Source: Emticicia sp. BO119
GTDB taxonomy: Bacteria; Bacteroidota; Bacteroidia; Cytophagales; Spirosomataceae
DNA length: 64,000 bases
Reading direction: 5' to 3'
Assembly (NCBI RefSeq): GCF_013912375.1
Contig: NZ_JACETV010000006.1
Location: forward strand, 62,001-126,000
Shown here: piece by piece, positions 1 through 64,000 of the stretch
Layout of the letters: each line of letters begins with the position of its first letter
Position numbering within the stretch: position 1 is the first letter of the stretch
Program-made: the position numbers and the translations under genes
Notes under the pieces: generated by a model
What the model was told of the DNA's origin: nothing
Databases searched by the model: none
Seen by the model: only the letters and a program-made list of their open reading frames with translations

Positions 1-64
1 ACACTATAAATATTCAAATCAAAAAATTTGTTGTTAATTTTGGGTTATTCCAAATTAACAACAA

Positions 65-526
65 ATGAAATTCACTCTACTGTTTTTTTTACTTTTCTCC
101 ACGTTCAGTACGTTCTCTCAAAATTCTCTGAAGTTTGTTAACCCGGGTTCCGTTATTATTCCAAAAGGCTATTCTCAAACAGCTCAGATAGATATGGGTA
201 ATTCTATTATGTTGCTCATTTCAGGACAAGTTCCACTCGATGTACAAGGAAATCTTGTGGGTAGAGATAATTTCACTAAACAAACCGAACAGGTTTTCAC
301 CAATATTAAAAACATTATTGAAGAGGCAGGTGGCAATATTAATCATCTTGCTAAGATTACCATTTTTATAAAAGACATAAGCAAAATACAAGTTGTAAGG
401 GAGGTAAGAGATCAATTTGTAAATAGCAAAGCTCCTCCTGCAAGTACCCTTGTTGAAGTGAGTAAATTGTATCGGGAAGATGTGATGATAGAAATCGAAG
501 CAACTGCTGTAATTCCCAAAAGATAG
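65..526 (+). CDS. Exported RidA/YjgF-family protein
   Basis: A 153-residue protein with a hydrophobic signal peptide (residues 1-19, ending TFSQ) followed by a complete Rid domain. The C-terminal family signature VEVSKL...IEIEATAV is clear, including the conserved glutamate near the end. Cytosolic RidA enzymes deaminate reactive enamine/imine intermediates, and their key arginine sits in the PAR-S/T motif; here that segment reads PPASTLVEV, so the arginine is replaced by serine. The protein is therefore probably exported and not a canonical imine deaminase. It stands alone, with the MITE-like element about 40 bp downstream. Family is confident; biochemical role is not. Confidence 0.85.
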   Translation: MKFTLLFFLLFSTFSTFSQNSLKFVNPGSVIIPKGYSQTAQIDMGNSIMLLISGQVPLDVQGNLVGRDNFTKQTEQVFTNIKNIIEEAGGNINHLAKITIFIKDISKIQVVREVRDQFVNSKAPPASTLVEVSKLYREDVMIEIEATAVIPKR

Positions 527-563
527 AATACTTGTCTTATTTAATAAACACTACACTTCATAC

Positions 564-730
564 TTAGAAACTGTTTGAGTTAAATTTTGAAAATAAAAAA
601 GGATGACTTTTGTGACAGGACAAGGTGTAAAAACCGGAGTTTAGCAGAGCTACATGAGGATTTTTTCACCGCAGGATTGGTCAAAAAGCAACTTTTTTAG
701 TTCAATAAGATTAACTCAAACAGTTTCTTA
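564..730. mobile_element. MITE-like element with 17-bp terminal inverted repeats
   Basis: The left end GAAACTGTTTGAGTTAA (567-583) is the exact reverse complement of 711-727, and both ends are flanked by a direct TTA (564-566 and 728-730) that looks like a 3-bp target duplication. The 161-bp interior has no ORF and is itself an imperfect long palindrome: the left half (about 596-640) and the inverted right half (about 660-700) share blocks such as AAAAAAG, TTTTnTGAC and GGTGnAAAAA, so the whole element could fold into one hairpin. That is the standard form of a non-autonomous MITE. A TNA duplication would suit an IS5/IS1031-type transposase, but no transposase is present in this window. Confidence 0.75.
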
Positions 731-832
731 AAGTGCAAACAAATATATAGCATACTCTGATAGTCTTAATTATTATCAAAGAAGTAATAAAATTAATACT
801 GTTGAACCACCTTAGAAATAAATCTTATAAAT

Positions 833-1219
833 ATGAATAAACTACTGCTATTAATTCTTTCTACTACTTTTATATCTTCTTGTATAGGTAAAGGTGAAGA
901 AATTCCACTGATAAAAGCCGGGAAATTACAGATTGGAGAAACCTATGTATATGATTACGGTGACGCCCGGTATGAAGTAAAATGCCTGACTGATACTACC
1001 TTGCGCTGGGAATGTGTCTTCGGAGAAGAAAAAGGCAAGCAGGAAACTGACCGCTATTATCAAAAAGAACTCGAGGGGAATAGTGTATTTGTGACATGGG
1101 CAGAGGCTGATGGGATTGGTGTGAGCCAGATAATTGATTTTAATAAGAATAAGGTTCAATCTTATTTATTAATAGATAAAAAAATTGAACTGGCAGAAGC
1201 CAAAATAACCAGGAAATAA
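833..1219 (+). CDS. Small lipoprotein, possibly MoaF/calycin-like
   Basis: 128 residues with a lipoprotein signal (MNKLLLLILSTTFISSC, lipobox SSC with Cys17). The mature part is predicted beta-rich; the pattern GETYVYDYGDARYEVKC, then LRWECVFGEEKG, then VFVTWAEADGIGVSQIIDF resembles the small calycin barrels annotated as MoaF-like or phenolic-acid-decarboxylase-like, which bind small ligands. That assignment is from memory of the pattern and is tentative. The next gene (GNAT) starts 7 bp downstream, so the two are probably cotranscribed. Confidence 0.7.
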   Translation: MNKLLLLILSTTFISSCIGKGEEIPLIKAGKLQIGETYVYDYGDARYEVKCLTDTTLRWECVFGEEKGKQETDRYYQKELEGNSVFVTWAEADGIGVSQIIDFNKNKVQSYLLIDKKIELAEAKITRK

Positions 1220-1226
1220 GCTACAA

Positions 1227-1676
1227 ATGATATTCCGAAAAGCAACAAAGGCCGATATTCCTTTCATTGTAAAGATGCTGGCTAATGATAAATTAGGTAA
1301 ATTAAGAGAAGATTATAGAAACCCATTGCCTGCGCAATATTATTCGGCCTTTGAAAATATAAATACCGACCCCAATCAGGAATTGATTGTAGTTGAATAC
1401 GATGGTGAAGTTATCGGCACTTTGCAACTAAGTTTTATACAGTACCTCACCTATCAGGGAGGCATCAGAGCACAGATAGAAGCAGTAAGAATACGAGAAG
1501 ATTTGAGGGGCGGCGGACTTGGCCAACAGATGTTTGAGTGGGCTATTGCGCGCGCTAAGGCAAGAAAAGCACATATCTTACAACTCACCACAGATAAAAG
1601 CCGACCTGAAGCCTTACATTTTTATGAAAAGTTAGGCTTCAAGGCTACTCATGAGGGTATGAAACTGCATTTTTAG
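1227..1676 (+). CDS. GNAT-family N-acetyltransferase
   Basis: 149 residues, a full-length single GNAT domain. It starts MIFRKATKADIPFIVKML (beta1-alpha1). The acetyl-CoA pyrophosphate-binding loop is at RIREDLRGGGLGQQMFEWA, and the C-terminal motif B is EALHFYEKLGFKATHEGMKL. The family transfers an acetyl group from acetyl-CoA to an amine; the substrate cannot be told from sequence. It is cytosolic (no signal peptide) and follows the lipoprotein gene by 7 bp, suggesting a two-gene transcript. It is convergent with the phosphatase gene, only 10 bp away. Confidence 0.88.
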   Translation: MIFRKATKADIPFIVKMLANDKLGKLREDYRNPLPAQYYSAFENINTDPNQELIVVEYDGEVIGTLQLSFIQYLTYQGGIRAQIEAVRIREDLRGGGLGQQMFEWAIARAKARKAHILQLTTDKSRPEALHFYEKLGFKATHEGMKLHF

Positions 1677-1686
1677 GATTAATCCA

Positions 1687-2922
1687 TTATTTTTTATCTA
1701 ATACCACCCAACGATTAAGAGTATTATGAGGCATTTCTAAAACGATTTTGTAAAAAGACGAAGTATAAGGGCTTACATCAATAGTAGCCTTTTCGGCATC
1801 AACAGGTACTTTCTTAACTAAAATATAATTGTCTGTTTTTCCAGTCTGAAAATAATTCGTCGTACTCAGCCAGATTTTAGCCTGTCCCTTTTTATCTATT
1901 GCTTTCCACGTTAAATCTATTTTCCCATCTTTGAATTGAGCTGCTGGTTGAACTGCCGAAACTTTTCCTGTCAATGGTGCTCCGTCTATTTCGAATTGTC
2001 TTTCACGAGGAAAAGTTATGCCTATAAACGAGGCAATTGAAGGCATAATATCTACAATTCCCGGTTGGTAATTCCTGAAATAGGGATTCAGATTTTTAGC
2101 ATTGGTAACCATCCAGGTAGCTCGCTCTCTATCCGATTGCCCACCATGATTTTTACCTGTCTTGGCATCTCGCCCATGATCTGTTGTAATATAAATCACC
2201 CACTCCTCCTTAAAGTTCCTCTCCCGATACCGAATAGCCTGCCATACACGCCCTACCTGCTTGTCCATCTGTTCAATGGCCGAATAAAACTCCGGACTAT
2301 CGCCGTGGGTATGCCCCATATCGTCAGTAAATTCCAGATATACCCACGTCAGATCAGGCGCATCAACCTTTATTGAATTAGCGGCTTCGGTAGCTATTTT
2401 TTCGTCAATCATATTTATATGCCTGCTTCCCTTGGTGTGTGGATAATTGACAGTATCTAATTCCAGTCCATCTAAATGGTAGTTGGTCATGATATTGCCG
2501 GTCTGAGGCAAATCATCACCAACCAGTTTTGTACGATTATCTAACCACGTAGAAAATACCGCGGTTTTCTTTTTAGGATACTGCTCTTTTAAAAAACGAA
2601 AAATCGTCCAGTAATGATAATTAGGCGCTTTAATATCATTGCCCCAAACATTATGCTTATTTACCCATGTACCAGTCAGCAAGCTATTATACCCGACTGC
2701 CGAAATGGTAGGTGTTTGAGAGTACCCACTTTTCTCTCCCCCAACATACGCGCGGGCATACCCCCCTATTTTAGCAATTGAATCAAGGTATGGCTTACTT
2801 ACTTTCTCAATGACATCATTGGGAATACCGTCTACAATAATAAATACTGCTTTTCTGGTAGTTTGTGCTTGAATACCAATACCATAAAATAATATAAAAA
2901 CCAAAACTAAGATTTTTTTCAT
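1687..2922 (-). CDS. Exported alkaline phosphatase / type I phosphodiesterase family protein
   Basis: 411 residues from the chosen start MKKILVLVFILFYGIGIQAQ, which begins a clean signal peptide; an upstream in-frame ATG at 2973 would put 17 non-signal residues in front and is less likely. The alkaline-phosphatase-superfamily core is visible: metal ligand in VFIIVDGIPND, nucleophile threonine in the SQTPTISAVGYNSLLTG segment, a DDMGHTHG metal site, and YITTDHGRDAKTGKNHGG. The arrangement is that of nucleotide pyrophosphatase/phosphodiesterases (periplasmic hydrolysis of phosphodiesters or nucleotides), followed by about 90 residues of beta-rich C-terminal domain. Substrate unknown. Confidence 0.88.
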   Translation of the reverse strand: MKKILVLVFILFYGIGIQAQTTRKAVFIIVDGIPNDVIEKVSKPYLDSIAKIGGYARAYVGGEKSGYSQTPTISAVGYNSLLTGTWVNKHNVWGNDIKAPNYHYWTIFRFLKEQYPKKKTAVFSTWLDNRTKLVGDDLPQTGNIMTNYHLDGLELDTVNYPHTKGSRHINMIDEKIATEAANSIKVDAPDLTWVYLEFTDDMGHTHGDSPEFYSAIEQMDKQVGRVWQAIRYRERNFKEEWVIYITTDHGRDAKTGKNHGGQSDRERATWMVTNAKNLNPYFRNYQPGIVDIMPSIASFIGITFPRERQFEIDGAPLTGKVSAVQPAAQFKDGKIDLTWKAIDKKGQAKIWLSTTNYFQTGKTDNYILVKKVPVDAEKATIDVSPYTSSFYKIVLEMPHNTLNRWVVLDKK

Positions 2923-3000
2923 AAGACAATAACCAATTATTGTGATTTTTGACCGCAAATATAGCCAAACCAAGCTGCTACTTAAGCAAGTGTATGTGAA

Positions 3001-3423
3001 TTATGTATTAAGAATCAACTCCCTTTCAAATACATAGTCCCCAGTTTCAAATGGTATTAGCACTAATTGCCTTTCAGTTAATAATTTGACTGTTATTAAT
3101 GCGCCATTTGAAGAAGACATGCACGAGGCCTGAATTCGTATATCATCATTTTCCATGATATAACCACCCCCACCACAACCAAGGAAAGCATACTCGACAG
3201 GAATTGTGCCCTTGTAGGTTTCTTCAAAGCTGCCTTTCTTTGAAAACTCTACATAAACACATTTATTGTCCGGCATAGTTATATTGGTGCAGGCATTAGT
3301 TCCATTGCGTTTACAATACGAGATAAGTTTCCATTTTCCAACTATTAAATTTTCAGGGGCAGGTCTATCTTCCTTACAGGCAAATAAAAGGCTGATAAGT
3401 GCAAGTGAAAGTAATTTTTTCAT
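3001..3423 (-). CDS. Hypothetical lipoprotein (lipocalin-like)
   Basis: 140 residues with a lipoprotein signal peptide (MKKLLSLALISLLFACKED; lipobox FAC, Cys16). The mature protein opens with NLIVGKWKLISYC, typical of the small lipocalin-like lipoproteins common in Bacteroidota (GxW motif), followed by beta-strand-like segments and several cysteines (Cys37, Cys45, Cys54, Cys83, Cys101) that could form disulfides in the periplasm. No enzymatic motif. It is divergent from the beta-lactamase gene at 3580. Confidence 0.65.
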   Translation of the reverse strand: MKKLLSLALISLLFACKEDRPAPENLIVGKWKLISYCKRNGTNACTNITMPDNKCVYVEFSKKGSFEETYKGTIPVEYAFLGCGGGGYIMENDDIRIQASCMSSSNGALITVKLLTERQLVLIPFETGDYVFERELILNT

Positions 3424-3514
3424 ACGAGTGTTGGTTGGATAATCCCCCTAACTGGTGTACAAACTTAATTAAAAGCATTAATCTAAGCAAAGGCATTTTA
3501 CTCCAACGATTGCT

Positions 3515-3522
3515 TATCTTTG
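3515..3522 (+). promoter_or_regulatory. Bacteroidota-type -7 box for the beta-lactamase gene
   Basis: TATCTTTG matches the Bacteroidota sigma-A -7 consensus TAnnTTTG and lies 57 bp before the ATG at 3580. No clear -33 box at the expected distance. Confidence 0.45.
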
Positions 3523-3579
3523 CCTTATAACTGCTAAAATAAATTATCTCTACTTCCATTTAATAATTAAATATATCCG

Positions 3580-4377
3580 ATGAAAGCCACTTTTCTATTA
3601 ATCACATTGCTCAATTCGTTTCAAACTTTCGCACAAATTGATTTTACAACACCATTTAAAGATTGTAATATAGAGGGTAGTACTTCTGTCTATGATTATA
3701 AAAATAAAAAATGGGTATTCAGTAACAGCAACGATGCCCGCATCGAGACCTTACCTGCATCCACGTTCAAAATTATTAACTTGTTGATTGCCTTAGAAAC
3801 TCAGGTGATCAAAGATGAAAACGAGATAGTGAAATGGGTTGGTAAAACCGATACGACTTTATATGGCTATCGCCCCGACATTTACAAAGATATGTCTGTA
3901 AAGGAAGCCTTCGAGGTATCTGCCGGTTGGGTGTTTATTGAGTTGGCCAAAAAGATTGGAAAAGAGAAATATAAGCATTATCTGAAAATATGCCAGTATG
4001 GCAACGGAAACCTCTCACAAAATGACGCCGACTTCTGGAATTTCGGCAACTTTGCTATATCTCCTATAAATCAGATTGAATTTCTGATAAAAGTATATGA
4101 AGAAAAATTACCTTTCTCAAAAAAAAATATGGAGATTCTGAAAAAAGTCATGATTACTGAAAAAACTTACGCTTATAGTATTAGATCAAAAACAGGTTGG
4201 ACAAGAGTATCGAGTCAGGATATTGGTTGGTGGGTTGGTTATATAGAACGAAACGATAATACATATTTTTTTGCTACCCGGATTACCAAAAAACGTAGCA
4301 CTATCAATCCTGAATTCGGACAATGCCGGAAAGACATCACAAAAAATATACTCAGGCAACTGAATGTAATAGAATAG
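3580..4377 (+). CDS. Class D (OXA-type) beta-lactamase
   Basis: 265 residues with a signal peptide (residues 1-19). Class D motifs are in order and correctly spaced: S61-T-F-K64 (active-site serine and the lysine that is carbamylated in the family), Y140-G-N, and K204-T-G followed by WWVG at 217-220. The second motif, normally S-x-V/I, reads S114-A-G before WVF, so the hydrophobic residue shielding the carbamate is replaced by glycine; this may alter activity. The periplasmic enzyme would hydrolyse penicillins and possibly other beta-lactams. No mobile element flanks it closely, so it looks like an intrinsic chromosomal gene. The DUF1801 gene follows after 32 bp. Confidence 0.9.
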   Translation: MKATFLLITLLNSFQTFAQIDFTTPFKDCNIEGSTSVYDYKNKKWVFSNSNDARIETLPASTFKIINLLIALETQVIKDENEIVKWVGKTDTTLYGYRPDIYKDMSVKEAFEVSAGWVFIELAKKIGKEKYKHYLKICQYGNGNLSQNDADFWNFGNFAISPINQIEFLIKVYEEKLPFSKKNMEILKKVMITEKTYAYSIRSKTGWTRVSSQDIGWWVGYIERNDNTYFFATRITKKRSTINPEFGQCRKDITKNILRQLNVIE

Positions 4378-4409
4378 TTGTTAACTCTTTATAAAAGCAT
4401 TTTAACCCT

Positions 4410-4760
4410 ATGCCTTCAGACCTTGAAAACTATTATCTGAAACAAAACGAGCCTATTCAAAGCTGCTTATTAGCACTGAGAGTTATTATCATGGATTTAT
4501 ATCCATTAATCACTCACCAACGAAAATACCAGATTCCCTTCTTTTACTACAAAGAAAAGAAGTTAGCATATTTATGGGTTACCAAAAAGAAAGTACAGAT
4601 TGGGTTTATTGAAGACAAATGTTTACAGAAACCAATCGAAGGCGTAAGATTAAAAGATCAATACCAGAGTATAATCATTAATCCAAATGAAGATATTCCC
4701 ATAGAAGTAATTGTTGAAAATCTCAAAACACTGATGCACTTATATGATGGTTTAGATTAA
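4410..4760 (+). CDS. DUF1801 (YdhG-like) domain protein
   Basis: 116 residues, cytosolic. The sequence LENYYLKQNEPIQSCLLALRVIIMDLYP, followed by KYQIPFFYYKEKKLAYLWVTKKKVQIGFIEDK, fits the DUF1801/YdhG fold (a small alpha/beta domain related to frataxin-like and YjbR-like folds). Function is unknown in the family. It lies 32 bp after the beta-lactamase on the same strand and may be cotranscribed, though nothing links the two functionally. Confidence 0.75.
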   Translation: MPSDLENYYLKQNEPIQSCLLALRVIIMDLYPLITHQRKYQIPFFYYKEKKLAYLWVTKKKVQIGFIEDKCLQKPIEGVRLKDQYQSIIINPNEDIPIEVIVENLKTLMHLYDGLD

Positions 4761-4792
4761 TTCCTTCTTAGTTATTGTATAATATTTTATAG

Positions 4793-4800
4793 TATATTTG
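4793..4800 (+). promoter_or_regulatory. -7 box for the M28 peptidase gene
   Basis: TATATTTG fits TAnnTTTG and lies 81 bp before the start codon at 4882. Confidence 0.4.
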
Positions 4801-4881
4801 AGCATGCTTACTTAATATCATTCAGACCGCCAAAATATCTTACTCATTATAACTGCTTACTATTTCAACCTCATTCAATCA

Positions 4882-6537
4882 ATGCAAAAGATCATACCTT
4901 CGGCTTTAATTATCTTAACAGCCACAATCCTTACCGCTTGTACCCATTCTGACAGTTCATTTGACGAACAAGATGGCCTTAGTTCATTTAATAAAGATAG
5001 CCTTGCACAACATATCATCACTTTAGCATCAGACCAATTCCAGGGTCGCCGTCCTTTCACGGTTGGTGAAACTAAAACAGTTGAATACCTTACCAATACA
5101 CTCAGAAGTTTGGGTGTTGAACCAGGCAATGGAAATGAGTATTTTCAGAAAGTACCTATGGTAGAAATTACCCCGACCTGTGACCCTTCTATGAAAGTAG
5201 AATCAGCCAGAGGTAATTTCACTTTAAAAAATATGGATGACTATGTGATCTGGACAGAAAATACAGATTCGATTGTTTCATTAAATAGTGAAGAAGTAAT
5301 CTTTGCAGGTTTCGGAATAGTCGCACCTGAATACAACTGGAACGATTATGCGGGGCTTGATGTAAAAGGCAAAGTAGTAGTAGTATTGGTTAACGATCCC
5401 GGATTCAGTTTAATTGACAGTACTCTCTTCAAGGGAAAAGAAATGACCTATTATGGTCGGTGGACTTATAAATTTGAAGAAGCAGCCCGGCAAGGAGCAA
5501 AAGCCTGTTTAATAGTGCACAACGAAGCAGCTGCTTCTTATGGATTTAATGTCGTGCAAAATTCCTGGGGCAAATCTCAACAACATTTAGACACAAGAGG
5601 TAAAGAATACCGCTGCGCGGTTGAAGGTTGGCTGACAGAGCCAGCAGCTAAACGGTTATTAAATACAATTCCAGATGGGGAAACACTTTTAGCCAAGGCA
5701 AATCAAAAAGGTTTCAAACCAGTTTTATTGAATCTGAAGGTTTCTACTTCAATGAAAGTAAAAGCAGTATTCAATGAATCAAAAAATGTAATTGGCAAAA
5801 TAACAGGCACCAAACGCCCGGATGAATATATTATCTATACTGCACACTGGGATCACTTCGGTATCGGAAAACCAGACGCCAAAGGAGATTCCATTTATAA
5901 TGGGGCTTTAGACAATGCCAGTGGCACTGCTGCAATCCTCGAAGTAGCACGGGCATTTAAAACCATGAAAAATAAACCCGAACGCAGTATTGTCTTCTTG
6001 TTTGTAACCGGAGAAGAACAAGGGCTCTTAGGTTCTGCTTATTATGCACAAAATCCGGTTTATCCTGCTAATAAAACGGTAGCTAATCTGAATATAGATG
6101 TTATTAATAATTTTAGCCCCACAAAAGATGTTTCTATTCCTGGTGGAGAAGGCCAATCTGAATTAGAAGATTATCTGAAAAAAGAATTGGATAAAAAAGG
6201 AAGATATATAGCACCGGAAGCACATCCTGAGGCAGGTCACTATTTTCGCTCAGATCATTTTAGTTTTGCTAAAGTAGGTATTCCGGCCTTGACAATTGGA
6301 GGAGGAATAGATGCCATTCCACAAGGCAAAGAATATGGGCAAAAACAACAAGAATTATATAATGATAATTTCTACCATCAAACTACCGACCAATATGATG
6401 CTTCTACATGGAAATTGGAAGGAGGCCTGGAAGACACTATTTTATTATTTCAGATAGGGAAAAAATTAGCCTTTGAAACTACCTGGCCGCAATGGAAAGA
6501 GGGTTCGGAATTTAAGGCATTGAGAAAAAATAATTAA
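4882..6537 (+). CDS. M28-family metallopeptidase, lipoprotein
   Basis: 551 residues. A lipoprotein signal ends at Cys19 (LTAC), so the enzyme is probably anchored in an envelope membrane. A protease-associated (PA) insert occupies roughly residues 135-275. The di-zinc M28 catalytic core follows, with all expected ligands: H321-x-D323 (AHWDHFG), bridging D343 (LDNASG), E377-E378 (GEEQGLLGS), D405 (NIDVINN) and H458 (RSDHFSF). The family removes N-terminal amino acids or acts on small peptides, and the length suits PA-containing members. The next gene starts 6 bp after its stop codon. Confidence 0.93.
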   Translation: MQKIIPSALIILTATILTACTHSDSSFDEQDGLSSFNKDSLAQHIITLASDQFQGRRPFTVGETKTVEYLTNTLRSLGVEPGNGNEYFQKVPMVEITPTCDPSMKVESARGNFTLKNMDDYVIWTENTDSIVSLNSEEVIFAGFGIVAPEYNWNDYAGLDVKGKVVVVLVNDPGFSLIDSTLFKGKEMTYYGRWTYKFEEAARQGAKACLIVHNEAAASYGFNVVQNSWGKSQQHLDTRGKEYRCAVEGWLTEPAAKRLLNTIPDGETLLAKANQKGFKPVLLNLKVSTSMKVKAVFNESKNVIGKITGTKRPDEYIIYTAHWDHFGIGKPDAKGDSIYNGALDNASGTAAILEVARAFKTMKNKPERSIVFLFVTGEEQGLLGSAYYAQNPVYPANKTVANLNIDVINNFSPTKDVSIPGGEGQSELEDYLKKELDKKGRYIAPEAHPEAGHYFRSDHFSFAKVGIPALTIGGGIDAIPQGKEYGQKQQELYNDNFYHQTTDQYDASTWKLEGGLEDTILLFQIGKKLAFETTWPQWKEGSEFKALRKNN

Positions 6538-6543
6538 AGAACA

Positions 6544-6882
6544 ATGAATCAACCAGCAGAAACAAACAGACCTCCTGCCATTACATTTGCTTGTACTGCA
6601 GCATTTGTATGGGCTTCTTTATCAATCCCACTTATATTTTTTAGTAGTAGCAAATCTATAGGGGCATGGTACCCTCCATACTTAGTTTTCAGTATAATTG
6701 CAAGTTATGCAGGTGCATATGGCATTTGGGCAATGAAAAAATGGGGTGTTTACTTATATATTGGCTTCAATGTAATAAATCAGATTGTCCTTGTCAGCAT
6801 GGGGATGTGGTCATTATTTTCAATTCTGATTCCAGCAATCGTAATTGGAGTAACCTATACACATCTGAAGAATATGCGTTAA
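6544..6882 (+). CDS. Small four-helix membrane protein
   Basis: 112 residues with about four hydrophobic segments (roughly 10-33, 42-60, 67-84 and 87-105) and short polar loops; no recognised motif. It begins 6 bp after the M28 peptidase stop and ends just before a strong hairpin terminator, so it is the last gene of a two-gene operon. No function can be assigned. Confidence 0.65.
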   Translation: MNQPAETNRPPAITFACTAAFVWASLSIPLIFFSSSKSIGAWYPPYLVFSIIASYAGAYGIWAMKKWGVYLYIGFNVINQIVLVSMGMWSLFSILIPAIVIGVTYTHLKNMR

Positions 6883-6902
6883 TATTCATAAATTTTATAA
6901 AT

Positions 6903-6940
6903 AAAATCGCCACTCCGGTAATCCGGAGTGGCGATTTTAT
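6903..6940. terminator. Bidirectional intrinsic terminator
   Basis: A 16-bp perfect stem (AAAATCGCCACTCCGG 6903-6918, inverse at 6923-6938) with a 4-nt loop and A/T tracts on both sides, placed between the convergent membrane-protein and OmpA-like genes. Confidence 0.9.
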
Positions 6941-6964
6941 TTATCCAAGAAATTTATTTCATTC

Positions 6965-7870
6965 TCATTTGTCAGGATTCAACAAATCGTAGAATTGATC
7001 AAGCTTAGGCATTAAGATGATACGAGTACGACGGTTTGTAGCACGTCCCTCCGGTGTATCATTGCTTGTCAGAACGTTATATTCTCCTCTACCTGCTGCA
7101 ATCAATCTGTTTGGATCAACTTTGAAAGTCCCTTGCAATGCTCTTACAACTGAGGTTGCTCTTTTTACGCTCAAATCCCAGTTGTCTGACAAACACTCAG
7201 TATTGATAGAAACATTATCAGTGTAACCTTCAATCATTACCTCCAAATCAGGACGAGATTGAATAATTTGTGCAATTTTACCCAATACCTCATTAGCCCT
7301 GCTCGAAAGTTTGAAACTTCCACTTGAAAACAACATTTTATCAGAGATATTAACCATTACAACAGTTTTATCAACCTTAATCTCTACATCTTTTTCTTCA
7401 ATACCTGCACTTAATACTCGTGTTAAGTTCACAGCCAAAGCTAAATTGATAGAGTCGGTTTTTGTTCTGGCAGCTTGTATAAGATGTATATATTTATCTT
7501 TCTTTTCTAATTGTGCCAGAGTTTTGTCAATGTTATCGTTAGCAGCTTTCGACAGAACTGTCAGGTTACCTACTTGCTCCATTTGTTTGTCACGAAGGCT
7601 TTTCAAATCACTAATCTGATCTCTTAAATCTTTGATTTGTGCATCACGTTGCTGAATATCACTGGTAGTAGCTGTACGTAGGCTCTCTCTTTCTTGCTCA
7701 GCTTTAGCCAAACGATCTTTGAAATCCTGTACCTGATCTCCACATTTTACTAAATCAGCTTGTGACTTTTCAAATTGTTGTTGAAGACCCGCATATTTTT
7801 TTTTCGCCACACACGACGACATAAAAATAGCTGCTGCAATAAAAAATAGAAATTTAGATGGGGTTCTCAT
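6965..7870 (-). CDS. OmpA-family peptidoglycan-binding lipoprotein with coiled coil
   Basis: 301 residues. A lipoprotein signal (FIAAAIFMSSC) is followed by a long charged heptad-rich coiled coil (about residues 25-130) and a C-terminal OmpA/MotB domain (about 165-295) with the hallmark segments VMIEGYTDN, LSVKRATSVVRAL, LIAAGRGE and EGRATNRRTRI; the aspartate and arginine that contact diaminopimelate are present. It would tether the outer membrane to peptidoglycan. Monocistronic, with a shared terminator downstream and a long AT-rich leader region upstream. Confidence 0.92.
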   Translation of the reverse strand: MRTPSKFLFFIAAAIFMSSCVAKKKYAGLQQQFEKSQADLVKCGDQVQDFKDRLAKAEQERESLRTATTSDIQQRDAQIKDLRDQISDLKSLRDKQMEQVGNLTVLSKAANDNIDKTLAQLEKKDKYIHLIQAARTKTDSINLALAVNLTRVLSAGIEEKDVEIKVDKTVVMVNISDKMLFSSGSFKLSSRANEVLGKIAQIIQSRPDLEVMIEGYTDNVSINTECLSDNWDLSVKRATSVVRALQGTFKVDPNRLIAAGRGEYNVLTSNDTPEGRATNRRTRIILMPKLDQFYDLLNPDK

Positions 7871-8327
7871 ACACTAATCTACTTTGTGTTTAGGGTTTAA
7901 AATTTTCGCAAATGCAAATTTCGAAAATTATGAATTAATAAAAAATTAAATATTATACGTAACCATGTTTTTTAATATTCAGTACTAATATAAGGCAGAA
8001 AAGTACTATTTCTTCATAAGAAATCATTAAAATTGGCCGAAAATTCATGATTTTTTAATCCGGATTTTTCACGTTAAATCCAAAAAACAAACGCATTTCA
8101 AGATAATTTTATTTTTGCTTTCATTTTTAGGCCACAATTTATAACCCACTTGAATAAGCAAAAAAACCTAAAAGGCATTTAAAATTGGCCATATTATTTT
8201 TTTAAAAATTTTTATTGAAATCTCATTTTTAAAAACTGTTGAGCAATTTTTCACCTAAGAAAAGTTTTTTAGAAATCTACAGTTTCAAATTTTTGAACTT
8301 CTTGGTAAATTATTGAATCAACAAAAC
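7871..8327. other. AT-rich intergenic region
   Basis: About 460 bp, strongly AT-rich, between the OmpA-like gene and the tRNA terminator. No ORF, RNA gene or convincing repeat was seen. It must contain the OmpA-like gene promoter (reading leftwards), but no clean TAnnTTTG box was found. Confidence 0.5.
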
Positions 8328-8361
8328 AAAAGCCTGACAATCGGCTGATTATCAGGCTTTT
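8328..8361 (-). terminator. Terminator of tRNA-Glu
   Basis: The hairpin with arms AAAAGCCTGA (8328-8337) and TCAGGCTTTT (8352-8361), read leftwards, is followed by a T-rich stretch. It lies 25 bp downstream of the tRNA 3' end. Confidence 0.8.
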
Positions 8362-8386
8362 CCAATTCTGCTCCGCAGCGATTCTG

Positions 8387-8458
8387 TGACCCTAAGGGGA
8401 ATCGAACCCCTGTTTAATCCGTGAAAGGGACTTGTCCTAACCGCTAGACGATAGGGCC
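8387..8458 (-). tRNA. tRNA-Glu (anticodon UUC)
   Basis: Read on the minus strand: acceptor stem GGCCCTA pairs with TAGGGTC plus discriminator A. The D arm is TCGTCTAGCGGTTAGGAC. The anticodon stem-loop is AGTCC-CTTTCAC-GGATT, giving anticodon TTC. The T arm is AGGGG-TTCGAAT-CCCCT. The gene is 72 nt without an encoded CCA (the next bases are CAG). It is a single-gene transcript with its own terminator. Confidence 0.97.
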
Positions 8459-8598
8459 GGCTGGTTCCATTTATCGTCTGCGTTTCCGAATTGTGGTGCA
8501 AAAGTACAGCTTTTATTTTACAATGCAATACCTGCTCAAAAAAAAAGTCAAAAATTTTCAAAATCTTTTTTCACAATCATTTTCAAACCGAAAAACAT

Positions 8599-8606
8599 TA
8601 TATTTG
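8599..8606 (+). promoter_or_regulatory. -7 box for the M14 carboxypeptidase gene
   Basis: TATATTTG fits the Bacteroidota consensus and lies 30 bp before the ATG at 8637. It sits inside the N-terminal extension of the longer reading frame, so it also argues for the downstream start. Confidence 0.5.
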
Positions 8607-8636
8607 AGAATTATTAAAACCTATCCAAAAGTACGT

Positions 8637-11135
8637 ATGAAAAAAATCCGCTTATTTACTTTATTCTTCATCAATATACTCTGGGCAAATGCTCAAACCA
8701 CCAAAACTCCCGACGAATTTCTTGGCTATAAATTAGGAACAAAATTCAGCTTTCACCACCGTATTGTCGACTACGCCCGGTATGTGGCTACTCAGAATCC
8801 GGCTCAGGTAAGGGTTTTTGATTATGGTACTACTTTTGAAGGCCGCCCTCTGGTTTTAGTGGCTATAGCAACACCTGAAAATTTATCAAAATTAGATGAA
8901 ATACGCACTTCAAACCTGAAAAGTATTGGGTTATTAGATGGTAAACCAACTACAAAAGTACCTGCCATTGCATGGTTGAGTTATAATGTGCACGGAAACG
9001 AAGCAGTTAGTTCAGAAGCTGTAATGCAGGTATTGTATGAATTAGTCAATAAAAATAATACTACAACACAGAGTATCTTAAAAAATACTGTCGTATTAAT
9101 TGACCCTTGCATTAACCCTGACGGGCGCGACAGATATGCACAATGGTATAACAGAGTAGCGAATCAGGGATTTAACGCCACGCCTTTTGCTGCCGAGCAT
9201 AACGAACCTTGGCCAGGCGGACGTTTTAATCATTATCTATTTGACCCCAATCGTGACTGGGCGTGGCAAACACAAGAGATTTCGATGCAGCGCCTGAAAA
9301 TCTATAACCAATGGATGCCACATCTACATGCCGATTTTCACGAAATGGGTGTTAACACTCCTTACTATTTTCCGCCTTCTGCCCGTCCTTATCATGAAGA
9401 TTTAACCGTATGGCAAAGAGAATTTCAACAAACCATCGGCGAATACAACAAAAAATATTTTGATAAAAACTATTGGCTATATTTCTCAAAAGAAAACTAT
9501 GATCTGCTTTATCCGAGTTATGGCGATACTTACCCCTCATATAATGGAGCTATTGGCATGACCTACGAGCAAGGTGGTGGCGGACGTGCCGGTATTGCTA
9601 TAGCCAAAGAAGACGGTGATACTCTGACACTTTCCTATCGTATCTCCCACCATTTTTCAGCCAGTATGGCAACATTAGAAGCAATTTCTTCAAGAGCTGA
9701 TAAAACTGTAGAAGAATTTGTTAAATTCTTTGACCGAAACAAAACCAGTCCGGTCGGTACCTATAAATCATTTGTCTTGAAAAGCAATGGAAATGAAGCA
9801 AAAGTGAAAGCTCTAACCGGGCTTTTAGACAAATTGCAAATCAAATATGGCTATGCAACTAAAGAATCTTCGGCATCGGGTTTTGGCTATCAGAGTCTGA
9901 AAGACGAGAATTTTAAAGTTGAAGCGAACGACCTCGTGATTAGTACTTATCAGCCCAAAGGCACTTTTGTTAAAATTCTATTTGAACCTAAAACAGTTTT
10001 AGAAGACTCACTCACTTATGATATAACAGCTTGGGGCTTGCCTTACGCTTATGGCTTAAAAGCTTTTGCAACCAAAGAAAAACTATCAGTAGGTAATCCT
10101 CAGTCAACCAACACAACTCCTGCGTTAACAGTTGAGGGCAAACCTTATGCTTATATAGCCACTTATAGCTCATTTGAGGATGTAAAATTCTTATCACAGA
10201 TTTTAGCAAAAGGTATTAAAGTGCGTTTCAACGAAAACCCGTTTGAAACAGGCGGAAGAAAATTTGAAGTAGGTTCTATCATTATTACACGAACCAACAA
10301 TTTAAGATTGGGTGATGAGTTTGACAGAATTGTCCAATCGGCAGCTAAAACTTTTAACATTAATCTGTTAGCATCTAATTCTGGCATGGTTACTTCGGGT
10401 AACGACTTTGGTTCAAATTCTGTTAATGTGCTGAAAAACCCTCGTGTAGCAGTCATTTCAGGCGATGGTATCTCTCCTACCGCTTTTGGAGAAGTGTGGC
10501 ACTTCTTTGAACAACAGATAAATTATCCTGTTACTGTGATTGAAGGTTCTACTTTCGGACGTGTCCCGCTCGACCAAATAGATGTGTTGATTTTAGCTGA
10601 TGGAACATATGACAGAATTTTTGGCAATGGCGATGCACTGAAAAAATGGATTCAGGGGGGCGGAAAAGTAATAGCAATGGAAGGAGCAACCGGCTACTTT
10701 GCTGATAAAGATGGTTTTGGATTAAAACGTAAAAAAGATAATTCGGCTACTGATAAACCGGAGCTAAAAACCTACGGTTCAAGAGAACGTGAAAGCATTT
10801 CAGAGCAGGTAGTCGGGGCTATTTACAAAGTTGAAGTAGACAAAACTCATCCGTTAGGCTATGGGACAGACGGAAGTTATTATTTGTTGGCGCGCGACCC
10901 TTACAATTTTGAATACATGAAAGAAGGCTGGAATGTTGGTTATCTCAAAGACAATAATTATGTAACAGGATTTGTAGGTGAAAAAGCCAAAGATAAAATG
11001 AAGAACACTTTGATTTTTGGTGTACATAACATCGGTAGAGGGAAAATTGTATATATGGCTGATGATCCTATTTTCAGAGGATTCTGGTATAGTGGCAAAC
11101 TCCTTTTTGGTAATGCAGTATTTTTAGTCTATTAA
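8637..11135 (+). CDS. Exported M14-family zinc carboxypeptidase
   Basis: 832 residues from MKKIRLFTLFFINILWANAQ, a signal peptide. The frame is open from 8493, but that extension is basic, lacks signal character, overlaps the promoter and reaches towards tRNA-Glu. Zinc ligands are H119-G-N-E122 and H235 in ADFHEMG; substrate-binding residues appear in NPDGRDR (about 160) and DPNRDW (about 203). The catalytic glutamate is probably E311 (TYEQGG). After the peptidase domain (about 25-370) comes a long C-terminal part with a Rossmann/glutamine-amidotransferase-like stretch (VAVISGDGISP to KVIAMEGATGYF). It would trim peptides in the periplasm or outside the cell. Confidence 0.92.
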   Translation: MKKIRLFTLFFINILWANAQTTKTPDEFLGYKLGTKFSFHHRIVDYARYVATQNPAQVRVFDYGTTFEGRPLVLVAIATPENLSKLDEIRTSNLKSIGLLDGKPTTKVPAIAWLSYNVHGNEAVSSEAVMQVLYELVNKNNTTTQSILKNTVVLIDPCINPDGRDRYAQWYNRVANQGFNATPFAAEHNEPWPGGRFNHYLFDPNRDWAWQTQEISMQRLKIYNQWMPHLHADFHEMGVNTPYYFPPSARPYHEDLTVWQREFQQTIGEYNKKYFDKNYWLYFSKENYDLLYPSYGDTYPSYNGAIGMTYEQGGGGRAGIAIAKEDGDTLTLSYRISHHFSASMATLEAISSRADKTVEEFVKFFDRNKTSPVGTYKSFVLKSNGNEAKVKALTGLLDKLQIKYGYATKESSASGFGYQSLKDENFKVEANDLVISTYQPKGTFVKILFEPKTVLEDSLTYDITAWGLPYAYGLKAFATKEKLSVGNPQSTNTTPALTVEGKPYAYIATYSSFEDVKFLSQILAKGIKVRFNENPFETGGRKFEVGSIIITRTNNLRLGDEFDRIVQSAAKTFNINLLASNSGMVTSGNDFGSNSVNVLKNPRVAVISGDGISPTAFGEVWHFFEQQINYPVTVIEGSTFGRVPLDQIDVLILADGTYDRIFGNGDALKKWIQGGGKVIAMEGATGYFADKDGFGLKRKKDNSATDKPELKTYGSRERESISEQVVGAIYKVEVDKTHPLGYGTDGSYYLLARDPYNFEYMKEGWNVGYLKDNNYVTGFVGEKAKDKMKNTLIFGVHNIGRGKIVYMADDPIFRGFWYSGKLLFGNAVFLVY

Positions 11136-11163
11136 ACATAACCTGATTTCGTTTATAACAACC

Positions 11164-12099
11164 ATGGATTCAACCCGACGTTCGTTTCTTAAGAATGCAG
11201 CTTTAGGCAGTGCCGCCGTATGTGCACCTGTTTTAACTCAGGCACAACCAACTCCCTCAGCTACAGTAGCTGGTAAAATAAAATTGAGTGTATCCAGCTA
11301 TTCTTACTGGCACTTTAAGGGAGAGAAATTTCCGATAGAGAAAGTAATTGATGAAGCGGCCAAATTAGGTTTGGAAGGTATTGATGTATTGCATCGACAG
11401 ATGGCAGGCGAAGATAACGCTTATTTGCAAAAACTAAAGAAACACGCATTTGTGAATGGCATTGCCATGACCTGCCTTTCAATTCATCAGGGCTTTGTTA
11501 ACCCTGATAAAGCAGAACTGAAAAAACATATCGACCATACTAACCACTGCATTGAATTAGCTTATAAAATGGGAATACCCTGTATGCGCTTAAACACAGG
11601 CCGTTGGGGAACAATAAAATCTTTTGATGATTTTATGGCAAAAAGAGGGATTGAGCCTGCCATTGAAGGTTATACCGAAGATGAAGCCTTCAAATGGTGT
11701 ATCGACAGCATTCAACAATGTTTGAAGAAAGCCGAAGAATGTGGTGTACTATTAGCCCTTGAAAACCATTGGGGATTGGGTTCAACACCCGAAGGGATGC
11801 TTCGTATTAAAAATGCTATTGACTCGCCTTGGTTAAGCCTTTTAATGGATACTGGTAATTTTCTTGAAAATCCTTACGATAAATTAGAAAAAATTGCCCC
11901 ACAAACCAGTTTCGTTCAGGCTAAAACCTACTATGGTGGTGGTGTATGGTACTCTCTTGATCTGGACTACAAACGAATAGCCGATATTCTGAAAAAAGTA
12001 AACTATCAGGGTTACGTCTCAATAGAATTTGAAGGTAATGAAGACCCATTCACCGGAGTTAAGAAAAGCGTTGATTTATTAAGAAGCGTCTTGTATTAA
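11164..12099 (+). CDS. Exported sugar phosphate isomerase/epimerase (TIM barrel)
   Basis: 311 residues. The N-terminus STRRSFLKNAALGSAA is a twin-arginine (Tat) signal, implying export of the folded enzyme. The rest is an AP-endonuclease-2-type TIM barrel: LSVSSYSYWHF (strand 1), GLEGIDVLH, ALENHWGLGST with the conserved glutamate/asparagine, LLMDTGNF with the metal aspartate, and VSIEFEGNEDP with the last glutamate. Such enzymes isomerise or epimerise keto sugars with a divalent metal. It begins 28 bp after the M14 gene and ends before a strong terminator. Substrate unknown. Confidence 0.88.
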   Translation: MDSTRRSFLKNAALGSAAVCAPVLTQAQPTPSATVAGKIKLSVSSYSYWHFKGEKFPIEKVIDEAAKLGLEGIDVLHRQMAGEDNAYLQKLKKHAFVNGIAMTCLSIHQGFVNPDKAELKKHIDHTNHCIELAYKMGIPCMRLNTGRWGTIKSFDDFMAKRGIEPAIEGYTEDEAFKWCIDSIQQCLKKAEECGVLLALENHWGLGSTPEGMLRIKNAIDSPWLSLLMDTGNFLENPYDKLEKIAPQTSFVQAKTYYGGGVWYSLDLDYKRIADILKKVNYQGYVSIEFEGNEDPFTGVKKSVDLLRSVLY

Positions 12100-12115
12100 A
12101 TCTTTTGTTAATCTT

Positions 12116-12151
12116 AGTGTTCGTAAAAGATATTTTACGAACACTTATTTT
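12116..12151. terminator. Bidirectional terminator between convergent genes
   Basis: A perfect 13-bp stem, AGTGTTCGTAAAA (12116-12128) with its inverse at 12133-12145, 4-nt loop, then a T tract. It includes part of the stop codon of the minus-strand PepSY gene. Confidence 0.9.
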
Positions 12152-13254
12152 TTTATATGAATTGCCATTTTGTGTCTTTTTCTACGTCGTCGCCAAAGCA
12201 AAAATCCTGTAATAGACAGAAATCCTGGTGTAAGCCCAACAAAAACATAGATTACTCTGATGAGTCCCCCCCCATAACTACCAATATGTAGAGAATAAAA
12301 AGTAGCTTCAATTTTATTCCACAGATTTTCGTCAGCAATAAGGTTTACACTGATCAACTCTCCTGTCTGTGGGTTAAATTGAATAGAGTTATTGCCAGCC
12401 CATATAGCCGCTTCTCCTTTTACCGCCCCTCTTACAAAAAACTTTTTATTAGGTTGCGTTGGCAAATACACGTATTGCGGTGTTAAATCGGGCATTTCTA
12501 TTAATGCCTGTTTAAACAAGGAATCTAATGAATGTTTTGCCAATGTATTAGGTTTAGTCGGAATCATTTCATTGGCCCATACTTTCGGTTCAAAGGCAAA
12601 CAGATTCAGCCAGAATCCGGTAAAAGCAATGATTATATTGAAGAATAATGCCCATACACCTACAATCCGGTGCAAATCAGAAGTAATAGTTCGCCAGCTT
12701 TTACGATTAATTTTTATTCGGAAGGTTAATACCTGAATAATATGTTTCTTATAGATAATAAATCCGGTAATAATGGAAATAATAATACATAGCCCCAAAA
12801 GTCCCACAAAAGCAGCACCGGGCACACCCACCTGAATACTGAAATGATACTGATAAATCCATTCAATGGCACTTGGTGTGAGGTTTTGCAATTCGCCTTC
12901 TCTTAAAATTCTACCTGTAAACGGGTCATAGGTAATGAGCCCTAAATCGTAACTGGTAATACGGGCATCGTTGAGATATAGCCTGAAATTAAAGGCTTTA
13001 TCTGGTGCATCGTCAGGATTTATCCAGGCTATGCCATCAATTGCGGGATAGCGTTTGGCAATATCTTCATAAAAATAATCAAGCGGAAGTCTTTTTTGCT
13101 GCTGCTGAACGGTGAGTAGTTCTTTGTTTGCCCAATCATCAATTTCTTTTTTGAATACGAGGGCAGAACCGCTTAATCCTAATAAAATCAAAAAAAAGCC
13201 ATTAATCAGCCCGAACCAACTATGTATTCTAAAAAGCTGACGATTTAGTTTCAT
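12145..13254 (-). CDS. PepSY-associated transmembrane protein
   Basis: 369 residues from MKLNRQLFRIHSWFGLINGF. The frame is open 29 codons further upstream, but that stretch overlaps the preceding gene and has no family similarity. The PepSY_TM signature is IHSWFGLINGFFLILLGLSGSALVF (TM1), then a periplasmic PepSY region (about 35-140). Next come TM2 (AFVGLLGLCIIISIITGFIIY), HRIVGVWALFFNIIIAFTGFWL (TM3), a second periplasmic segment, and a final helix before an RRRRKR basic tail. Relatives are found with TonB-dependent iron uptake and may act as ferric reductases; no receptor lies next to it here. It is the last gene of a four-gene operon, 10 bp after the lactonase gene. Confidence 0.88.
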   Translation of the reverse strand: MKLNRQLFRIHSWFGLINGFFLILLGLSGSALVFKKEIDDWANKELLTVQQQQKRLPLDYFYEDIAKRYPAIDGIAWINPDDAPDKAFNFRLYLNDARITSYDLGLITYDPFTGRILREGELQNLTPSAIEWIYQYHFSIQVGVPGAAFVGLLGLCIIISIITGFIIYKKHIIQVLTFRIKINRKSWRTITSDLHRIVGVWALFFNIIIAFTGFWLNLFAFEPKVWANEMIPTKPNTLAKHSLDSLFKQALIEMPDLTPQYVYLPTQPNKKFFVRGAVKGEAAIWAGNNSIQFNPQTGELISVNLIADENLWNKIEATFYSLHIGSYGGGLIRVIYVFVGLTPGFLSITGFLLWRRRRKRHKMAIHIKK

Positions 13255-13264
13255 ATTTTCTTTG

Positions 13265-14305
13265 TTATTTTCTCCACGAACACAGCAAAACCTTGTCACC
13301 GAAAACACTCCCAATAAGCATTTTATTTCGCCACACTGCACTCACACTTGAACCTGAAAGTGGGCTTCCATCGTTCAGATAAATGCTTTCAACGGTTGGT
13401 TTTTCATTTTCAAAAGAGATTTTAACTACCTCTGATGGTGATAATTTTGAATGGTCTTTGGAATGCGCTAAAAAAGCCAGTAATTTTGGATGGCACCCTA
13501 CCCATAAATCACCTGATTCATCTAATTCTATATTATCTGCCCCATTAACAACTATTTCACTATTTTCTGTTAATTTACCTGAGGTAATGTCTCTGTCAAA
13601 AATTTTGATTCTTTTTCCGGTAGTAGCTGCCACAAATAATTTCTTCCCGTCCTGACTTACATTAATCCCATTTGCATATAAAAAGCCATCTGCAACTATA
13701 TTTGCTTTATTCCCGTCAAAATAGCAAACATTCCCCATTGGTATCTGTAATAAATCTTTCTTAGAGCGCCAAGACGATTTCTTTTCATCGTGGTCGTTGG
13801 TCAGATAAAACTGTCTTTCCCCTACCCCGACTATATCATTCGGACTGATGAACAAATCATTTTTAATGGTTTCTTTATGAACAAGTGAACTATCGGTAAA
13901 TTGAAATATCTCGATTGAAGTATCTAAATTCAGATGATGATTAACTACAAAAAGCAGTTTTTGTCCCTCAGGTGATTGATATAAACTAATGCCGTGTGGG
14001 TGGAAATCTGTAAAAGGCAGATTATCGGTTAGTTTAACAGGGGTTGGGGTTTCTTCTTTAAGATTTAATAGGAAAATAGCGCCATCAGGTGCGTTTTCAG
14101 TAAACTTACTGGAAGAAACCAGTGCCAAACCTGTTGATTTATCTATTGTTATATCTTCTGCTCCATTAAAACCCTTGATTTCGGTTACTTTGCCTTCAAA
14201 ATGCGGTTCTATTTTCGTAAAAAGACCAGAATTCCAAAGCGTTCTAAGAACGAATATGATTATCAGCAGCAGTACTCCTAAGGTAATTTTTAACCAGAGT
14301 TTCAT
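13265..14305 (-). CDS. Paraoxonase/arylesterase-like beta-propeller lactonase
   Basis: 346 residues with an N-terminal signal anchor (about 5-21). The sequence follows the animal paraoxonase (PON) family closely: predicted calcium ligands E50-D51 (GAED), N156-D157 (ISPNDIVGVG), N212 (YANGI) and D257-N258 (GADNI), and the catalytic histidine pair as H102-P-H104-G-I-S and H123 in VVNHH. The segment FYLTNDHDEKK is also PON-like. Such enzymes are calcium-dependent lactonases/arylesterases. It would be anchored in the inner membrane facing the periplasm. It sits in the same operon as hydroxypyruvate isomerase-like and PepSY genes, with 10-18 bp gaps. Confidence 0.85.
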   Translation of the reverse strand: MKLWLKITLGVLLLIIIFVLRTLWNSGLFTKIEPHFEGKVTEIKGFNGAEDITIDKSTGLALVSSSKFTENAPDGAIFLLNLKEETPTPVKLTDNLPFTDFHPHGISLYQSPEGQKLLFVVNHHLNLDTSIEIFQFTDSSLVHKETIKNDLFISPNDIVGVGERQFYLTNDHDEKKSSWRSKKDLLQIPMGNVCYFDGNKANIVADGFLYANGINVSQDGKKLFVAATTGKRIKIFDRDITSGKLTENSEIVVNGADNIELDESGDLWVGCHPKLLAFLAHSKDHSKLSPSEVVKISFENEKPTVESIYLNDGSPLSGSSVSAVWRNKMLIGSVFGDKVLLCSWRK

Positions 14306-14323
14306 AGGGTGTATAAGGTTTAA

Positions 14324-15541
14324 TCAGTTCATTTTTCTAATCCAGAATAAGTATAATAGTGAAACTACTATAGCGTTAATGCTAAAAGTAATTAATATAA
14401 ATGTGGCTCTGTTATTAGTTTCTGACAAAGTCTGTTGCTCGTCTATTTGCATTACATTTGCCCATGCAATAAAGGCATCGGCCATCGGGAAAGTGCCAAA
14501 GAAATATTTCTTTTGTTGGTTTATGATTATTGGAAACCCTAAGCCTTCAATATTATTACGCAGGCTTCTCGCAATGCGGAAATCTTTATGAACGGCCATT
14601 GCTTTAATACCAACAATAGAAGCTACACCGCCAACATTCCAAATAACAGGGCCAGAATCAATATCACTAACGCCTGCGTGTCCTTTAGGAAATTCTCTAA
14701 TAGCGACCAATCCTAAACGACGGTCAAGAAAATGTTTTTTATATTTTATATATACTTGCCTAGCTAAGATTGAATCAATTTCAGGTAAAAAAACATTTAT
14801 CAAGCTTTGTGACGAGCCTCTTGGTGATTTTTCATCTACTGAATGAGGAATTAACCCTGTATTTGCATCTAAATCAGACTCCACATAGTTCATACATTTT
14901 CTTATTACCTTCTGATATTTTGGAGCGAACAATTTATCATATAAGGCCAATGTGGCTAAACATATTATATTGTCAGCCTGCCAAGTACCTGAGCTATATG
15001 AGCTTAGATAAGAAAATTCATTTGTACTATAAGCATTAGCAATTTTTTCACATTTTAACTGAAAACTTTCTATGTCTATTGTTCTTCTCTGATTTTGATT
15101 AACTAATGATAGCTTTTTCCCTAAAAGCAGTGTTGTCCAGCCTTGATAAAATGCACCATATTCTAAAGTTAAATTTTTATTGAAAGCTTCTTTCCCTTTC
15201 TGCGAATTTACCTGTTTTATTGCCCAATCAATTTCAGTAAAACCTTCTTCTATTAAAGGTGAATTTATTTCAGTTTTATTAATAAACTCACACCAGGTCA
15301 GGCCGTAAATTACATTAAAAAATACAAAACCCTCTGGAAAAATTTGTTGCAACTCTTCGGCTTTCCCGCTATGAATTTCTTTTTTCAGAAAGTTCAATTG
15401 CTGAATAATATCCTGATTATAAGCATGATTATTACTTATGACAAAATCAGGCTTATAATAAAGTCTTATACTTAAATGAATCAGCAAAAACATTAGAATC
15501 AGCAGAAAAAAACTGCAAATAGCTTTTAAAGTTATAAGCAT
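14324..15541 (-). CDS. Membrane protein of unknown function
   Basis: 405 residues with one hydrophobic helix at each end (about 5-26 and 382-402) and a large mostly helical region between them that should lie in the periplasm. Conserved-looking stretches rich in Gly/Trp/Tyr are FFNVIYGLTWCEF, LEYGAFYQGWTTLLLG, YSSGTWQADN, GVSDIDSGPVIWNVGGVAS and FGTFPMADAFIAWA. Repeated helical segments ending in such motifs suggest an alpha/alpha toroid like those of some glycan-active or terpene-active enzymes, but this is a guess. No family recognised. It lies 17 bp after the hydroxypyruvate isomerase-like gene in the same operon. Confidence 0.75.
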   Translation of the reverse strand: MLITLKAICSFFLLILMFLLIHLSIRLYYKPDFVISNNHAYNQDIIQQLNFLKKEIHSGKAEELQQIFPEGFVFFNVIYGLTWCEFINKTEINSPLIEEGFTEIDWAIKQVNSQKGKEAFNKNLTLEYGAFYQGWTTLLLGKKLSLVNQNQRRTIDIESFQLKCEKIANAYSTNEFSYLSSYSSGTWQADNIICLATLALYDKLFAPKYQKVIRKCMNYVESDLDANTGLIPHSVDEKSPRGSSQSLINVFLPEIDSILARQVYIKYKKHFLDRRLGLVAIREFPKGHAGVSDIDSGPVIWNVGGVASIVGIKAMAVHKDFRIARSLRNNIEGLGFPIIINQQKKYFFGTFPMADAFIAWANVMQIDEQQTLSETNNRATFILITFSINAIVVSLLYLFWIRKMN

Positions 15542-15558
15542 AATGATTTAGTAAAACT

Positions 15559-16455
15559 TTACACATCACAAATCTCCACCCCCTGCTTCAATGAAGCTAT
15601 TTTATCTGTACGTGCAGGAATAAATTCTTGTGCAACAAAACCCTTAAAACCAGTGTCGACAATTGCCTCCATAATGGCCGGATAATATAATTCTTGCGTT
15701 TTGTCTATCTCATGTCTACCTGGCACTCCACCTGTGTGATAATGCGCAATGTATTTCTGATTTTCTTTAATGGTTCTGATTACATCGCCTTCCATAATCT
15801 GCATGTGGTAAATATCGTAGAGTAATTTGAAATTGTCTGCATCAATCATTTTGCATAATTCTACTCCCCAGTTAGTGTGGTCGCACATATAATCTTTATG
15901 ATCAACTTTGCTATTTAATAGCTCCATTACCAGCACTACTTTCTTACTTTCAGCATAGGATAAAATTCTTTTCAAACCCTCAGCGCAGTTTTTCATGCCC
16001 TGTTCATCATCTATATCCTTATCCCGATTGCCCGAAAAACAAATTAGATTGGTAAACCCTGCTTTGGCTGTTTCATCTATCAAATATTGATGCCATTTTT
16101 CAAGGCCATCATGGTGTTCTTTTTTGTTCCAGCCTTTCACAATTCCCCAATCTTCGGATGTACTCGAAACCATGGCACAGGTTAATCCATACTTTTTAAC
16201 AGTTGCAAATTCTTCAGGTTTCAGCAATTCGATAGATTCCAGACCTATAGTTTTGGCTGACTTGCATAGATCATCAAGAGGGATAGAATCGTAACACCAT
16301 TTACAGACAGAATGATTGATTTTCCCTTTTAAGTCAGCACCCATTCCAAGATCAGCGGCATCAATCCGGGAAGCAACTACTCCGGCTACGGCTACAGTAG
16401 CGGCTCCTCCAACAATTTTTTTCATAGCATTACGGCGAGAGTTTGAATTTTCCAT
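15559..16455 (-). CDS. Exported hydroxypyruvate isomerase-like TIM barrel
   Basis: 298 residues. The N-terminus carries paired arginines (SNSRRNAMKKIVGGAA) before a hydrophobic alanine/valine stretch, a likely Tat signal. The barrel matches the hydroxypyruvate isomerase branch of the AP-endonuclease-2 superfamily: INHSVCKWCYDSIPLDDLC, VVLVMELLNSKVDH (catalytic glutamate), FKLLYDIYHMQIMEGD (metal aspartate and histidine), YHTGGVPGRHEID and FVAQEFIPA (second glutamate). The reaction would be hydroxypyruvate to tartronate semialdehyde, or a related ketose isomerisation. It is the first gene of the minus-strand operon and divergent from the GH16 gene. Confidence 0.87.
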   Translation of the reverse strand: MENSNSRRNAMKKIVGGAATVAVAGVVASRIDAADLGMGADLKGKINHSVCKWCYDSIPLDDLCKSAKTIGLESIELLKPEEFATVKKYGLTCAMVSSTSEDWGIVKGWNKKEHHDGLEKWHQYLIDETAKAGFTNLICFSGNRDKDIDDEQGMKNCAEGLKRILSYAESKKVVLVMELLNSKVDHKDYMCDHTNWGVELCKMIDADNFKLLYDIYHMQIMEGDVIRTIKENQKYIAHYHTGGVPGRHEIDKTQELYYPAIMEAIVDTGFKGFVAQEFIPARTDKIASLKQGVEICDV

Positions 16456-16496
16456 ACTTTTGGAAAGTATTTAAAATATTAGGGGTTGAAATTATA

Positions 16497-16504
16497 CAAA
16501 TGTA
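16497..16504 (-). promoter_or_regulatory. -7 box for the hydroxypyruvate isomerase-like operon
   Basis: Read leftwards this is TACATTTG, a match to TAnnTTTG, 41 bp before the start codon at 16455 in the divergent intergenic region with the GH16 gene. Confidence 0.45.
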
Positions 16505-16534
16505 TAAAATCACCTTTTTAATCTATTCTTCCTT

Positions 16535-17383
16535 ATGAAAAAATTATTTGCATTCAGTTTCTGCCTGTCCGTTCTGGCATTGTACATCTCTTGTCAGAAA
16601 ATTCACAATGACGCTATAAACTTAAACCCTCCAAAGTATGTAATTGACGAATCAAAACCTGTTTGGGCCGATGAATTTAACTACACAGGCTTACCTGACC
16701 CGACCAAATGGGGCTATGATATTGGTGGCCACGGCTGGGGAAATCAGGAAAAACAATTTTATACCAATGATGCCAAAAATGCCCGTGTTGAAAACGGTCT
16801 GTTGATTATTGAAGCCAGAAAAGAAAAAATGGAAAACAACGATTATACTTCGGCAAGATTGGTTACAAAAAACAAAGGAGACTTTTTATATGGTAGGTTT
16901 GAATTTAAAGCCAAACTTCCGAAAGGAAGAGGTACATGGCCTGCAGCGTGGATGTTGGCTACAGAGAAATCGTATGGAGCGAATTACTGGCCTGATAACG
17001 GTGAGATTGACATTATTGAACACGTAGGCTTTGATCAGGATCGTGTGCATGGGAATATTCATACGAAGGCATTTAACCATACAATTAAAACCAATAAAGG
17101 AAACAATGTAGTTGTACAAGGCGTATCTGATAGCTTTCATATTTATGCCTGTGAGTGGACACCCGATGCAATCAGTATTGAGATAGACGGCAACAAATAT
17201 TTTACTTTTCCTAAACAAAGTAATTATGGTTGGGAAGAATGGCCTTTTGATAAGAAATTCCACATGATATTAAACATCGCCATTGGTGGAGGCTGGGGAG
17301 GACAAAAAGGAATTGATGACAGCATTTTCCCTCAACGAATGGAGGTAGACTACGTGAGAGTCTACCAGGCTGTAAAAAAATAG
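16535..17383 (+). CDS. GH16 endo-beta-glucanase (laminarinase-like) lipoprotein
   Basis: 282 residues. A lipoprotein signal ends at Cys20 (YISC), placing the enzyme on an envelope membrane. The single catalytic domain has the GH16 motif E157-I-D159-I-I-E162 (nucleophile, assisting aspartate, acid/base), with WADEFNY and GRGTWPAAWML upstream and ILNIAIGGGWGG near the C-terminus, as in bacterial beta-1,3-glucanases. It would cut laminarin or related beta-glucans at the cell surface. No SusC/SusD pair lies nearby, so it is not in a canonical PUL. A hairpin terminator follows at 17458. Confidence 0.93.
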   Translation: MKKLFAFSFCLSVLALYISCQKIHNDAINLNPPKYVIDESKPVWADEFNYTGLPDPTKWGYDIGGHGWGNQEKQFYTNDAKNARVENGLLIIEARKEKMENNDYTSARLVTKNKGDFLYGRFEFKAKLPKGRGTWPAAWMLATEKSYGANYWPDNGEIDIIEHVGFDQDRVHGNIHTKAFNHTIKTNKGNNVVVQGVSDSFHIYACEWTPDAISIEIDGNKYFTFPKQSNYGWEEWPFDKKFHMILNIAIGGGWGGQKGIDDSIFPQRMEVDYVRVYQAVKK

Positions 17384-17457
17384 ATGGTTTATGGTGGATA
17401 AGCGGGAAAAGCAATTAAAACAAGAAGCACTACCCATACGAATCCTGATGAAATAAG

Positions 17458-17487
17458 AAAAGCAAGAATCAGATGACTCTTGCTTTT
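17458..17487. terminator. Hairpin terminator after the GH16 gene
   Basis: Stem AAAAGCAAGAATC (17458-17470) pairs with 17475-17487 with one G-U pair and a 4-nt loop; A- and T-rich flanks could serve both strands. Confidence 0.7.
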
Positions 17488-17571
17488 GCTCTCGTCAAAC
17501 TGCTGTTGATTATTAAAATCATCGAGCCGTTGGCTTCAGCGAACGGGCCGGTGATTTTATGGCACATTGCC

Positions 17572-17661
17572 TTACGCTTTACACGCATTTACTGCAATAA
17601 TAGCAATAAAAATCATCACGACAACAATTTCATCAAAATATTCGTAAAAAATCTTCTTCAT
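17572..17661 (-). CDS. Putative 29-residue membrane peptide
   Basis: An ATG at 17661 is preceded by AAAGGAGT, an unusually good ribosome binding site for this genome, and opens a 29-codon frame. It encodes a charged start (MKKIFYEYFDEI) followed by one hydrophobic helix (about residues 13-25) and ends NACKA. Composition and signals fit a real single-pass membrane peptide. The GC-containing stem-loop and the terminator at 17458 lie downstream on this strand. No homologue can be named from sequence alone. Confidence 0.45.
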   Translation of the reverse strand: MKKIFYEYFDEIVVVMIFIAIIAVNACKA

Positions 17662-17821
17662 ACTCCTTTACTTTTCATAAAATGACACTAATTTCCTCAA
17701 AAAGGTTGGAACGCAAGTATTATTTATTTGTTAAGTTAAGGTAGTCTTCAGAAGTGTATATTCATGGCTATAACAAGTGCGTGTTTACAATGCAAATATC
17801 GCTAAGCCAACGTTTCCAGCC

Positions 17822-17845
17822 AATACCCATTTCAGGGTATTTTTT
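17822..17845 (+). terminator. Hairpin with T tract, no obvious gene upstream
   Basis: AATACCC (17822-17828) pairs with GGGTATT (17835-17841), followed by TTTT. It reads as a plus-strand terminator, but the nearest plus-strand gene ended 440 bp earlier. Confidence 0.35.
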
Positions 17846-17855
17846 ATAAATGTTA

Positions 17856-17871
17856 TCCGTACTAGTACGGA
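17856..17871. repeat. 16-bp perfect palindrome
   Basis: TCCGTACTAGTACGGA is a perfect inverted repeat 5 bp beyond the stop of the response regulator gene. It could be part of a weak terminator or a protein-binding site. Confidence 0.4.
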
Positions 17872-17876
17872 GTAGG

Positions 17877-18521
17877 TTAAATAAGTTTTCTTTCTACAGC
17901 GTATTTAATTAAACCAACTATGGTTTTTGTATTGGTTTTGCGATAGATATTTTTCCTGTGTGTTTCTACCGTTCTTTCCGAAATATACAATTGCTTGGCA
18001 ATATCGGCATTAGAAAATTCCTGGGCTATCAGTTTCAGTATCTCAATCTCTCTGTCTGTCAGCCGATAGGTTTCCTCCTCCAGATCGTTTCGGTTAGCAA
18101 GACTTCTCAAAATCTCATTTGATACTTCTCTGCTGAAATAAACATTTCCTTTAGAAACTTCATTAATCGCCTCAATTAATTCTCCTCTACCTATTGTTTT
18201 CAGTATAAACCCTGATATACCGGCATCCATCAGATCATGCACGATCGATACATCATAAGAAACCGACAGCGCTAATACTTTCACATCCGGAAAATCCTTC
18301 TTAACCTTTTGTGTAAGCTCTATACCTGTCATTTTAGGCATATACAAATCTGTCAACAAAATATCAACCGGATTATGCGTTAAATATGACAAGGCCAGTT
18401 TGCCGTCTAATAATTTACCGACTACCTCAAAATTATCGACGTCCTGAAGCATGGCTTCAATACCATCTATCAATATCTGATGATCGTCAACAATAAGGAT
18501 TTTGAGTTTGGCGGCAGTCAT
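17877..18521 (-). CDS. NarL/LuxR-type response regulator
   Basis: 214 residues. The receiver domain (about 5-125) has acidic pair D12-D13 and phosphoacceptor D58 in ILLTDLYMP. The C-terminal LuxR-type HTH (about 148-210) contains LTDREIEILKLIAQEFSNADIAKQL and SERTVETHRKNIYRKT. It would be phosphorylated by the kinase encoded immediately upstream (start and stop codons overlap as ATGA) and then activate transcription; targets unknown. Confidence 0.95.
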   Translation of the reverse strand: MTAAKLKILIVDDHQILIDGIEAMLQDVDNFEVVGKLLDGKLALSYLTHNPVDILLTDLYMPKMTGIELTQKVKKDFPDVKVLALSVSYDVSIVHDLMDAGISGFILKTIGRGELIEAINEVSKGNVYFSREVSNEILRSLANRNDLEEETYRLTDREIEILKLIAQEFSNADIAKQLYISERTVETHRKNIYRKTNTKTIVGLIKYAVERKLI

Positions 18522-20479
18522 TTAGCGTTAATCAAGGGGATTTCAACAATTACACTTGTTCCTCTCCCGATTGCAGAATCAAAATTAACACTTCCGTTCA
18601 AATATTCCACTCTTGTAGCTACATTTTTAATTCCAATCCCATGGTTCTTCGCATCTTTCGTATCAAACCCTTTCCCATTGTCTTCCACCACCAAAACCAG
18701 TTCGCTCTCGTGCTTTACTAATTCAATACTTACCTTTGATGCTTCAGAATGCCGTATAATATTACTCAGAATTTCCTGCACAACCCGATAGAGCATTGTC
18801 TCAGTTTTTTCATTCAGTCTTTCTTTAATACCAATAATTTGTAATTCTATTTGTAAAACACCCAAAGCATTGATTTTGTTAACAAATTGTTTTAGAGCTG
18901 TCGATAAACCTAATTTAGTTAATGCTCCGGGCATCATATTATGAGATATTTCCCTTATTTCTTTGATGCTCTCTTCCAATAAATCCAAAGAGTTTTGTAT
19001 ATGCTCGTTTTCATCTTTCTTCTTGGCTAAAAAATTTCCTAAGGCCATTCGGGCTGCCGCAAGCATTTGCCCGATTCCATCGTGTAAATCACGTGCTATT
19101 CTGACTCTTTCTCTGTCTTCAGCTTCAAGTATCGCTTCAGTTCGTTGTTGTTGAGCCTGCGTTTTTTCTAAGAAAAGTCTTTCTGCTGTATCTTGCATGG
19201 CCTTTAACCGATACGCTAATAATACCATTAATACTACTATTTCTATAATAAACGCACCCGCAAAATATTCTATCTCTACAAGGCGTGTACCATTAATAAC
19301 TTCGTAATTGCCCAATGCTGAATGAAAGACAATAGTGGCAATAGGAAGGTTTGCTAAAAGAAAATAAAATGCTTCTTTGGCAAAGTGCTGAATCACAATA
19401 CAATAAATAGCCCCAAAAATCACATATAGTGTCGGAAACCAGAACACCACACTCAAAATACCACTAATAAGTGAGCTATTGTTCTGAAAGAGGGTATCTT
19501 TTAAAGAAAGGTGATCAAGATATAAAAACAGAAGCATAAAAATCAGCACCCCAATTAATATCCATGTCATATAATTGAAAAACGAAGTTTTCAGTAAGTC
19601 CCAGCGAAGGTATTTTCTTATAAATAGTAGACCTGAGATCAGAAACAAAAGCGAGCAGACATACCGCAATCGGTTTCCTGTTACTCCAAACGACCCATCA
19701 ACATAAAACCGGATAAAATATCCTTGTGTAGTGCAAATAAATCCTATCGCCATTAATACATAAACCCCATAAAAAAAATAGAGCATATCTTTAAACGCAA
19801 ATAGCAGAAGAAAGGAAAAGAAAACAACAAATAATAATATACCAATCACGAATCCCCATGTATGATAGTCAGCCGAATAATAGTAATAATCAAAGGCATT
19901 CCGCTCCCAAACTGTTATTGGTACCCAGATAGACCCTACTTCTTTGCGGAGCTTGAGATAGCAGGTAATCTCCTGGTTCGCCTTTAGTGCAATAGGGAAA
20001 ATAAAATTTCTGTGTTTGACAGGCCTGTCTAATTGAGGAGTATCCCATGAGAGGTACTGCACATTTAATATTTTATTGTCTTCAACGGCATAAAATCGTC
20101 CCTCATCATAAAGCGGTGTGGGTAATTCCACAACAAAGGTCTGATTAATATTGGTAGCATTCTTCAGCCTGAATTTAAACCAGTAAGGATTGCCTTTGGC
20201 CCAGAAAGTGGGGGCATTACCATTAGCCTTTTTAAAGGCAAAGTTCCTGGGAAACTCTAATATTTTCTCTAAAGTAAGTGCATGGCTTTTATCCTGAAGA
20301 TACATCAGCCCCAAAGGCATATACTGTTTTTGCCAGTTCCCATTATAGATTATTCTGAGAACCCCAGTTGTATCCTGAGCCGTAATTGTAGAACTAACCA
20401 GGCTCAAGACAAAAACACATAAGAGTTTGCGTACCAGACAATAGGATTGGGTTAACCTTATCATGGCTGGCGACTTCAT
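18518..20479 (-). CDS. Seven-TM (7TMR-DISM) sensor histidine kinase
   Basis: 653 residues from the chosen start at 20479; an in-frame ATG at 20521 overlaps the previous gene and another at 20464 is possible. A signal peptide (to about SSTITAQ) precedes a periplasmic beta-sandwich 7TMR-DISMED2 domain, seven transmembrane helices and a short coiled coil. The kinase core is HisKA_3 type, with phosphoacceptor histidine in RIARDLHDGIGQ (about residue 466). ATP-binding boxes are EILSNIIRHS (N), VVEDNGKGFD (G1) and GRGTSVIVEIPL (G2/3). It partners the overlapping regulator gene. The upstream gene stops 4 bp before the start, so all three genes should be one operon. The ligand is unknown; DISMED2 domains often resemble carbohydrate-binding folds. 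Confidence 0.93.
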   Translation of the reverse strand: MKSPAMIRLTQSYCLVRKLLCVFVLSLVSSTITAQDTTGVLRIIYNGNWQKQYMPLGLMYLQDKSHALTLEKILEFPRNFAFKKANGNAPTFWAKGNPYWFKFRLKNATNINQTFVVELPTPLYDEGRFYAVEDNKILNVQYLSWDTPQLDRPVKHRNFIFPIALKANQEITCYLKLRKEVGSIWVPITVWERNAFDYYYYSADYHTWGFVIGILLFVVFFSFLLLFAFKDMLYFFYGVYVLMAIGFICTTQGYFIRFYVDGSFGVTGNRLRYVCSLLFLISGLLFIRKYLRWDLLKTSFFNYMTWILIGVLIFMLLFLYLDHLSLKDTLFQNNSSLISGILSVVFWFPTLYVIFGAIYCIVIQHFAKEAFYFLLANLPIATIVFHSALGNYEVINGTRLVEIEYFAGAFIIEIVVLMVLLAYRLKAMQDTAERLFLEKTQAQQQRTEAILEAEDRERVRIARDLHDGIGQMLAAARMALGNFLAKKKDENEHIQNSLDLLEESIKEIREISHNMMPGALTKLGLSTALKQFVNKINALGVLQIELQIIGIKERLNEKTETMLYRVVQEILSNIIRHSEASKVSIELVKHESELVLVVEDNGKGFDTKDAKNHGIGIKNVATRVEYLNGSVNFDSAIGRGTSVIVEIPLINAK

Positions 20480-20483
20480 ATCA

Positions 20484-21719
20484 TTAATGGAAGAATATAT
20501 AAGAAACAACAATCGCTGCAACTACTCCTGCCAGATCAGCCAATAACCCTGCAACCAAAGTATAACGAGTATGCTTGATACTGACAGAACCAAAATACAA
20601 GGCCAGTATATAAAGAATGGTATCCGAACAAGCCTGAAATACACATGACAAACGACCAACGAAAGAATCGGCACCATAGGTTTTCATGGCATCAATCATC
20701 ATGGCTCTTGAGCCGCTACCACTCAAAGGGTGCATCAACGCTGTTGGCAAAGCATCAGTAAAATCGGTATTGATACCTGTAAGCCCAATTACCCATTTCA
20801 TGCCATCTACAATATAAGTTAAAGCACCGCAATTCCTAAAAACGCTGATAGCCACTAACATACCTACCAGATAGGGCATAACTTTTACAGATGTTTCAAA
20901 TCCACTCTTCGCTCCATCTATAAAAGCCGAAAATATATCTACTTTCTTATACATTGCCCCTCCAACAAAACCTACAATGAAAATGAATAAAATCATATTA
21001 CTCACAACTTTAGAAGTAGTCTCAATTTCTTCTTTTGACAATCGGGCAAAATACCAGATTACAAACCCGATGAATGCTGTAACACCTAATAACCAGGATA
21101 ACAAGGTTCTATCAAAGAAATTAATACGTTGCTTTATACCAACAAACAACATTCCGGTAAGAGTAGCTACATAAACAGATATGAGCGCGGGGATAAAAAT
21201 ATCCGATGGGTCGGCGGCATTGTAGATGGCTCTTTGTGCCATTATACTTAAAGGTATCAGCACGGGGCCTGCACTGTGCAGTACCATAAACATTATCTGG
21301 GCATTGGTGGCAGTATCTTTATTGGGGTTCAGTTCCTGCAAACTTTGCATAGCCTTCAAACCAAATGGGGTAGCGGCATTATCTAAACCCAACATATTGG
21401 CCGAAAAATTCATAATCATTTGCCCGTTGGCTGGGTGATCTTTTGGAACTTCAGGAAACAGTTTACTAAAAAACGGTGCAATGATTTTAGCCAATCTTCT
21501 GATAACCCCTGCCTCCTCTCCTACTTTCAGAATACCCAGAAAAAAAGTCATTACCCCGGCTAATGGCAAGGCTATATCCATTACAGCAGATTCAGCAGAT
21601 TTAAACATCCCGTCCACTATCAGTTTAAATATCTCGGTGTCGCCTGTAAAAATGAGTTTGATTAGCGCAATAACAAATGCAATAAGAAAAAATGCTACCC
21701 AAATGTAGTTTAATGCCAT
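20484..21719 (-). CDS. Nucleoside-recognition (GATE) membrane protein, SpmA-SpmB fusion
   Basis: 411 residues, around ten hydrophobic helices. The N-terminal half (about 1-200) resembles spore maturation protein SpmA (SAESAVMDIALPLAGVMTFFLGILKV, GLDNAATPFGLKAMQ), and the C-terminal half (about 225-411) resembles SpmB (PYLVGMLVAISVFRNCG, LPTALMHPLSGSGSRAMMIDAM, FQACSDTILYILALYFG). These are separate proteins in Bacillus; a single fused protein is common outside Firmicutes. The helical Gate domains are related to nucleoside transporters, but the substrate is not established and sporulation does not occur in this phylum. It heads the operon with the kinase and regulator. Confidence 0.88.
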   Translation of the reverse strand: MALNYIWVAFFLIAFVIALIKLIFTGDTEIFKLIVDGMFKSAESAVMDIALPLAGVMTFFLGILKVGEEAGVIRRLAKIIAPFFSKLFPEVPKDHPANGQMIMNFSANMLGLDNAATPFGLKAMQSLQELNPNKDTATNAQIMFMVLHSAGPVLIPLSIMAQRAIYNAADPSDIFIPALISVYVATLTGMLFVGIKQRINFFDRTLLSWLLGVTAFIGFVIWYFARLSKEEIETTSKVVSNMILFIFIVGFVGGAMYKKVDIFSAFIDGAKSGFETSVKVMPYLVGMLVAISVFRNCGALTYIVDGMKWVIGLTGINTDFTDALPTALMHPLSGSGSRAMMIDAMKTYGADSFVGRLSCVFQACSDTILYILALYFGSVSIKHTRYTLVAGLLADLAGVVAAIVVSYIFFH

Positions 21720-21826
21720 AAATTTGAGATTTTAGGGTTAGATTTGCCAGTAAGATATTAACAAACCTTATTTATATAATAGGTTTTCTGTTTAAAACGC
21801 CAATTTACACATAACAAACTATTTCT

Positions 21827-22597
21827 ATGGCAAAACTAAAGCTAATTTTAGGAATCTTTACTATTGTACTTTTCATTGCAAGTTGTACTACTCAAAACAA
21901 AACCGAAACCGCAGACAGCATTAAGGTCGATTCAAGCCAGATAATAAAGGATACTGTAGTAAAGATAGACGATTATAAAATTCCTGAATTAGAACAAAGA
22001 ATGATAGACCAGGGTCTGGTGAATTTACAGACTATTGACTCAACTATCATGGTGGAATTGAAATATTCAACAACTGATAATTTTGTTCATACAGATGTAT
22101 ATGGAGATTTGACACGTGCTTATATGCAGCAGAAGCCTGCTGAAATGCTTGCCAAAGCCAGCAAAATCTTGCAAAGCAAATACCCTGATTATCGATTGCT
22201 GGTTTATGATAGCTCCCGCCCGTTGGCTATTCAACGGAAATTCTGGGCATTACTTGATACAGTTCCACCAGTTAAAAGGGCTGATTTTGTGGCTAATCCA
22301 GAAGAGGGTTCAATTCATAATTTTGGTTCAGCGGTTGATTTGACTGTTTATGATACAGCTACTCAGAAGCCTTTGGATATGGGTACAAAATATGATTATT
22401 TCGGTGATCTGGCCTACCCTATTTACGAAGACCAGATGCTAAAAGAAGGAAAACTAACCAAAGAACAGATTGCTAACAGATTAGTATTGCGCAATGCTAT
22501 GCAGCAAGCAGGTTATATGCGTATAGACAGTGAGTGGTGGCATTTCAATGCACTCTCTCGTGCCAAAGCCAAAGAATTATATAAGATTATTGAATAA
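21827..22597 (+). CDS. VanX/DdpX-like D-Ala-D-Ala dipeptidase, lipoprotein
   Basis: 256 residues. A lipoprotein signal (FIASC, Cys20) is followed by a short linker and an M15D domain. Zinc and catalytic residues are recognisable as SIHNFGSAVDL (the SxHxxGxAxD motif, His and Asp ligands) and the C-terminal EWWHF (catalytic glutamate and third zinc histidine). YDSSRPLAIQRKFW corresponds to the conserved YR/S-RP region. The enzyme would hydrolyse D-alanyl-D-alanine in the periplasm, salvaging peptidoglycan dipeptide instead of conferring vancomycin resistance; no vanH/vanA genes are near. The Crp-type regulator gene follows by 30 bp. Confidence 0.9.
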   Translation: MAKLKLILGIFTIVLFIASCTTQNKTETADSIKVDSSQIIKDTVVKIDDYKIPELEQRMIDQGLVNLQTIDSTIMVELKYSTTDNFVHTDVYGDLTRAYMQQKPAEMLAKASKILQSKYPDYRLLVYDSSRPLAIQRKFWALLDTVPPVKRADFVANPEEGSIHNFGSAVDLTVYDTATQKPLDMGTKYDYFGDLAYPIYEDQMLKEGKLTKEQIANRLVLRNAMQQAGYMRIDSEWWHFNALSRAKAKELYKIIE

Positions 22598-22627
22598 AAC
22601 TTCTATCTTCTATAGCATCTCAAATAC

Positions 22628-23206
22628 ATGTTTGAAGAGATTAATGCCTATATAAACCGATACACGCTTTGTGATGTTGAGGAAGTAAAGTTCTTTAACT
22701 CCATCCTTCAACATAAAACGGTTGCGAAGAAAACATTTCTATTGCAAGAGGGTGAAATATGCAAGTTTGAAGCATTTATTAGAAAAGGGTGTATCCGTAC
22801 CTATTATATAGACCACAAAGGCGCGGAAGTAACTTTGCAGTTTGCCATTGAAAACTGGTGGGTAAGTGATATTGCCAGTTTTCATGAACAAAAGCCAAGC
22901 CGGATGTTTATTGAAACATTAGAAGATTGTGAGCTCTTCCTCCTATCACCTGAAACAAAAGAAAAACTCTTGAGGCAAGTTCCTAAATTTGAACGAATGT
23001 TCAGATTGATGGTACAACGCAATCTTACCCGTTTGCAGGAGCGCCTCTTTCAGACTATTGCTACTACGGCAGTAGAAAAATACCTTGATTTCATAGAGCG
23101 CTACCCCACTATTCCGCAAAGAGTAGCACAACACTATATCGCCTCTTATCTGGGTTTTTCGCCTGAGTTTTTGAGTAAGGTCAGAACCAAACTGGCGAAG
23201 AAATAA
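22628..23206 (+). CDS. Crp/Fnr-family transcriptional regulator
   Basis: 192 residues: an N-terminal cyclic-nucleotide-binding-type beta barrel (about 15-120; FLLQEGEICKFEAFIRKGCIRTYY, ISDI-type loop in WWVSDIASF) and a short C-terminal helical region (VAQHYIASYLGFSPEFLSKVRTKL) acting as winged helix. The usual cAMP-contacting residues are not evident, so it may bind another effector or none; this is the small Crp type very common in Bacteroidota. The 30-bp spacing to the dipeptidase gene suggests cotranscription. Confidence 0.88.
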   Translation: MFEEINAYINRYTLCDVEEVKFFNSILQHKTVAKKTFLLQEGEICKFEAFIRKGCIRTYYIDHKGAEVTLQFAIENWWVSDIASFHEQKPSRMFIETLEDCELFLLSPETKEKLLRQVPKFERMFRLMVQRNLTRLQERLFQTIATTAVEKYLDFIERYPTIPQRVAQHYIASYLGFSPEFLSKVRTKLAKK

Positions 23207-23361
23207 TAAATTCGAAATTTTTCTCAACTTATATTCTTAAATTCTTCATTTCTTGTCATAGTTCAATGTTTTTGAATTTTCAAGGGTGCAACTTTGTATC
23301 ATCAAATCAACAACAAAGGTGTTTAGATTTGAAACAAAGCATTTTTGCACTTAAAATAACT

Positions 23362-24306
23362 ATGACAATGGAAAATAAAATCTTAGGTATTCACCACATT
23401 ACAGCCATCGCAGGTGATGCCAAACGCAATTTCAATTTTTATACAAAAGTATTAGGCTTACGTTTCATCAAAAGAACCGTAAACTTTGATGACCCACAGA
23501 CTTACCACTTCTATTTTGGTGATGAAGAAGGTAATCCGGGTACTATTCTTACATTCTTTCCATGGGGAAATGCCGTAAGACAAGGTAAACGTGGCGCAGG
23601 TATGGCCACCGAAATTGGTTATGCAGTGCCCGAAGGAAGTCTGGATTTCTGGGTGGAGCGTTTCAAAAAATACAATGTAATCTATAACAAGCCATCTGAA
23701 AGGTTCGGCGAAAAATATCTGACTTTCCTCGACCCTGACGGTTTGAAACTGGAATTGATTGTACCTAAAACACCTGATACCAGAAAGCCTTATGAAACCG
23801 AAGAGGTAAAAGCTGAGGTTGCCACCAGAGGTTTTTATAATACTACTCTCACACTTAATGACATTAAGCCTACGGCATTGGTGTTAACAGAAGTGTTTGG
23901 TTATAGACTGATAGGCCAAGAAGCTAATCGTTACCGCTATGCAACAGATGCCGTAGCTACTGCCAATATTATTGATCTGGTTGAATTGCCAAATGAGGCC
24001 AGAGGTGTAGGGGCTGGTGGTACGGTGCATCATATTGCATTCAGAGTAAAAGATGATGCTACACAGATGGAGTTTCATGATAAAATCGAAAAATTAGGTT
24101 TTCATATTACACCACAGATAGACCGCAATTATTTCCACTCACTCTACTTCAGAGAACCAGGTGGGGTTTTATTTGAAATTGCTACTGACAATCCGGGCTT
24201 CACTGTCGATGAACCTTTAGAAGAATTAGGTACAAATCTGAAACTACCTGCACAGTATGAGCCTCGTAGAAAACAGATAGAAGAACACTTAGTAAAATTG
24301 GATTGA
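23362..24306 (+). CDS. Ring-cleaving dioxygenase, glyoxalase family (MhqO-like)
   Basis: 314 residues from MTMENKILGIHHITAIAGD; the frame is open from 23266, but that extension does not resemble the family. It has two vicinal-oxygen-chelate repeats: the first with GIHHITAIAGDA and FLDPDGLKLELIVP, the second with GTVHHIAFRVKDD and FREPGGVLFEIATD. These supply the His-His-Glu metal site. Relatives include Bacillus MhqO/MhqA/MhqE, which protect against quinones and other electrophiles. The next gene, an MhqD-like hydrolase, follows after 21 bp, matching the known mhq pairing. Confidence 0.9.
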   Translation: MTMENKILGIHHITAIAGDAKRNFNFYTKVLGLRFIKRTVNFDDPQTYHFYFGDEEGNPGTILTFFPWGNAVRQGKRGAGMATEIGYAVPEGSLDFWVERFKKYNVIYNKPSERFGEKYLTFLDPDGLKLELIVPKTPDTRKPYETEEVKAEVATRGFYNTTLTLNDIKPTALVLTEVFGYRLIGQEANRYRYATDAVATANIIDLVELPNEARGVGAGGTVHHIAFRVKDDATQMEFHDKIEKLGFHITPQIDRNYFHSLYFREPGGVLFEIATDNPGFTVDEPLEELGTNLKLPAQYEPRRKQIEEHLVKLD

Positions 24307-24310
24307 TTTA

Positions 24311-24320
24311 TAAAGGAGGA
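24311..24320 (+). promoter_or_regulatory. Strong Shine-Dalgarno sequence
   Basis: AAAGGAGGA stands 7 bp before the ATG at 24328. Such a perfect anti-16S match is unusual among the genes of this window, where most starts have no recognisable ribosome binding site. Confidence 0.7.
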
Positions 24321-24327
24321 ATGTAAA

Positions 24328-24966
24328 ATGGATTTTCAAGAATTAAAATATATTTATCAGCCAGCCAAAAATGCAGGAGCAAATACCCTTTTGCTCCTGC
24401 ATGGAACCGGCGGTGATGAAAGAGACCTACTCCCTATTGCCAAAGAATTTGGCGAAGACCTCAATATTCTGAGTCTGAGAGGGAATGTATCAGAGAATGG
24501 CATGCCTCGTTTCTTCAGGCGTTCGGGTATGGGCATCTTTGATGAAAAGGATTTAACTTTTCGTACCCACGAAATGGTTGATTTCATCAAAGGATTAACT
24601 GAAACCGAGGGGTTTGATAGCACGAAGATCATTGCATTAGGCTACTCAAATGGAGCTAATATTGCAGGTAGTACATTGGTTTTGTATCCTGATTTTCTGG
24701 CAGGGGCTATTCTTTACAGACCCATGCAGCCTTTTAAGAATATTGAAACCGAAGTAAAAAACACAAATCATACGCCTGTGTTTATGAGTAATGGCATGGT
24801 TGACCCGACCGTAAAGCAGGCAGATACAGTAAAATATGTGAGTATTCTGAAAGATATAGGGTTTGATGTAGCTAATTATAATCTGTCAACAGGGCATCAT
24901 CTTACCAGAGAAGATTTGCAGCTATCGGTTGACTGGTATAAACAGCATTTTGTTAATAATCGTTAA
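24328..24966 (+). CDS. Alpha/beta-hydrolase, carboxylesterase (MhqD-like)
   Basis: 212 residues, one compact alpha/beta-hydrolase domain. It contains the oxyanion region LLLHGTGGDERDLL, the nucleophile elbow GYSNGAN (G-x-S-x-G), an aspartate in NGMVDPTV, and the histidine in LSTGHHLTRED, completing the Ser-Asp-His triad. It is the size and pattern of MhqD-type phospholipase/carboxylesterase proteins that accompany ring-cleaving dioxygenases. Cytosolic. Translation is probably driven by its own strong ribosome binding site. Confidence 0.9.
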   Translation: MDFQELKYIYQPAKNAGANTLLLLHGTGGDERDLLPIAKEFGEDLNILSLRGNVSENGMPRFFRRSGMGIFDEKDLTFRTHEMVDFIKGLTETEGFDSTKIIALGYSNGANIAGSTLVLYPDFLAGAILYRPMQPFKNIETEVKNTNHTPVFMSNGMVDPTVKQADTVKYVSILKDIGFDVANYNLSTGHHLTREDLQLSVDWYKQHFVNNR

Positions 24967-25017
24967 AAAGCAAAGGGATAATAGCCAGAGTATAGTATAG
25001 GGTTAAAATAGTTTTTT

Positions 25018-25025
25018 TAGATTTG
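25018..25025 (+). promoter_or_regulatory. -7 box for the glutaminyl cyclase gene
   Basis: TAGATTTG fits TAnnTTTG, 24 bp before the ATG at 25050, favouring that start over the ATG-less extension further upstream. Confidence 0.45.
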
Positions 25026-25049
25026 CGGAAAGATTCCTTAATCCCGATC

Positions 25050-25865
25050 ATGAATAAGAGACTATTCGGAACCTATATACTGGCTATTATCCTTTTTTCT
25101 TGTAATAACACTGAAAAATCCAGTGACACCACAAAAGAAGTTGCAAGCGTTCCCTTAATTCCGTTTAAACTGGTTAATACTTTCCCGCATGATACAACCG
25201 CCTTTACCGAGGGCTTTTTAGTTCATAACAATCAGCTATATGAAAGTACTGGTTCTCCAGATGAATTATCAGAAACATCATCGGCTATCGGTATTCTTGA
25301 TTTAAATACAGGGAAATTAAATACAAAGGTCACAATTGATAAGTCAAAATATTTTGGCGAAGGTATCACCATTCTGAATGATAAAATATATCAGTTAACC
25401 TGGAAATCAAAAACAGGCTTTGTATATGATTTAAAAAGTTTCAAAAAATTAAAGGATTTCACTTTCAGTAATAATGAAGGCTGGGGGCTTACTTCAGATG
25501 GCAAATATTTAATAATGAGCGATGGCACCTATAACCTTACTTATTTAGACCCCAATACATTAGCTGTCATAAAAACACTCCCCGTAAGAGAAAATGGTTA
25601 TGCAAAAGAACAGATAAATGAATTAGAGTATATCAAAGGCTTTATTTATGCAAATATCTGGCAGACAAACGAGATTATAAAGATTGACCCGGTAACCGGA
25701 AATGTAATGGCAAAAATAGACCTCAGAGCTTTAGCAACTGATGCCCTGACACAATATCCGAAATCTTTGGAAATGAATGGTATTGCTTTCGACTCAACAA
25801 ATAATAAAGTTTATGTTACCGGAAAAATGTGGCCAAAAGTCTATCAAATAGATTTTAGCCACTAA
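25050..25865 (+). CDS. Glutaminyl-peptide cyclotransferase, lipoprotein
   Basis: 271 residues from MNKRLFGTYILAIILFSC, a lipoprotein signal with lipobox LFSC. The mature part is a beta-propeller of the plant/bacterial (papaya-type) glutaminyl cyclase family: FPHDTTAFTEGFLVHNNQLYESTG near the start, LNDKIYQLTWK, EGWGLTSDGKYLIMSDG, and ELEYIKGFIYANIWQTNEI with the conserved NxW segment. It converts N-terminal glutamine of peptides or exported proteins to pyroglutamate in the periplasm. Monocistronic by its surroundings. Confidence 0.92.
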   Translation: MNKRLFGTYILAIILFSCNNTEKSSDTTKEVASVPLIPFKLVNTFPHDTTAFTEGFLVHNNQLYESTGSPDELSETSSAIGILDLNTGKLNTKVTIDKSKYFGEGITILNDKIYQLTWKSKTGFVYDLKSFKKLKDFTFSNNEGWGLTSDGKYLIMSDGTYNLTYLDPNTLAVIKTLPVRENGYAKEQINELEYIKGFIYANIWQTNEIIKIDPVTGNVMAKIDLRALATDALTQYPKSLEMNGIAFDSTNNKVYVTGKMWPKVYQIDFSH

Positions 25866-26015
25866 AAAATTTGAAGTAGTTTTGAGATTTTCTGAATAGA
25901 CTCAAAACTTGTAGAAAAAGCTATTTTACCTTTAGCAATCGGAACCTTTTGAAAATTTATTGGGCTTAATGATTTGTTTTCTAAAGATTTTAGTACAAAT
26001 TATTAGTTTTTTTCG

Positions 26016-26023
26016 TATCTTTG
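26016..26023 (+). promoter_or_regulatory. -7 box for the glycogen synthase-like gene
   Basis: TATCTTTG, followed by CA, is a strong match to the Bacteroidota -7 box, 44 bp before the ATG at 26068. Confidence 0.55.
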
Positions 26024-26067
26024 CATACTTTTTTGGAAGACACTCCCAATAAATTATTTTTATCGAT

Positions 26068-26877
26068 ATGCGTAAACTTCGTATTCTGTACGTTGCAAGT
26101 GAAATAAATCCCTTCCTACAAGTTTCAGAAGTAGCAGAATTTCTTCGTAAACTTCCGCAAGCCATGCAAGAAAAAGGCATGGAAATCCGAATCCTGATTC
26201 CCCGTTTTGGCTCAATTAATGAGCGTAAAAACCGCCTCCACGAAGTGGTAAGACTTTCAGGAATCAATATTTCAGTCGGAGAAGATGAAAAACCTTTGAT
26301 CATCAAAGTGGCATCAATTCCGAGTGCAAAATTGCAAGTTTATTTTTTAGATAATGAAGACTATTTCAACCGGAAATACGTTTTCTTAGATAAAGAGGGA
26401 AGTTTCTACGACGACAATGATGAGAGAACAATCTTTTTCTGTAAGGGAGTTCTGGAAACTGTGAAGAAACTTGGTTGGGCTCCTGACATCGTACATTGCA
26501 CTGATTGGATGACGGCTCTAATTCCACTGTATCTCAAAACAACTTATAAAAACGACCCCGTTTTCAAAGATACAAAATCAGTATTTACTATTTATAACAA
26601 CGCTTTTGAGCATAAGTTCGACGAGGATATTTTAGAAAAAGCAAAAGCGATGGACGTTTCAGACGAAGCTCTGTCACACTTACGCTCTGCAGATTTTGAA
26701 GGATTCATTAAAATAGGTTGCCAATATGCCGACTCGGTAGTAAAAGCTAACGAGGACATGAACGAAAAATTAAGTACATTATTGAATGAAATTAAAGCTA
26801 ACAAAATTGAAGCAGGTATTGAAGACGACGACGTTACAGAAACGTACTTTAATCTTTACACAGAACTCGTTCCATAA
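26068..26877 (+). CDS. Glycogen/starch synthase-like protein (N-terminal GT5 domain only)
   Basis: 269 residues covering only the N-terminal Rossmann domain of ADP-glucose-dependent glycogen synthase (GT5): MRKLRILYVASEINPFLQVSEVAEFLRKLP replaces the usual KTGGLADV glucan/ADP-glucose loop, and FFCKGVLETVKKLGWAPDIVHCTDWMTALIPLYLK matches the HxHDW region (here CTDW). The second GT-B domain that binds the nucleotide sugar is absent and the gene ends cleanly, so this is a family form found throughout Bacteroidota and not a local truncation. Catalysis is doubtful; a structural or regulatory role is possible. It directly precedes DUF4270 and glmS. Confidence 0.85.
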   Translation: MRKLRILYVASEINPFLQVSEVAEFLRKLPQAMQEKGMEIRILIPRFGSINERKNRLHEVVRLSGINISVGEDEKPLIIKVASIPSAKLQVYFLDNEDYFNRKYVFLDKEGSFYDDNDERTIFFCKGVLETVKKLGWAPDIVHCTDWMTALIPLYLKTTYKNDPVFKDTKSVFTIYNNAFEHKFDEDILEKAKAMDVSDEALSHLRSADFEGFIKIGCQYADSVVKANEDMNEKLSTLLNEIKANKIEAGIEDDDVTETYFNLYTELVP

Positions 26878-26902
26878 AAATAGCCGGAATTTCACACATA
26901 AA

Positions 26903-28258
26903 ATGCGGAATGTAGCCATCATGCTACTTTCCGCATTCTTTTTCTCGTGTGAAGACCCTATTAACATTGCCGTTGACGCTCCCTCAAACGGCGGTCAGTT
27001 TTCCACCACCTTTACAGACACCCTTACTGTAACCCGTGCAACTGTTATGCTTGATTCTATCGTAACTTCCGAACAAACAGGCGCAGTTGTAGGGCATTAT
27101 AAAGACCCTGTTTTTGGTGATGTATCAGCCACAATATTTACAGAGATAACCCTGCCCTACGATGGTTCTTCAGGAACTTACTATCCTTTTGCAGTCTCTT
27201 CTACAGATTCTCTTACTGCCGTATATGACTCTATGTATGTCTATGTAGTGCATAATGGCTTCTCTTACGGAGATTCTACCAAACCTGTTACATTGAATAT
27301 CCATCGTTTGACAGAAAACTTTGTGAAGAACAAAAAATATCTCAACGACGAAGTATTAGCGTATAATCCTACACCTTTGGCAAGCCAGGTGCTTACATAT
27401 AAAGATTTTAAGCGCGCCACCGTAAGCACAACCGATAGTTTGATTAAATTCAAAATGCCCGACGCCCTTGGGCAGGAACTTTTTGCTATTGCTAATAAAG
27501 ACGAGTCAAGGGATATAGATAAATTCACTGCCGCTGTAAAAGGATTTGCTTTTACAGTTAACCAAAATGCAGAAACGGCTTATGGCATTTCCCTTACCGT
27601 CGGAACCAGCTATCCGGTAGTTTTCTACCATGCACCAGGCGACACAGTTGCAAAAGGACTTCCGTTGTCATTTCTTGGTGGTCGTTTCAGCCAGATCAAG
27701 GGTAATAGACAAGGAACAACTCTTCAGGACCTTAAACAGTTAACCTCAATCCCTTCATCAGCTACCGGCAATAAAACTTATATGCAGACAGGGGTCGGCA
27801 TTACTACTAAAATGACATTCCCGACACTGGAAAACTTACTGAAAACCGGTAGCAGCAATGTGGCAATCAATAAAGCTGAATTAATTTTGGAACCAGATTT
27901 AGATCAGATTACCGGTAATTTCACCCCACCTATTCAGGTAGCATTAGTTGAAATAGGCACCGATAATCGATTGAAAAAAACAAATGGAATTGAAGACTTT
28001 GTTGCGCTTGATGTAGCCTCCGGCATACAATACGTAGCCGACTACAACTCCACTAACAATAATTATAAATTCAACTTTACTTCATATATTCAGGATATTC
28101 TGAACAAACGAAAAACCACCGATGGTTTCGCCATTATTCCAAGTATCCTGAGTACCACCTCTACTGGTGCAACTACCATTCTCGTTTACAATAACAATTT
28201 ATCAAGAGCCGTTTTCAAAAATATCAAACTAAATGTATATTACTCCGGTAAGAGATAA
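26903..28258 (+). CDS. DUF4270-family lipoprotein
   Basis: 451 residues from MRNVAIMLLSAFFFSCEDP (lipobox FFSC), 25 bp after the preceding stop. The frame is open from 26786 inside the preceding gene, but that part has no signal character. The mature protein is predicted beta-rich; the opening VTRATVMLDSIVTSEQTGAVVGHYKDPVFGDVSATIFTEI is characteristic of DUF4270. The family is nearly restricted to Bacteroidota and regularly found beside glycogen synthase-like and glmS genes. Likely exposed at the outer membrane; function unknown. A hairpin terminator follows. Confidence 0.88.
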   Translation: MRNVAIMLLSAFFFSCEDPINIAVDAPSNGGQFSTTFTDTLTVTRATVMLDSIVTSEQTGAVVGHYKDPVFGDVSATIFTEITLPYDGSSGTYYPFAVSSTDSLTAVYDSMYVYVVHNGFSYGDSTKPVTLNIHRLTENFVKNKKYLNDEVLAYNPTPLASQVLTYKDFKRATVSTTDSLIKFKMPDALGQELFAIANKDESRDIDKFTAAVKGFAFTVNQNAETAYGISLTVGTSYPVVFYHAPGDTVAKGLPLSFLGGRFSQIKGNRQGTTLQDLKQLTSIPSSATGNKTYMQTGVGITTKMTFPTLENLLKTGSSNVAINKAELILEPDLDQITGNFTPPIQVALVEIGTDNRLKKTNGIEDFVALDVASGIQYVADYNSTNNNYKFNFTSYIQDILNKRKTTDGFAIIPSILSTTSTGATTILVYNNNLSRAVFKNIKLNVYYSGKR

Positions 28259-28299
28259 AATAATACAATCGTAAGATAATATTATATACATTTTTCATC

Positions 28300-28328
28300 A
28301 AAAGAGGAGACCTAAATCTCCTCTTTTT
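28300..28328 (+). terminator. Intrinsic terminator after the DUF4270 gene
   Basis: Stem AAAAGAGGAGA (28300-28310) with its inverse at 28317-28327, 6-nt loop, ending in a T tract. It separates DUF4270 from the glmS leader. Confidence 0.85.
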
Positions 28329-28450
28329 TGTTTGTTTGTTGTATTTTTTTCATAAATTTGAATAATTATGAGTTCAAAAATTGGACTTTTTTAATTAAAA
28401 ACTTCTTTATTCATAGAAAACTAACATTCTACTTAAAACATTTCAAAACT

Positions 28451-30289
28451 ATGTGCGGAATCGTCGCTTACGTAGGGCATCGCGAAGCTGCCCCTCTCAT
28501 TATCAAAGGACTCAAAAGATTAGAATACCGTGGTTATGACAGCGCAGGTATTGCCCTGTTAAACGGTCATGGACTAAAAGTCTACAAGAAAAAAGGCAAA
28601 GTCTCTGATTTAGAAAATGAATTGAAAGGCAAAGAACTATTAGCACAGGTAGGTATCGGCCACACGCGCTGGGCTACTCATGGCGAGCCAAACGATATTA
28701 ATGCTCACCCACATTACTCAACCAGCAGAAAATTAGCAATTATTCATAATGGCATTATTGAAAACTATGCGTCAATCAAGCAGAGCTTAATCAATAAAGG
28801 CTATACTTTCGATAGTGCCACAGACACTGAAGTACTCATTAAGTTTATTGAAGATATACAGACTAACATGTACTGCAATCTTGAAGAAGCAGTAAGAATT
28901 GCTCTTCATGAAATTGTAGGTGCTTATGCAATTGTTATCATTGATGAAGAAAATCCGGCACAGCTGATAGCAGCCCGCAAAGGTAGTCCATTAGTAATTG
29001 GAGTCGGAGAAAATGAATTTTTCTTTGCTTCTGACGCCACCCCAATCATTGAATATACTAAAGAAGTAGTGTACCTTGATGATTATGAAATTGCCATTGT
29101 AAAAGACAACGAATTGATAATTAAAAACTTAGCCAATGAAGATATTGCCCCTTATGTAGAAACAGTTGAACTCGAACTGGAAGCGATTGAGAAAGGCGGG
29201 TACGACCACTTCATGCTTAAGGAAATCTTTGAGCAACCCCGTTCAATTGCAGATTCAATGAGAGGGCGTATCAATCTCGAAAATGCCAGTCTGCTCTTAG
29301 GTGGTTTGAGAGATTATCTTGATAAAATAGCTAAAACAGATAGAATCGTAATAGTAGCCTGTGGAACATCCTGGCACGCAGGTTTGGTTGGAGAATACCT
29401 CTTGGAAGAATTAGCCCGTGTCAATGTAGAAGTTGAATACGCTTCTGAGTTCCGTTACAGAAACCCGATTATCAAAGAAGGCGATATCGTCATTGCCATT
29501 TCTCAGTCAGGAGAGACTGCCGACACAATGGCAGCCTTAGAATTAGCCAAATCAAAAGGAGCTATTATCCTGGGAGTTTGTAATGTTGTAGGCTCTTCTA
29601 TTGCCCGCATTACTCATGCCGGCGTTTATACGCATGCTGGTCCTGAAATAGGAGTAGCCAGTACTAAAGCATTTACTGCACAGGTTACTGTACTAAGTCT
29701 GATTGCCATAGCAACTGCCCATAAAAAAGGTACTATCAGCCAGGATTTATACCGTGAACTCCTTTTTGGCCTGGATGCTATTCCTGCTAAAGTAGAAAAA
29801 ATTCTGAAAAGTGCCGAGAAAATCAAAGACATTTCCAAACTATTTACCTTTGCCTCTAACTTTATTTTCTTAGGTCGTGGCCTAAACTTCCCTGTTGCCT
29901 TAGAAGGAGCCTTGAAACTGAAAGAAATTTCTTATATCCATGCCGAAGGATATCCGGCAGCAGAGATGAAACACGGACCTATTGCCTTGATCGACGAGGA
30001 TATGCCTGTCGTATTTATTGCTACAAAAGACAATTCATACGAAAAGATTGTTTCCAATATACAGGAGGTAAAAGCGCGTAAGGGCCGTGTAATAGCCATT
30101 ATAACAGAAGGTGATACACTTATTCCTAAAATGGTTGACTTCGTAATAGAAGTACCAAGAACCAACGATCTGTTGCTCCCGCTCATCACTTCTATCCCAT
30201 TGCAGTTAATCTCATACTACATAGCGGTCTTGAGAGGCCGAAATGTTGACCAGCCACGCAACCTTGCCAAATCAGTAACAGTAGAATAA
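28451..30289 (+). CDS. glmS: Glutamine-fructose-6-phosphate aminotransferase
   Basis: 612 residues from MCGIVAYVGHREAAPLI; processing exposes the catalytic Cys2 nucleophile, which fixes this start although the frame is open to 28328. The N-terminal Ntn glutaminase domain (about 1-220) shows GRLEYRGYDSAG-like (LKRLEYRGYDSAG), GIGHTRWATHG and FFFASDATPI. Two SIS domains follow (about 285-430 and 455-600), with VACGTSWHAG, AISQSGETADT and the C-terminal signature ending PRNLAKSVTVE. It makes glucosamine-6-phosphate for peptidoglycan and lipid A. The 122-bp stretch between the DUF4270 terminator and the ATG is too short and AT-rich for a glmS ribozyme. Confidence 0.98.
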   Translation: MCGIVAYVGHREAAPLIIKGLKRLEYRGYDSAGIALLNGHGLKVYKKKGKVSDLENELKGKELLAQVGIGHTRWATHGEPNDINAHPHYSTSRKLAIIHNGIIENYASIKQSLINKGYTFDSATDTEVLIKFIEDIQTNMYCNLEEAVRIALHEIVGAYAIVIIDEENPAQLIAARKGSPLVIGVGENEFFFASDATPIIEYTKEVVYLDDYEIAIVKDNELIIKNLANEDIAPYVETVELELEAIEKGGYDHFMLKEIFEQPRSIADSMRGRINLENASLLLGGLRDYLDKIAKTDRIVIVACGTSWHAGLVGEYLLEELARVNVEVEYASEFRYRNPIIKEGDIVIAISQSGETADTMAALELAKSKGAIILGVCNVVGSSIARITHAGVYTHAGPEIGVASTKAFTAQVTVLSLIAIATAHKKGTISQDLYRELLFGLDAIPAKVEKILKSAEKIKDISKLFTFASNFIFLGRGLNFPVALEGALKLKEISYIHAEGYPAAEMKHGPIALIDEDMPVVFIATKDNSYEKIVSNIQEVKARKGRVIAIITEGDTLIPKMVDFVIEVPRTNDLLLPLITSIPLQLISYYIAVLRGRNVDQPRNLAKSVTVE

Positions 30290-30304
30290 TCAGTAAAACA
30301 TAAA

Positions 30305-30341
30305 AAGCAGTAATTATCTATCTCTGAGATGATTACTGCTT
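30305..30341. terminator. Bidirectional terminator between glmS and the GbsR-type gene
   Basis: AAGCAGTAAT (30305-30314) pairs with ATTACTGCTT (30332-30341), extended by an imperfect inner stem around CTCTGAGAG-like sequence. Confidence 0.7.
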
Positions 30342-30385
30342 AACATCAAAACTCCAAAAAAACATGGCTCCGGAGAGCATTAAAA

Positions 30386-30901
30386 TTATCTATTAAACAC
30401 CTTGACGAAACTGCTTATCAGCCAGTTTTCATCTGCTTTCAATAATGAGGTAAGAGTAGAATCCGCAAATACCGTTACTGTACTAATATCATTCACAATC
30501 TTTAGAAACTCTTCTTTCTCAGCAGTATCCGGTTTTATTCCCTCTTTTAAATCTGCCATTGCATCAATCAAAGGTCCGATTTCTCGGCGTCGTCGCTCTT
30601 TAGCAATCTGCTTGGCAACTTTCCAGACATCCTTTTCAGCTATGAAATACTCCTTCCGTTCACCAGGAAGAAGCTGCTTATAAATTAGCCCCCAATCCAT
30701 CAAATCCCGTAAGTTCATATTTACATTCCCTCGTGAAATTTGTAATTCAGACATAATTTCGTCTGCATTCATAGACTTAGCTGAAAGCAAAAGTAGCGAG
30801 TGTATCTGTGCCATCGTGCGGTTAATACCCCACTGGGTGGCAAGCGTACCCCACGTATGGATAAACTTATCTTTTGCTTCTTTTAACTCCATAGTAGACA
30901 T
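30386..30901 (-). CDS. GbsR/MarR-type transcriptional regulator
   Basis: 171 residues. A winged helix-turn-helix occupies about 20-100: AQIHSLLLLSAKSMNADEIMSELQISRGNVNMNLRDLMDWGLIYKQLLPGERKEYFIAEKDVW. A helical C-terminal part follows. The order and wording match the GbsR family (regulators of choline/glycine betaine genes in Bacillus, broader roles elsewhere). It is divergent from the Xaa-Pro aminopeptidase gene, across a 320-bp region holding a perfect 20-bp palindrome that could be its operator. Effector unknown. Confidence 0.88.
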   Translation of the reverse strand: MSTMELKEAKDKFIHTWGTLATQWGINRTMAQIHSLLLLSAKSMNADEIMSELQISRGNVNMNLRDLMDWGLIYKQLLPGERKEYFIAEKDVWKVAKQIAKERRRREIGPLIDAMADLKEGIKPDTAEKEEFLKIVNDISTVTVFADSTLTSLLKADENWLISSFVKVFNR

Positions 30902-31221
30902 TTTTTTTAAATTTTATAGATATGCACGTAAGCGTAATTGGCTCAAAGTAAAATAACATTTTTGAATTTTCAAAATATTTTGAAAAAAATAACACAAAAA
31001 TCAAACCAAACTCAAAAAATACATAACTAACTGATTAGCAATAATTTACAATATTAAACAACTAAGCAAATCGGGTAAAATTTTACCCGATCCGAAAACA
31101 CAAAGAAGCAGAAAGCACTAAAATAGGAGAACTAAAACCTGAAAACCCCAAAATATTGGCTTCAAATTTTATAATAATTCCTGTAATTTCGTTTATTTCG
31201 TGTTTTAAAAATCAATAAAAA
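30902..31221. other. AT-rich divergent intergenic region with a 20-bp palindrome
   Basis: 320 bp between the GbsR-type gene and the aminopeptidase gene. The notable item is TCGGGTAAAATTTTACCCGA at 31071-31090, a perfect inverted repeat without a following T tract, so it looks more like a dyad binding site than a terminator. Nothing else was recognised. Confidence 0.5.
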
Positions 31222-32595
31222 ATGTTCTCTACTCAAACCTATATCGAAAGACGTAACGCCCTGAAACGTAGCGTTGGCAATGGATTGATTTTAATCATGG
31301 GCAACGAAGAAGCCCCTATGAATTACCATGATAATACCTACCGCTACCGTCAGGATAGTAACTTTTTATACTACTTCGGAATAAGCCTTTCCAACCTGGC
31401 AGCCATAATAGATGTAGATTCAGGCGAGGAGATTATATTTGGAGATGAGTTCTCAATGGATGATATAATTTGGGTAGGGCCACAACCTACATTGGCCGAC
31501 CAGGCCCGTAAAGTGGGAGTTTATCGTACCGAACCCTATTCAAAATTAGCTGATAAATTAACTAAATCAAAAAAAGTACATTTCACCCCACCATACCGCT
31601 ACGAAAACAAATTCAAATTATGTGAATGGCTGAATATACCTGTTAATAAACTCAAAGAAAGAGCTTCTGTTGACCTCATTAAATCCATTATCGCACAACG
31701 CGCCTATAAATCTGCTGAGGAAATTGTGCAAATGGAAGAGGCAGTCAATATATGTCGTGAAATGCACATCGCTGCCATGCGGGAAACCAAAGCAGGACGA
31801 AAAGAGTATGAAATAGCCGCAATCATTCATGGGAAAGCCCTTGAATTTGGTGGCGAATTAGCTTACCCTATCATATTTAGCATAAACGGACAAACTTTGC
31901 ATAATCACTATCATGGCAATATCATGGTAGAAGGAAAATTAGCTTTGAATGATTCAGGTGCAGAAAACAGTATGTTCTATGCTGGTGATATTACCCGTAC
32001 TATTCCGGTCAGTAAGAAGTTTACCGAAAGGCAAAAAGAGATTTACAACTTAGTACTTAAAATGCAACTTGCCGCTATAGATGCCCTCAAACCTAACATT
32101 CAGTACAAAGAAGTGCATCTAATTGCCAATAGAATATTATTAGAAGGTTTAACCGATTTAGGCTTCATAAAAGGGGATATCGAAGAAATGCTGAACGAGG
32201 GTTTGCAAGGGCTATTTATGCCTCACGGCCTTGGACATGCCATTGGTTTAGATGTACATGATATGGAAGATTTAGGAGAAAACTACGTTGGTTATCGCGA
32301 AGGATTAGAAAGAAGTACGCAATTAGGTTTAAAATCGCTCAGAATGGCCAAAGAATTAGAAGAAGGATATGTAATTACAGTTGAACCAGGGCTCTATTTT
32401 ATACCTGAATTAATTGACAAATGGAAATCTGAAAAAAAATTCGCTGATTTTATCAATTATGACAAATTAGAGTCTTATAAAGATTTCGGAGGAGTGCGAA
32501 TTGAAGATAATTGCCTGATAACTGCCAATGGACAACACACATTAGGAAAACCAATCCCTAAAACTATTGAAGAAGTAGAAGATTTGAAAAATTAG
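31222..32595 (+). CDS. Xaa-Pro aminopeptidase (M24B)
   Basis: 457 residues: an N-terminal aminopeptidase-P (AMP_N) domain (about 1-135) and a pita-bread M24 domain (about 170-445). The dimetal ligands are present: Asp in ALNDSGAEN and in YAGDITRTIP, His in PHGLGHAIGLDVHD, Glu in TVEPGLYF and Glu in GVRIEDNCLI. It removes N-terminal residues from peptides with proline in position 2. No signal peptide, so cytosolic. A hairpin terminator follows directly. Confidence 0.95.
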   Translation: MFSTQTYIERRNALKRSVGNGLILIMGNEEAPMNYHDNTYRYRQDSNFLYYFGISLSNLAAIIDVDSGEEIIFGDEFSMDDIIWVGPQPTLADQARKVGVYRTEPYSKLADKLTKSKKVHFTPPYRYENKFKLCEWLNIPVNKLKERASVDLIKSIIAQRAYKSAEEIVQMEEAVNICREMHIAAMRETKAGRKEYEIAAIIHGKALEFGGELAYPIIFSINGQTLHNHYHGNIMVEGKLALNDSGAENSMFYAGDITRTIPVSKKFTERQKEIYNLVLKMQLAAIDALKPNIQYKEVHLIANRILLEGLTDLGFIKGDIEEMLNEGLQGLFMPHGLGHAIGLDVHDMEDLGENYVGYREGLERSTQLGLKSLRMAKELEEGYVITVEPGLYFIPELIDKWKSEKKFADFINYDKLESYKDFGGVRIEDNCLITANGQHTLGKPIPKTIEEVEDLKN

Positions 32596-32601
32596 TACTT
32601 A

Positions 32602-32637
32602 AAGGCATATTTCCACTTGAAATATGCCTTATTTTTT
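32602..32637 (+). terminator. Intrinsic terminator after the aminopeptidase gene
   Basis: AAGGCATATTT (32602-32612) pairs with AAATATGCCTT (32620-32630), followed by a T tract. Confidence 0.85.
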
Positions 32638-32645
32638 ATATCCCT

Positions 32646-33899
32646 ATGAAAAAACTCATCATTATTCTATCCCTTATCTCACAAAGTATGTTTGCTCAGA
32701 ACGTTAATTACGATGAGGCTAAAATACCTCCCTACACCCTGCCTGATATTTTAACAGGAGTTGATGGTAAAAAAATTACTACCATCAAACAATGGGAGGC
32801 CAATCGTCCGGCATTGCTTCAGTTATTTGCAGAGAATGTCTATGGTGTAACTCCAAATATTTCTGCCAAACACCATTATAAGATACTCGAAACCAAAAAT
32901 GATGCTTTAAATGGAAAAGCCATCCGCAAACAGGTATTAATTACTTTTGATGAATATCCTCAATTAAGCGGAATCAATATCCTGCTTTATATCCCAAAAA
33001 ATGTAACCAGACCACCCGTTTTCGTTGGTTTGAATTTTGAAGGAAATCATTCGATTGGCATTGACCCCTATGTATTACTTACCCAAAACTGGATGGTTGA
33101 TTTTCAGAAAAATCCTGAAAGAGTAAATAATAATCGTGCATTGGAAGCCTCAAGAGGAAAAGCGATAGTAGAAAGCTGGCCTGCTGAAATGATTATTGAC
33201 AAAGGCTTTGCAATGGCTACGGCCTATTATGGCGATATAGAACCCGACCACCCAGAAGGCTGGAAATCAGGGTTAAGAAGTGCTATTGGTATGACCGACG
33301 ACCAAAAATGGAGTGCGATGGGTGCATGGGCATGGCAATTGAGCCGGATGCTGGATTATTTAGAAACCGATGCCGATCTAAACAGCAAAAAAGCCATCGT
33401 TATCGGTCATTCAAGATTAGGCAAAGCAGCTTTCTGGGCAGCGGCACAAGACCAAAGATTTGCCGCATTTATCTCTAATGAATCAGGCGAAGGTGGCGCG
33501 GCTTTGAAAAGACGCTGGTATGGTGAAACACATGAAATTATTAATGATAAATTCCCACATTGGTTTTCAGGCAAATACAAAACTTACAGTAATAATATAG
33601 CTTCATTACCATTCGACCAGCATCAGTTATTTGGGCTTATTGCTCCCAGGCCGGTCTACGTAACAAGTGCCGAAGGCGACCAGTGGGCTGACCCTAACGG
33701 CCAATTCCTTTCTTTAAAAAATGCTGAGCCTGTATTTGCACTATATGGTAAAAAAGGCTTAGGTACTGACACTCACCCGGCACTTAATCAACCTGCCGGA
33801 AGCTATATCCGCTATCACTATCGCACAGGTAAGCATGATATGAATGCCTACGACTGGGAACAATACCTGAAATTTGCTAAAGAGGTAGTTAATAAGTAA
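32646..33899 (+). CDS. CE15 glucuronoyl methylesterase
   Basis: 417 residues with a signal peptide (to about Gln18). The alpha/beta-hydrolase domain has the CE15 motif G254-H-S256-R-L-G-K with the nucleophile serine, the acid E279 in SNESGEGG and H397 in TGKHDMN. APRPVYVTSAEGDQWADP is also typical of the family. These enzymes cleave the ester between 4-O-methyl-glucuronic acid on xylan and lignin, indicating plant cell wall degradation. No xylanase or SusCD genes are adjacent. It stands alone between a terminator and the repeat-bearing 34-kb intergenic region. Confidence 0.93.
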   Translation: MKKLIIILSLISQSMFAQNVNYDEAKIPPYTLPDILTGVDGKKITTIKQWEANRPALLQLFAENVYGVTPNISAKHHYKILETKNDALNGKAIRKQVLITFDEYPQLSGINILLYIPKNVTRPPVFVGLNFEGNHSIGIDPYVLLTQNWMVDFQKNPERVNNNRALEASRGKAIVESWPAEMIIDKGFAMATAYYGDIEPDHPEGWKSGLRSAIGMTDDQKWSAMGAWAWQLSRMLDYLETDADLNSKKAIVIGHSRLGKAAFWAAAQDQRFAAFISNESGEGGAALKRRWYGETHEIINDKFPHWFSGKYKTYSNNIASLPFDQHQLFGLIAPRPVYVTSAEGDQWADPNGQFLSLKNAEPVFALYGKKGLGTDTHPALNQPAGSYIRYHYRTGKHDMNAYDWEQYLKFAKEVVNK

Positions 33900-34439
33900 A
33901 CTCCTGAGTAGCAAATCGATTACATTTTAAAAATGGCCAGTCATGAAATAGATTGATGTAATTCTATTTTAAAGCAAGATATTTTACAGAGACGATTTTT
34001 TCAATCTCTCCCCTAAACAGTTCGATTTCACCAAAAATCTATCTGAACACTTTGAAAGCAATATCTAAAACCTGAAATTTAGGGAACACTCAGTTGGGGA
34101 CACACAGGCAGGACTTCCAGTCGGAAACATCTGGTCAGAGACACCCGGGCTTGCGTTACAATTCACAACTATCCGTCCGCACAACAACCATTAAAATGGC
34201 GGAAGATAAAAGAAAGAGTTGCAAGCAGAATCGGAAAAGGTTACCAGTTCAGAAAAGGTTACCAATATGGTGGGAACCTTTTTGAATGAGGACAGGGATA
34301 GTTAGAGTATGTTTACATTTAAAACGCCAGACAAGTTCACCCTGCTAATACCCTTTTATCATAATTATTTACCGAATTTATCAATTTATGCGTATTATTA
34401 AGGTTTATAATATCCTCTATCTAAACACTTAGCTCCAGT
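33900..34439. other. Repeat-bearing intergenic region
   Basis: 540 bp without a convincing gene. It contains a block of higher GC (about 34081-34190) and, at about 34233-34295, two tandem copies of GAAAAGGTTACCA followed by a sequence repeated in inverted orientation at the right end of the window. A 63-codon frame at 34094-34285 runs through it but has no ribosome binding site and a repeat-derived composition; I do not regard it as a gene. Confidence 0.55.
34252..34284. repeat. Dispersed repeat, copy 1
   Basis: About 31 bp, from AAAAGGTTACCAATATGG on through GTGGGAACCTTTTT, are identical in reverse complement to about 63907-63937, and the continuation GAATGAGGACA resembles the sequence at the window's last bases. 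The outer arms AAAAGGTT and AACCTTTT can pair. Confidence 0.75.
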
Positions 34440-35306
34440 ATGCAACTCACTATTTCAAATCTAAACAAAACATATTCCAATGGCGTGCACGCCTTGAAGG
34501 ATGTCAATCTTACCATCAATCAGGGAATGTTCGGATTATTAGGCCCTAATGGTGCCGGAAAATCTTCACTCATGCGAACCATCGCTACCTTGCAGGAGCC
34601 TGATAGTGGTTCAATTAGCCTGGGGAGTATCAATGTTCTGACTCAGAAAGAAGAGGTGCGTAAAACTTTAGGATACTTACCACAGGAATTCGGTGTATAT
34701 CCTAAAGTCGATGCTATTACTTTATTGAATCATCTGGCCGTATTAAAAGGCATTACCAATGCTGCCGAACGCAAGTCGGTAGTAGAAGCATTATTGCACA
34801 AAACTAACCTTTGGGGAGCCCGCAAAAAGAACTTGGGTGGTTACTCAGGCGGCATGAAACAACGCTTTGGTATTGCCCAGGCACTATTAGCTAATCCTAA
34901 GCTGATTATTGTAGATGAACCAACAGCCGGACTCGACCCTGCCGAACGCAACCGTTTCCTGAATCTATTATCAGAATTAGGCGAAAATACAGTTGTAATT
35001 CTTTCAACCCACATTGTAGACGATGTAAAAGAACTCTGCTCTGATATGGCCATTTTTAATAAAGGCGAAGTACTTTTTAAGGGAAGTCCAGACGAAGCCC
35101 TGGCAGCCATATCAGAAAAAATATGGGAGAAACGTATCAGTAAAGCCGAATTAAGTGACTATAAAAAGAGTTTCAAAGTAATTTCTGAAAAACTGATCGC
35201 CGGAAACCCGGTTATTCATGTATTAGCCGAGAGTAATCCTGATGGCACTTTTGAGGCTGTTGAAGGCGATTTAGAAGATGTGTACTTTTCAAAAATATTT
35301 GCTTAA
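34440..35306 (+). CDS. ABC transporter ATP-binding protein
   Basis: 288 residues, one nucleotide-binding domain: Walker A GPNGAGKSS at 35-43, Q-loop near LPQEFG, signature YSGGMKQRF at about 138-146, Walker B LIIVDEPTAGLDP at about 155-167 and H-loop in LSTHIVDD. Its partner is the next gene, 20 bp downstream, which carries ABC-2 type membrane helices fused to a metallopeptidase. The substrate is unknown. Confidence 0.96.
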   Translation: MQLTISNLNKTYSNGVHALKDVNLTINQGMFGLLGPNGAGKSSLMRTIATLQEPDSGSISLGSINVLTQKEEVRKTLGYLPQEFGVYPKVDAITLLNHLAVLKGITNAAERKSVVEALLHKTNLWGARKKNLGGYSGGMKQRFGIAQALLANPKLIIVDEPTAGLDPAERNRFLNLLSELGENTVVILSTHIVDDVKELCSDMAIFNKGEVLFKGSPDEALAAISEKIWEKRISKAELSDYKKSFKVISEKLIAGNPVIHVLAESNPDGTFEAVEGDLEDVYFSKIFA

Positions 35307-35326
35307 ACCTTATCCTTTCTACTACT

Positions 35327-38300
35327 ATGCTAAGAGAAATACTAAGGTTTGAGTTTTCATACAGAAAAAACCGACCTGCAACCTATATTTACTTCGGAAT
35401 CTTATTTATCCTTTGTTTTACTGCCGCTACTTCTAAATATGTGAGCTTTGAAGGAGTAGCCGGAGGCCAGATTAAAGAGAACTCACCATTCTTTTTAACA
35501 ACTATTATCATCATCATGACCTTTTTTATGACTTTCATCTGCTCGGCTATTATGGGTGTGGCAGTATTGAGAGATTTCGAGCATAAAATGGAGTCGCTGA
35601 TGTTTAGTACCACAGTATCTAAATTCGATTACCTGATTGGCCGTTTTCTGGGTTCATTTATCGTGATGGTTATGATTTACTCGGCCATCTGGCTTGCCCT
35701 TATGTTAGGCTTTGCTATTGGTGAATATTTACCTTGGGATCCTTCATGGGAAGGGAAAAAGATGCTTCCCTTTAATACCTGGTCCTATTTGCAACCATTC
35801 ATTTTCTGGGGCATTACTAACATATTCATACAGGGGGTAATTTTCTTTTCGGCCGGAGCATTGAGTCGTTCAACTATTGTAATTTATACGCAGGGAATAA
35901 TCTTATTTGTTTTGTATCAGATCACCAACACTATTTTAAGTGATATTGAAAACAAAACTGTAGCTGCTTTGCTTGACCCATTCTGCTATCGCACTTTTCA
36001 GATTTATACTGAATATTGGACACCTGCACAAAAAAACACCTTATTAGTGCCGTTAGAAGGTCTTATGCTATGGAATCGGGTCATTTGGTGTAGCGTAGCC
36101 TTGCTTATTCTTATTATCACTTATTTTTCGTTTAGCTATAATGTAGTACGCAATAGTTTATTTAAGAAAAAAGCACTCAAGGAAGACAATACAGCCATTC
36201 TTCCTGAAACAGTTCATATTCCATTTGTCCATCAATTCAGCGGATTCACCACCAATCTGAAACAACTTTGGAAAGAAGCTATCTTCTATACAAAAATGAT
36301 TATAAGAGAAATTCCTTTCCTGGCAATTATCTTTGTGGGGCTGGCCGACTTAACTATCAGTTCGTTTTATTTTGATGAAATGTATGGGACAAGCTCCTAC
36401 CCTATTACCGCCAATGTAATTGGCTTGCTGAATAACTTCGACCTGTATTTTCTCATTATTGTTGTATTTTATTCAGGCGAAATTATCTGGAAAGAGCGTG
36501 TAACCCATATGCACCTCATAATAGATGCAACACCTGTCCCCGATTGGGTCAATCTTCTTGCAAAGTTCCTCGGTTTGCTAATTATTTATATAGGTTTATT
36601 ACTTATCCTTATACTATCTGGCATTATTATTCAGGCAAGTCACGGTTATTTCAATTTTGAAATCTCCTTATATTTCAAGGCTCTTTTCACCAATACACTT
36701 ACCTTCCTTGTTCTATACACCTTATTATCTTTCTTTGTACAGGTAATAGGTAATAATAAATTTGTAGGCTTTGCCATGATGTTTGTGTTCTTTCTGGTAA
36801 CCTTTTTCTTAGGAGCGTCTGGTATTCAGCACCCGCTATTCTCTTTTGGTAGCGGTAGTCTTCGTGATTATTCAGACATGAATAAATATGGGCATTTCAT
36901 TACAAGATTCTCATGGCTTAAACTCTATTGGTTTGCTTTTGTAGGTTTTCTGTTTATCCTTGCTGTAGTTTTCTCAGTTCGAGGCTCAGAGTCCGTTATG
37001 AAAATGCGGTTAAAAGTAGGAAAGCTCCGCCTTACACGTCCGGTTCTTACAATCGGCATTTTCTCTTTTATTACGTTTGTAGCAACAGGATGTTACGTAT
37101 TTTATAATACAAATCGCATTAACGTGTATGAAACCCGTGAAGAAGGGGAAGACAAACAGGTAGCATACGAAAAAGCACTCAAGAAATTCGATCATTTTCC
37201 GCAACCAAAAATCATTGATGTTAATTTAAAGGTTGAGATTTATCCGCAAAATCGTGATTTTACAGCCGAAGGCTATTTCTGGCTAAAAAACAAGACAGAT
37301 AAACCTATGGCTGATGTGCATATTCAGAATGATATGGAACATCGTATGAAACTTGATTATCTCAAATTTGATACTGGTGCTAAAGAAAATAAAACCTACA
37401 GCAAATACGGCTATACAATTTACACACTCAACAAACCTTTATTGCCTGGCGATTCGGTTAAGATGTCGTTCAAAACCCGATTTGAAACAAGAGGATTTGT
37501 AGCAGGTGGAGGCAATACAGATGTAGTCTACAATGGTACTTTCTTTAATAATCTTTATTTTCCTACCATTGGTTATAATGAAAACTACGAAATTAATAAT
37601 GATGATACCCGTCGTAAGAAAAAACTACCTGAGAAAGAACGCATGATGGAACAGAATAATCCGGTTGGTTTATCGCAGAGTTTATTTGGCGATGATGCAG
37701 ACTATATCCGTTTTGAAATGATAATTGGCACCGATAAAGACCAGACTGCCATTGCCCCCGGCTATCTGCAAAAAACATGGAATGAAAAAGACCGCAAATA
37801 TTTCCACTATAAAATGGATGTGCCTATGTGTAATTTTTATTCAATAGTTTCGGCTAAATATGAAGTTAAAAAAGACAAGTGGAAAGACGTTAATTTAGAA
37901 ATATACTATAATAAAGGCCATGAATATAATTTAGATAAAATGATGGCTTCTATGAAAGCCTCCTTTGAGTATTTTTCTAAGAATTTCAGTCCCTATCAGT
38001 ATCGCCAGATGCGAATCATGGAGTTTCCCCGATATTCAGATTTTGCACAATCCTTTGCCAATACAGTCCCGTTTTCAGAGGGAATAGGTTTTATCCAGAA
38101 AGTATCCGACCCCAAAAAAGATATAGATATGCCTTTCTACGTAACAGCCCATGAGTTAGGCCATCAATGGTGGGGGCATCAGGTAGCAGAAGCGAATGTA
38201 AAAGGCAATGCTATGCTCTCAGAAACACAAGCGCAGTATTCTGCCTTAATGGTAATGAAACATGCTGTTGCACCGGAGCTGATGCAGAAATTCCTGAAAT

Positions 38301-38953
38301 ATGAGTTAAACAGGTATCTTCAGGGCCGTGCTACCGAGCTCAAAAAAGAACAACCATTGAATATGGTTGAATCACAAGGGTATATTCACTACCGTAAAGG
38401 TTCGGTTATTATGTTTGCTTTACAAGACTATATCGGCGAAGAAAAGGTTAATCTCGCTTTAAGGAATTTTCTGGCAGACTGGCAATACCCAGGACCAGAC
38501 TCAAAAAACAAACGGTACCCAACCAGCAACGACTTGTTGAAATATTTTAAAGCACAAACGCCAGATTCACTCAAAAATATCATTACTGATATGTTTGAAA
38601 CCATTACCTTATTTGAGAATAAAGTTGAGAAAGTACAATATACACCTTTAAAGAATAAAACCTTTGAAGTTAAAATAACCACCACAAACGAAAAATTCAG
38701 AGCCGATAGCACAGGAAACGAAGTTCCGATTCCCATTAACGACTGGATTGATGTAGGTATATATGGTACAGATAAAAATGGCAATGATAAACTCTTATAT
38801 CTGAAAAAACATCAGGTCAGAAAAAAGAATAATACATTTACGATCATAGTAAAAGAACAGCCTAAAAAAGCAGGCATTGACCCAATTAACAAATTGATTG
38901 ACCGACACGCAGAAGATAACACCAAAACTGCAGAAGAAACGGAAGGTGTGTAA
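35327..38953 (+). CDS. ABC-2 permease fused to M1-family aminopeptidase
   Basis: 1208 residues. The N-terminal half (about 1-600) holds roughly twelve transmembrane helices in two ABC-2-like blocks, including a gap with an extracytoplasmic/cytoplasmic loop near 285-330. The C-terminal half (about 620-1190) is an M1 (gluzincin) peptidase outside the membrane: zinc site H942-E-L-G-H946 followed after 19 residues by E966 in MLSETQAQYS. Canonical M1 enzymes have 18 intervening residues; this fused family characteristically has this slightly longer form. The combination with the preceding ATPase gene suggests an exporter coupled to peptide processing, or a peptidase using the transporter part as an anchor. 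Predicted full length. Confidence 0.92.
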   Translation: MLREILRFEFSYRKNRPATYIYFGILFILCFTAATSKYVSFEGVAGGQIKENSPFFLTTIIIIMTFFMTFICSAIMGVAVLRDFEHKMESLMFSTTVSKFDYLIGRFLGSFIVMVMIYSAIWLALMLGFAIGEYLPWDPSWEGKKMLPFNTWSYLQPFIFWGITNIFIQGVIFFSAGALSRSTIVIYTQGIILFVLYQITNTILSDIENKTVAALLDPFCYRTFQIYTEYWTPAQKNTLLVPLEGLMLWNRVIWCSVALLILIITYFSFSYNVVRNSLFKKKALKEDNTAILPETVHIPFVHQFSGFTTNLKQLWKEAIFYTKMIIREIPFLAIIFVGLADLTISSFYFDEMYGTSSYPITANVIGLLNNFDLYFLIIVVFYSGEIIWKERVTHMHLIIDATPVPDWVNLLAKFLGLLIIYIGLLLILILSGIIIQASHGYFNFEISLYFKALFTNTLTFLVLYTLLSFFVQVIGNNKFVGFAMMFVFFLVTFFLGASGIQHPLFSFGSGSLRDYSDMNKYGHFITRFSWLKLYWFAFVGFLFILAVVFSVRGSESVMKMRLKVGKLRLTRPVLTIGIFSFITFVATGCYVFYNTNRINVYETREEGEDKQVAYEKALKKFDHFPQPKIIDVNLKVEIYPQNRDFTAEGYFWLKNKTDKPMADVHIQNDMEHRMKLDYLKFDTGAKENKTYSKYGYTIYTLNKPLLPGDSVKMSFKTRFETRGFVAGGGNTDVVYNGTFFNNLYFPTIGYNENYEINNDDTRRKKKLPEKERMMEQNNPVGLSQSLFGDDADYIRFEMIIGTDKDQTAIAPGYLQKTWNEKDRKYFHYKMDVPMCNFYSIVSAKYEVKKDKWKDVNLEIYYNKGHEYNLDKMMASMKASFEYFSKNFSPYQYRQMRIMEFPRYSDFAQSFANTVPFSEGIGFIQKVSDPKKDIDMPFYVTAHELGHQWWGHQVAEANVKGNAMLSETQAQYSALMVMKHAVAPELMQKFLKYELNRYLQGRATELKKEQPLNMVESQGYIHYRKGSVIMFALQDYIGEEKVNLALRNFLADWQYPGPDSKNKRYPTSNDLLKYFKAQTPDSLKNIITDMFETITLFENKVEKVQYTPLKNKTFEVKITTTNEKFRADSTGNEVPIPINDWIDVGIYGTDKNGNDKLLYLKKHQVRKKNNTFTIIVKEQPKKAGIDPINKLIDRHAEDNTKTAEETEGV

Positions 38954-38961
38954 AACAACAC

Positions 38962-38990
38962 GAGGATTAATATATATTAATCCTCTCTTT
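38962..38990. terminator. Bidirectional terminator
   Basis: GAGGATTAATA (38962-38972) pairs with TATTAATCCTC (38975-38985); a T-rich stretch follows. It lies between convergent genes. Confidence 0.8.
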
Positions 38991-39568
38991 TATTTAATAG
39001 AAATACCTAAGCCTATACCGCCACGCAATTCAAATTTACCCGCAGCGTAAGCAGGTGTAACATTCGCTTTAAGAAAGATTACTCTTGGATGAGGTGGAAT
39101 ATCAAAAATCACTTGTTGCCTTACACCCAGAATAAAGTAGCTATAATGCCTGACTTCCCCATTCGGATAAGCTCCAAAAGTATAACCAAGGCCTGTTTCA
39201 CCAAAAAATTCAGAAGCAATTTTTGACGGTGCAGACTTGCATTTCACATACACTCTGTTAAAAATACGTTTACGCAGATTATTAAAAAGAAAATTGTAGG
39301 TAGCTGTTACAGGAAACGAGGCTCCTGCTCCATTGTCTATATCAAAATTACCTGCACCACCACCCGGAAGGAAGCCAACACCTCCCCTGAGGCTCATAAA
39401 GCTTGTTCTCCACCTAACAGGTAAATATTCATAATTGATAGATAGAATAGGACTCGTTGCAAAACTCTCAACCATGATTGCTGACTTGTATCTCGTACGA
39501 TACATAAGTTGCCCCTGGCTATTATTGAAAAATAGCAAAACAAATATAATGGGTAGGAAATATTTCAC
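38990..39568 (-). CDS. Putative outer-membrane beta-barrel protein
   Basis: 192 residues with a signal peptide (ends about NSQGQ). Alternating hydrophobic and polar residues, strand-like segments (ILSINYEYLPV, SFPVTATYNFLF, FGETGLGYTFGAY, YSYFILGVRQQV, ANVTPAYAAG) and a final FELRGGIGLGISIK suggest a small eight-strand outer-membrane barrel. Two cysteine/proline features are unremarkable. No family-specific motif recognised. Confidence 0.65.
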   Translation of the reverse strand: MKYFLPIIFVLLFFNNSQGQLMYRTRYKSAIMVESFATSPILSINYEYLPVRWRTSFMSLRGGVGFLPGGGAGNFDIDNGAGASFPVTATYNFLFNNLRKRIFNRVYVKCKSAPSKIASEFFGETGLGYTFGAYPNGEVRHYSYFILGVRQQVIFDIPPHPRVIFLKANVTPAYAAGKFELRGGIGLGISIK

Positions 39569-39993
39569 TGATTAATTAGGAATAACTTTCATTTAAAGTA
39601 AGATAAAAACATACCAAAATGTGTTCAATTCAAGAAAATTTGTTTAATTCACGGCTGAACTTTTAAAAATAAACACAAAATAAGAAACCTTAGGTACAAA
39701 TCGTCAATAAACTGAATTAAAATTTAATAATATACCTAAACTCTATATGGAACGCTCTACAGAAATTATCAGAACTTTGGTCATTTTAAATCGGATCTTT
39801 CGGCTATCAATATTACTCTTTACAAAACGGTTGGTATCGGTTTTTATTGCAAACTACATTTTCAGCAATTATCCCGAACAAATAAGATTTGCATTGCTCA
39901 TTCAAAAATAATTGTAATCATTTTACAATTGCCGCTTTAGACCAATCTTATTTCTAATAAAAAAATTAACAGAAAACTAAAAACAATTTTACA
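39569..39993. other. AT-rich intergenic region with a possible 54-codon ORF
   Basis: 425 bp before the nucleoside symporter gene. At 39747-39911 (+) there is a 54-codon frame (MERSTEIIRTLVILNRIF...) with a basic/hydrophobic composition but no clear ribosome binding site or promoter, so it is not called as a gene. The last 80 bp must contain the symporter promoter, not recognised. Confidence 0.4.
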
Positions 39994-41247
39994 ATGAGTA
40001 TCAGGTTCAGGCTTATCATTATGAATTTTCTCCAGTTCTTTATCTGGGCTTGTTGGTTACTTACAATAGGTGCCTATTGGTTTCAGAATAAAGGCTGGTC
40101 AGGAGCAGAATTTGGGGCAATTTTTTCTACCATGGGTATCGCTTCATTATTTATGCCTACACTGACAGGAATCATCGCTGATAAATGGGTGAGCGCCGAA
40201 AAATTATATGCAATTTTGCATTTATTAGGCGCGGCAGCCTTATGCTATATCCCGCAAGTCAACAACCCAAGCGATTTCTTCTGGGTGATTCTATTAGTAG
40301 TTATCTTTTATATGCCAACCATTGCGCTTGCCAATTCTATTGCTTATACAATATTGAATAATTCACAAACCGATATCGTCAATGACTTCCCACCTATCAG
40401 GGTTTGGGGTACCGTTGGTTTTGTCATAGCCCTTTGGGTAATTAGCCTGACAGGCAATGAAACTTCTGCTAATCAGTTTTATATATCTGCTGGAGCTGCT
40501 GTAGTATTGGCTATTTATTCATTTACCTTGCCCAATTGCCCTCCGTTAGCAGCGCAAACAGATAAAAAGACCTTTGCCGAACTATTAGGTTTAAACGCTT
40601 TTCTTCTTTTTAAAGATAGTAAAATTGCTTTATTTTTCATTTTTTCCATGTTCTTAGGTGCTTCTCTGCAATTAACCAATGCTTATGGTGATACTTTCCT
40701 GCACGACTTTGCTACAGTAAACGCATACAAAGATTCAATCGCTGTAAAGTTCCCTGCTATCATCATGTCTATCTCTCAGATTTCAGAAACATTATTCATT
40801 TTAGCAATTCCTTTCTTTTTAAAGAGATTTGGTATTAAGCAGGTAATGCTCTTTAGTATGATTGCCTGGGTATTACGTTTTGGCCTTTTTGCATATGGTA
40901 ACCCGGGAAGTGGGTTGTGGATGATTATCCTGTCTTGTATCGTGTACGGAATGGCATTCGATTTCTTTAATATTTCAGGCTCTTTATTCATCGAAACATA
41001 TACAAGCCCTAAAATACGGGCAAGCGCACAAGGCTTATTTATGATGATGGTGAATGGTTTTGGTGCAGTTTCAGGAAGCTTAATCAGTGGATTCATTATT
41101 CAGAAATATTTCACTATTGCCGATGGAACTAAACAGTGGGAAGGTATCTGGCTGACATTTGCAGCTTATTCGTTGATCGTAGCTTTGTTGTTTGCCATAT
41201 TGTTCAAACATAAACACGAAAAGACCATTTCAGTCTCTAAGCATTGA
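39994..41247 (+). CDS. MFS nucleoside:H+ symporter (NupG-like)
   Basis: 417 residues with about twelve transmembrane helices. The sequence LIIMNFLQFFIWACWLLTIGAYW, LTGIIADKW (the intracellular DRxxGR-type loop) and IRVWGTVGFVIA match the Nuc_H_symport (NupG/XapB) family, which takes up nucleosides with protons. It is followed by a terminator and is convergent with the sodium symporter gene. Confidence 0.9.
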   Translation: MSIRFRLIIMNFLQFFIWACWLLTIGAYWFQNKGWSGAEFGAIFSTMGIASLFMPTLTGIIADKWVSAEKLYAILHLLGAAALCYIPQVNNPSDFFWVILLVVIFYMPTIALANSIAYTILNNSQTDIVNDFPPIRVWGTVGFVIALWVISLTGNETSANQFYISAGAAVVLAIYSFTLPNCPPLAAQTDKKTFAELLGLNAFLLFKDSKIALFFIFSMFLGASLQLTNAYGDTFLHDFATVNAYKDSIAVKFPAIIMSISQISETLFILAIPFFLKRFGIKQVMLFSMIAWVLRFGLFAYGNPGSGLWMIILSCIVYGMAFDFFNISGSLFIETYTSPKIRASAQGLFMMMVNGFGAVSGSLISGFIIQKYFTIADGTKQWEGIWLTFAAYSLIVALLFAILFKHKHEKTISVSKH

Positions 41248-41277
41248 TTCTCACATTGAATTACAATCAATATGCAA

Positions 41278-41314
41278 AAGAGCGAGAGATGATTAAATTA
41301 TCTCGCTCTTTTTT
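41278..41314. terminator. Bidirectional terminator
   Basis: AAGAGCGAGAGAT (41278-41290) pairs with ATCTCGCTCTT (41300-41310) and ends in a T tract, between convergent transporter genes. Confidence 0.85.
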
Positions 41315-41326
41315 CTTAGCCTAAAT

Positions 41327-42796
41327 TTAAACTAAAGCATTCTCCTTTATTCCTTGCCGTTGATTTCCTGAAAATATCCATAAGCCAGCAAAAGTAATAA
41401 AACCATTGAGCATCAGTTTTGAGAAACCAAATTCAAATGAAAAGAAACTTAGACTTATTTCTTCAATAAGGTAGGTTAAGATTGGAGAAACAATACAAAC
41501 AATCGGAATATATTTATCAGTAACAGGACGTTTCAGATACAAACCAAAAGCAAATAAACCCAGTAAAGGTCCATAGGTATAGCCAGCAATATTAAATACT
41601 GCCGAAATTACTTCCTGGCTATTCATTGCTTTGAAAATGATAATGACAATAAAAAACACCCCTGTAAAACCAATATGTGTCCAATGTTTTAGCTTTTGTC
41701 TCTCCTTTTCAGAGCGGTTTTCAAACTTGAGAAAATCTACGCAGAAAGAAGTTGTAAGAGCTGTAAGAGCCGAATCTGAACTTGCATAAGTAGCCGCCGT
41801 AATACCTAATAAGAAAGTAACCGCAGCCAGAGTACCAAAATGATTACCCAATGCTAAAGACGGGTACAAATCATCAGTTTTGATAGGAATCGGGAATCCC
41901 ACTTGCTCCGAATACACATACAACAATACCCCTAAACTCAGAAAAAGCAGATTAACAAAAACAAGCACAGCATAAAACCAGAACATATTCTTTTGAGCCT
42001 CCCCGATACTTTTGCAGGTGAGGTTCTTCTGCATTAAATCTTGGTCAAGTCCTGTCATAGTCATGGCAATAAACGCACCTGATAAAAAATCCTTCAGAAA
42101 ATGATGTTTGTCGGCCCATTCCCAAACAAAAATCTTTGAATAAGGGCTTTCGGTAACCGTTGTTAGCACCTCTCCTGCGGTTAGGTTTAGCTGCTTGGCA
42201 ATCAGATAAATAGTCATCAAAAGTGCGGTTAATAAAAAGAAAGTCTGTAAGGTATCGGTAATAATAATGGTTTTCACACCACCTTTAAAAGTATAGACAA
42301 AAATAAGTGCCATGGCAATCAGCACAGTTAGCTCAAAAGGTACACCTAAATCTTCAAAGATAGCTAATTGCAATACCTGCACAGCTACGTACATTCTTAC
42401 TGCAGACCCAATAGTACGCGATAGTAAGAAGAAGGCCGAGCCAGTTTTATACGCCCAGAAACCAAAGCGTTTCTCAAGATACCCATAAATAGAAATCAGG
42501 TTCAGTTTGTAATACATAGGCATTAGAATCGTAGCAATTACCCAATAACCTACTGCATAACCCAACACAACCTGAAAATAAGAAAACTGGATTTTCCCGA
42601 CAGCACCGGGTACCGAAACGAACGTTACACCCGAAATCGATGTTCCTATCATACCAAACGCCACTAAATACCATGGAGACTGGCGGTTGGCAGTAAAAAA
42701 AGTATTAGTATCAGCTCCTCTGGCAGTATAAACAGAAATGGCAATTAGTACTAAAAAGTAAACAACAAGTATGGTCAAGGCAAGCGAAGAACTCAT
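41327..42796 (-). CDS. Sodium:solute symporter (SSS family)
   Basis: 489 residues with about thirteen transmembrane helices. FGMIGTSISGVTFVSVPG and TGLDQDLMQKNLTCKS correspond to family signatures around TM1-2 and TM6-7, and LLGITAATYASSDSALTALTTSFCVDF to the sodium-binding TM8 (serine/threonine-rich). These proteins import sugars, amino acids, nucleosides or other solutes with sodium; the substrate cannot be told. Monocistronic. Confidence 0.93.
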   Translation of the reverse strand: MSSSLALTILVVYFLVLIAISVYTARGADTNTFFTANRQSPWYLVAFGMIGTSISGVTFVSVPGAVGKIQFSYFQVVLGYAVGYWVIATILMPMYYKLNLISIYGYLEKRFGFWAYKTGSAFFLLSRTIGSAVRMYVAVQVLQLAIFEDLGVPFELTVLIAMALIFVYTFKGGVKTIIITDTLQTFFLLTALLMTIYLIAKQLNLTAGEVLTTVTESPYSKIFVWEWADKHHFLKDFLSGAFIAMTMTGLDQDLMQKNLTCKSIGEAQKNMFWFYAVLVFVNLLFLSLGVLLYVYSEQVGFPIPIKTDDLYPSLALGNHFGTLAAVTFLLGITAATYASSDSALTALTTSFCVDFLKFENRSEKERQKLKHWTHIGFTGVFFIVIIIFKAMNSQEVISAVFNIAGYTYGPLLGLFAFGLYLKRPVTDKYIPIVCIVSPILTYLIEEISLSFFSFEFGFSKLMLNGFITFAGLWIFSGNQRQGIKENALV

Positions 42797-42999
42797 TGAT
42801 TCTTGGGTTTATAGTTTGTTTCAATTTGGGTCAAATATCAAAACTTTTTTCTCCATAACAAAATGACTCTTTGCGAAAAATGAATTATCTTAGCATAAAA
42901 ATAGACGAAATACGTATCATTAAAGCCTATTGTTTTCGTTATAATATGTATCATTAATCACCAAAAATTGTTTATTATTAAATTAGTAAAAGTATAAAA

Positions 43000-43293
43000 A
43001 TGACAACATTACCGAATCCTGAAATTGAAGTCATAGAGGAAGTAATCGAAGATATTGCAAGTATTAAATTGTGGGAACTGGTTGTTTATAATGACGATAT
43101 TAATACTTTCGAACACGTGATTGAGACTTTAATTGAGGTTTGTCAGCATTCTCCAGAGCAAGCAGAACAATGTACACTTATTATCCATTACAAAGGGCAA
43201 TGTGGTGTAAAATCAGGAGATTTTGAAGAACTGGCTCCTATGAGAACCGAAATTTGCAGAAGAAAAATATCAGCAGAAATTATGCTGAAATAA
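43000..43293 (+). CDS. clpS: ATP-dependent Clp protease adaptor ClpS
   Basis: 97 residues. The core LWELVVYNDDINTFEHVIETLIEVCQHSPEQAEQCTLIIHYKGQCGVKSGDFEEL holds the conserved Y/NDD motif and the helix facing ClpA/ClpC, ending RRKISAEIML. ClpS hands N-degron substrates to the ClpAP/ClpCP protease. The acidic N-terminal tail (IEVIEEVIED) is the flexible part inserted into the unfoldase. recR lies downstream on the same strand. Confidence 0.95.
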   Translation: MTTLPNPEIEVIEEVIEDIASIKLWELVVYNDDINTFEHVIETLIEVCQHSPEQAEQCTLIIHYKGQCGVKSGDFEELAPMRTEICRRKISAEIMLK

Positions 43294-43368
43294 AGCATTT
43301 TATTAAGTTATAAAATGTATTAAATCCATTACAATATAAATCAATTACACTAAAAGGCCTGAATAACG

Positions 43369-43983
43369 TTGAACTTCCCCTCTAAATTAATAGAAGACGC
43401 TGTCGTTGAAATCTCAAAGCTCCCTGGTATCGGAAAAAAATCTGCCTTGAGACTGGTTTTATATTTACTGAAAAGAGAAGAAACCCAGACACAGCTATTA
43501 GCTGATGCGCTGATAGCCATGCGAACCCATACAACCTATTGCAGGAAATGCCATAATATCTCCGATGAAGAGCTTTGCCAGATATGCAGTTCGCCTCGCA
43601 GGGATCAGAACATTATCTGTGTAGTAGAAGATACACGAGATGTTTTAGCTATTGAAAACACATCTCAATACAAGGGCTTATATCACGTTTTAGGTGGAAT
43701 CATTTCTCCATTAATGGGTATTGGGCCAAATGACCTGAACATTGATTCCCTGCTCAAGCGAATTGAACAAGTTGATGAAAACGAAAAAATACAGGAAATA
43801 ATCCTTGCTTTAAGCCCAACAATGGAAGGAGATACTACAGCTTTTTATCTGCAAAAGAAACTAAAAATGTTTCCCGTTAAAATCAGCACCATTGCGAGAG
43901 GCATCCCGATTGGCGGAGACTTGGAATATACAGATGAAGTAACCCTCGGCAGAAGTATTCTAAGCCGTATAGCCTATGAGTAG
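43369..43983 (+). CDS. recR: Recombination mediator protein RecR
   Basis: 204 residues, normal RecR length. The start codon is TTG: the frame is closed just upstream and MNFPSKLIEDAVVEISKLPGIGKKSA is the standard family N-terminus, with its helix-hairpin-helix. A four-cysteine zinc motif follows (CRKCHNISDEELCQIC), then a Toprim domain (IICVVEDTRDVLAIE ... LALSPTMEGDTTAFYL). RecR acts with RecF/RecO to load RecA at gaps. Located between clpS and a trpF-like gene. Confidence 0.96.
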   Translation: MNFPSKLIEDAVVEISKLPGIGKKSALRLVLYLLKREETQTQLLADALIAMRTHTTYCRKCHNISDEELCQICSSPRRDQNIICVVEDTRDVLAIENTSQYKGLYHVLGGIISPLMGIGPNDLNIDSLLKRIEQVDENEKIQEIILALSPTMEGDTTAFYLQKKLKMFPVKISTIARGIPIGGDLEYTDEVTLGRSILSRIAYE

Positions 43984-44016
43984 TGCTTTTGTTTAGCATT
44001 CTATTTTAAGAAATCC

Positions 44017-44712
44017 ATGACATACCAAGATAAATCTTATATTTTTCCCAAATTGAAAAATATTCCACGTATTAAAATATGTTGTATCAGTAGCATTCAG
44101 GAAGCACAAGATGCCATTAGTTTTGGAGCATCAGCATTAGGATTAGTTGCTCAAATGCCAAGTGGTCCAGGCCCTATTGCTGATGAATTAATTCGTGAGA
44201 TTGTGGCTACTATCCCACCCCCTATTGCTTCCTTTCTATTGACCAGCCGTACTGATACCAAGGCAATTATTGAGCATCAGAAAGCAGTTGGTAGTAACGT
44301 GATTCAGATTGTTGATGCTATTGCTTCCGGTAATTATTCTGATTTCAGGAGCATAATACCATCTATTAAAATTGTACAGGTAATCCATGTAGTTGATGAA
44401 AGAAGCATTGATGAAGCCTTAGCTTGCGCTGAACTGGTAGATGCGCTCTTATTAGACTCCGGTAACCCTATGCTTGCAGTAAAAGAATTAGGCGGAACCG
44501 GACGTGTACACAACTGGGCCTTAAGCCGGAAAATCGTTGAGCAATCAAGGATTCCGGTGTTTTTGGCTGGTGGCTTAAAAGCAGAAAATGTAAGAGCAGC
44601 TATCGAAAACGTACAACCATATGGTTTGGATTTATGCAGTGGTGTTCGAACAAACGGCCATTTAGATTTGTTTAAATTAGAAACGTTTTTTAATGAAGTT
44701 TATAAAATATAA
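44017..44712 (+). CDS. Phosphoribosylanthranilate isomerase (TrpF) homologue
   Basis: 231 residues, TIM barrel. The N-terminal family motif K-[IV]-C-G is IKICCIS here, so the glycine after the catalytic cysteine is replaced. The rest is TrpF-like: ALGLVAQMPSGPGPI (normally F-x-x-S-x-R), VQVIHVVD, DALLLDS, GGTGRVHNWAL (phosphate loop) and FLAGGLKAENV...GLDLCSGVRTNG. No other tryptophan genes adjoin. It may be a divergent TrpF paralogue with another substrate, or a bona fide trpF outside an operon. Confidence 0.85.
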   Translation: MTYQDKSYIFPKLKNIPRIKICCISSIQEAQDAISFGASALGLVAQMPSGPGPIADELIREIVATIPPPIASFLLTSRTDTKAIIEHQKAVGSNVIQIVDAIASGNYSDFRSIIPSIKIVQVIHVVDERSIDEALACAELVDALLLDSGNPMLAVKELGGTGRVHNWALSRKIVEQSRIPVFLAGGLKAENVRAAIENVQPYGLDLCSGVRTNGHLDLFKLETFFNEVYKI

Positions 44713-44717
44713 GTTTT

Positions 44718-44725
44718 TATATTTG
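44718..44725 (+). promoter_or_regulatory. -7 box for the superoxide dismutase gene
   Basis: TATATTTG fits TAnnTTTG and lies 58 bp before the ATG at 44784, overlapping the end of the trpF-like gene region. Confidence 0.45.
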
Positions 44726-44783
44726 CCCTTGTTAAATTTCAATCTAACTGATAGCTTTTTATCATAAATCCCCTGCATAAACC

Positions 44784-45479
44784 ATGAACAGAAAAGATTT
44801 CATCAAAGCTTTTGTCGGAAGCTCTTTTTTATTAAAAATGGGTGATGTTTTTGCAAAACCTGTAAGCTTCGAAGGCATGTACACATTAGCACCTCTTCCT
44901 TATGCGAATGATGCGCTCGAACCACATATCGACAAAATGACGATGGAAATTCACCATGACCGTCATCACAAAGGATATGTAGACAACCTGAATAAAGCTA
45001 TTGCCGGCACAAATATGGAAAAAGTACCTTTAGAAGAATTAATAAAAAATATAAGCAAACACCCTGTTGCAATAAGAAATAATGGTGGTGGTCACTGGAA
45101 TCATACATTTTTCTGGCAAATTATGAGTCCTAAAGGCGGTGGTATGCCAAGTGGGAAATTAGCTACAGCTATCAACAGCACTTTCGGAAGTTTAGAAAAA
45201 ATGAAAGAAGAATTTACCAAAGCAGCTACCACTCGTTTTGGTTCAGGCTGGGCATGGTTAATTGTCGGGCCTGATAAAAAACTGAAGATTACCTCAACAC
45301 CAAATCAAGATAATCCTTTAATGGACGTAACTCCTGAGAAAGGAACTCCTATTCTGGCTATCGACGTTTGGGAACATGCGTATTACCTCAAATACCAGAA
45401 CAAACGTGCAGATTATATTAAAGCATTCTGGAATGTAGTAAACTGGGATAAGGTGAGCGCAAATTTTGATGCTGCCTGA
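44784..45479 (+). CDS. Exported Fe/Mn superoxide dismutase
   Basis: 231 residues. An N-terminal extension ([24 protein letters not shown]) looks like a signal sequence ahead of the normal SOD start [18 protein letters not shown]. Metal ligands: His in EIHHDRHH, His in [11 protein letters not shown], and Asp/His in [22 protein letters not shown]. The family disproportionates superoxide to peroxide and oxygen. Export suggests protection of the envelope; cytosolic SODs in the same organism would usually lack the extension. A terminator follows. Confidence 0.93.
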
Positions 45480-45507
45480 AAACAAGCCATTATTTTTTAA
45501 AAAACAG

Positions 45508-45538
45508 AAAAGGATTTACGAATTGTAAGTCCTTTTTT
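45508..45538 (+). terminator. Intrinsic terminator after the superoxide dismutase gene
   Basis: AAAAGGATTTAC (45508-45519) pairs with GTAAGTCCTTTT (45525-45536) with one mismatch, then a T tract. Confidence 0.75.
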
Positions 45539-45572
45539 GCGTGTTATAGGCTGATATTTACTGTTTTTTTGT

Positions 45573-45580
45573 TATATTTG
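45573..45580 (+). promoter_or_regulatory. -7 box for the topoisomerase IV A gene
   Basis: TATATTTG fits TAnnTTTG, 32 bp before the ATG at 45613. Confidence 0.5.
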
Positions 45581-45612
45581 CTATAAATTAATGCTTTCTT
45601 GTATTGACTCCC

Positions 45613-48207
45613 ATGAGTGACCAAAACCCTAAGTACGATCCGCTTCAACAAAAAGAAGTTATTGATGATATGTTTGAGAACTGGTTTCTCGACTACGCAT
45701 CTTATGTAATTTTAGAGCGCGCTGTACCAGCCATCGAAGATGGTTTGAAACCTGTACAGCGACGTGTCATGCACGCCCTCAAAGAAATGGACGATGGCCG
45801 CTTCAACAAAGTAGCCAACGTTATCGGATCTACCATGCAGTTTCACCCGCACGGTGATGCTTCTATTGGAGACGCCATTGTTTCTATGGGTCAAAAAAAT
45901 CTTTTATTAGATACTCAAGGAAATTGGGGGGATATTAGAACCGGAGACGGTGCTGCTGCCCCTCGCTATATTGAGGTACGATTATCGAAATTTGCCAATG
46001 ATGTCCTGTTTAACGAGGATACTACCGAATGGCAGATGTCCTATGACGGACGTAAACGTGAGCCGATTAATCTTCCCGCAAAATTCCCTTTACTATTGGT
46101 ACAAGGTGTTGAAGGTATTGCAGTTGGTCTTTCAACTAAAATATTACCGCACAATTTTATTGAAGTATGTGAGGCCTCTATCGCTTTTCTGAAAAAAGAA
46201 AACTTTCAGTTATTCCCTGATTTCCTGACTGGTGGGATGATTGATGTCACTACCTATAATGATGGTGCGAGAGGTGGCAAAGTAAAAGTGAGAGCCCGAA
46301 TAGTAGAAGCCGATAAAAAGACGCTTATTATTAAAGAAATTCCGTTTGGTACTACTACTACCAGTTTGATTGAGTCAATCATTAAAGCCAATGATGGTGG
46401 TAAGATAAAAATTAAGAAGGTAGAAGATAATACAGCTAAAGAGGTATCTATTATTGTGCATTTAGCCCCTAACACTTCTCCTGACATTACGATTGATGCC
46501 CTTTATGCTTTCACAGAGTGTGAAGTATCTGTCTCTCCGAATGCCTGTGTGATTATAGACGAAAAGCCGCATTTCGTTTCTATCAGCGAAATCCTCCGTC
46601 AATCTACAAATCAAACCATGCACTTGCTGAAACGAGAGCTAGAAATCAAAAAGCATGAGTTAAAAGAGAAATTGTTGTATAGTTCATTGGAAAAAATCTT
46701 CATCGAAAACCGTATCTACCGTGATATCGAAGAGTGCGAAACTTTTGAAGCAGTAATTCAGACCATCGACAAAGGCTTAGAGCCTTTCAAAAAAGATTTT
46801 TACAGAGAGATTATTGAAGAAGATATATTACGCTTGTGCGAAATTAAAATTAAACGTATTTCTAAATATGACTCTTTCAAGGCTGATGAATTGATGCGCC
46901 GTTTAGAGCAGGAATTAGCTGAAGTAGAAGATAATCTGCTAAACCTTGTACGCTACACAATTAGCTTTTTTAAAGACCTGCTGAAAAAATACAGCAAAGG
47001 CCGTGAGCGTAAAACCGAAATCAGACAATTTGGCGCAGTACAGGCAACTGTAGTAGCAGCTAATAACCAAAAATTGTATGTTGACAAAGAAGGAGGTTTC
47101 ATAGGTTATGGACTGAAAAAAGACGAATACGTAATGGACTGCTCTGATATTGATGATATTATTGCCTTTAAACGAGATGGAAAGTATGTTATCACCAAAA
47201 TTCAGGAAAAGGTCTTCGTCGGTAAAGACATCATCTATTGCTCAGTGTTCCGCAAAAATGACGAGCGTAAAATTTATAATGTTGTTTATTCAGACGGTAA
47301 ATCAGGTTCTTCTTATGCCAAACGTTTCTTTGTAACAGGTATCACCCGTGATAAGGAGTATGACTTAACAATGGGAAATTCAAAATCTAAGGTATTATAT
47401 TTTACAGCGAATGACAATGGTGAGGCAGAAACGGTTTTTGTTAACCTGACGGCCAATTCAACTGCTAAGAAAAAACAACTGGATTGGGATTTCGCTACAT
47501 TGGCTATCAAGAACAGAAGTTCGATGGGCAATCTCATCACTAAGTTCCCGATTAGGAAAGTAGTTCTCAAATCAGCCGGAAAATCCACTTTAGGTGGAGT
47601 AGATATCTGGTTCGACGCCGTTATTGGTAAATTGAACAGAGATGAGCATGGGTTATATTTGGGCAATTTCGATTCAGAGGATAGAATATTGGTGCTCTAT
47701 AAAGATGGTCAATATGAACTGACTAATTTTGAATTGACAAACCGTTATGAGCCAAGAGAAATCTCAAAAGTGGTGAAATTATCCCCTGACAGGATTATCT
47801 CCTGCTTGTATTATGAAGGAGAACATAAAATCTATTATATTAAGCGTTTCAAAATCGAAACAACTACTATAGACAAGAAATTCTTGTTTATTACCGATAC
47901 TAAAAACTCTCGTTTATTAGCTGTCAGTACTGACAAGTATCCACGTATATCTCTTAAAACTAAAGCAGAAAAAAAAGCCCCTGTCGAAACGCAGGCCATT
48001 AATGTCGACGAGTTTGTGGAAGTAAGAGGTTGGAAAGCCATAGGCCAAAAACTCAATGTTTATGATATAGTTGAAGTAAAAATGCTTGATCCCAAACCTG
48101 AAGAGGTAGAATTAAAACAAGAACTAATAACGGTAACAGCAGAAGCACAGGCTGAAATCCAACATGAAGTTGCAGATGATACCGATGGACAATTAGCATT
48201 ATTTTAA
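45613..48207 (+). CDS. parC: DNA topoisomerase IV subunit A
   Basis: 864 residues from ATG at 45613; a TTG three codons upstream is also possible. The breakage-reunion domain contains QRRVMHAL and FHPHGDASIGDAIV. The catalytic tyrosine is in GAAAPRYIEVRL. The C-terminal part (about 480-840) is a beta-pinwheel with GyrA/ParC-type repeats (QATVVAANNQKLY, GGVDIWFDAVIGKLN). The Bacteroidota ParC branch lacks the GyrA box and is about this length, so ParC is more likely than GyrA. parE is not adjacent. The protein decatenates sister chromosomes with ParE. Confidence 0.9.
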   Translation: MSDQNPKYDPLQQKEVIDDMFENWFLDYASYVILERAVPAIEDGLKPVQRRVMHALKEMDDGRFNKVANVIGSTMQFHPHGDASIGDAIVSMGQKNLLLDTQGNWGDIRTGDGAAAPRYIEVRLSKFANDVLFNEDTTEWQMSYDGRKREPINLPAKFPLLLVQGVEGIAVGLSTKILPHNFIEVCEASIAFLKKENFQLFPDFLTGGMIDVTTYNDGARGGKVKVRARIVEADKKTLIIKEIPFGTTTTSLIESIIKANDGGKIKIKKVEDNTAKEVSIIVHLAPNTSPDITIDALYAFTECEVSVSPNACVIIDEKPHFVSISEILRQSTNQTMHLLKRELEIKKHELKEKLLYSSLEKIFIENRIYRDIEECETFEAVIQTIDKGLEPFKKDFYREIIEEDILRLCEIKIKRISKYDSFKADELMRRLEQELAEVEDNLLNLVRYTISFFKDLLKKYSKGRERKTEIRQFGAVQATVVAANNQKLYVDKEGGFIGYGLKKDEYVMDCSDIDDIIAFKRDGKYVITKIQEKVFVGKDIIYCSVFRKNDERKIYNVVYSDGKSGSSYAKRFFVTGITRDKEYDLTMGNSKSKVLYFTANDNGEAETVFVNLTANSTAKKKQLDWDFATLAIKNRSSMGNLITKFPIRKVVLKSAGKSTLGGVDIWFDAVIGKLNRDEHGLYLGNFDSEDRILVLYKDGQYELTNFELTNRYEPREISKVVKLSPDRIISCLYYEGEHKIYYIKRFKIETTTIDKKFLFITDTKNSRLLAVSTDKYPRISLKTKAEKKAPVETQAINVDEFVEVRGWKAIGQKLNVYDIVEVKMLDPKPEEVELKQELITVTAEAQAEIQHEVADDTDGQLALF

Positions 48208-48240
48208 CAAATAATACACAATAATTTAATGATACACATT

Positions 48241-48264
48241 AGGGGAAATTCTATTTCCCCTTTT
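48241..48264 (+). terminator. Intrinsic terminator after parC
   Basis: AGGGGAAA (48241-48248) pairs with TTTCCCCT (48254-48261) and continues into a T-rich stretch. Confidence 0.75.
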
Positions 48265-48295
48265 ATATTTCTGTTAATATCATTTATCTATTCTT

Positions 48296-49198
48296 ATGAC
48301 TATACGCTACCTATTATTTCTTATCCTCCTGCTTTCTCATTCGCTTACCCAAGCCCAAACACTTATCGATAAAATAAAGAAACTTAGGTATGATACTCAA
48401 TGGCAACAGGTGGCAGCTATTCCACTTCAGTTTCCTACTTATCACCCACAAGGCATGGTCAAAGTCGGCGAGTTTTTCTATATGAGTTCTGTCGAAGTAA
48501 TCAGGCCACCAAGAAATGGAGAAACAGGTGAAGGTATCGGACATCTCTTTAAGATAGATTCTACTGGCAATCTCTTAGCACAAACTACCTTAGGTGAAGG
48601 GACCATGTATCATCCTAGTGGCATTGATTATGATGGCAAACATATATGGATTCCGGTAGCAGAGTACCGTCCCAACAGTGAGGCTATTATTTAAAAAGTT
48701 GACCCCAAAACTTTACAATCGACGGAGGTCTTGCATTTTAAAGACCACATAGGCGGCATTGTACATAATACTGAAGCCAACACGCTTTTTGGTATTAGCT
48801 GGGGTTCAAGAAATTTTTACCAGTGGAAACTCAATAATAAAGGTCAGGTCAGTAATAACTCTGCCTCTCCTGAAGAATTACTTATTATCAATCCATCATT
48901 TTATATTGATTATCAGGATTGCCATTATTTAGGGAAAGACCTGGTGCTATGCTCTGGTCTGCAACGATATAGCAATAATAATCAGACTATCCGTCTGGGC
49001 GGTTTCGACCTCATCAGTTTAAAAGACTATCGCCCTATTCATCAGGTTCCTATCCGTTTATGGTCTCCTACAGGATTACCCATGACGAGCAATCCATTCT
49101 GGATAGAATCCATTGCCGAAAAAATCAGAGCTTATTTTGTACCCGATGATGACAAAGCTTCCACTCTCTTTATTTATGATGCTCTTTTAAAGCCTTAA
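48296..49198 (+). pseudogene. Secreted DUF6454-like protein, broken by one nonsense codon
   Basis: The first part encodes a signal peptide (ending LTQAQ) and 132 residues up to NSEAII, then TAA at 48692-48694. Reading on in the same frame gives KVDPKTLQSTEVLHFKDHIGGIVH and continues without another stop to 49198, a total of 301 codons. A single substitution (probably TAT or TAC, tyrosine, to TAA) would restore the gene. The sequence resembles secreted beta-propeller-like proteins filed under DUF6454 (MYHPSGIDYDGKHIWIPVAE), an assignment from memory. A sequencing error or recent inactivation are both possible; an internal TTG at 48731 could allow reinitiation. Confidence 0.85.
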
Positions 49199-49290
49199 AC
49201 AGGCTGATAATCTCCTCAATATTAAGTTACTATAAAAAAACAAAAATAATTTCCAAAAAATTTGGTATACTACAAGTTTATTTTTATAAT

Positions 49291-49327
49291 TGCCGAATAT
49301 TTCGGCATAACAATCCGAAAACATCGG
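49291..49327. promoter_or_regulatory. Two operator-like palindromes before the XRE-S24 gene
   Basis: TGCCGAATATTTCGGCA (49291-49307) has perfect 7-bp arms. A second, weaker dyad CCGA-5-TCGG lies at 49315-49327, its centre 22 bp (two helical turns) further on and 5 bp before the start codon. The layout suggests autorepression by the downstream regulator, as with lambda-type CI operators. Confidence 0.6.
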
Positions 49328-49331
49328 CACA

Positions 49332-50126
49332 ATGAAAAATAGTACAACTAAAACCTTACTTGCTTTTAATATTGCTCATTTGAGAAAATTAAAAGAATTG
49401 AGCCAGGGAGCTTTAGCAGAGGCATTAAGTGTCCCAAGAACCACATTAGGTTCATGGGAAGAAGGGAAATCATCTCCTACCATTGAGGGATTAACCGCCA
49501 TAGCAAAGTTTTTTGAAGTGTCGATTGATACTTTGGTAACCGTAGACCTCACACAGGTAACAGACCTGAAAAGTCTGCTTGAAATAGGCGGTAAACGAGT
49601 ATTGTTTCCGATAATGGTAGATAAACAAGGCAATGATATGATTGAGTTAGTGCCTGTAAAAGCATCAGCGGGGTATCTGACAGGTTACAATAATACTGAG
49701 TTTATTCAAGCTTTACCTCGTATTTCTTTGCCGTATATAGCCAACGGAAAATATAGGGGCTTTCCGATTATCGGAGACTCAATGCCTCCATTGGAAAAAG
49801 GAGCATTTGTAATAGGGAAATACCTGGAAAATCTCTCTGAGATAAAAGACGGTAAAACCTATGTTATACTCACCCAGAACGATGGGCTTGTTTATAAAAG
49901 AATACTCAAGTTTAATATGAAAGACAGGCATTTAATGCTCCATTCTGACAATACTTATTATATGCCATATAAACTACCCTTTGAAGAAATTTTTGAAATA
50001 TGGGAGTTTGTCTGTAGCATCAATCCTACCGACAAACAACCGACTGATTTACTTTTTTCTGTCTTACAAAGTGTTCAGAGTATTCAACACGATGTACAGA
50101 CGATTAAGTCAAACATGAAGTTGTAA
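49332..50126 (+). CDS. XRE regulator with LexA/UmuD-like S24 peptidase domain (paralogue 1)
   Basis: 264 residues. An N-terminal helix-turn-helix (about 10-66; LKELSQGALAEALSVPRTTLGSWEEGKSSPT) is joined to a C-terminal S24 domain. LexA-type features are all present: a cleavable Ala113-Gly114 in VKASAGYLTGY, nucleophile S150 in IIGDSMPP and lysine K189 in LVYKRIL; the spacings (36 and 39 residues) are close to LexA's (34 and 37). RecA-stimulated self-cleavage is therefore plausible. It is a paralogue of the gene at 59499. A terminator hairpin follows, then a 60-codon gene. Confidence 0.9.
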   Translation: MKNSTTKTLLAFNIAHLRKLKELSQGALAEALSVPRTTLGSWEEGKSSPTIEGLTAIAKFFEVSIDTLVTVDLTQVTDLKSLLEIGGKRVLFPIMVDKQGNDMIELVPVKASAGYLTGYNNTEFIQALPRISLPYIANGKYRGFPIIGDSMPPLEKGAFVIGKYLENLSEIKDGKTYVILTQNDGLVYKRILKFNMKDRHLMLHSDNTYYMPYKLPFEEIFEIWEFVCSINPTDKQPTDLLFSVLQSVQSIQHDVQTIKSNMKL

Positions 50127-50174
50127 GCTATATCGATAGTAAGGGACTCGAAAGCTGCTGTTTGATTATTAAAA

Positions 50175-50212
50175 AAGTAGTTTGAACTGGGTTAATCTGG
50201 TTCAAACTACTT
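50175..50212. terminator. Hairpin after the XRE-S24 gene
   Basis: AAGTAGTTTGAAC (50175-50187) pairs exactly with 50200-50212, with a 12-nt loop. T-rich on the right, A-rich on the left. Confidence 0.7.
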
Positions 50213-50255
50213 CCCAAAACTTTTCCTGATAATTAACATTTAAAACAAACCTAAA

Positions 50256-50438
50256 ATGCAAACCGCTAAATTTTTAAGTATGAGAATTTACGAATATATG
50301 GCTGAAGGAATCGACTTTAAGATGCACGATTTCCTCCCAGCCTCTAATAAAAAACAAGCCATGAAAAAGGTAAAGTCGACGATTGCCAAGATGGGCTATC
50401 AGAAACCTACCTCTTTAAATTTAATCCCAGTAAAATAA
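50256..50438 (+). CDS. Small basic hypothetical protein
   Basis: 60 residues (MQTAKFLSMRIYEYMAEGI...): amphipathic and lysine-rich, with no signal peptide, membrane helix or recognised motif. It lies just after the terminator of the XRE-S24 gene, with A-rich sequence but no Shine-Dalgarno before the ATG. It could be a small DNA- or protein-binding factor, possibly controlled with the neighbouring regulator; this is speculation. Confidence 0.55.
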   Translation: MQTAKFLSMRIYEYMAEGIDFKMHDFLPASNKKQAMKKVKSTIAKMGYQKPTSLNLIPVK

Positions 50439-50786
50439 ACAATAACTTATGATTGAATCCCCAGATATCCTTAGAAGAGTTGCCGTAGAGAAATAGCAAA
50501 TCCACACAACACTTTTTAATTTCAGAATAATTTTGTCTCTCGCTGCTGCCCACTATTTCTCTCTGCTCTTCTGTTTTTTGCCTTTACAGGTTAATCTTTT
50601 ACCTATATCTATTTACCGTAGTTTTGCATCTTTTGATGGTTCATTGTTGGTTTATACCCAAATAACCCTACAATGCTGTATATAAACGATTTACCAGTGG
50701 TTTAAAAATATTCTTATAGTTAATACAAGAAATTTAGCTAAAACTTAGTTAAATTCGTGTTGTGCTTTAACTAATGCTAATACAGG
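50439..50786. other. Long leader region of the PBP2 gene
   Basis: 348 bp without a gene. TAGTTTTG at 50619-50626 fits the TAnnTTTG -7 box and would leave a 160-nt 5' untranslated leader before the ATG at 50787. No riboswitch-like structure recognised. Confidence 0.45.
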
Positions 50787-52643
50787 ATGTTGGAAAATCG
50801 TAAACAAACTATTCTTTTTTTCTTCTTTACAATACTCATGATTTATGCCGTGAGGTTGCTATATCTGCAAGTAATTGATGAAAAATATCGCTCTTTAGGT
50901 TCTACCAATGCTATCAGGAGAGATGTACAGATTCCACTTCGTGGACAAATATATGATCGGAACAGCAAATTATTGGTAGCAAACGTAGAGGTTTATGATA
51001 TGTATGTAACTCCTCGAAAAGTAAAACCCCTTGATACGCTTACTTTCTGCCGATTATTTGGTATTACTCGTCAATATTTTGATAGTACCATGCGCATAGC
51101 TAAAGAATATTCTGTCAATCGGGCATCTTTATTTTTGAGACAATTATCGAAAGAAGATTATGCCAAAGTTGCAGATGCAATGGTTAATTTTTCGGGTTTT
51201 CATTTTGAGCAATCTTTTTTCCGTACTTATCCTGCCCATACAATGGCCAATGCACTCGGCTATATTGGTGAGTTATCCAAAAAACAGTATGATGAGCAGG
51301 GAGAGGTAAAATATTATAGAAAAGGTGATTATGTCGGTTTGACAGGTCTTGAAAAAGAGTATGAAATGGACTTGCGCGGACAAAGAGGCATCAGGTTTAC
51401 TATGGTAAATGTAAAAGGTGAAGACAAGGGTTCATATGGGAATGGACAGTTTGATACTTTGGCTGTAATTGGCAAAAACCTTTATTCAACCATCGATGTA
51501 GAGGTACAACAATTGGCCGATAGTCTTTTTCAGAATAAAGTAGGTGGAGTAGTAGCTATAGAACCTAATACAGGTGAAATTCTGACCTTGGGCTCGTATC
51601 CAACCTATGACCCTAATGAGCTTTCAGGCAGGCTTTTTTCTGCTAAGTTCAGAGAATTATCTTTAAACCCTGACAAGCCCCTGCTTAATCGGGTAACTAA
51701 CTCTTTTTATCGTCCCGGCTCTACTTTCAAATTAGTACAATCTGCCGTTGCTTTGGAGTTGGGTGTCATTACGCCTACTACCTCATTTACAGGCTTCCCT
51801 TCTCCTATGGCTTGCCACGGGCACTCAGCTTTTCATACAGCCAACTTGCATAATGCCATTCAGAACTCCTGCAACCCTTATTTCTTCAATGTATTTAAGA
51901 AGATAATTGGAAACAATGATATTTCTAACCCTTTCATGTCAGCACGAGATGGGCTCGCAGTATGGCATACCATGATGGAAAAGTTTGGTTTTGGAATAAA
52001 ACTGGGTATTGATTTACCAGGTGAAAAAGCTGGACTTTTACCAAGTGTAGAGCGTTATGATAAAGTATATGGAAAAAACCAGTGGAAATTTTCTAATATT
52101 TACTCACTAAGTATTGGTGAAGGAGAATTAGGGGTCAATGTATTGAAATTAGCTAATCTTTGCGCTGCTTTGGCTAATCGTGGTTATTGGATTACTCCCC
52201 ACCTGGTGAAAGGTGTAGGCAAAACAAAAGGCGGTGTAAAACCAGATTTAGTTAAAGTACATAAAACCGATATTGAAGCCAGCTATTTTGAGCCTGTAGT
52301 TGATGGTATGTATGATGTGGTTGAACACGGTACAGGCCGTGTAGCTCGTCTGGAAGGTATTGAAGTATGTGGTAAAACAGGTACTTCACAAAACAAAAAA
52401 GGTGGTGACCACTCTCTTTTCATAGCCTTTGCTCCACGTGTCAATCCTAAGATTGCCATTGCTGTAGTAGTAGAGAATGGTATCTGGGGTGCAAGAGCTG
52501 CAGCTCCTATTGCAGCTTTATTAATAGAGAAGTATATTAAACGTGATATTAAACGTAAAGAATATGTAGAACAAATCATGAACAGCAGCTACCGGACAAC
52601 CGCAAGCCGTGCGCAACAACCCGCAGGTACGCCGGAGAATTAA
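50787..52643 (+). CDS. mrdA: Penicillin-binding protein 2 (elongasome transpeptidase)
   Basis: 618 residues. A single N-terminal membrane helix (about 8-29) precedes a PBP dimerisation domain (RRDVQIPLRGQIYDRNSKLLV) and a transpeptidase domain. Its motifs are S312-T-F-K315 (RPGSTFK), SCN near 368 and K-T-G in EVCGKTGTSQ near 537. This is the MrdA/PBP2 class that cross-links peptidoglycan during lateral growth. mreBCD and rodA, usual neighbours, are absent, so the gene has either been separated or is a second copy. A terminator follows. Confidence 0.9.
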   Translation: MLENRKQTILFFFFTILMIYAVRLLYLQVIDEKYRSLGSTNAIRRDVQIPLRGQIYDRNSKLLVANVEVYDMYVTPRKVKPLDTLTFCRLFGITRQYFDSTMRIAKEYSVNRASLFLRQLSKEDYAKVADAMVNFSGFHFEQSFFRTYPAHTMANALGYIGELSKKQYDEQGEVKYYRKGDYVGLTGLEKEYEMDLRGQRGIRFTMVNVKGEDKGSYGNGQFDTLAVIGKNLYSTIDVEVQQLADSLFQNKVGGVVAIEPNTGEILTLGSYPTYDPNELSGRLFSAKFRELSLNPDKPLLNRVTNSFYRPGSTFKLVQSAVALELGVITPTTSFTGFPSPMACHGHSAFHTANLHNAIQNSCNPYFFNVFKKIIGNNDISNPFMSARDGLAVWHTMMEKFGFGIKLGIDLPGEKAGLLPSVERYDKVYGKNQWKFSNIYSLSIGEGELGVNVLKLANLCAALANRGYWITPHLVKGVGKTKGGVKPDLVKVHKTDIEASYFEPVVDGMYDVVEHGTGRVARLEGIEVCGKTGTSQNKKGGDHSLFIAFAPRVNPKIAIAVVVENGIWGARAAAPIAALLIEKYIKRDIKRKEYVEQIMNSSYRTTASRAQQPAGTPEN

Positions 52644-52653
52644 TATTACAAAT

Positions 52654-52683
52654 AAAAATGCCCTTCGGAAAGGGGCATTTTTA
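52654..52683. terminator. Bidirectional terminator
   Basis: AAAAATGCCCTT (52654-52665) pairs with AGGGGCATTTTT (52671-52682), between the convergent mrdA and deacetylase genes. Confidence 0.8.
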
Positions 52684-52690
52684 TAATAAC

Positions 52691-53572
52691 CTAGTTAGTA
52701 AATTTTAGCATCGGAAACAATCTTCTTATATCCTCATCGGTAGGTCTTGAGCCATACTCACATATTTCGAAAAACTCGGCATGTTTTACATTAGCTGCAT
52801 AATTTTTACCATACCATTTTTCCAGTGAAATTCTTGCTTCTGCTGAGATAGGGACTGCTCTGGTTTTAGCCAACCACACCTTTTTTTCTGCATCAGTCTT
52901 AGGCACCTGGTCAAGATAGCCGCCAATCCAAGGTAACCATTCATATACTTGCGAAACATGGGCATCAAGTGCATATATTTTTTGTTCATACACAGCCGAA
53001 ATATCTACTACCACATCAGGCCTGAAAGGATTTGGTCTTTGGAAATTGTCATGAAAATACAAAAAAACAGGGTTCTTTTTTAATGGTGGTGTATCTGCTG
53101 CTACATTAGGTACGCCTACCATATAGGCCGCGTCTTGCACTAATATACCTGTATATCTATGGTCAGGGTGATAATCGTTTGGTCTTGGGGCAATGACTAT
53201 ATCTGCACCCCATTCTCTGATTTTACGGATAAGCTGTAATCTCACATTCAGGTTAGGTAGTAACTCTCCATCATGATTATCTAATACATCATATTCAACA
53301 CCAAATCTTTTGCCTGCTTCTTTGGCTTCGGCAAATCTTCTTTTGGCTAACATACCCCCACCTTCACTTTGGTGTCCGGCATCTCCATTGGTTACTGCCA
53401 CAAATTTAACGGCATGTCCCATTTTTGAAAATAATATTCCAATTCCGCCTGCATCCAAATCGCAGTCGTCAGGGTGGGCACCAATCATAATAATTCTCAG
53501 GGGTTTCTGTGTTTGGCTATAAGCCATGGCACTTACCAGCAGAAAGGCCAGTAAAAATATACGTCTTAACAT
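52691..53572 (-). CDS. PIG-L/LmbE-family deacetylase, exported
   Basis: 293 residues with a signal peptide (to about SAMAYSQ). The zinc site is IGAHPDDCDLDAGG near the N-terminus plus the histidine in PNDYHPDHRYTG; the first motif's Asp is the catalytic base. The family removes acetyl groups from N-acetylglucosamine derivatives (as in GPI or mycothiol synthesis). An exported version probably acts on cell-wall or scavenged amino sugars. No pathway partners adjacent. Confidence 0.9.
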   Translation of the reverse strand: MLRRIFLLAFLLVSAMAYSQTQKPLRIIMIGAHPDDCDLDAGGIGILFSKMGHAVKFVAVTNGDAGHQSEGGGMLAKRRFAEAKEAGKRFGVEYDVLDNHDGELLPNLNVRLQLIRKIREWGADIVIAPRPNDYHPDHRYTGILVQDAAYMVGVPNVAADTPPLKKNPVFLYFHDNFQRPNPFRPDVVVDISAVYEQKIYALDAHVSQVYEWLPWIGGYLDQVPKTDAEKKVWLAKTRAVPISAEARISLEKWYGKNYAANVKHAEFFEICEYGSRPTDEDIRRLFPMLKFTN

Positions 53573-53674
53573 AGTTGTTTGTTTAAAGGGTTGAATTTGT
53601 TTAAATTACTGCTAAAAATATAATATTTTCGCATGGTTTACAATCTATTCAACATACAAAAAACATATATACGC

Positions 53675-54388
53675 ATGAATAAATTCTATTCTCTTCTTTC
53701 GCTATTACTTCTATTAAGCATAAGTATCTGTTGCAAAGCACAACAGGGTTCTGATAATGGCAAATTGACGGTTCTGAAAACACCTGATTTTGATATTGAT
53801 GGCAAGGGTACTAATCCTAATTGGGCTAAAACAGACTGGGTTTCCTTGCCACAAACAAGAAATGCAGGAAAGGCTTATACAACCGATACAAAAGTACTGT
53901 ATTCGGACACAGGCATTTACTTCCTGTTTCATTGTCAGGACTCATTAATTACTTCAACTCTGAAAGAAGATTTTTCAAACTTGTATTTAGAAGACGTAGT
54001 AGAAGTATTTCTATGGACAGACGAAAGTATGCCTATCTATTTTGAATATGAGTTATCACCTTATAATTATGAATTACCTATTCTGGTGCCTAATACGAAA
54101 GGAACATTTTTAGGTTGGCGCCCCTGGCATTACGAAGGTGACAGAAAAACCCGCCACGCTGCTTATATTGAAACTAAAAATAAGATGATAGTAGGATGGA
54201 ATGCCGAATTTTTTATTCCTTATACCTTACTGAAACCCCTGAACAATGTTCCTCCTAAAAAGAACACGCAATGGAGAGCTAATATGTACCGGATAGATTA
54301 TGACAAGAAGAGTTCGGCGTGGTCATGGCAACTGACAAGAACCAATTTCCATGATTATGAGAAGTTTGGCACTTTCATATTTGACTGA
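53675..54388 (+). CDS. CBM9-like carbohydrate-binding protein, exported
   Basis: 237 residues from MNKFYSLLSLLLLLSIS, a signal peptide (the frame is open to 53633, but that part lacks signal character). The mature domain follows the CBM9_1 pattern: FDIDGKGTNPNWAKTDWVSLPQ at the start, TKVLYSDTGIYFLFHCQDSLI, EDVVEVFLWTD, FEYELSPYNY and WNAEFFIPYTLLKPL towards the end. It has no catalytic domain, so it would bind xylan/cellulose-like ligands or act as a sugar-sensing or surface protein. Monocistronic. Confidence 0.82.
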   Translation: MNKFYSLLSLLLLLSISICCKAQQGSDNGKLTVLKTPDFDIDGKGTNPNWAKTDWVSLPQTRNAGKAYTTDTKVLYSDTGIYFLFHCQDSLITSTLKEDFSNLYLEDVVEVFLWTDESMPIYFEYELSPYNYELPILVPNTKGTFLGWRPWHYEGDRKTRHAAYIETKNKMIVGWNAEFFIPYTLLKPLNNVPPKKNTQWRANMYRIDYDKKSSAWSWQLTRTNFHDYEKFGTFIFD

Positions 54389-54475
54389 TATTATTATTCA
54401 TTAACGATATTGTATAATAATCAGGAATTTTGTCTGGTTCTCAGATAGGATTATTCTTTTTCTTGAAAAATCTTT

Positions 54476-54483
54476 TACATTTG
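54476..54483 (+). promoter_or_regulatory. -7 box for the 54502 membrane protein
   Basis: TACATTTG fits TAnnTTTG and lies 18 bp before the ATG at 54502, supporting that start. Confidence 0.45.
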
Positions 54484-54501
54484 CCCAAAATAGAAACAGC
54501 A

Positions 54502-55008
54502 ATGACTTTACAACAACTTTTTCAGCGAATTGGCGATAACCCGGGTTTCTTACTCTTCTATTTCCTGATTATTCCTGTAGCAGCCATTGTAGCTGGCTTT
54601 TTAGGTAAAGGTGAAGGACACCTTCCGCCCTGGAAATATCTCTATGCCACTCTGATTTATCTTGTTAGCGTACCAGGTATTTTTGCCGTAGCACTCAATA
54701 TTTATTTCTTTCTGTTTCAAAAAGGCGACATCATGCAGACAGATGTGTATATGCAGATTTTGCCTATAGTTGTAATGCTCATTACTATATTCCTCATACG
54801 CAGAAACGTCGATCTCGCACTCATTCCGGGTTTTGATAAGATTTCTGGCCTATGGTTCATGCTCTTTGCCACTATGTTTCTCATGTGGCTCTTAGAGAAA
54901 ATCCATATTGTTATTTTCTCGTATCTGCCTTTTCAATATTTATTAGGTATTTTTATGATACTTTTTGCTCTCATTTATATAGGCTGGCGACGTTTTGTAG
55001 CTAAATAA
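54502..55008 (+). CDS. Five-helix membrane protein of unknown function
   Basis: 168 residues from MTLQQLFQRIGDNPGF; the frame is open to a TTG at 54430, but a promoter box at 54476 makes this unlikely. About five hydrophobic helices (roughly 17-36, 47-70, 83-98, 115-134, 140-160). GEGHLPPWKYLYATLIYLVSVPGIFAVALN is the most distinctive segment. No domain recognised. It ends before the putative polymerase operon, which is convergent. Confidence 0.65.
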   Translation: MTLQQLFQRIGDNPGFLLFYFLIIPVAAIVAGFLGKGEGHLPPWKYLYATLIYLVSVPGIFAVALNIYFFLFQKGDIMQTDVYMQILPIVVMLITIFLIRRNVDLALIPGFDKISGLWFMLFATMFLMWLLEKIHIVIFSYLPFQYLLGIFMILFALIYIGWRRFVAK

Positions 55009-55202
55009 GGCTTCTCTTTCACTCTATAATAAACAAAGAGCAAAAGATTTTTTACAGGCTGAATAAAACTTTTGCTGATCATATATAATTAAGTCATTGC
55101 TTTTAGCCACACAACTATACAAAAAACCAGCTTATTTCAACAAATATCAAAAAACAATACTAATAGTTCTGTTTCCAAGCCGGGAGTCAGCAAATAGTGT
55201 AT

Positions 55203-58190
55203 TTAATCATTTATCACAAATGCTAATGAAGCATCAGAAATAGGCTCCGATACACTACGAGGATCAGGTTTATATTCAACCTTTCTCATAGATTCAATGT
55301 TTATTGAGTAAAACCCGAAGTCTTCAACCACTTTGCCACTCAGATAGTATATCCCCGCCCCCCTCAATGGATACTTTTCTAAAGAGTAAGGAAAATGGAC
55401 AGTATCGAAAAACTGGCCTGATAAATCATAGAAATAGCCAAAACCCATCAATTGTCCATTCTTTGTTCTGATAGATTTCCAGGTTACCAGATAGCCATAC
55501 AAATTTATATTCTTGTCAAACATCTCATGCAGGTTATCTGAAGTAAGTGTACTTTCTAATGGTTCTCCACATAAATCAAATGGAGACCCGATGGTAAACT
55601 CCAGAAATTCTATTTCATCATAGATATCTTCCAGTGGGTCGAATGATAAAGCTGGCAGGTTTGTTTCAGGTTCAAGGTATTCAAACAAAGCTTCCTTGTA
55701 AACTGAAGGTTTAAAATTATTATGCAATAATAAATGCGCCTCCCATAACAATTCCTTTTTCGACACTCCAAAGTTTCTGAATGTCCCCAGTCTGATCAGA
55801 ATAATGAGTTGATCAAGTCCTATCTCAATACGATGAGCAAAATCAGAAAATGACAAAAATCGACCATTTCGCTGCCTTTCATTCATTATTCTTTCCACAA
55901 TTTTCACTTCAAGGCTCTTTACATGCACCCAACCAAGCCAGATAGTTTTTCCCTTAATGCTGGTAAGGAACTGACTCTCATTTATATCCGGTGCTTCAAT
56001 CATTCCTCCTGAACGCTTGGCTTCATGAATATAAAATTCAGTCCGGTAGAATCCCCCAAAATTATTGATAACTGCTGTAATGAACTCCAAAGGGAAGTAG
56101 GTTTTCAAAAAAAGACTCTGGTAACTTTCAACGGCATAGGATGCTGAATGTGCCTTCGAAAAACTATATCCTGCAAAACTTTCTACCTGTCGCCAGACTT
56201 CTTTTGCCAGCTCATCGCTATACCCTTTTGCTTTACAATTGATAAACCATTTATCTACTATTTTTTCAAACTCTATCCTTGCCCTATATTTGCCTGACAT
56301 AGCACGTCTGAGCATATCAGACTCTCCCAGAGTCATACCGGCAAATTCATGAGCCACCTTTATCACATCTTCCTGATAAATCATTACCCCATAAGTATCC
56401 TCTAGTAATTCTTTCATTTTTGGATGCAGGTAGTCAATATTATATGGATTATGATGACGTTCTATATAGGCTTTCATCATACCGCTACTTGCTACTCCGG
56501 GTCGTATGATAGAACTTGCCGCCACCAGCGTCAGGTAGTTGTCGCACCTGAGTTTCCACATCAATTGCCGCATAGCCGGAGATTCTATATAAAAACACCC
56601 CATAGTTTCATTGCTTTGTAGCTTTTTTCTTACACTTTCATCTTCTTTAAACTTTTCTACCTGATGAATATCAATATTAATATTATGGTTTTCGCGTACT
56701 ATATCAACTGCCATTTTTATATGACCTAAACCTCGCTGAGACAATATGTCAAACTTCGAAAAGCCTATTTCTTCAGCTATATACATATCCCACTGGCATA
56801 TAGGGAATCCTTTAGGCATAGGTTGCAAAGCCGTATAATTGTATAAAAGTTCATCTGAAACAAGAATCCCACCCGCGTGTATTGACAAGTTCTGAGGAAA
56901 ATCGTCCATCAAGGGAGCATATTTCAGAATATACCTCATATATTCATTCTCCTGTGCCTTGTCGGGGTATCTCAGATAAGTATCTACTTCTGCTTTAGGT
57001 AAGCCAAAAACTTTCGCAAGCTCTCGTATGGCCGAATTACGCTGAAAAGTATTGTAGGTAGCCAGTAGGCAAACATATTCTTTTCCATATCTGGCAAAAA
57101 AATATTCAATAATTTCATTACGCTCATCCCAACTGAAATCTATGTCAAAATCAGGGGGTGAAGTTCTTTGTGGGTTTATAAATCTTTCGAAAAAGAGGTT
57201 TAACTCAATCGGATCAACATCTGTAATACCCATACAATAAGCCACTATTGAATTTGCCCCAGACCCCCTGCCTACATGAAAGTATCCTTTGTTTTTCGCA
57301 TAATTGATCACATCCCAGGTCATAAGGAAGTACGCTTCAAAATTAAATTCTTTTATGATTTTCAGTTCTTTGTCTATCCGTTCAAGAACTTTCGTATTAG
57401 ATATGTCGTATCTTTTAACTGCGCCATCAAGTGTAAGCTTACGAAGAAACTCAGCATCCCCCTCCTTGCTATGAGTATATACTCTCTTATTTTTATCTGC
57501 CTTAAAATCAAACTTAAAATTACAGGCAATCATAAGCGAGGCTGTATTTCTTAAGAAAAGGGGATAATTACTAAATTTCTCACCAAGAGTGAGCATATCT
57601 ATAAATAACTCATCAGGATAAGCCTCTACACTCTTCGGTAATTTACTTAATAATACATTTTTACCGATGGCCCTCAGCAAACGGTGTAGGTTATAAGTAA
57701 GTTTATCATGAAAAGTAACGGAGTGCATAGCAAGAATCTTTTGAAAAGCGGCATGCTTCTGATATTTAAAAAGTTTAGTTAATTCCCAGAAATGTACCCC
57801 TATATATTCGTGTTCATCAAGAGTTGGGTTTGATTCAAAACAGGTAATCGGATAGATAGTAAAACTATTCTTAAAAGGCGGCGCTTTTTGCGGGAATGGC
57901 TTTTCTGATTCCAGATATTCAGATAAAAACTTATTGATTTCACATAATCCCTTCTGGTTTTTTGCCAATGCAATGTACTTCAAATCATCGCCATTCCTGA
58001 ATTCCACACCAACAATGGGTATTATATCAACCTTTTCACATTCCTTTATAAAGTCAAATATGCCCGAAACATTATTAATATCGGTAAGGGCAAGCCTCTT
58101 GGATCCGGCAGCCTTGGCTTTGGCAACCAGGTCTTTTACACTAAGTGCTCCATAATTGAGACTAAAGTAACTATGGCAGTTTAGATACAT
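55203..58190 (-). CDS. Short DNA polymerase III alpha subunit, DnaE2/ImuC-like
   Basis: 995 residues, shorter than replicative DnaE (about 1150-1500). An N-terminal PHP domain (1-about 250) has lost metal ligands: NCHSYFS in place of HxHxxxS and LTDINN in place of LTDH, so proofreading is unlikely. The polymerase core has HVGRGSGANSIVAYC, catalytic D349-x-D351 in PDFDIDF, and D481 in SKFDILSQRGLG. The C-terminal region ends in an OB fold. Length, degenerate PHP and the neighbouring DinB gene point to an error-prone lesion-bypass enzyme, not the main replicase. Second gene of an operon, 26 bp after the Y-family polymerase gene. Confidence 0.88.
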   Translation of the reverse strand: MYLNCHSYFSLNYGALSVKDLVAKAKAAGSKRLALTDINNVSGIFDFIKECEKVDIIPIVGVEFRNGDDLKYIALAKNQKGLCEINKFLSEYLESEKPFPQKAPPFKNSFTIYPITCFESNPTLDEHEYIGVHFWELTKLFKYQKHAAFQKILAMHSVTFHDKLTYNLHRLLRAIGKNVLLSKLPKSVEAYPDELFIDMLTLGEKFSNYPLFLRNTASLMIACNFKFDFKADKNKRVYTHSKEGDAEFLRKLTLDGAVKRYDISNTKVLERIDKELKIIKEFNFEAYFLMTWDVINYAKNKGYFHVGRGSGANSIVAYCMGITDVDPIELNLFFERFINPQRTSPPDFDIDFSWDERNEIIEYFFARYGKEYVCLLATYNTFQRNSAIRELAKVFGLPKAEVDTYLRYPDKAQENEYMRYILKYAPLMDDFPQNLSIHAGGILVSDELLYNYTALQPMPKGFPICQWDMYIAEEIGFSKFDILSQRGLGHIKMAVDIVRENHNINIDIHQVEKFKEDESVRKKLQSNETMGCFYIESPAMRQLMWKLRCDNYLTLVAASSIIRPGVASSGMMKAYIERHHNPYNIDYLHPKMKELLEDTYGVMIYQEDVIKVAHEFAGMTLGESDMLRRAMSGKYRARIEFEKIVDKWFINCKAKGYSDELAKEVWRQVESFAGYSFSKAHSASYAVESYQSLFLKTYFPLEFITAVINNFGGFYRTEFYIHEAKRSGGMIEAPDINESQFLTSIKGKTIWLGWVHVKSLEVKIVERIMNERQRNGRFLSFSDFAHRIEIGLDQLIILIRLGTFRNFGVSKKELLWEAHLLLHNNFKPSVYKEALFEYLEPETNLPALSFDPLEDIYDEIEFLEFTIGSPFDLCGEPLESTLTSDNLHEMFDKNINLYGYLVTWKSIRTKNGQLMGFGYFYDLSGQFFDTVHFPYSLEKYPLRGAGIYYLSGKVVEDFGFYSINIESMRKVEYKPDPRSVSEPISDASLAFVIND

Positions 58191-58216
58191 TATAGTATAG
58201 ATTTGGATATTGATAA

Positions 58217-59407
58217 TTATTGAGTCAATGCTAAACTTTTCGTTTTATTGAGAGGCGGCTTACTTACTTGCATACCATTAGCTCTTCCTACTATCTTCTC
58301 ACCATGTTTAAGCTTTACTTTATCCATAGCCTGATGTAGAGAGGCAAGTCGGGACGAATTATCAAACAGGTTTATTTGAGAATATCCCTGCACCAGTTTG
58401 CTCAGACGCACCCCTATCAACCTGATTAGTAATCGTTTATCATACAGATTATCAAACAAATCCATTACTTTTTCTATAATTATCTGATCATCGGAGGTAT
58501 AAAAGACATGAGTTTGTCTGGTATAAGTATCAAAATTCGAGTACCGGATTTTGACAGTAATAGTCCCTGCACATTTTACCTGTTGTCGTAAATCAAAAGT
58601 CAGGCTTTCTACCATAAAGACTAATATTGATTTGAGCTTAACTGTATCAGTAGTATCTTTATCGAAAGTCATTTCCTTTGAGAAAGATTTCTGATCATGG
58701 TAAGGTACAATAGGTGTATCATCAATACCATTAGCCCGCTCCCAAAATAACTTGCCGTGCTTACCAAATACCGCCTCTAATAATTTCATTGGCATGGCAG
58801 CTAAAGTGCCAATATTTTGTATTCCCATTGTACGCAGTGTCTTGGCAGTAGTATCGCCAATCATAGGTAATTTATTAATGGATAACGGGTTTAAAAACGA
58901 CCTTTCACAGCCTGTCAGTACTTGTAACTTCCCGTTAGGCTTGGCTTCATTGGTAGCTACTTTGCTGACTGTCTTGCTGGTACTAAGACCAAAGGTGATG
59001 TCAAGGTGAGTTTCCTTAGAAATCCTTGTTTTAATTTCTTTGGCCCATTTATAACAACCGAAGAACTTCTCCATACCTGTAAAATCGCAATAGAACTCAT
59101 CAATACTGGCTTTTTCCAGTACAGGCACTGATTCGCTTATAATTTCGGTAACTGCATTAGAGTATTTTGTGTATGATTCATGATCTCCTTTCACAAAAAT
59201 GGCATCAGGACATAAGCGTTTGGCCAGTTGCGACGACATGGCAGAGTGTATGCCAAACTTGCGGGCTTCATAACTGGCCGAAGCAACTACACCTCGCTCG
59301 CTTGAGCCACCTACAACAACAGGCTTACCAATAAGTGATGAGTTTTTCAATCGTTCGACAGAAACGAAAAAGGAATCGAGGTCATAGTGAACTATGGCTT
59401 TTTCCAT
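58217..59407 (-). CDS. Y-family DNA polymerase (DinB/Pol IV type)
   Basis: 396 residues, full length. Palm motifs: HYDLDSFFVSVE with metal residues D9 and D11 and steric gate F14, then S101-I-D103-E104. The thumb region shows PMIGDTTAKTLRTMGI and the little-finger domain follows (about 240-345). Q344-I-N-L-F348 is a canonical beta-clamp motif (QxxLF). It is therefore a catalytically complete translesion polymerase, unlike the inactive ImuB that accompanies DnaE2 in other bacteria. Transcribed from the shared divergent region with the XRE-S24 gene, followed by the DnaE2-like gene. Confidence 0.92.
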   Translation of the reverse strand: MEKAIVHYDLDSFFVSVERLKNSSLIGKPVVVGGSSERGVVASASYEARKFGIHSAMSSQLAKRLCPDAIFVKGDHESYTKYSNAVTEIISESVPVLEKASIDEFYCDFTGMEKFFGCYKWAKEIKTRISKETHLDITFGLSTSKTVSKVATNEAKPNGKLQVLTGCERSFLNPLSINKLPMIGDTTAKTLRTMGIQNIGTLAAMPMKLLEAVFGKHGKLFWERANGIDDTPIVPYHDQKSFSKEMTFDKDTTDTVKLKSILVFMVESLTFDLRQQVKCAGTITVKIRYSNFDTYTRQTHVFYTSDDQIIIEKVMDLFDNLYDKRLLIRLIGVRLSKLVQGYSQINLFDNSSRLASLHQAMDKVKLKHGEKIVGRANGMQVSKPPLNKTKSLALTQ

Positions 59408-59449
59408 AAGTGCAAAGATGTGGATAAATATTTTTTGGGATTCTGCAAT

Positions 59450-59496
59450 AAATGTATGTACATTTTGTGTAGTATTGTCTCAACAAATTGTGTAGT
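59450..59496. promoter_or_regulatory. Divergent control region with palindrome and direct repeats
   Basis: AAATGTATGTACATTT (59450-59465) has perfect 7-bp arms around TG. TTGTGTAGT occurs twice (59465-59473 and 59488-59496) spaced 23 bp apart, with a small dyad TTGT-CTCA-ACAA (59475-59486) between them. All lie between the divergent polymerase operon and XRE-S24 gene, so the regulator could control both. Operator function is inferred. Confidence 0.55.
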
Positions 59497-59498
59497 TA

Positions 59499-60299
59499 AT
59501 GGAAAATCAATTATTAAATCAGGTAAAAATAGCTCGGAACATTAAGTCATTAAGACTTGGAAGGGGATTAACGCAGGAGCAATTGGCCGAGGCACTTGCT
59601 ATTCCGAGTACCCGCTATGCCAATTATGAGCAAGGTACAAGAGCGATTCCTATCGATACGTTGTCAGCCATCTCCTCTTATTTTCATATTGCTTTAGATG
59701 CCTTAGTGAAATCAGATTTAAGTAAGGTTGATTTGAAAGGTTTAATGAAAATAGGCGAAAACCGCTTGCTATTCCCTGTTCTGATTAAAGATGATGGGAA
59801 GGTTGAAAGCATTGAGGTAGTACCCGTAAAAGCTTCGGCCGGATATTTAAGTGGCTACGCAGACCCTGAATTTATAGAGACGCTTCCGAAGGCGTCTTTG
59901 CCGTTTATTGGCATTGGTACACACAGAGGTTTTCCACTTACCGGAGACTCCATGCTACCGATTCCCGACGGAGCTATTATTATAGGGAAGTTTATAGAAG
60001 AAATAGCTGATATAAAAAGCGGCCGGACATACATTGTGGTTTCAACCACAGGCATTGTTTATAAGCGGGTTTACACAAAAACAGAAGAAAATACCTTACT
60101 ATTAGTTTCTGACAATAAGATTTATAGTCCTTATGAAATGCCCTTTGAAAATATTCTCGAATTATGGGAGTTCAGGTGCTTTATCAGTACGAAAGAGTAT
60201 GCGGCTGATGAATATTCTTTAGAAAACCTTTTTCAGCAGATGCATGGTATTACCAAAGGGATTGAGGATATTAAACAGAAGATTGGTACTCAGACTTAG
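59499..60299 (+). CDS. XRE regulator with LexA/UmuD-like S24 peptidase domain (paralogue 2)
   Basis: 266 residues. A helix-turn-helix (about 12-68; LGRGLTQEQLAEALAIPSTRYANYEQGTRAIP) is joined to an S24 domain with cleavable A114-G115 (VKASAGYLSGY), serine S151 (LTGDSMLP) and lysine K189 (GIVYKRVY). Spacings (36 and 38) match LexA-type self-cleaving proteins. It is divergent from the Y-family polymerase/DnaE2-like operon and probably represses it until DNA damage activates RecA. Its paralogue is the gene at 49332; both keep every catalytic feature. Confidence 0.9.
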   Translation: MENQLLNQVKIARNIKSLRLGRGLTQEQLAEALAIPSTRYANYEQGTRAIPIDTLSAISSYFHIALDALVKSDLSKVDLKGLMKIGENRLLFPVLIKDDGKVESIEVVPVKASAGYLSGYADPEFIETLPKASLPFIGIGTHRGFPLTGDSMLPIPDGAIIIGKFIEEIADIKSGRTYIVVSTTGIVYKRVYTKTEENTLLLVSDNKIYSPYEMPFENILELWEFRCFISTKEYAADEYSLENLFQQMHGITKGIEDIKQKIGTQT

Positions 60300-60340
60300 A
60301 TTTTAAAAGTTTGTTTCAGACATACTTTTACTTAAATAAT

Positions 60341-60380
60341 AAAAAGGTACTTATAGCTTAGCCATAAGTACCTTTTTATT
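60341..60380. terminator. Bidirectional terminator
   Basis: AAAAAGGTACTTAT (60341-60354) pairs exactly with ATAAGTACCTTTTT (60364-60377); T tract on both sides. It lies between convergent genes. Confidence 0.88.
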
Positions 60381-60396
60381 ATTTCTCCAACATCAA

Positions 60397-63300
60397 TTAA
60401 TCCACAAACTCAATAGTATTTACTGCAAATAGCGGTTTACCTTCCGGTTTAGGGTTTTTAAACACAAAATAGATATTTTGTTCTCCTGCAATATCAACCT
60501 TGATTTTCAATGGAGCCATACTTGATTCCTGTATGTCGCCTGTGCCTACTACTGTTCCGGTTGGTGAGCCTAATCTTACTTCCAGGCTACCTCCTACTGT
60601 CTGCCCTTTTTGCGAGAATGCACCAATAATAATGGTTTTAATGCCTGTCAGGTCAATGTTTTTGAAAGCGATATAACTGTCATTTTCAGAAGCTACTACT
60701 ACTTCGCCACCCAATTGCTCCACATTAAACTTCGCAGCGCCTTTCGATTCGTCATAGGTAGCTGCTTTTAATTTAGGGCTACGCAAAGCCAAAGATTGGG
60801 TAGTAGTCAGTGGGCCGATTACTTTTCCACCTTTGTCAGTATAAGTAGCCTGAATAATGTAAGCTCCTTCTTTTTTACCTTTATGCGCTGCAGCATCATA
60901 AGCACCTGTAACAGGCTGCGAAGCCTTGCGGGTATCGTTCAAAGAAAGAATGTAATCAACCATGTCTCTTGCTTCTGACATAGGTATCTGCGGGTGAGCA
61001 GCCATCGCTTGTTCGCCCCATACACCACCCCCACCTTTGATTACCTTCTCAGCTAACTGGTTGATGGCCGTTTGACCACGTCGGTATTTCTTCGCTACAT
61101 CCATATAAGCAGGCCCAATAGATTTTTTATCAATTGCATGGCAAGCCTTACAGTCACTTAAATCAATCAGACGTTTACCTGCGGCAAAGTTCATATTTTC
61201 TTTATGCCCCTGCTCCAGCATGGTTTTATCATACCCTTCTAAATAGTTGATATTTACTACTACATCTTCAGGGTCAATACCTTTGCTTAATGTACCATCT
61301 TCTTTATCAGTTACTTTTACGTCGTAATTAATTTTATCGTTATCAAAGAAGAAGGTTTTATTACCTTTCACGGATATATTTACAGTAGGCTCTGCATTTC
61401 CTACTTTAATAATACTCGTCTGTGACGATTTATTTCCGGCTGCATCTGTTACCGTCAGTACTACATTATATTCACCCGGTTTGGTAAAAGTAAACTTCGG
61501 ATTCGCCTGTGTGCTTACAGGTAAACCTTTACCAAAATTCCAAGAGTATTTCAATGCATCTTTATCATAATCTAAAGTTCCGGCAGACGAGAAAGCTACT
61601 GCCAATGGAGCCGCCCCTGCTTTTTTATCAGCTGCCATCGTAATCACAGGTTTTCTATTGCCTGCATTATATTCAATTACTGATAAAGTAGCATCTTCGT
61701 TTTGCGCAAACCAGTTCATTCCATAATCTAACACAAACAAGCGACCGTCTTTAGAAAAAGCCATATCCATAGGGTGAGCAAATTTGGTGCTTGGCATAAA
61801 GCGCTCCATTCCCTGATAATTGCCTTCTTTATCCATACTTATCAGATAAATCCAGTCACGCATCCACTCATAGGCAAAGAATTTACCATCAAAATAACTT
61901 GGGAAACGCTTAGGATTATTAGTATAATCTTCTGAATAATAGACCGGACCTGCCATTGGATTGCAACCTCCTTTACCAAATTCAGGATATAGTTTTGATG
62001 GGCCATAGCCGTAGTAAATCCATGCTTTGGTAGCAGGCATCAATTCTCTTAGACCTGTATTATTAGGAGAGTCATTGATAGGTTTTGCCGGGTCATATTT
62101 CTCACCTGATTCTTTCCTGGCAAAATCGTAATGGTTATAGGCAAAGTTATCACCTGTGAAGATGGGCCAGCCGAAAAAGCCCGGTTTGCGTGCCTGATTA
62201 AACTCTACTATACCCTCCGGGCCACGATTAGGGTTGCCTTTACCAGCATCAGGGCCTACATCACCCCAGTATAAGTAGCCATTGCGTTTATCAACTGAAA
62301 TTCTGTAGGGGTTTCTATGACCCATCGTATAGATTTCCGGACGGGTTTTCTCTGTTCCTGCCGGATATAGGTTACCTTCTGGGATGGTATAAGTGCCGTT
62401 ATCCTGTGGTTTGATTCTTAATACTTTTCCACGTAAATCGTTGGTATTACCAGATGAGCGAAGCGCATCCCAGCCTTCACGACCCGGTTGAAAGTCGATT
62501 GGTGCATAGCCATCAGAAGCAAACGGGTTGGTATCATCGCCTGTTGAAAGGAAAAGATTGCCTTTACCATCCCAGTCGATTGAACCGCCTGTATGACAAC
62601 ATTCGTCACGTTTTACATATACACGCAACAATACCTTTTCTGACGACATTACAATCGTATCTTTCTTATCGTCATACTCAAATCTTGCCAGAAAATTATC
62701 TTTCGTTACTTCACGGGTTTCGTCTGGTGTATAGTACAGGTAAATCCAGTGATTTTTCTCATAATTCGGGTCAGCCCCGATACCCATCAAACCATATTCA
62801 AATTTAGTATAAACAGGCATTTGTCCGGCTACTTTCACTTTTTTAGTAGTCGGATTCCAGACTTTTAAAGCTCCTTTACGCTCCACAAAAAGTACCTTAC
62901 CATTTGGTAAGACTGTTAATTCTGTTGGTTCATTTAAATTACTTGCCAGGGTAATACGCTCAAAACGATTTTCTTCTGGTGCACGTACCGAACGGGCTTT
63001 AGAATAATCCAGTTTAGTAGCCATTGCCCATTTCAACCCCTGCCAGTAATGCTCCATTATTAATGGCTCACTGAAAGTCTCAGGCGTATGGCCATAGTTT
63101 GTATAAAAAGCCTTACCCCCATCAAATTCATGATACCATGCCATTGGGTGAAAATCTCCCATTTTACCCATTTCATAGCTGCTTTCATCAACTCTTACTA
63201 TAAATTTCAAGATGTCTTTTTTCAAAGACTTGAAATCATAAAACTCATCGGTTTTTTCAAAAGTATCAGGAAAATGCGCCGAAGCAGGGAATGTTTTATC

Positions 63301-63750
63301 AAGTGTAATCATTTTACCTTTTTGCACATTTGATACTCTTCCACCCGGGTGGCTGGCAAAATATCCGCCCATCAGATCGTTGTACCAGGGCCAGTTATAT
63401 TCTGTATCAGAGGCTGCATGGATACCCACATAACCACCCCCTGCCTGAATATACCGCTCAAAATCAGCCTGTTGTGCCGGATTCAGCACATCTCCGGTAG
63501 TGCTTAAAAATACAACAGCGGCATAATTTTTCAGATTGGCTTCATTAAATTTTGAAGCATCAGTGGTGGTATCAACACCAATGGCTTGTTTTCTGCCCAA
63601 TTCTATAAAAAACTGATTACCTTCTTTAATAGAATTATGGTGAAAACCCTTTGTTAAAGAAAAAACCAATATTCTTCTTTGCTGTGCAAACGAACTTACA
63701 CTAACAAATAAGAGTAGCATTAAAAGGATAGGATTAAACTGTCTTTTCAT
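60397..63750 (-). CDS. ThuA - PQQ-type sugar dehydrogenase - PKD - cytochrome c - CBM6-like fusion
   Basis: 1117 residues from MKRQFNPILLMLLLFVSVSSFAQ, a signal peptide (the frame is open to 63798). Domains in order: ThuA (about 25-240; AAVVFLSTTGDVLNPAQQADFERYIQAGGGYVGIHAASD); an SGL/glucose-sorbosone-dehydrogenase beta-propeller (about 265-680; TGGSIDWDGKGNLFLSTGDD, MGHRNPYRIS, FFGWPIFTGDN); a PKD domain (about 690-780); a mono-haem cytochrome c domain with C867-K-A-C870-H871; and a CBM6-like domain (about 990-1117). It would oxidise sugars in the periplasm or at the surface, passing electrons to its own haem. Such fusions are known in Bacteroidota. Confidence 0.92.
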   Translation of the reverse strand: MKRQFNPILLMLLLFVSVSSFAQQRRILVFSLTKGFHHNSIKEGNQFFIELGRKQAIGVDTTTDASKFNEANLKNYAAVVFLSTTGDVLNPAQQADFERYIQAGGGYVGIHAASDTEYNWPWYNDLMGGYFASHPGGRVSNVQKGKMITLDKTFPASAHFPDTFEKTDEFYDFKSLKKDILKFIVRVDESSYEMGKMGDFHPMAWYHEFDGGKAFYTNYGHTPETFSEPLIMEHYWQGLKWAMATKLDYSKARSVRAPEENRFERITLASNLNEPTELTVLPNGKVLFVERKGALKVWNPTTKKVKVAGQMPVYTKFEYGLMGIGADPNYEKNHWIYLYYTPDETREVTKDNFLARFEYDDKKDTIVMSSEKVLLRVYVKRDECCHTGGSIDWDGKGNLFLSTGDDTNPFASDGYAPIDFQPGREGWDALRSSGNTNDLRGKVLRIKPQDNGTYTIPEGNLYPAGTEKTRPEIYTMGHRNPYRISVDKRNGYLYWGDVGPDAGKGNPNRGPEGIVEFNQARKPGFFGWPIFTGDNFAYNHYDFARKESGEKYDPAKPINDSPNNTGLRELMPATKAWIYYGYGPSKLYPEFGKGGCNPMAGPVYYSEDYTNNPKRFPSYFDGKFFAYEWMRDWIYLISMDKEGNYQGMERFMPSTKFAHPMDMAFSKDGRLFVLDYGMNWFAQNEDATLSVIEYNAGNRKPVITMAADKKAGAAPLAVAFSSAGTLDYDKDALKYSWNFGKGLPVSTQANPKFTFTKPGEYNVVLTVTDAAGNKSSQTSIIKVGNAEPTVNISVKGNKTFFFDNDKINYDVKVTDKEDGTLSKGIDPEDVVVNINYLEGYDKTMLEQGHKENMNFAAGKRLIDLSDCKACHAIDKKSIGPAYMDVAKKYRRGQTAINQLAEKVIKGGGGVWGEQAMAAHPQIPMSEARDMVDYILSLNDTRKASQPVTGAYDAAAHKGKKEGAYIIQATYTDKGGKVIGPLTTTQSLALRSPKLKAATYDESKGAAKFNVEQLGGEVVVASENDSYIAFKNIDLTGIKTIIIGAFSQKGQTVGGSLEVRLGSPTGTVVGTGDIQESSMAPLKIKVDIAGEQNIYFVFKNPKPEGKPLFAVNTIEFVD

Positions 63751-64000
63751 TAGAATAACTAATATTTTGTATGAGTAACAAAGGTAATCAAAAACCAAAG
63801 AATAAGTGTCATATAGACATTAAAAAGTATTTTTTTGAGAATATATAGGAGGATTTTCCGAATAATATCTATTAACTGGTTGTCCGCAAACTATCATTGC
63901 CGTTAAAAAGGTTCCCACCATATTGGTAACCTTTTATGGGTTCGGTTGCGTGGTTGCTACGCTGATTTTCTGAAAACCTTCGATGTCCTCGTTCAAAAAG
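63751..64000. other. Right-edge region with repeat copy
   Basis: 250 bp upstream of the giant dehydrogenase gene. The first 90 bp are AT-rich and must hold its promoter. From about 63890 to the edge lies the inverted copy of the repeat found near 34.25 kb, followed by sequence (GGGTTCGGTTGCGTGGTTGC...) that is slightly richer in GC and may belong to the same element. No gene is visible; the element runs off the window. Confidence 0.5.
63905..63939. repeat. Dispersed repeat, copy 2 (inverted)
   Basis: AAAAAGGTTCCCACCATA (from about 63906) through TTGGTAACCTTTT is the reverse complement of about 34253-34284. The last bases of the window, CTCGTTCAAAAAG, resemble the reverse complement of the 34285-34295 flank, so a further copy may begin at the edge. 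Confidence 0.7.

Follow-up and report, generated by a model that had tools for sequence, protein, structure and literature searches.

A putative DNA-damage-inducible polymerase cassette with its own LexA-like regulator gene in Emticicia sp. BO119

An XRE-S24 regulator gene faces two DNA polymerase genes in the window (the whole stretch of 64,000 nucleotides from Emticicia sp. BO119 that was analysed). The question raised by this locus is whether these genes form a damage-induced mutagenesis cassette and, if so, of which type. The first-pass annotation proposed that a complete DinB takes the place of ImuB in the absence of imuA, and suggested a differently wired mutasome.

Gene content and active sites of the locus

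The three genes of the locus are as follows.

55203..58190, minus strand: PolIII-alpha homologue, 995 aa (ORF and Pfam); the label DnaE2B type is inferred from PMC12926913
58217..59407, minus strand: Y-family DNA polymerase, 396 aa (ORF and Pfam); labelled Bacteroidetes PolY2 type through its resemblance to the protein of PMC6511836
59499..60299, plus strand: XRE-S24 regulator of non-canonical LexA type, 266 aa (ORF and Pfam)

Pfam assigns PHP, PolIII-alpha, finger and HHH_6 domains to the 995-aa ORF, IMS and IMS_C to the 396-aa ORF, and HTH_3 and Peptidase_S24 to the 266-aa ORF. The polymerase ORFs are separated by 26 bp (58191-58216), and the divergent gap between the regulator and the Y-family polymerase is 91 bp (59408-59498). 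These coordinates agree with the annotated layout, in which an S24 regulator faces a two-gene polymerase operon with a spacing of 26 bp. The three ORFs are not regarded as chance ORFs, because their domain matches are full-length and the arrangement recurs. By inspection, some neighbouring genes in the window look like ordinary chromosomal ones, for example an ORF resembling a penicillin-binding protein.

The Ala-Gly, Ser and Lys residues of the regulator align with A84-G85, S119 and K156 of LexA, and are A114-G115, S151 and K189 by hand count. This alignment, together with the Pfam matches, confirms the annotation of the regulator as a LexA-like XRE-S24 protein with these residues intact. A phage-type HTH combined with an S24 domain, a scissile Ala-Gly and a Ser-Lys dyad is the combination that characterises non-canonical LexA in PMC8565304. 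The closest protein to this regulator in the genome is encoded outside the cassette, downstream of tandem dyads.

49332..50126, plus strand: XRE-S24 paralogue of the cassette regulator, 264 aa, with 44% identity over query residues 9-260
49293..49327, plus strand: tandem CCGA-N5-TCGG dyads 5' of the paralogous regulator

The Y-family polymerase has D, D and E at the columns of D8, D103 and E104 of E. coli DinB. It also contains a QINLF-type clamp motif, which is present in all 23 PolY2 proteins examined. The annotated presence of a catalytically complete DinB with a clamp motif in the position of ImuB is thus borne out. The C-terminal tail of this protein shows weak RecA-NT-like similarity. 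When the tail profile is compared with whole proteins, many decoy ORFs outscore RecA; when it is compared with N-terminal segments, the RecA score is reached by 9 and 3 of 1000 shuffles, but the positive control, a segment of E. coli UmuC, fails with 142 of 1000. Pfam DUF4113 matches two of eight PolY2 proteins (best E 0.11), and the PolY of the window is not one of them.

The alpha homologue has D347, D349 and D481 at the columns of D401, D403 and D555 of E. coli DnaE, indicating that the catalytic triad is intact. Its PHP metal site is decayed, with H6, D37 and the acidic residue E63 kept and the other four of the seven columns compared differing. Its C-terminus is shorter, the final residue aligning with residue 1095 of the 1160 of E. 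coli DnaE. In the alpha tree it groups with sequences that form a clade of their own (20 rows, 100/100), to which neither imu-linked DnaE2 nor replicative DnaE belongs; the S_Streptomyces sequence is included in this tree, as a long branch, and left out of the active-site alignment. The genome has three DnaE proteins, which removes the possibility, raised in the annotation, that the alpha homologue is the only one. Identification of the alpha homologue as the replicative enzyme is rejected, given a separate 1194-aa replicative-type DnaE and the separate tree clade. Its identification as the DnaE2/ImuC of imuABC cassettes is likewise rejected, on the basis of the clade and of the NCBIfam error-prone DNA polymerase model, whose cut-off of 939 is well above the score of 488 obtained for the alpha homologue; an imu-linked DnaE2 from a related genome reaches 1366. 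A second DnaE2B gene in the genome is an orphan with no adjoining polymerase gene.

Occurrence in other genomes and relation to ImuA-ImuB

The arrangement of the cassette is real and common in Bacteroidota. Among 146 genomes of the order, counted with kinship ignored, 36 have both PolY2 and DnaE2B, 7 have PolY2 alone, 1 has DnaE2B alone and 102 have neither. In this count, PolY2 is scored at 366 bits or more, with the addition of the incomplete proteins of G022 (two pieces taken as one) and G122 (a fragment), and DnaE2B at 525 bits or more. DnaE2B lies within 5 kb at 24 of the 44 PolY2 loci of the order. A divergent S24 gene lies within 2.5 kb at no fewer than 20, and both neighbours are found at at least 14; these S24 counts are lower bounds, as S24 was scored in the genomes of interest only. 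For the 80 top-ranking loci taken from named genome records, a sample that favours close relatives and in which some flanks are short, DnaE2B is in the flank at 62, a divergently oriented S24 gene is no more than 1.5 kb away at 33, both are present at 26 and neither at 11. The three-gene arrangement, for which the annotation had proposed a search of Bacteroidota, recurs in both samples. The PolY2/DnaE2B pair is not obligatorily encoded in one operon, because 20 of the 44 PolY2 loci have no DnaE2B within 5 kb.

The two polymerases may be co-induced without forming a joint mutasome, with lesion bypass by PolY through the clamp and, separately, by DnaE2B acting alone as an error-prone extender. 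The intact active sites of both enzymes, the seven PolY2 genomes without a DnaE2B match, the unpaired PolY2 loci, the orphan DnaE2B and a residue pair close to the region of the clamp motif in the five DnaE2B rows aligned (LF-type in four, MF in the fifth) are consistent with such independence. However, 36 of the 37 DnaE2B genomes also have PolY2, and published AlphaFold models support DnaE2/PolY modules as complexes (PMC12926913). Independent action is therefore considered rather unlikely, and a joint cassette is the preferred reading.

If dinB were the counterpart of imuB and imuA were located elsewhere, the locus could be a canonical ImuA-ImuB-DnaE2 cassette, which has a similar layout of an SOS-type regulator, a Y-family gene and a PolIII-alpha gene. 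However, the ImuA query gives no hits in the genome and the ImuB query gives only a weak match to ordinary DinB, while both match in five positive-control genomes, strongly in the case of ImuA. This result upholds the annotated absence of imuA. With the catalytically complete Y-family enzyme and the low family score and separate clade of the alpha homologue, it makes the canonical interpretation highly improbable. In one related genus, four genomes contain both PolY2-DnaE2B and imuA-imuB-dnaE2, so that ImuA and ImuB are both present in at least 4 of the 37 DnaE2B genomes of the sample (the search covered nine genomes). These four genomes run counter to the statement of 2026 (PMC12926913) that DnaE2B genomes are without ImuA and ImuB. 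Because they contain both kinds of DnaE2 system, two mutasomes can be compared within a strain.

Candidate operators

The gap between the divergent genes contains two copies of a candidate operator, found by pattern search.

59460..59471, plus strand: candidate operator ACATTTTGTGTA (ACA-N5-TGTA)
59483..59494, plus strand: candidate operator ACAAATTGTGTA, 23 bp from ACATTTTGTGTA and immediately 5' of the regulator start codon

Across the 91 bp between the divergent genes, TACA-N5-TGTA is the sole perfect 4-N5-4 dyad. An operator call from this single dyad is rejected, since one is seen and 0.52 is expected in shuffles; therefore only shared and tandem occurrence is retained as evidence. Genome-wide, tandem pairs of ACA-N5-TGTA separated by 8-14 bp occur at two places, and at none for the mirrored control. 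These places are the cassette promoter and the promoter of an SplB/PA0069-like radical-SAM gene. Further candidate copies are located 5' of umuDC and of the orphan second DnaE2B gene. The cassette itself is without UmuD, and umuDC, the radical-SAM gene and the second dnaE2B are on other contigs. A genome search with ACAWWWYGTGTA gives 24 matches against 10 for the mirrored control, but the pattern is partly derived from the cassette and SOS-type promoters, and 5 of the 24 are sites used to build it. Two other matches precede the radical-SAM gene, 12 are within ORFs, one overlaps an argH-like ORF at its start, and four are intergenic and adjoin no gene recognised as SOS-type, two of these being one palindrome read on both strands. 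The recA gene is rejected as a target: its locus has no ACA-N5-TGTA, and one near form, TACA-N5-TGT, is far from the start.

GGA-N5-TCC is not seen in the 91-bp gap by inspection, and CTAA-N5-TTAG is not the dyad there. ACA-N5-TGTA is thus a candidate operator that differs from the two main published motifs, although it may be listed in the diverged-motif table of PMC8565304. A dyad-N5-dyad operator in the regulator's own promoter and common to SOS genes, as described for such regulators in PMC8565304, is present at the level of sequence. No 4-N5-4 dyad is found in the gap of the close relative on an Emticicia plasmid. No common operator is found among the relatives, whose gaps, compared without statistical control, hold differing dyads or none that is clear.

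The cassette may alternatively be cargo of a mobile element, with a phage- or plasmid-type repressor and its own polymerases, outside the chromosomal damage response. The closest plasmid match, 65.6% identical, is on a plasmid of Emticicia oligotrophica, typed as conjugative, where the three genes likewise occur together, and the HTH of the regulator is of phage-repressor type (Pfam; PMC8565304). In contrast, the candidate operator also precedes umuDC, the radical-SAM gene and the second dnaE2B on other contigs, and the neighbours of the cassette, such as the penicillin-binding-protein-like ORF, look chromosomal. The mobile-cargo interpretation is regarded as improbable.

Proposed mechanism and comparison with known systems

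Judging from its sequence, the locus is very probably a translesion/mutagenesis cassette that is inducible by DNA damage, belongs to the DnaE2B-PolY-RecA type already described and is controlled by a non-canonical LexA of its own. This assignment is based on the gene content, the active-site residues, the failure to find imuA and imuB, the conserved arrangement and the shared candidate operators, all of which are observed. In the undamaged cell, a dimer of the regulator would bind the two ACA-N5-TGTA sites and repress the dinB-dnaE2B operon as well as its own gene. RecA filaments on single-stranded DNA would then promote self-cleavage of the regulator at Ala114-Gly115, and this cleavage would release the operon, umuDC, the second DnaE2B gene and the radical-SAM gene. 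PolY, which QINLF is predicted to tether to the clamp and the C-terminal tail to RecA, would partner DnaE2B. The two enzymes, the latter without a usable PHP proofreader, would copy past lesions at the cost of mutations.

An active PolY2 + DnaE2 pair without ImuA was proposed for Bacteroidetes in 2019, for Cellulophaga algicola (PMC6511836), and a DnaE2B-PolY-RecA putative mutasome was named in 2026 (PMC12926913). XRE-S24 regulators and dinB-dnaE operons under their control were reported in 2021, and mitomycin induces such a regulator and the facing error-prone polymerase gene in E. anophelis (PMC8565304). The annotated "differently wired mutasome" therefore stands as an active PolY with a PolIII-alpha in the absence of imuA, but it is not new. 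A probable switch sequence, and further genes that this sequence may control in Emticicia sp. BO119, are the additions made here. In the 2021 study, the Cytophagaceae homologues were not assignable to either cluster; the present data support a PolY2 + DnaE2 pair under a putative LexA-like switch in this kind of lineage, the candidate operator and the further putative targets backing such control. If this is true, induced mutation in much of Bacteroidota depends on components that differ from the ones known from proteobacterial and mycobacterial models. A broader proposal, which is speculative and held to be possible rather than probable, is that Bacteroidota have plug-in SOS cartridges instead of one fixed regulon. 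Each polymerase set would have a private S24 repressor and a fast-changing 4-N5-4 operator, and one cell might hold two insulated circuits, as in the related genus with PolY2-DnaE2B and ImuA-ImuB-DnaE2. The repressor of the window would also have captured umuDC, the radical-SAM gene and an orphan DnaE2B able to swap partners.

The locus shares with DnaE2B-PolY-RecA (PMC12926913) an intact Y-family polymerase linked to an active DnaE2 in Bacteroidota, a genome in which ImuA and ImuB are not found, a clamp motif and an inactive-looking PHP. It differs in the additional divergent XRE-S24 gene with candidate operators, LexA not being mentioned in the main text of that paper, and in the second, orphan DnaE2B of the genome. 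With the non-canonical LexA of COG2932-type XRE-S24 (PMC8565304), the regulator shares HTH_3 and S24 with Ala-Gly, Ser and Lys, a 4-N5-4 type dyad in its own promoter, and putative SOS-type targets including dinB-dnaE, umuDC and an SplB-type radical SAM; its candidate operator is ACA-N5-TGTA and not GGA-N5-TCC or CTAA-N5-TTAG. Like UmuDC, which is encoded elsewhere in the genome behind a candidate operator, the cassette has a Y-family enzyme with a putative RecA contact, but it is without UmuD and has DnaE2B in addition. ImuA-ImuB-DnaE2 (ImuC) is likewise an SOS-type cassette of a Y-family protein and a second PolIII-alpha, whereas the cassette of the window is without ImuA and the inactive ImuB, and its alpha homologue belongs to another clade, far below the family cut-off.

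Composition of the cassette and type of its polymerases

The cassette consists of a regulator gene that faces, across a divergent promoter region of 91 bp, an operon in which the Y-family and PolIII-alpha genes are separated by 26 bp.

59499-60299, + strand: XRE-S24 regulator (HTH_3 and Peptidase_S24 domains)
58217-59407, - strand: Y-family polymerase (IMS and IMS_C domains)
55203-58190, - strand: PolIII-alpha homologue (PHP, DNA_pol3_alpha, finger and HHH_6 domains)

The columns of LexA A84-G85, S119 and K156 are aligned with the S24 residues of the regulator. Ser and Lys are kept in all 18 aligned XRE-S24 proteins; at the scissile position, 12 of them have Ala-Gly, five Ala-Ser and one Lys-Gly. 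The S24 regulators near PolY2, the Bacteroidetes-type active Y-family polymerase, at loci L033, L035, L037, L042, L047 and L039 have Ala-Ser (five) or Lys-Gly (one) at the LexA Ala-Gly position and retain Ser and Lys. An XRE protein of 352 aa (L015:3233-4291) shows partial S24 similarity, its C-terminal part being 35% identical to the window regulator; no obvious catalytic serine is found in it by eye. A large ORF at 60397-63798 joins ThuA, glucose/sorbosone dehydrogenase, PKD, cytochrome c and CBM_6 domains.

At the positions of the E. coli DinB D/D/E triad, the aligned Y-family enzyme has the same residues, and its clamp motif is matched in 23/23 PolY2 proteins; the column of the first D is not readable in 4 of the 23, in which the called ORF starts downstream of this residue. 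The first-pass annotation is correct in describing a LexA-like regulator facing a two-gene operon with a catalytically complete, clamp-binding-motif Y-family enzyme. The catalytic aspartates D347, D349 and D481 are kept in the alpha homologue and throughout its 20-row clade, and the PHP metal site of the homologue is degraded in the alignment. Reduced PHP and thumb domains are mostly limited to Bacteroidetes DnaE2s, according to a passage of PMC3919608.

In a tree of 38 DnaE proteins (rooted for drawing only; one Streptomyces row is long-branched), the window type makes up a group of its own with 20 rows (support 100/100). A separate group comprises seven imu-linked DnaE2 from related genomes and also takes in ImuC of an annotated Agrobacterium imuA-imuB-dnaE2 cassette (support 100/100), and nine replicative DnaE form the third. 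The NCBIfam error-prone DNA polymerase model (cut-off 939) gives 488 for the window alpha and 1366 for one imu-linked DnaE2. The tree grouping and the score below the cut-off rule out that the window alpha is ImuC. It fits the DnaE2B of PMC12926913, as far as the text available goes, a label that we draw from composition and phylum rather than from the tree of that paper.

The genome contains three PolIII-alpha genes. One encodes a replicative-type DnaE of 1194 aa, one is the window copy, and the third is a further DnaE2B gene on another contig (L012:4677-7691), which is 66% identical to the window copy and has two candidate operators upstream and no adjoining Y-family gene. The window alpha is therefore not the only DnaE of the genome; had it been, this would have spoken against a mutagenesis cassette, as named beforehand. 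Matches to the IMS model reveal three Y-family genes, namely ordinary DinB, the window copy and UmuC with adjoining UmuD. The ImuA query gives no match in the genome, and the ImuB query matches ordinary DinB alone and weakly (E 1.6e-4), while both match strongly in five control genomes.

Recurrence in related genomes

PolY2 is present in 43 and DnaE2B in 37 of 146 genomes of the order; 36 contain both, 7 PolY2 only, 1 DnaE2B only and 102 neither (Fisher p 6e-26, kinship ignored). DnaE2B lies within 5 kb of PolY2 on the same strand at 24 of 44 loci (16 downstream, 8 upstream), a divergent S24 gene within 2.5 kb at at least 20, and both at at least 14. The three-gene arrangement, for which a search had been proposed, recurs in the window's order, with DnaE2B downstream, at at least 11 of the 44. 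Among the best 80 PolY2 loci from named genomes, the fetched flank contains DnaE2B in 62, a divergent S24 gene in 33, both in 26 and neither in 11; the genera include Maribacter, Flagellimonas, Arenibacter, Algoriphagus and Arthrospiribacter. The trio is also found on an Emticicia oligotrophica plasmid typed as conjugative (L144), where it adjoins a gene annotated as SOS response-associated peptidase.

Candidate operators

Promoter comparison reveals a motif, ACA-N5-TGTA, common to several promoters of this genome.

Window 91-bp gap: two copies, 23 bp apart
Before umuDC: one copy
Before the orphan dnaE2B: two copies at a spacing of 67 bp, some 300 bp upstream of the gene

The pattern ACAWWWYGTGTA, derived from these five sites, has 24 matches in 6.57 Mb, compared with 10 for the mirrored control. 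Single matches mean little, because 12 of the 24 are inside ORFs and four are intergenic, with no recognised SOS gene nearby. Two of the 19 matches beyond the source sites precede a radical-SAM gene, also 23 bp apart, and a relaxed tandem (ACA-N5-TGTA, 8-14 bp, ACA-N5-TGTA) occurs genome-wide only in the window and radical-SAM promoters (mirrored control, 0). The top NCBIfam match of the radical-SAM gene, below cut-off, is the PA0069 family, which belongs to COG1533/SplB. COG1533/SplB is given as a conserved SOS target in a passage of PMC8565304. No ACA-N5-TGTA site is found at the recA locus. This candidate operator and regulon may be an addition to the known picture for the lineage.

A second XRE-S24 regulator (49332-50126) has intact Ala-Gly, Ser and Lys. 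Tandem CCGA-N5-TCGG dyads, occurring twice, precede it at 49293-49327 and are found nowhere else in the genome, which suggests that each regulator paralogue may have a private operator. The corresponding gap of relatives contains the candidate dyads CTAA-N5-TTAG (twice, locus L043), GTGCT-N5-AGCAC (twice, L039), GTTAA-N5-TTAAC (L033, L037 and L047) and TGGA-N5-TCCA (twice in genome G068, once in G123); no clear dyad is seen there in others, such as the Emticicia plasmid. These differences agree with the motif divergence reported in the accessible part of PMC8565304, in which Cytophagaceae homologues could not be assigned.

Proposed working and comparison with known systems

The cassette, with its observed gene content, residues and co-inheritance, most likely works through dynamic steps that we infer as follows. 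DNA damage would give rise to a RecA filament, upon which the S24 regulator would cleave itself; this cleavage would release dinB-dnaE2B and other targets, and error-prone synthesis would be carried out on the clamp by PolY and DnaE2B together with RecA. RecA contact is the central element of the published DnaE2B-PolY-RecA model. In a whole-protein profile search with the PolY2 tail, RecA does not rise above decoys. In a segment test, the scores of two RecA N-termini are reached by 9/1000 and 3/1000 shuffles, that of E. coli UmuC, the positive control, which thereby fails, by 142/1000, and that of this genome's UmuC by 17/1000. A RecA contact of the Y-family tail is only weakly seen.

The cassette is real, and its main lines had been read correctly, but it is not a differently wired mutasome of a new kind, because this kind is already described. 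For other species, the regulator, its dinB-dnaE operons and their induction by damage are treated in the text seen of PMC8565304. No experimental test of the PolY2-DnaE2B pair is found in the literature searched, which covers few subscription journals. Added here are the candidate operator and regulon, the second, orphan DnaE2B and the co-occurrence of PolY2-DnaE2B with imuABC in genomes of one genus. In genomes of one related genus that also have PolY2-DnaE2B, imuA-imuB-dnaE2 is located at loci L125, L126, L128, L129, L130 and L131, with an S24 gene divergent from imuA at L125 and L126. G114 and G123 have one S24 gene divergent beside the imu cassette and another beside PolY2.

Unlike the ImuA-ImuB-DnaE2 system, the window cassette is in a genome in which no imuA or imuB is found, and its alpha belongs to another tree group. 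DnaE2B of the DnaE2B-PolY-RecA system is stated, in the part of PMC12926913 consulted, to occur in genomes without ImuA or ImuB, whereas PolY2, DnaE2B, ImuA, ImuB and imu-linked DnaE2 occur together in G068, G114, G123 and G136, all from one related genus, which is a small correction, provided that the window-type alpha equals its DnaE2B. As in the non-canonical LexA system, to the extent that passages of PMC8565304 describe it, the dinB-dnaE operon of the window lies beside a LexA-type regulator.
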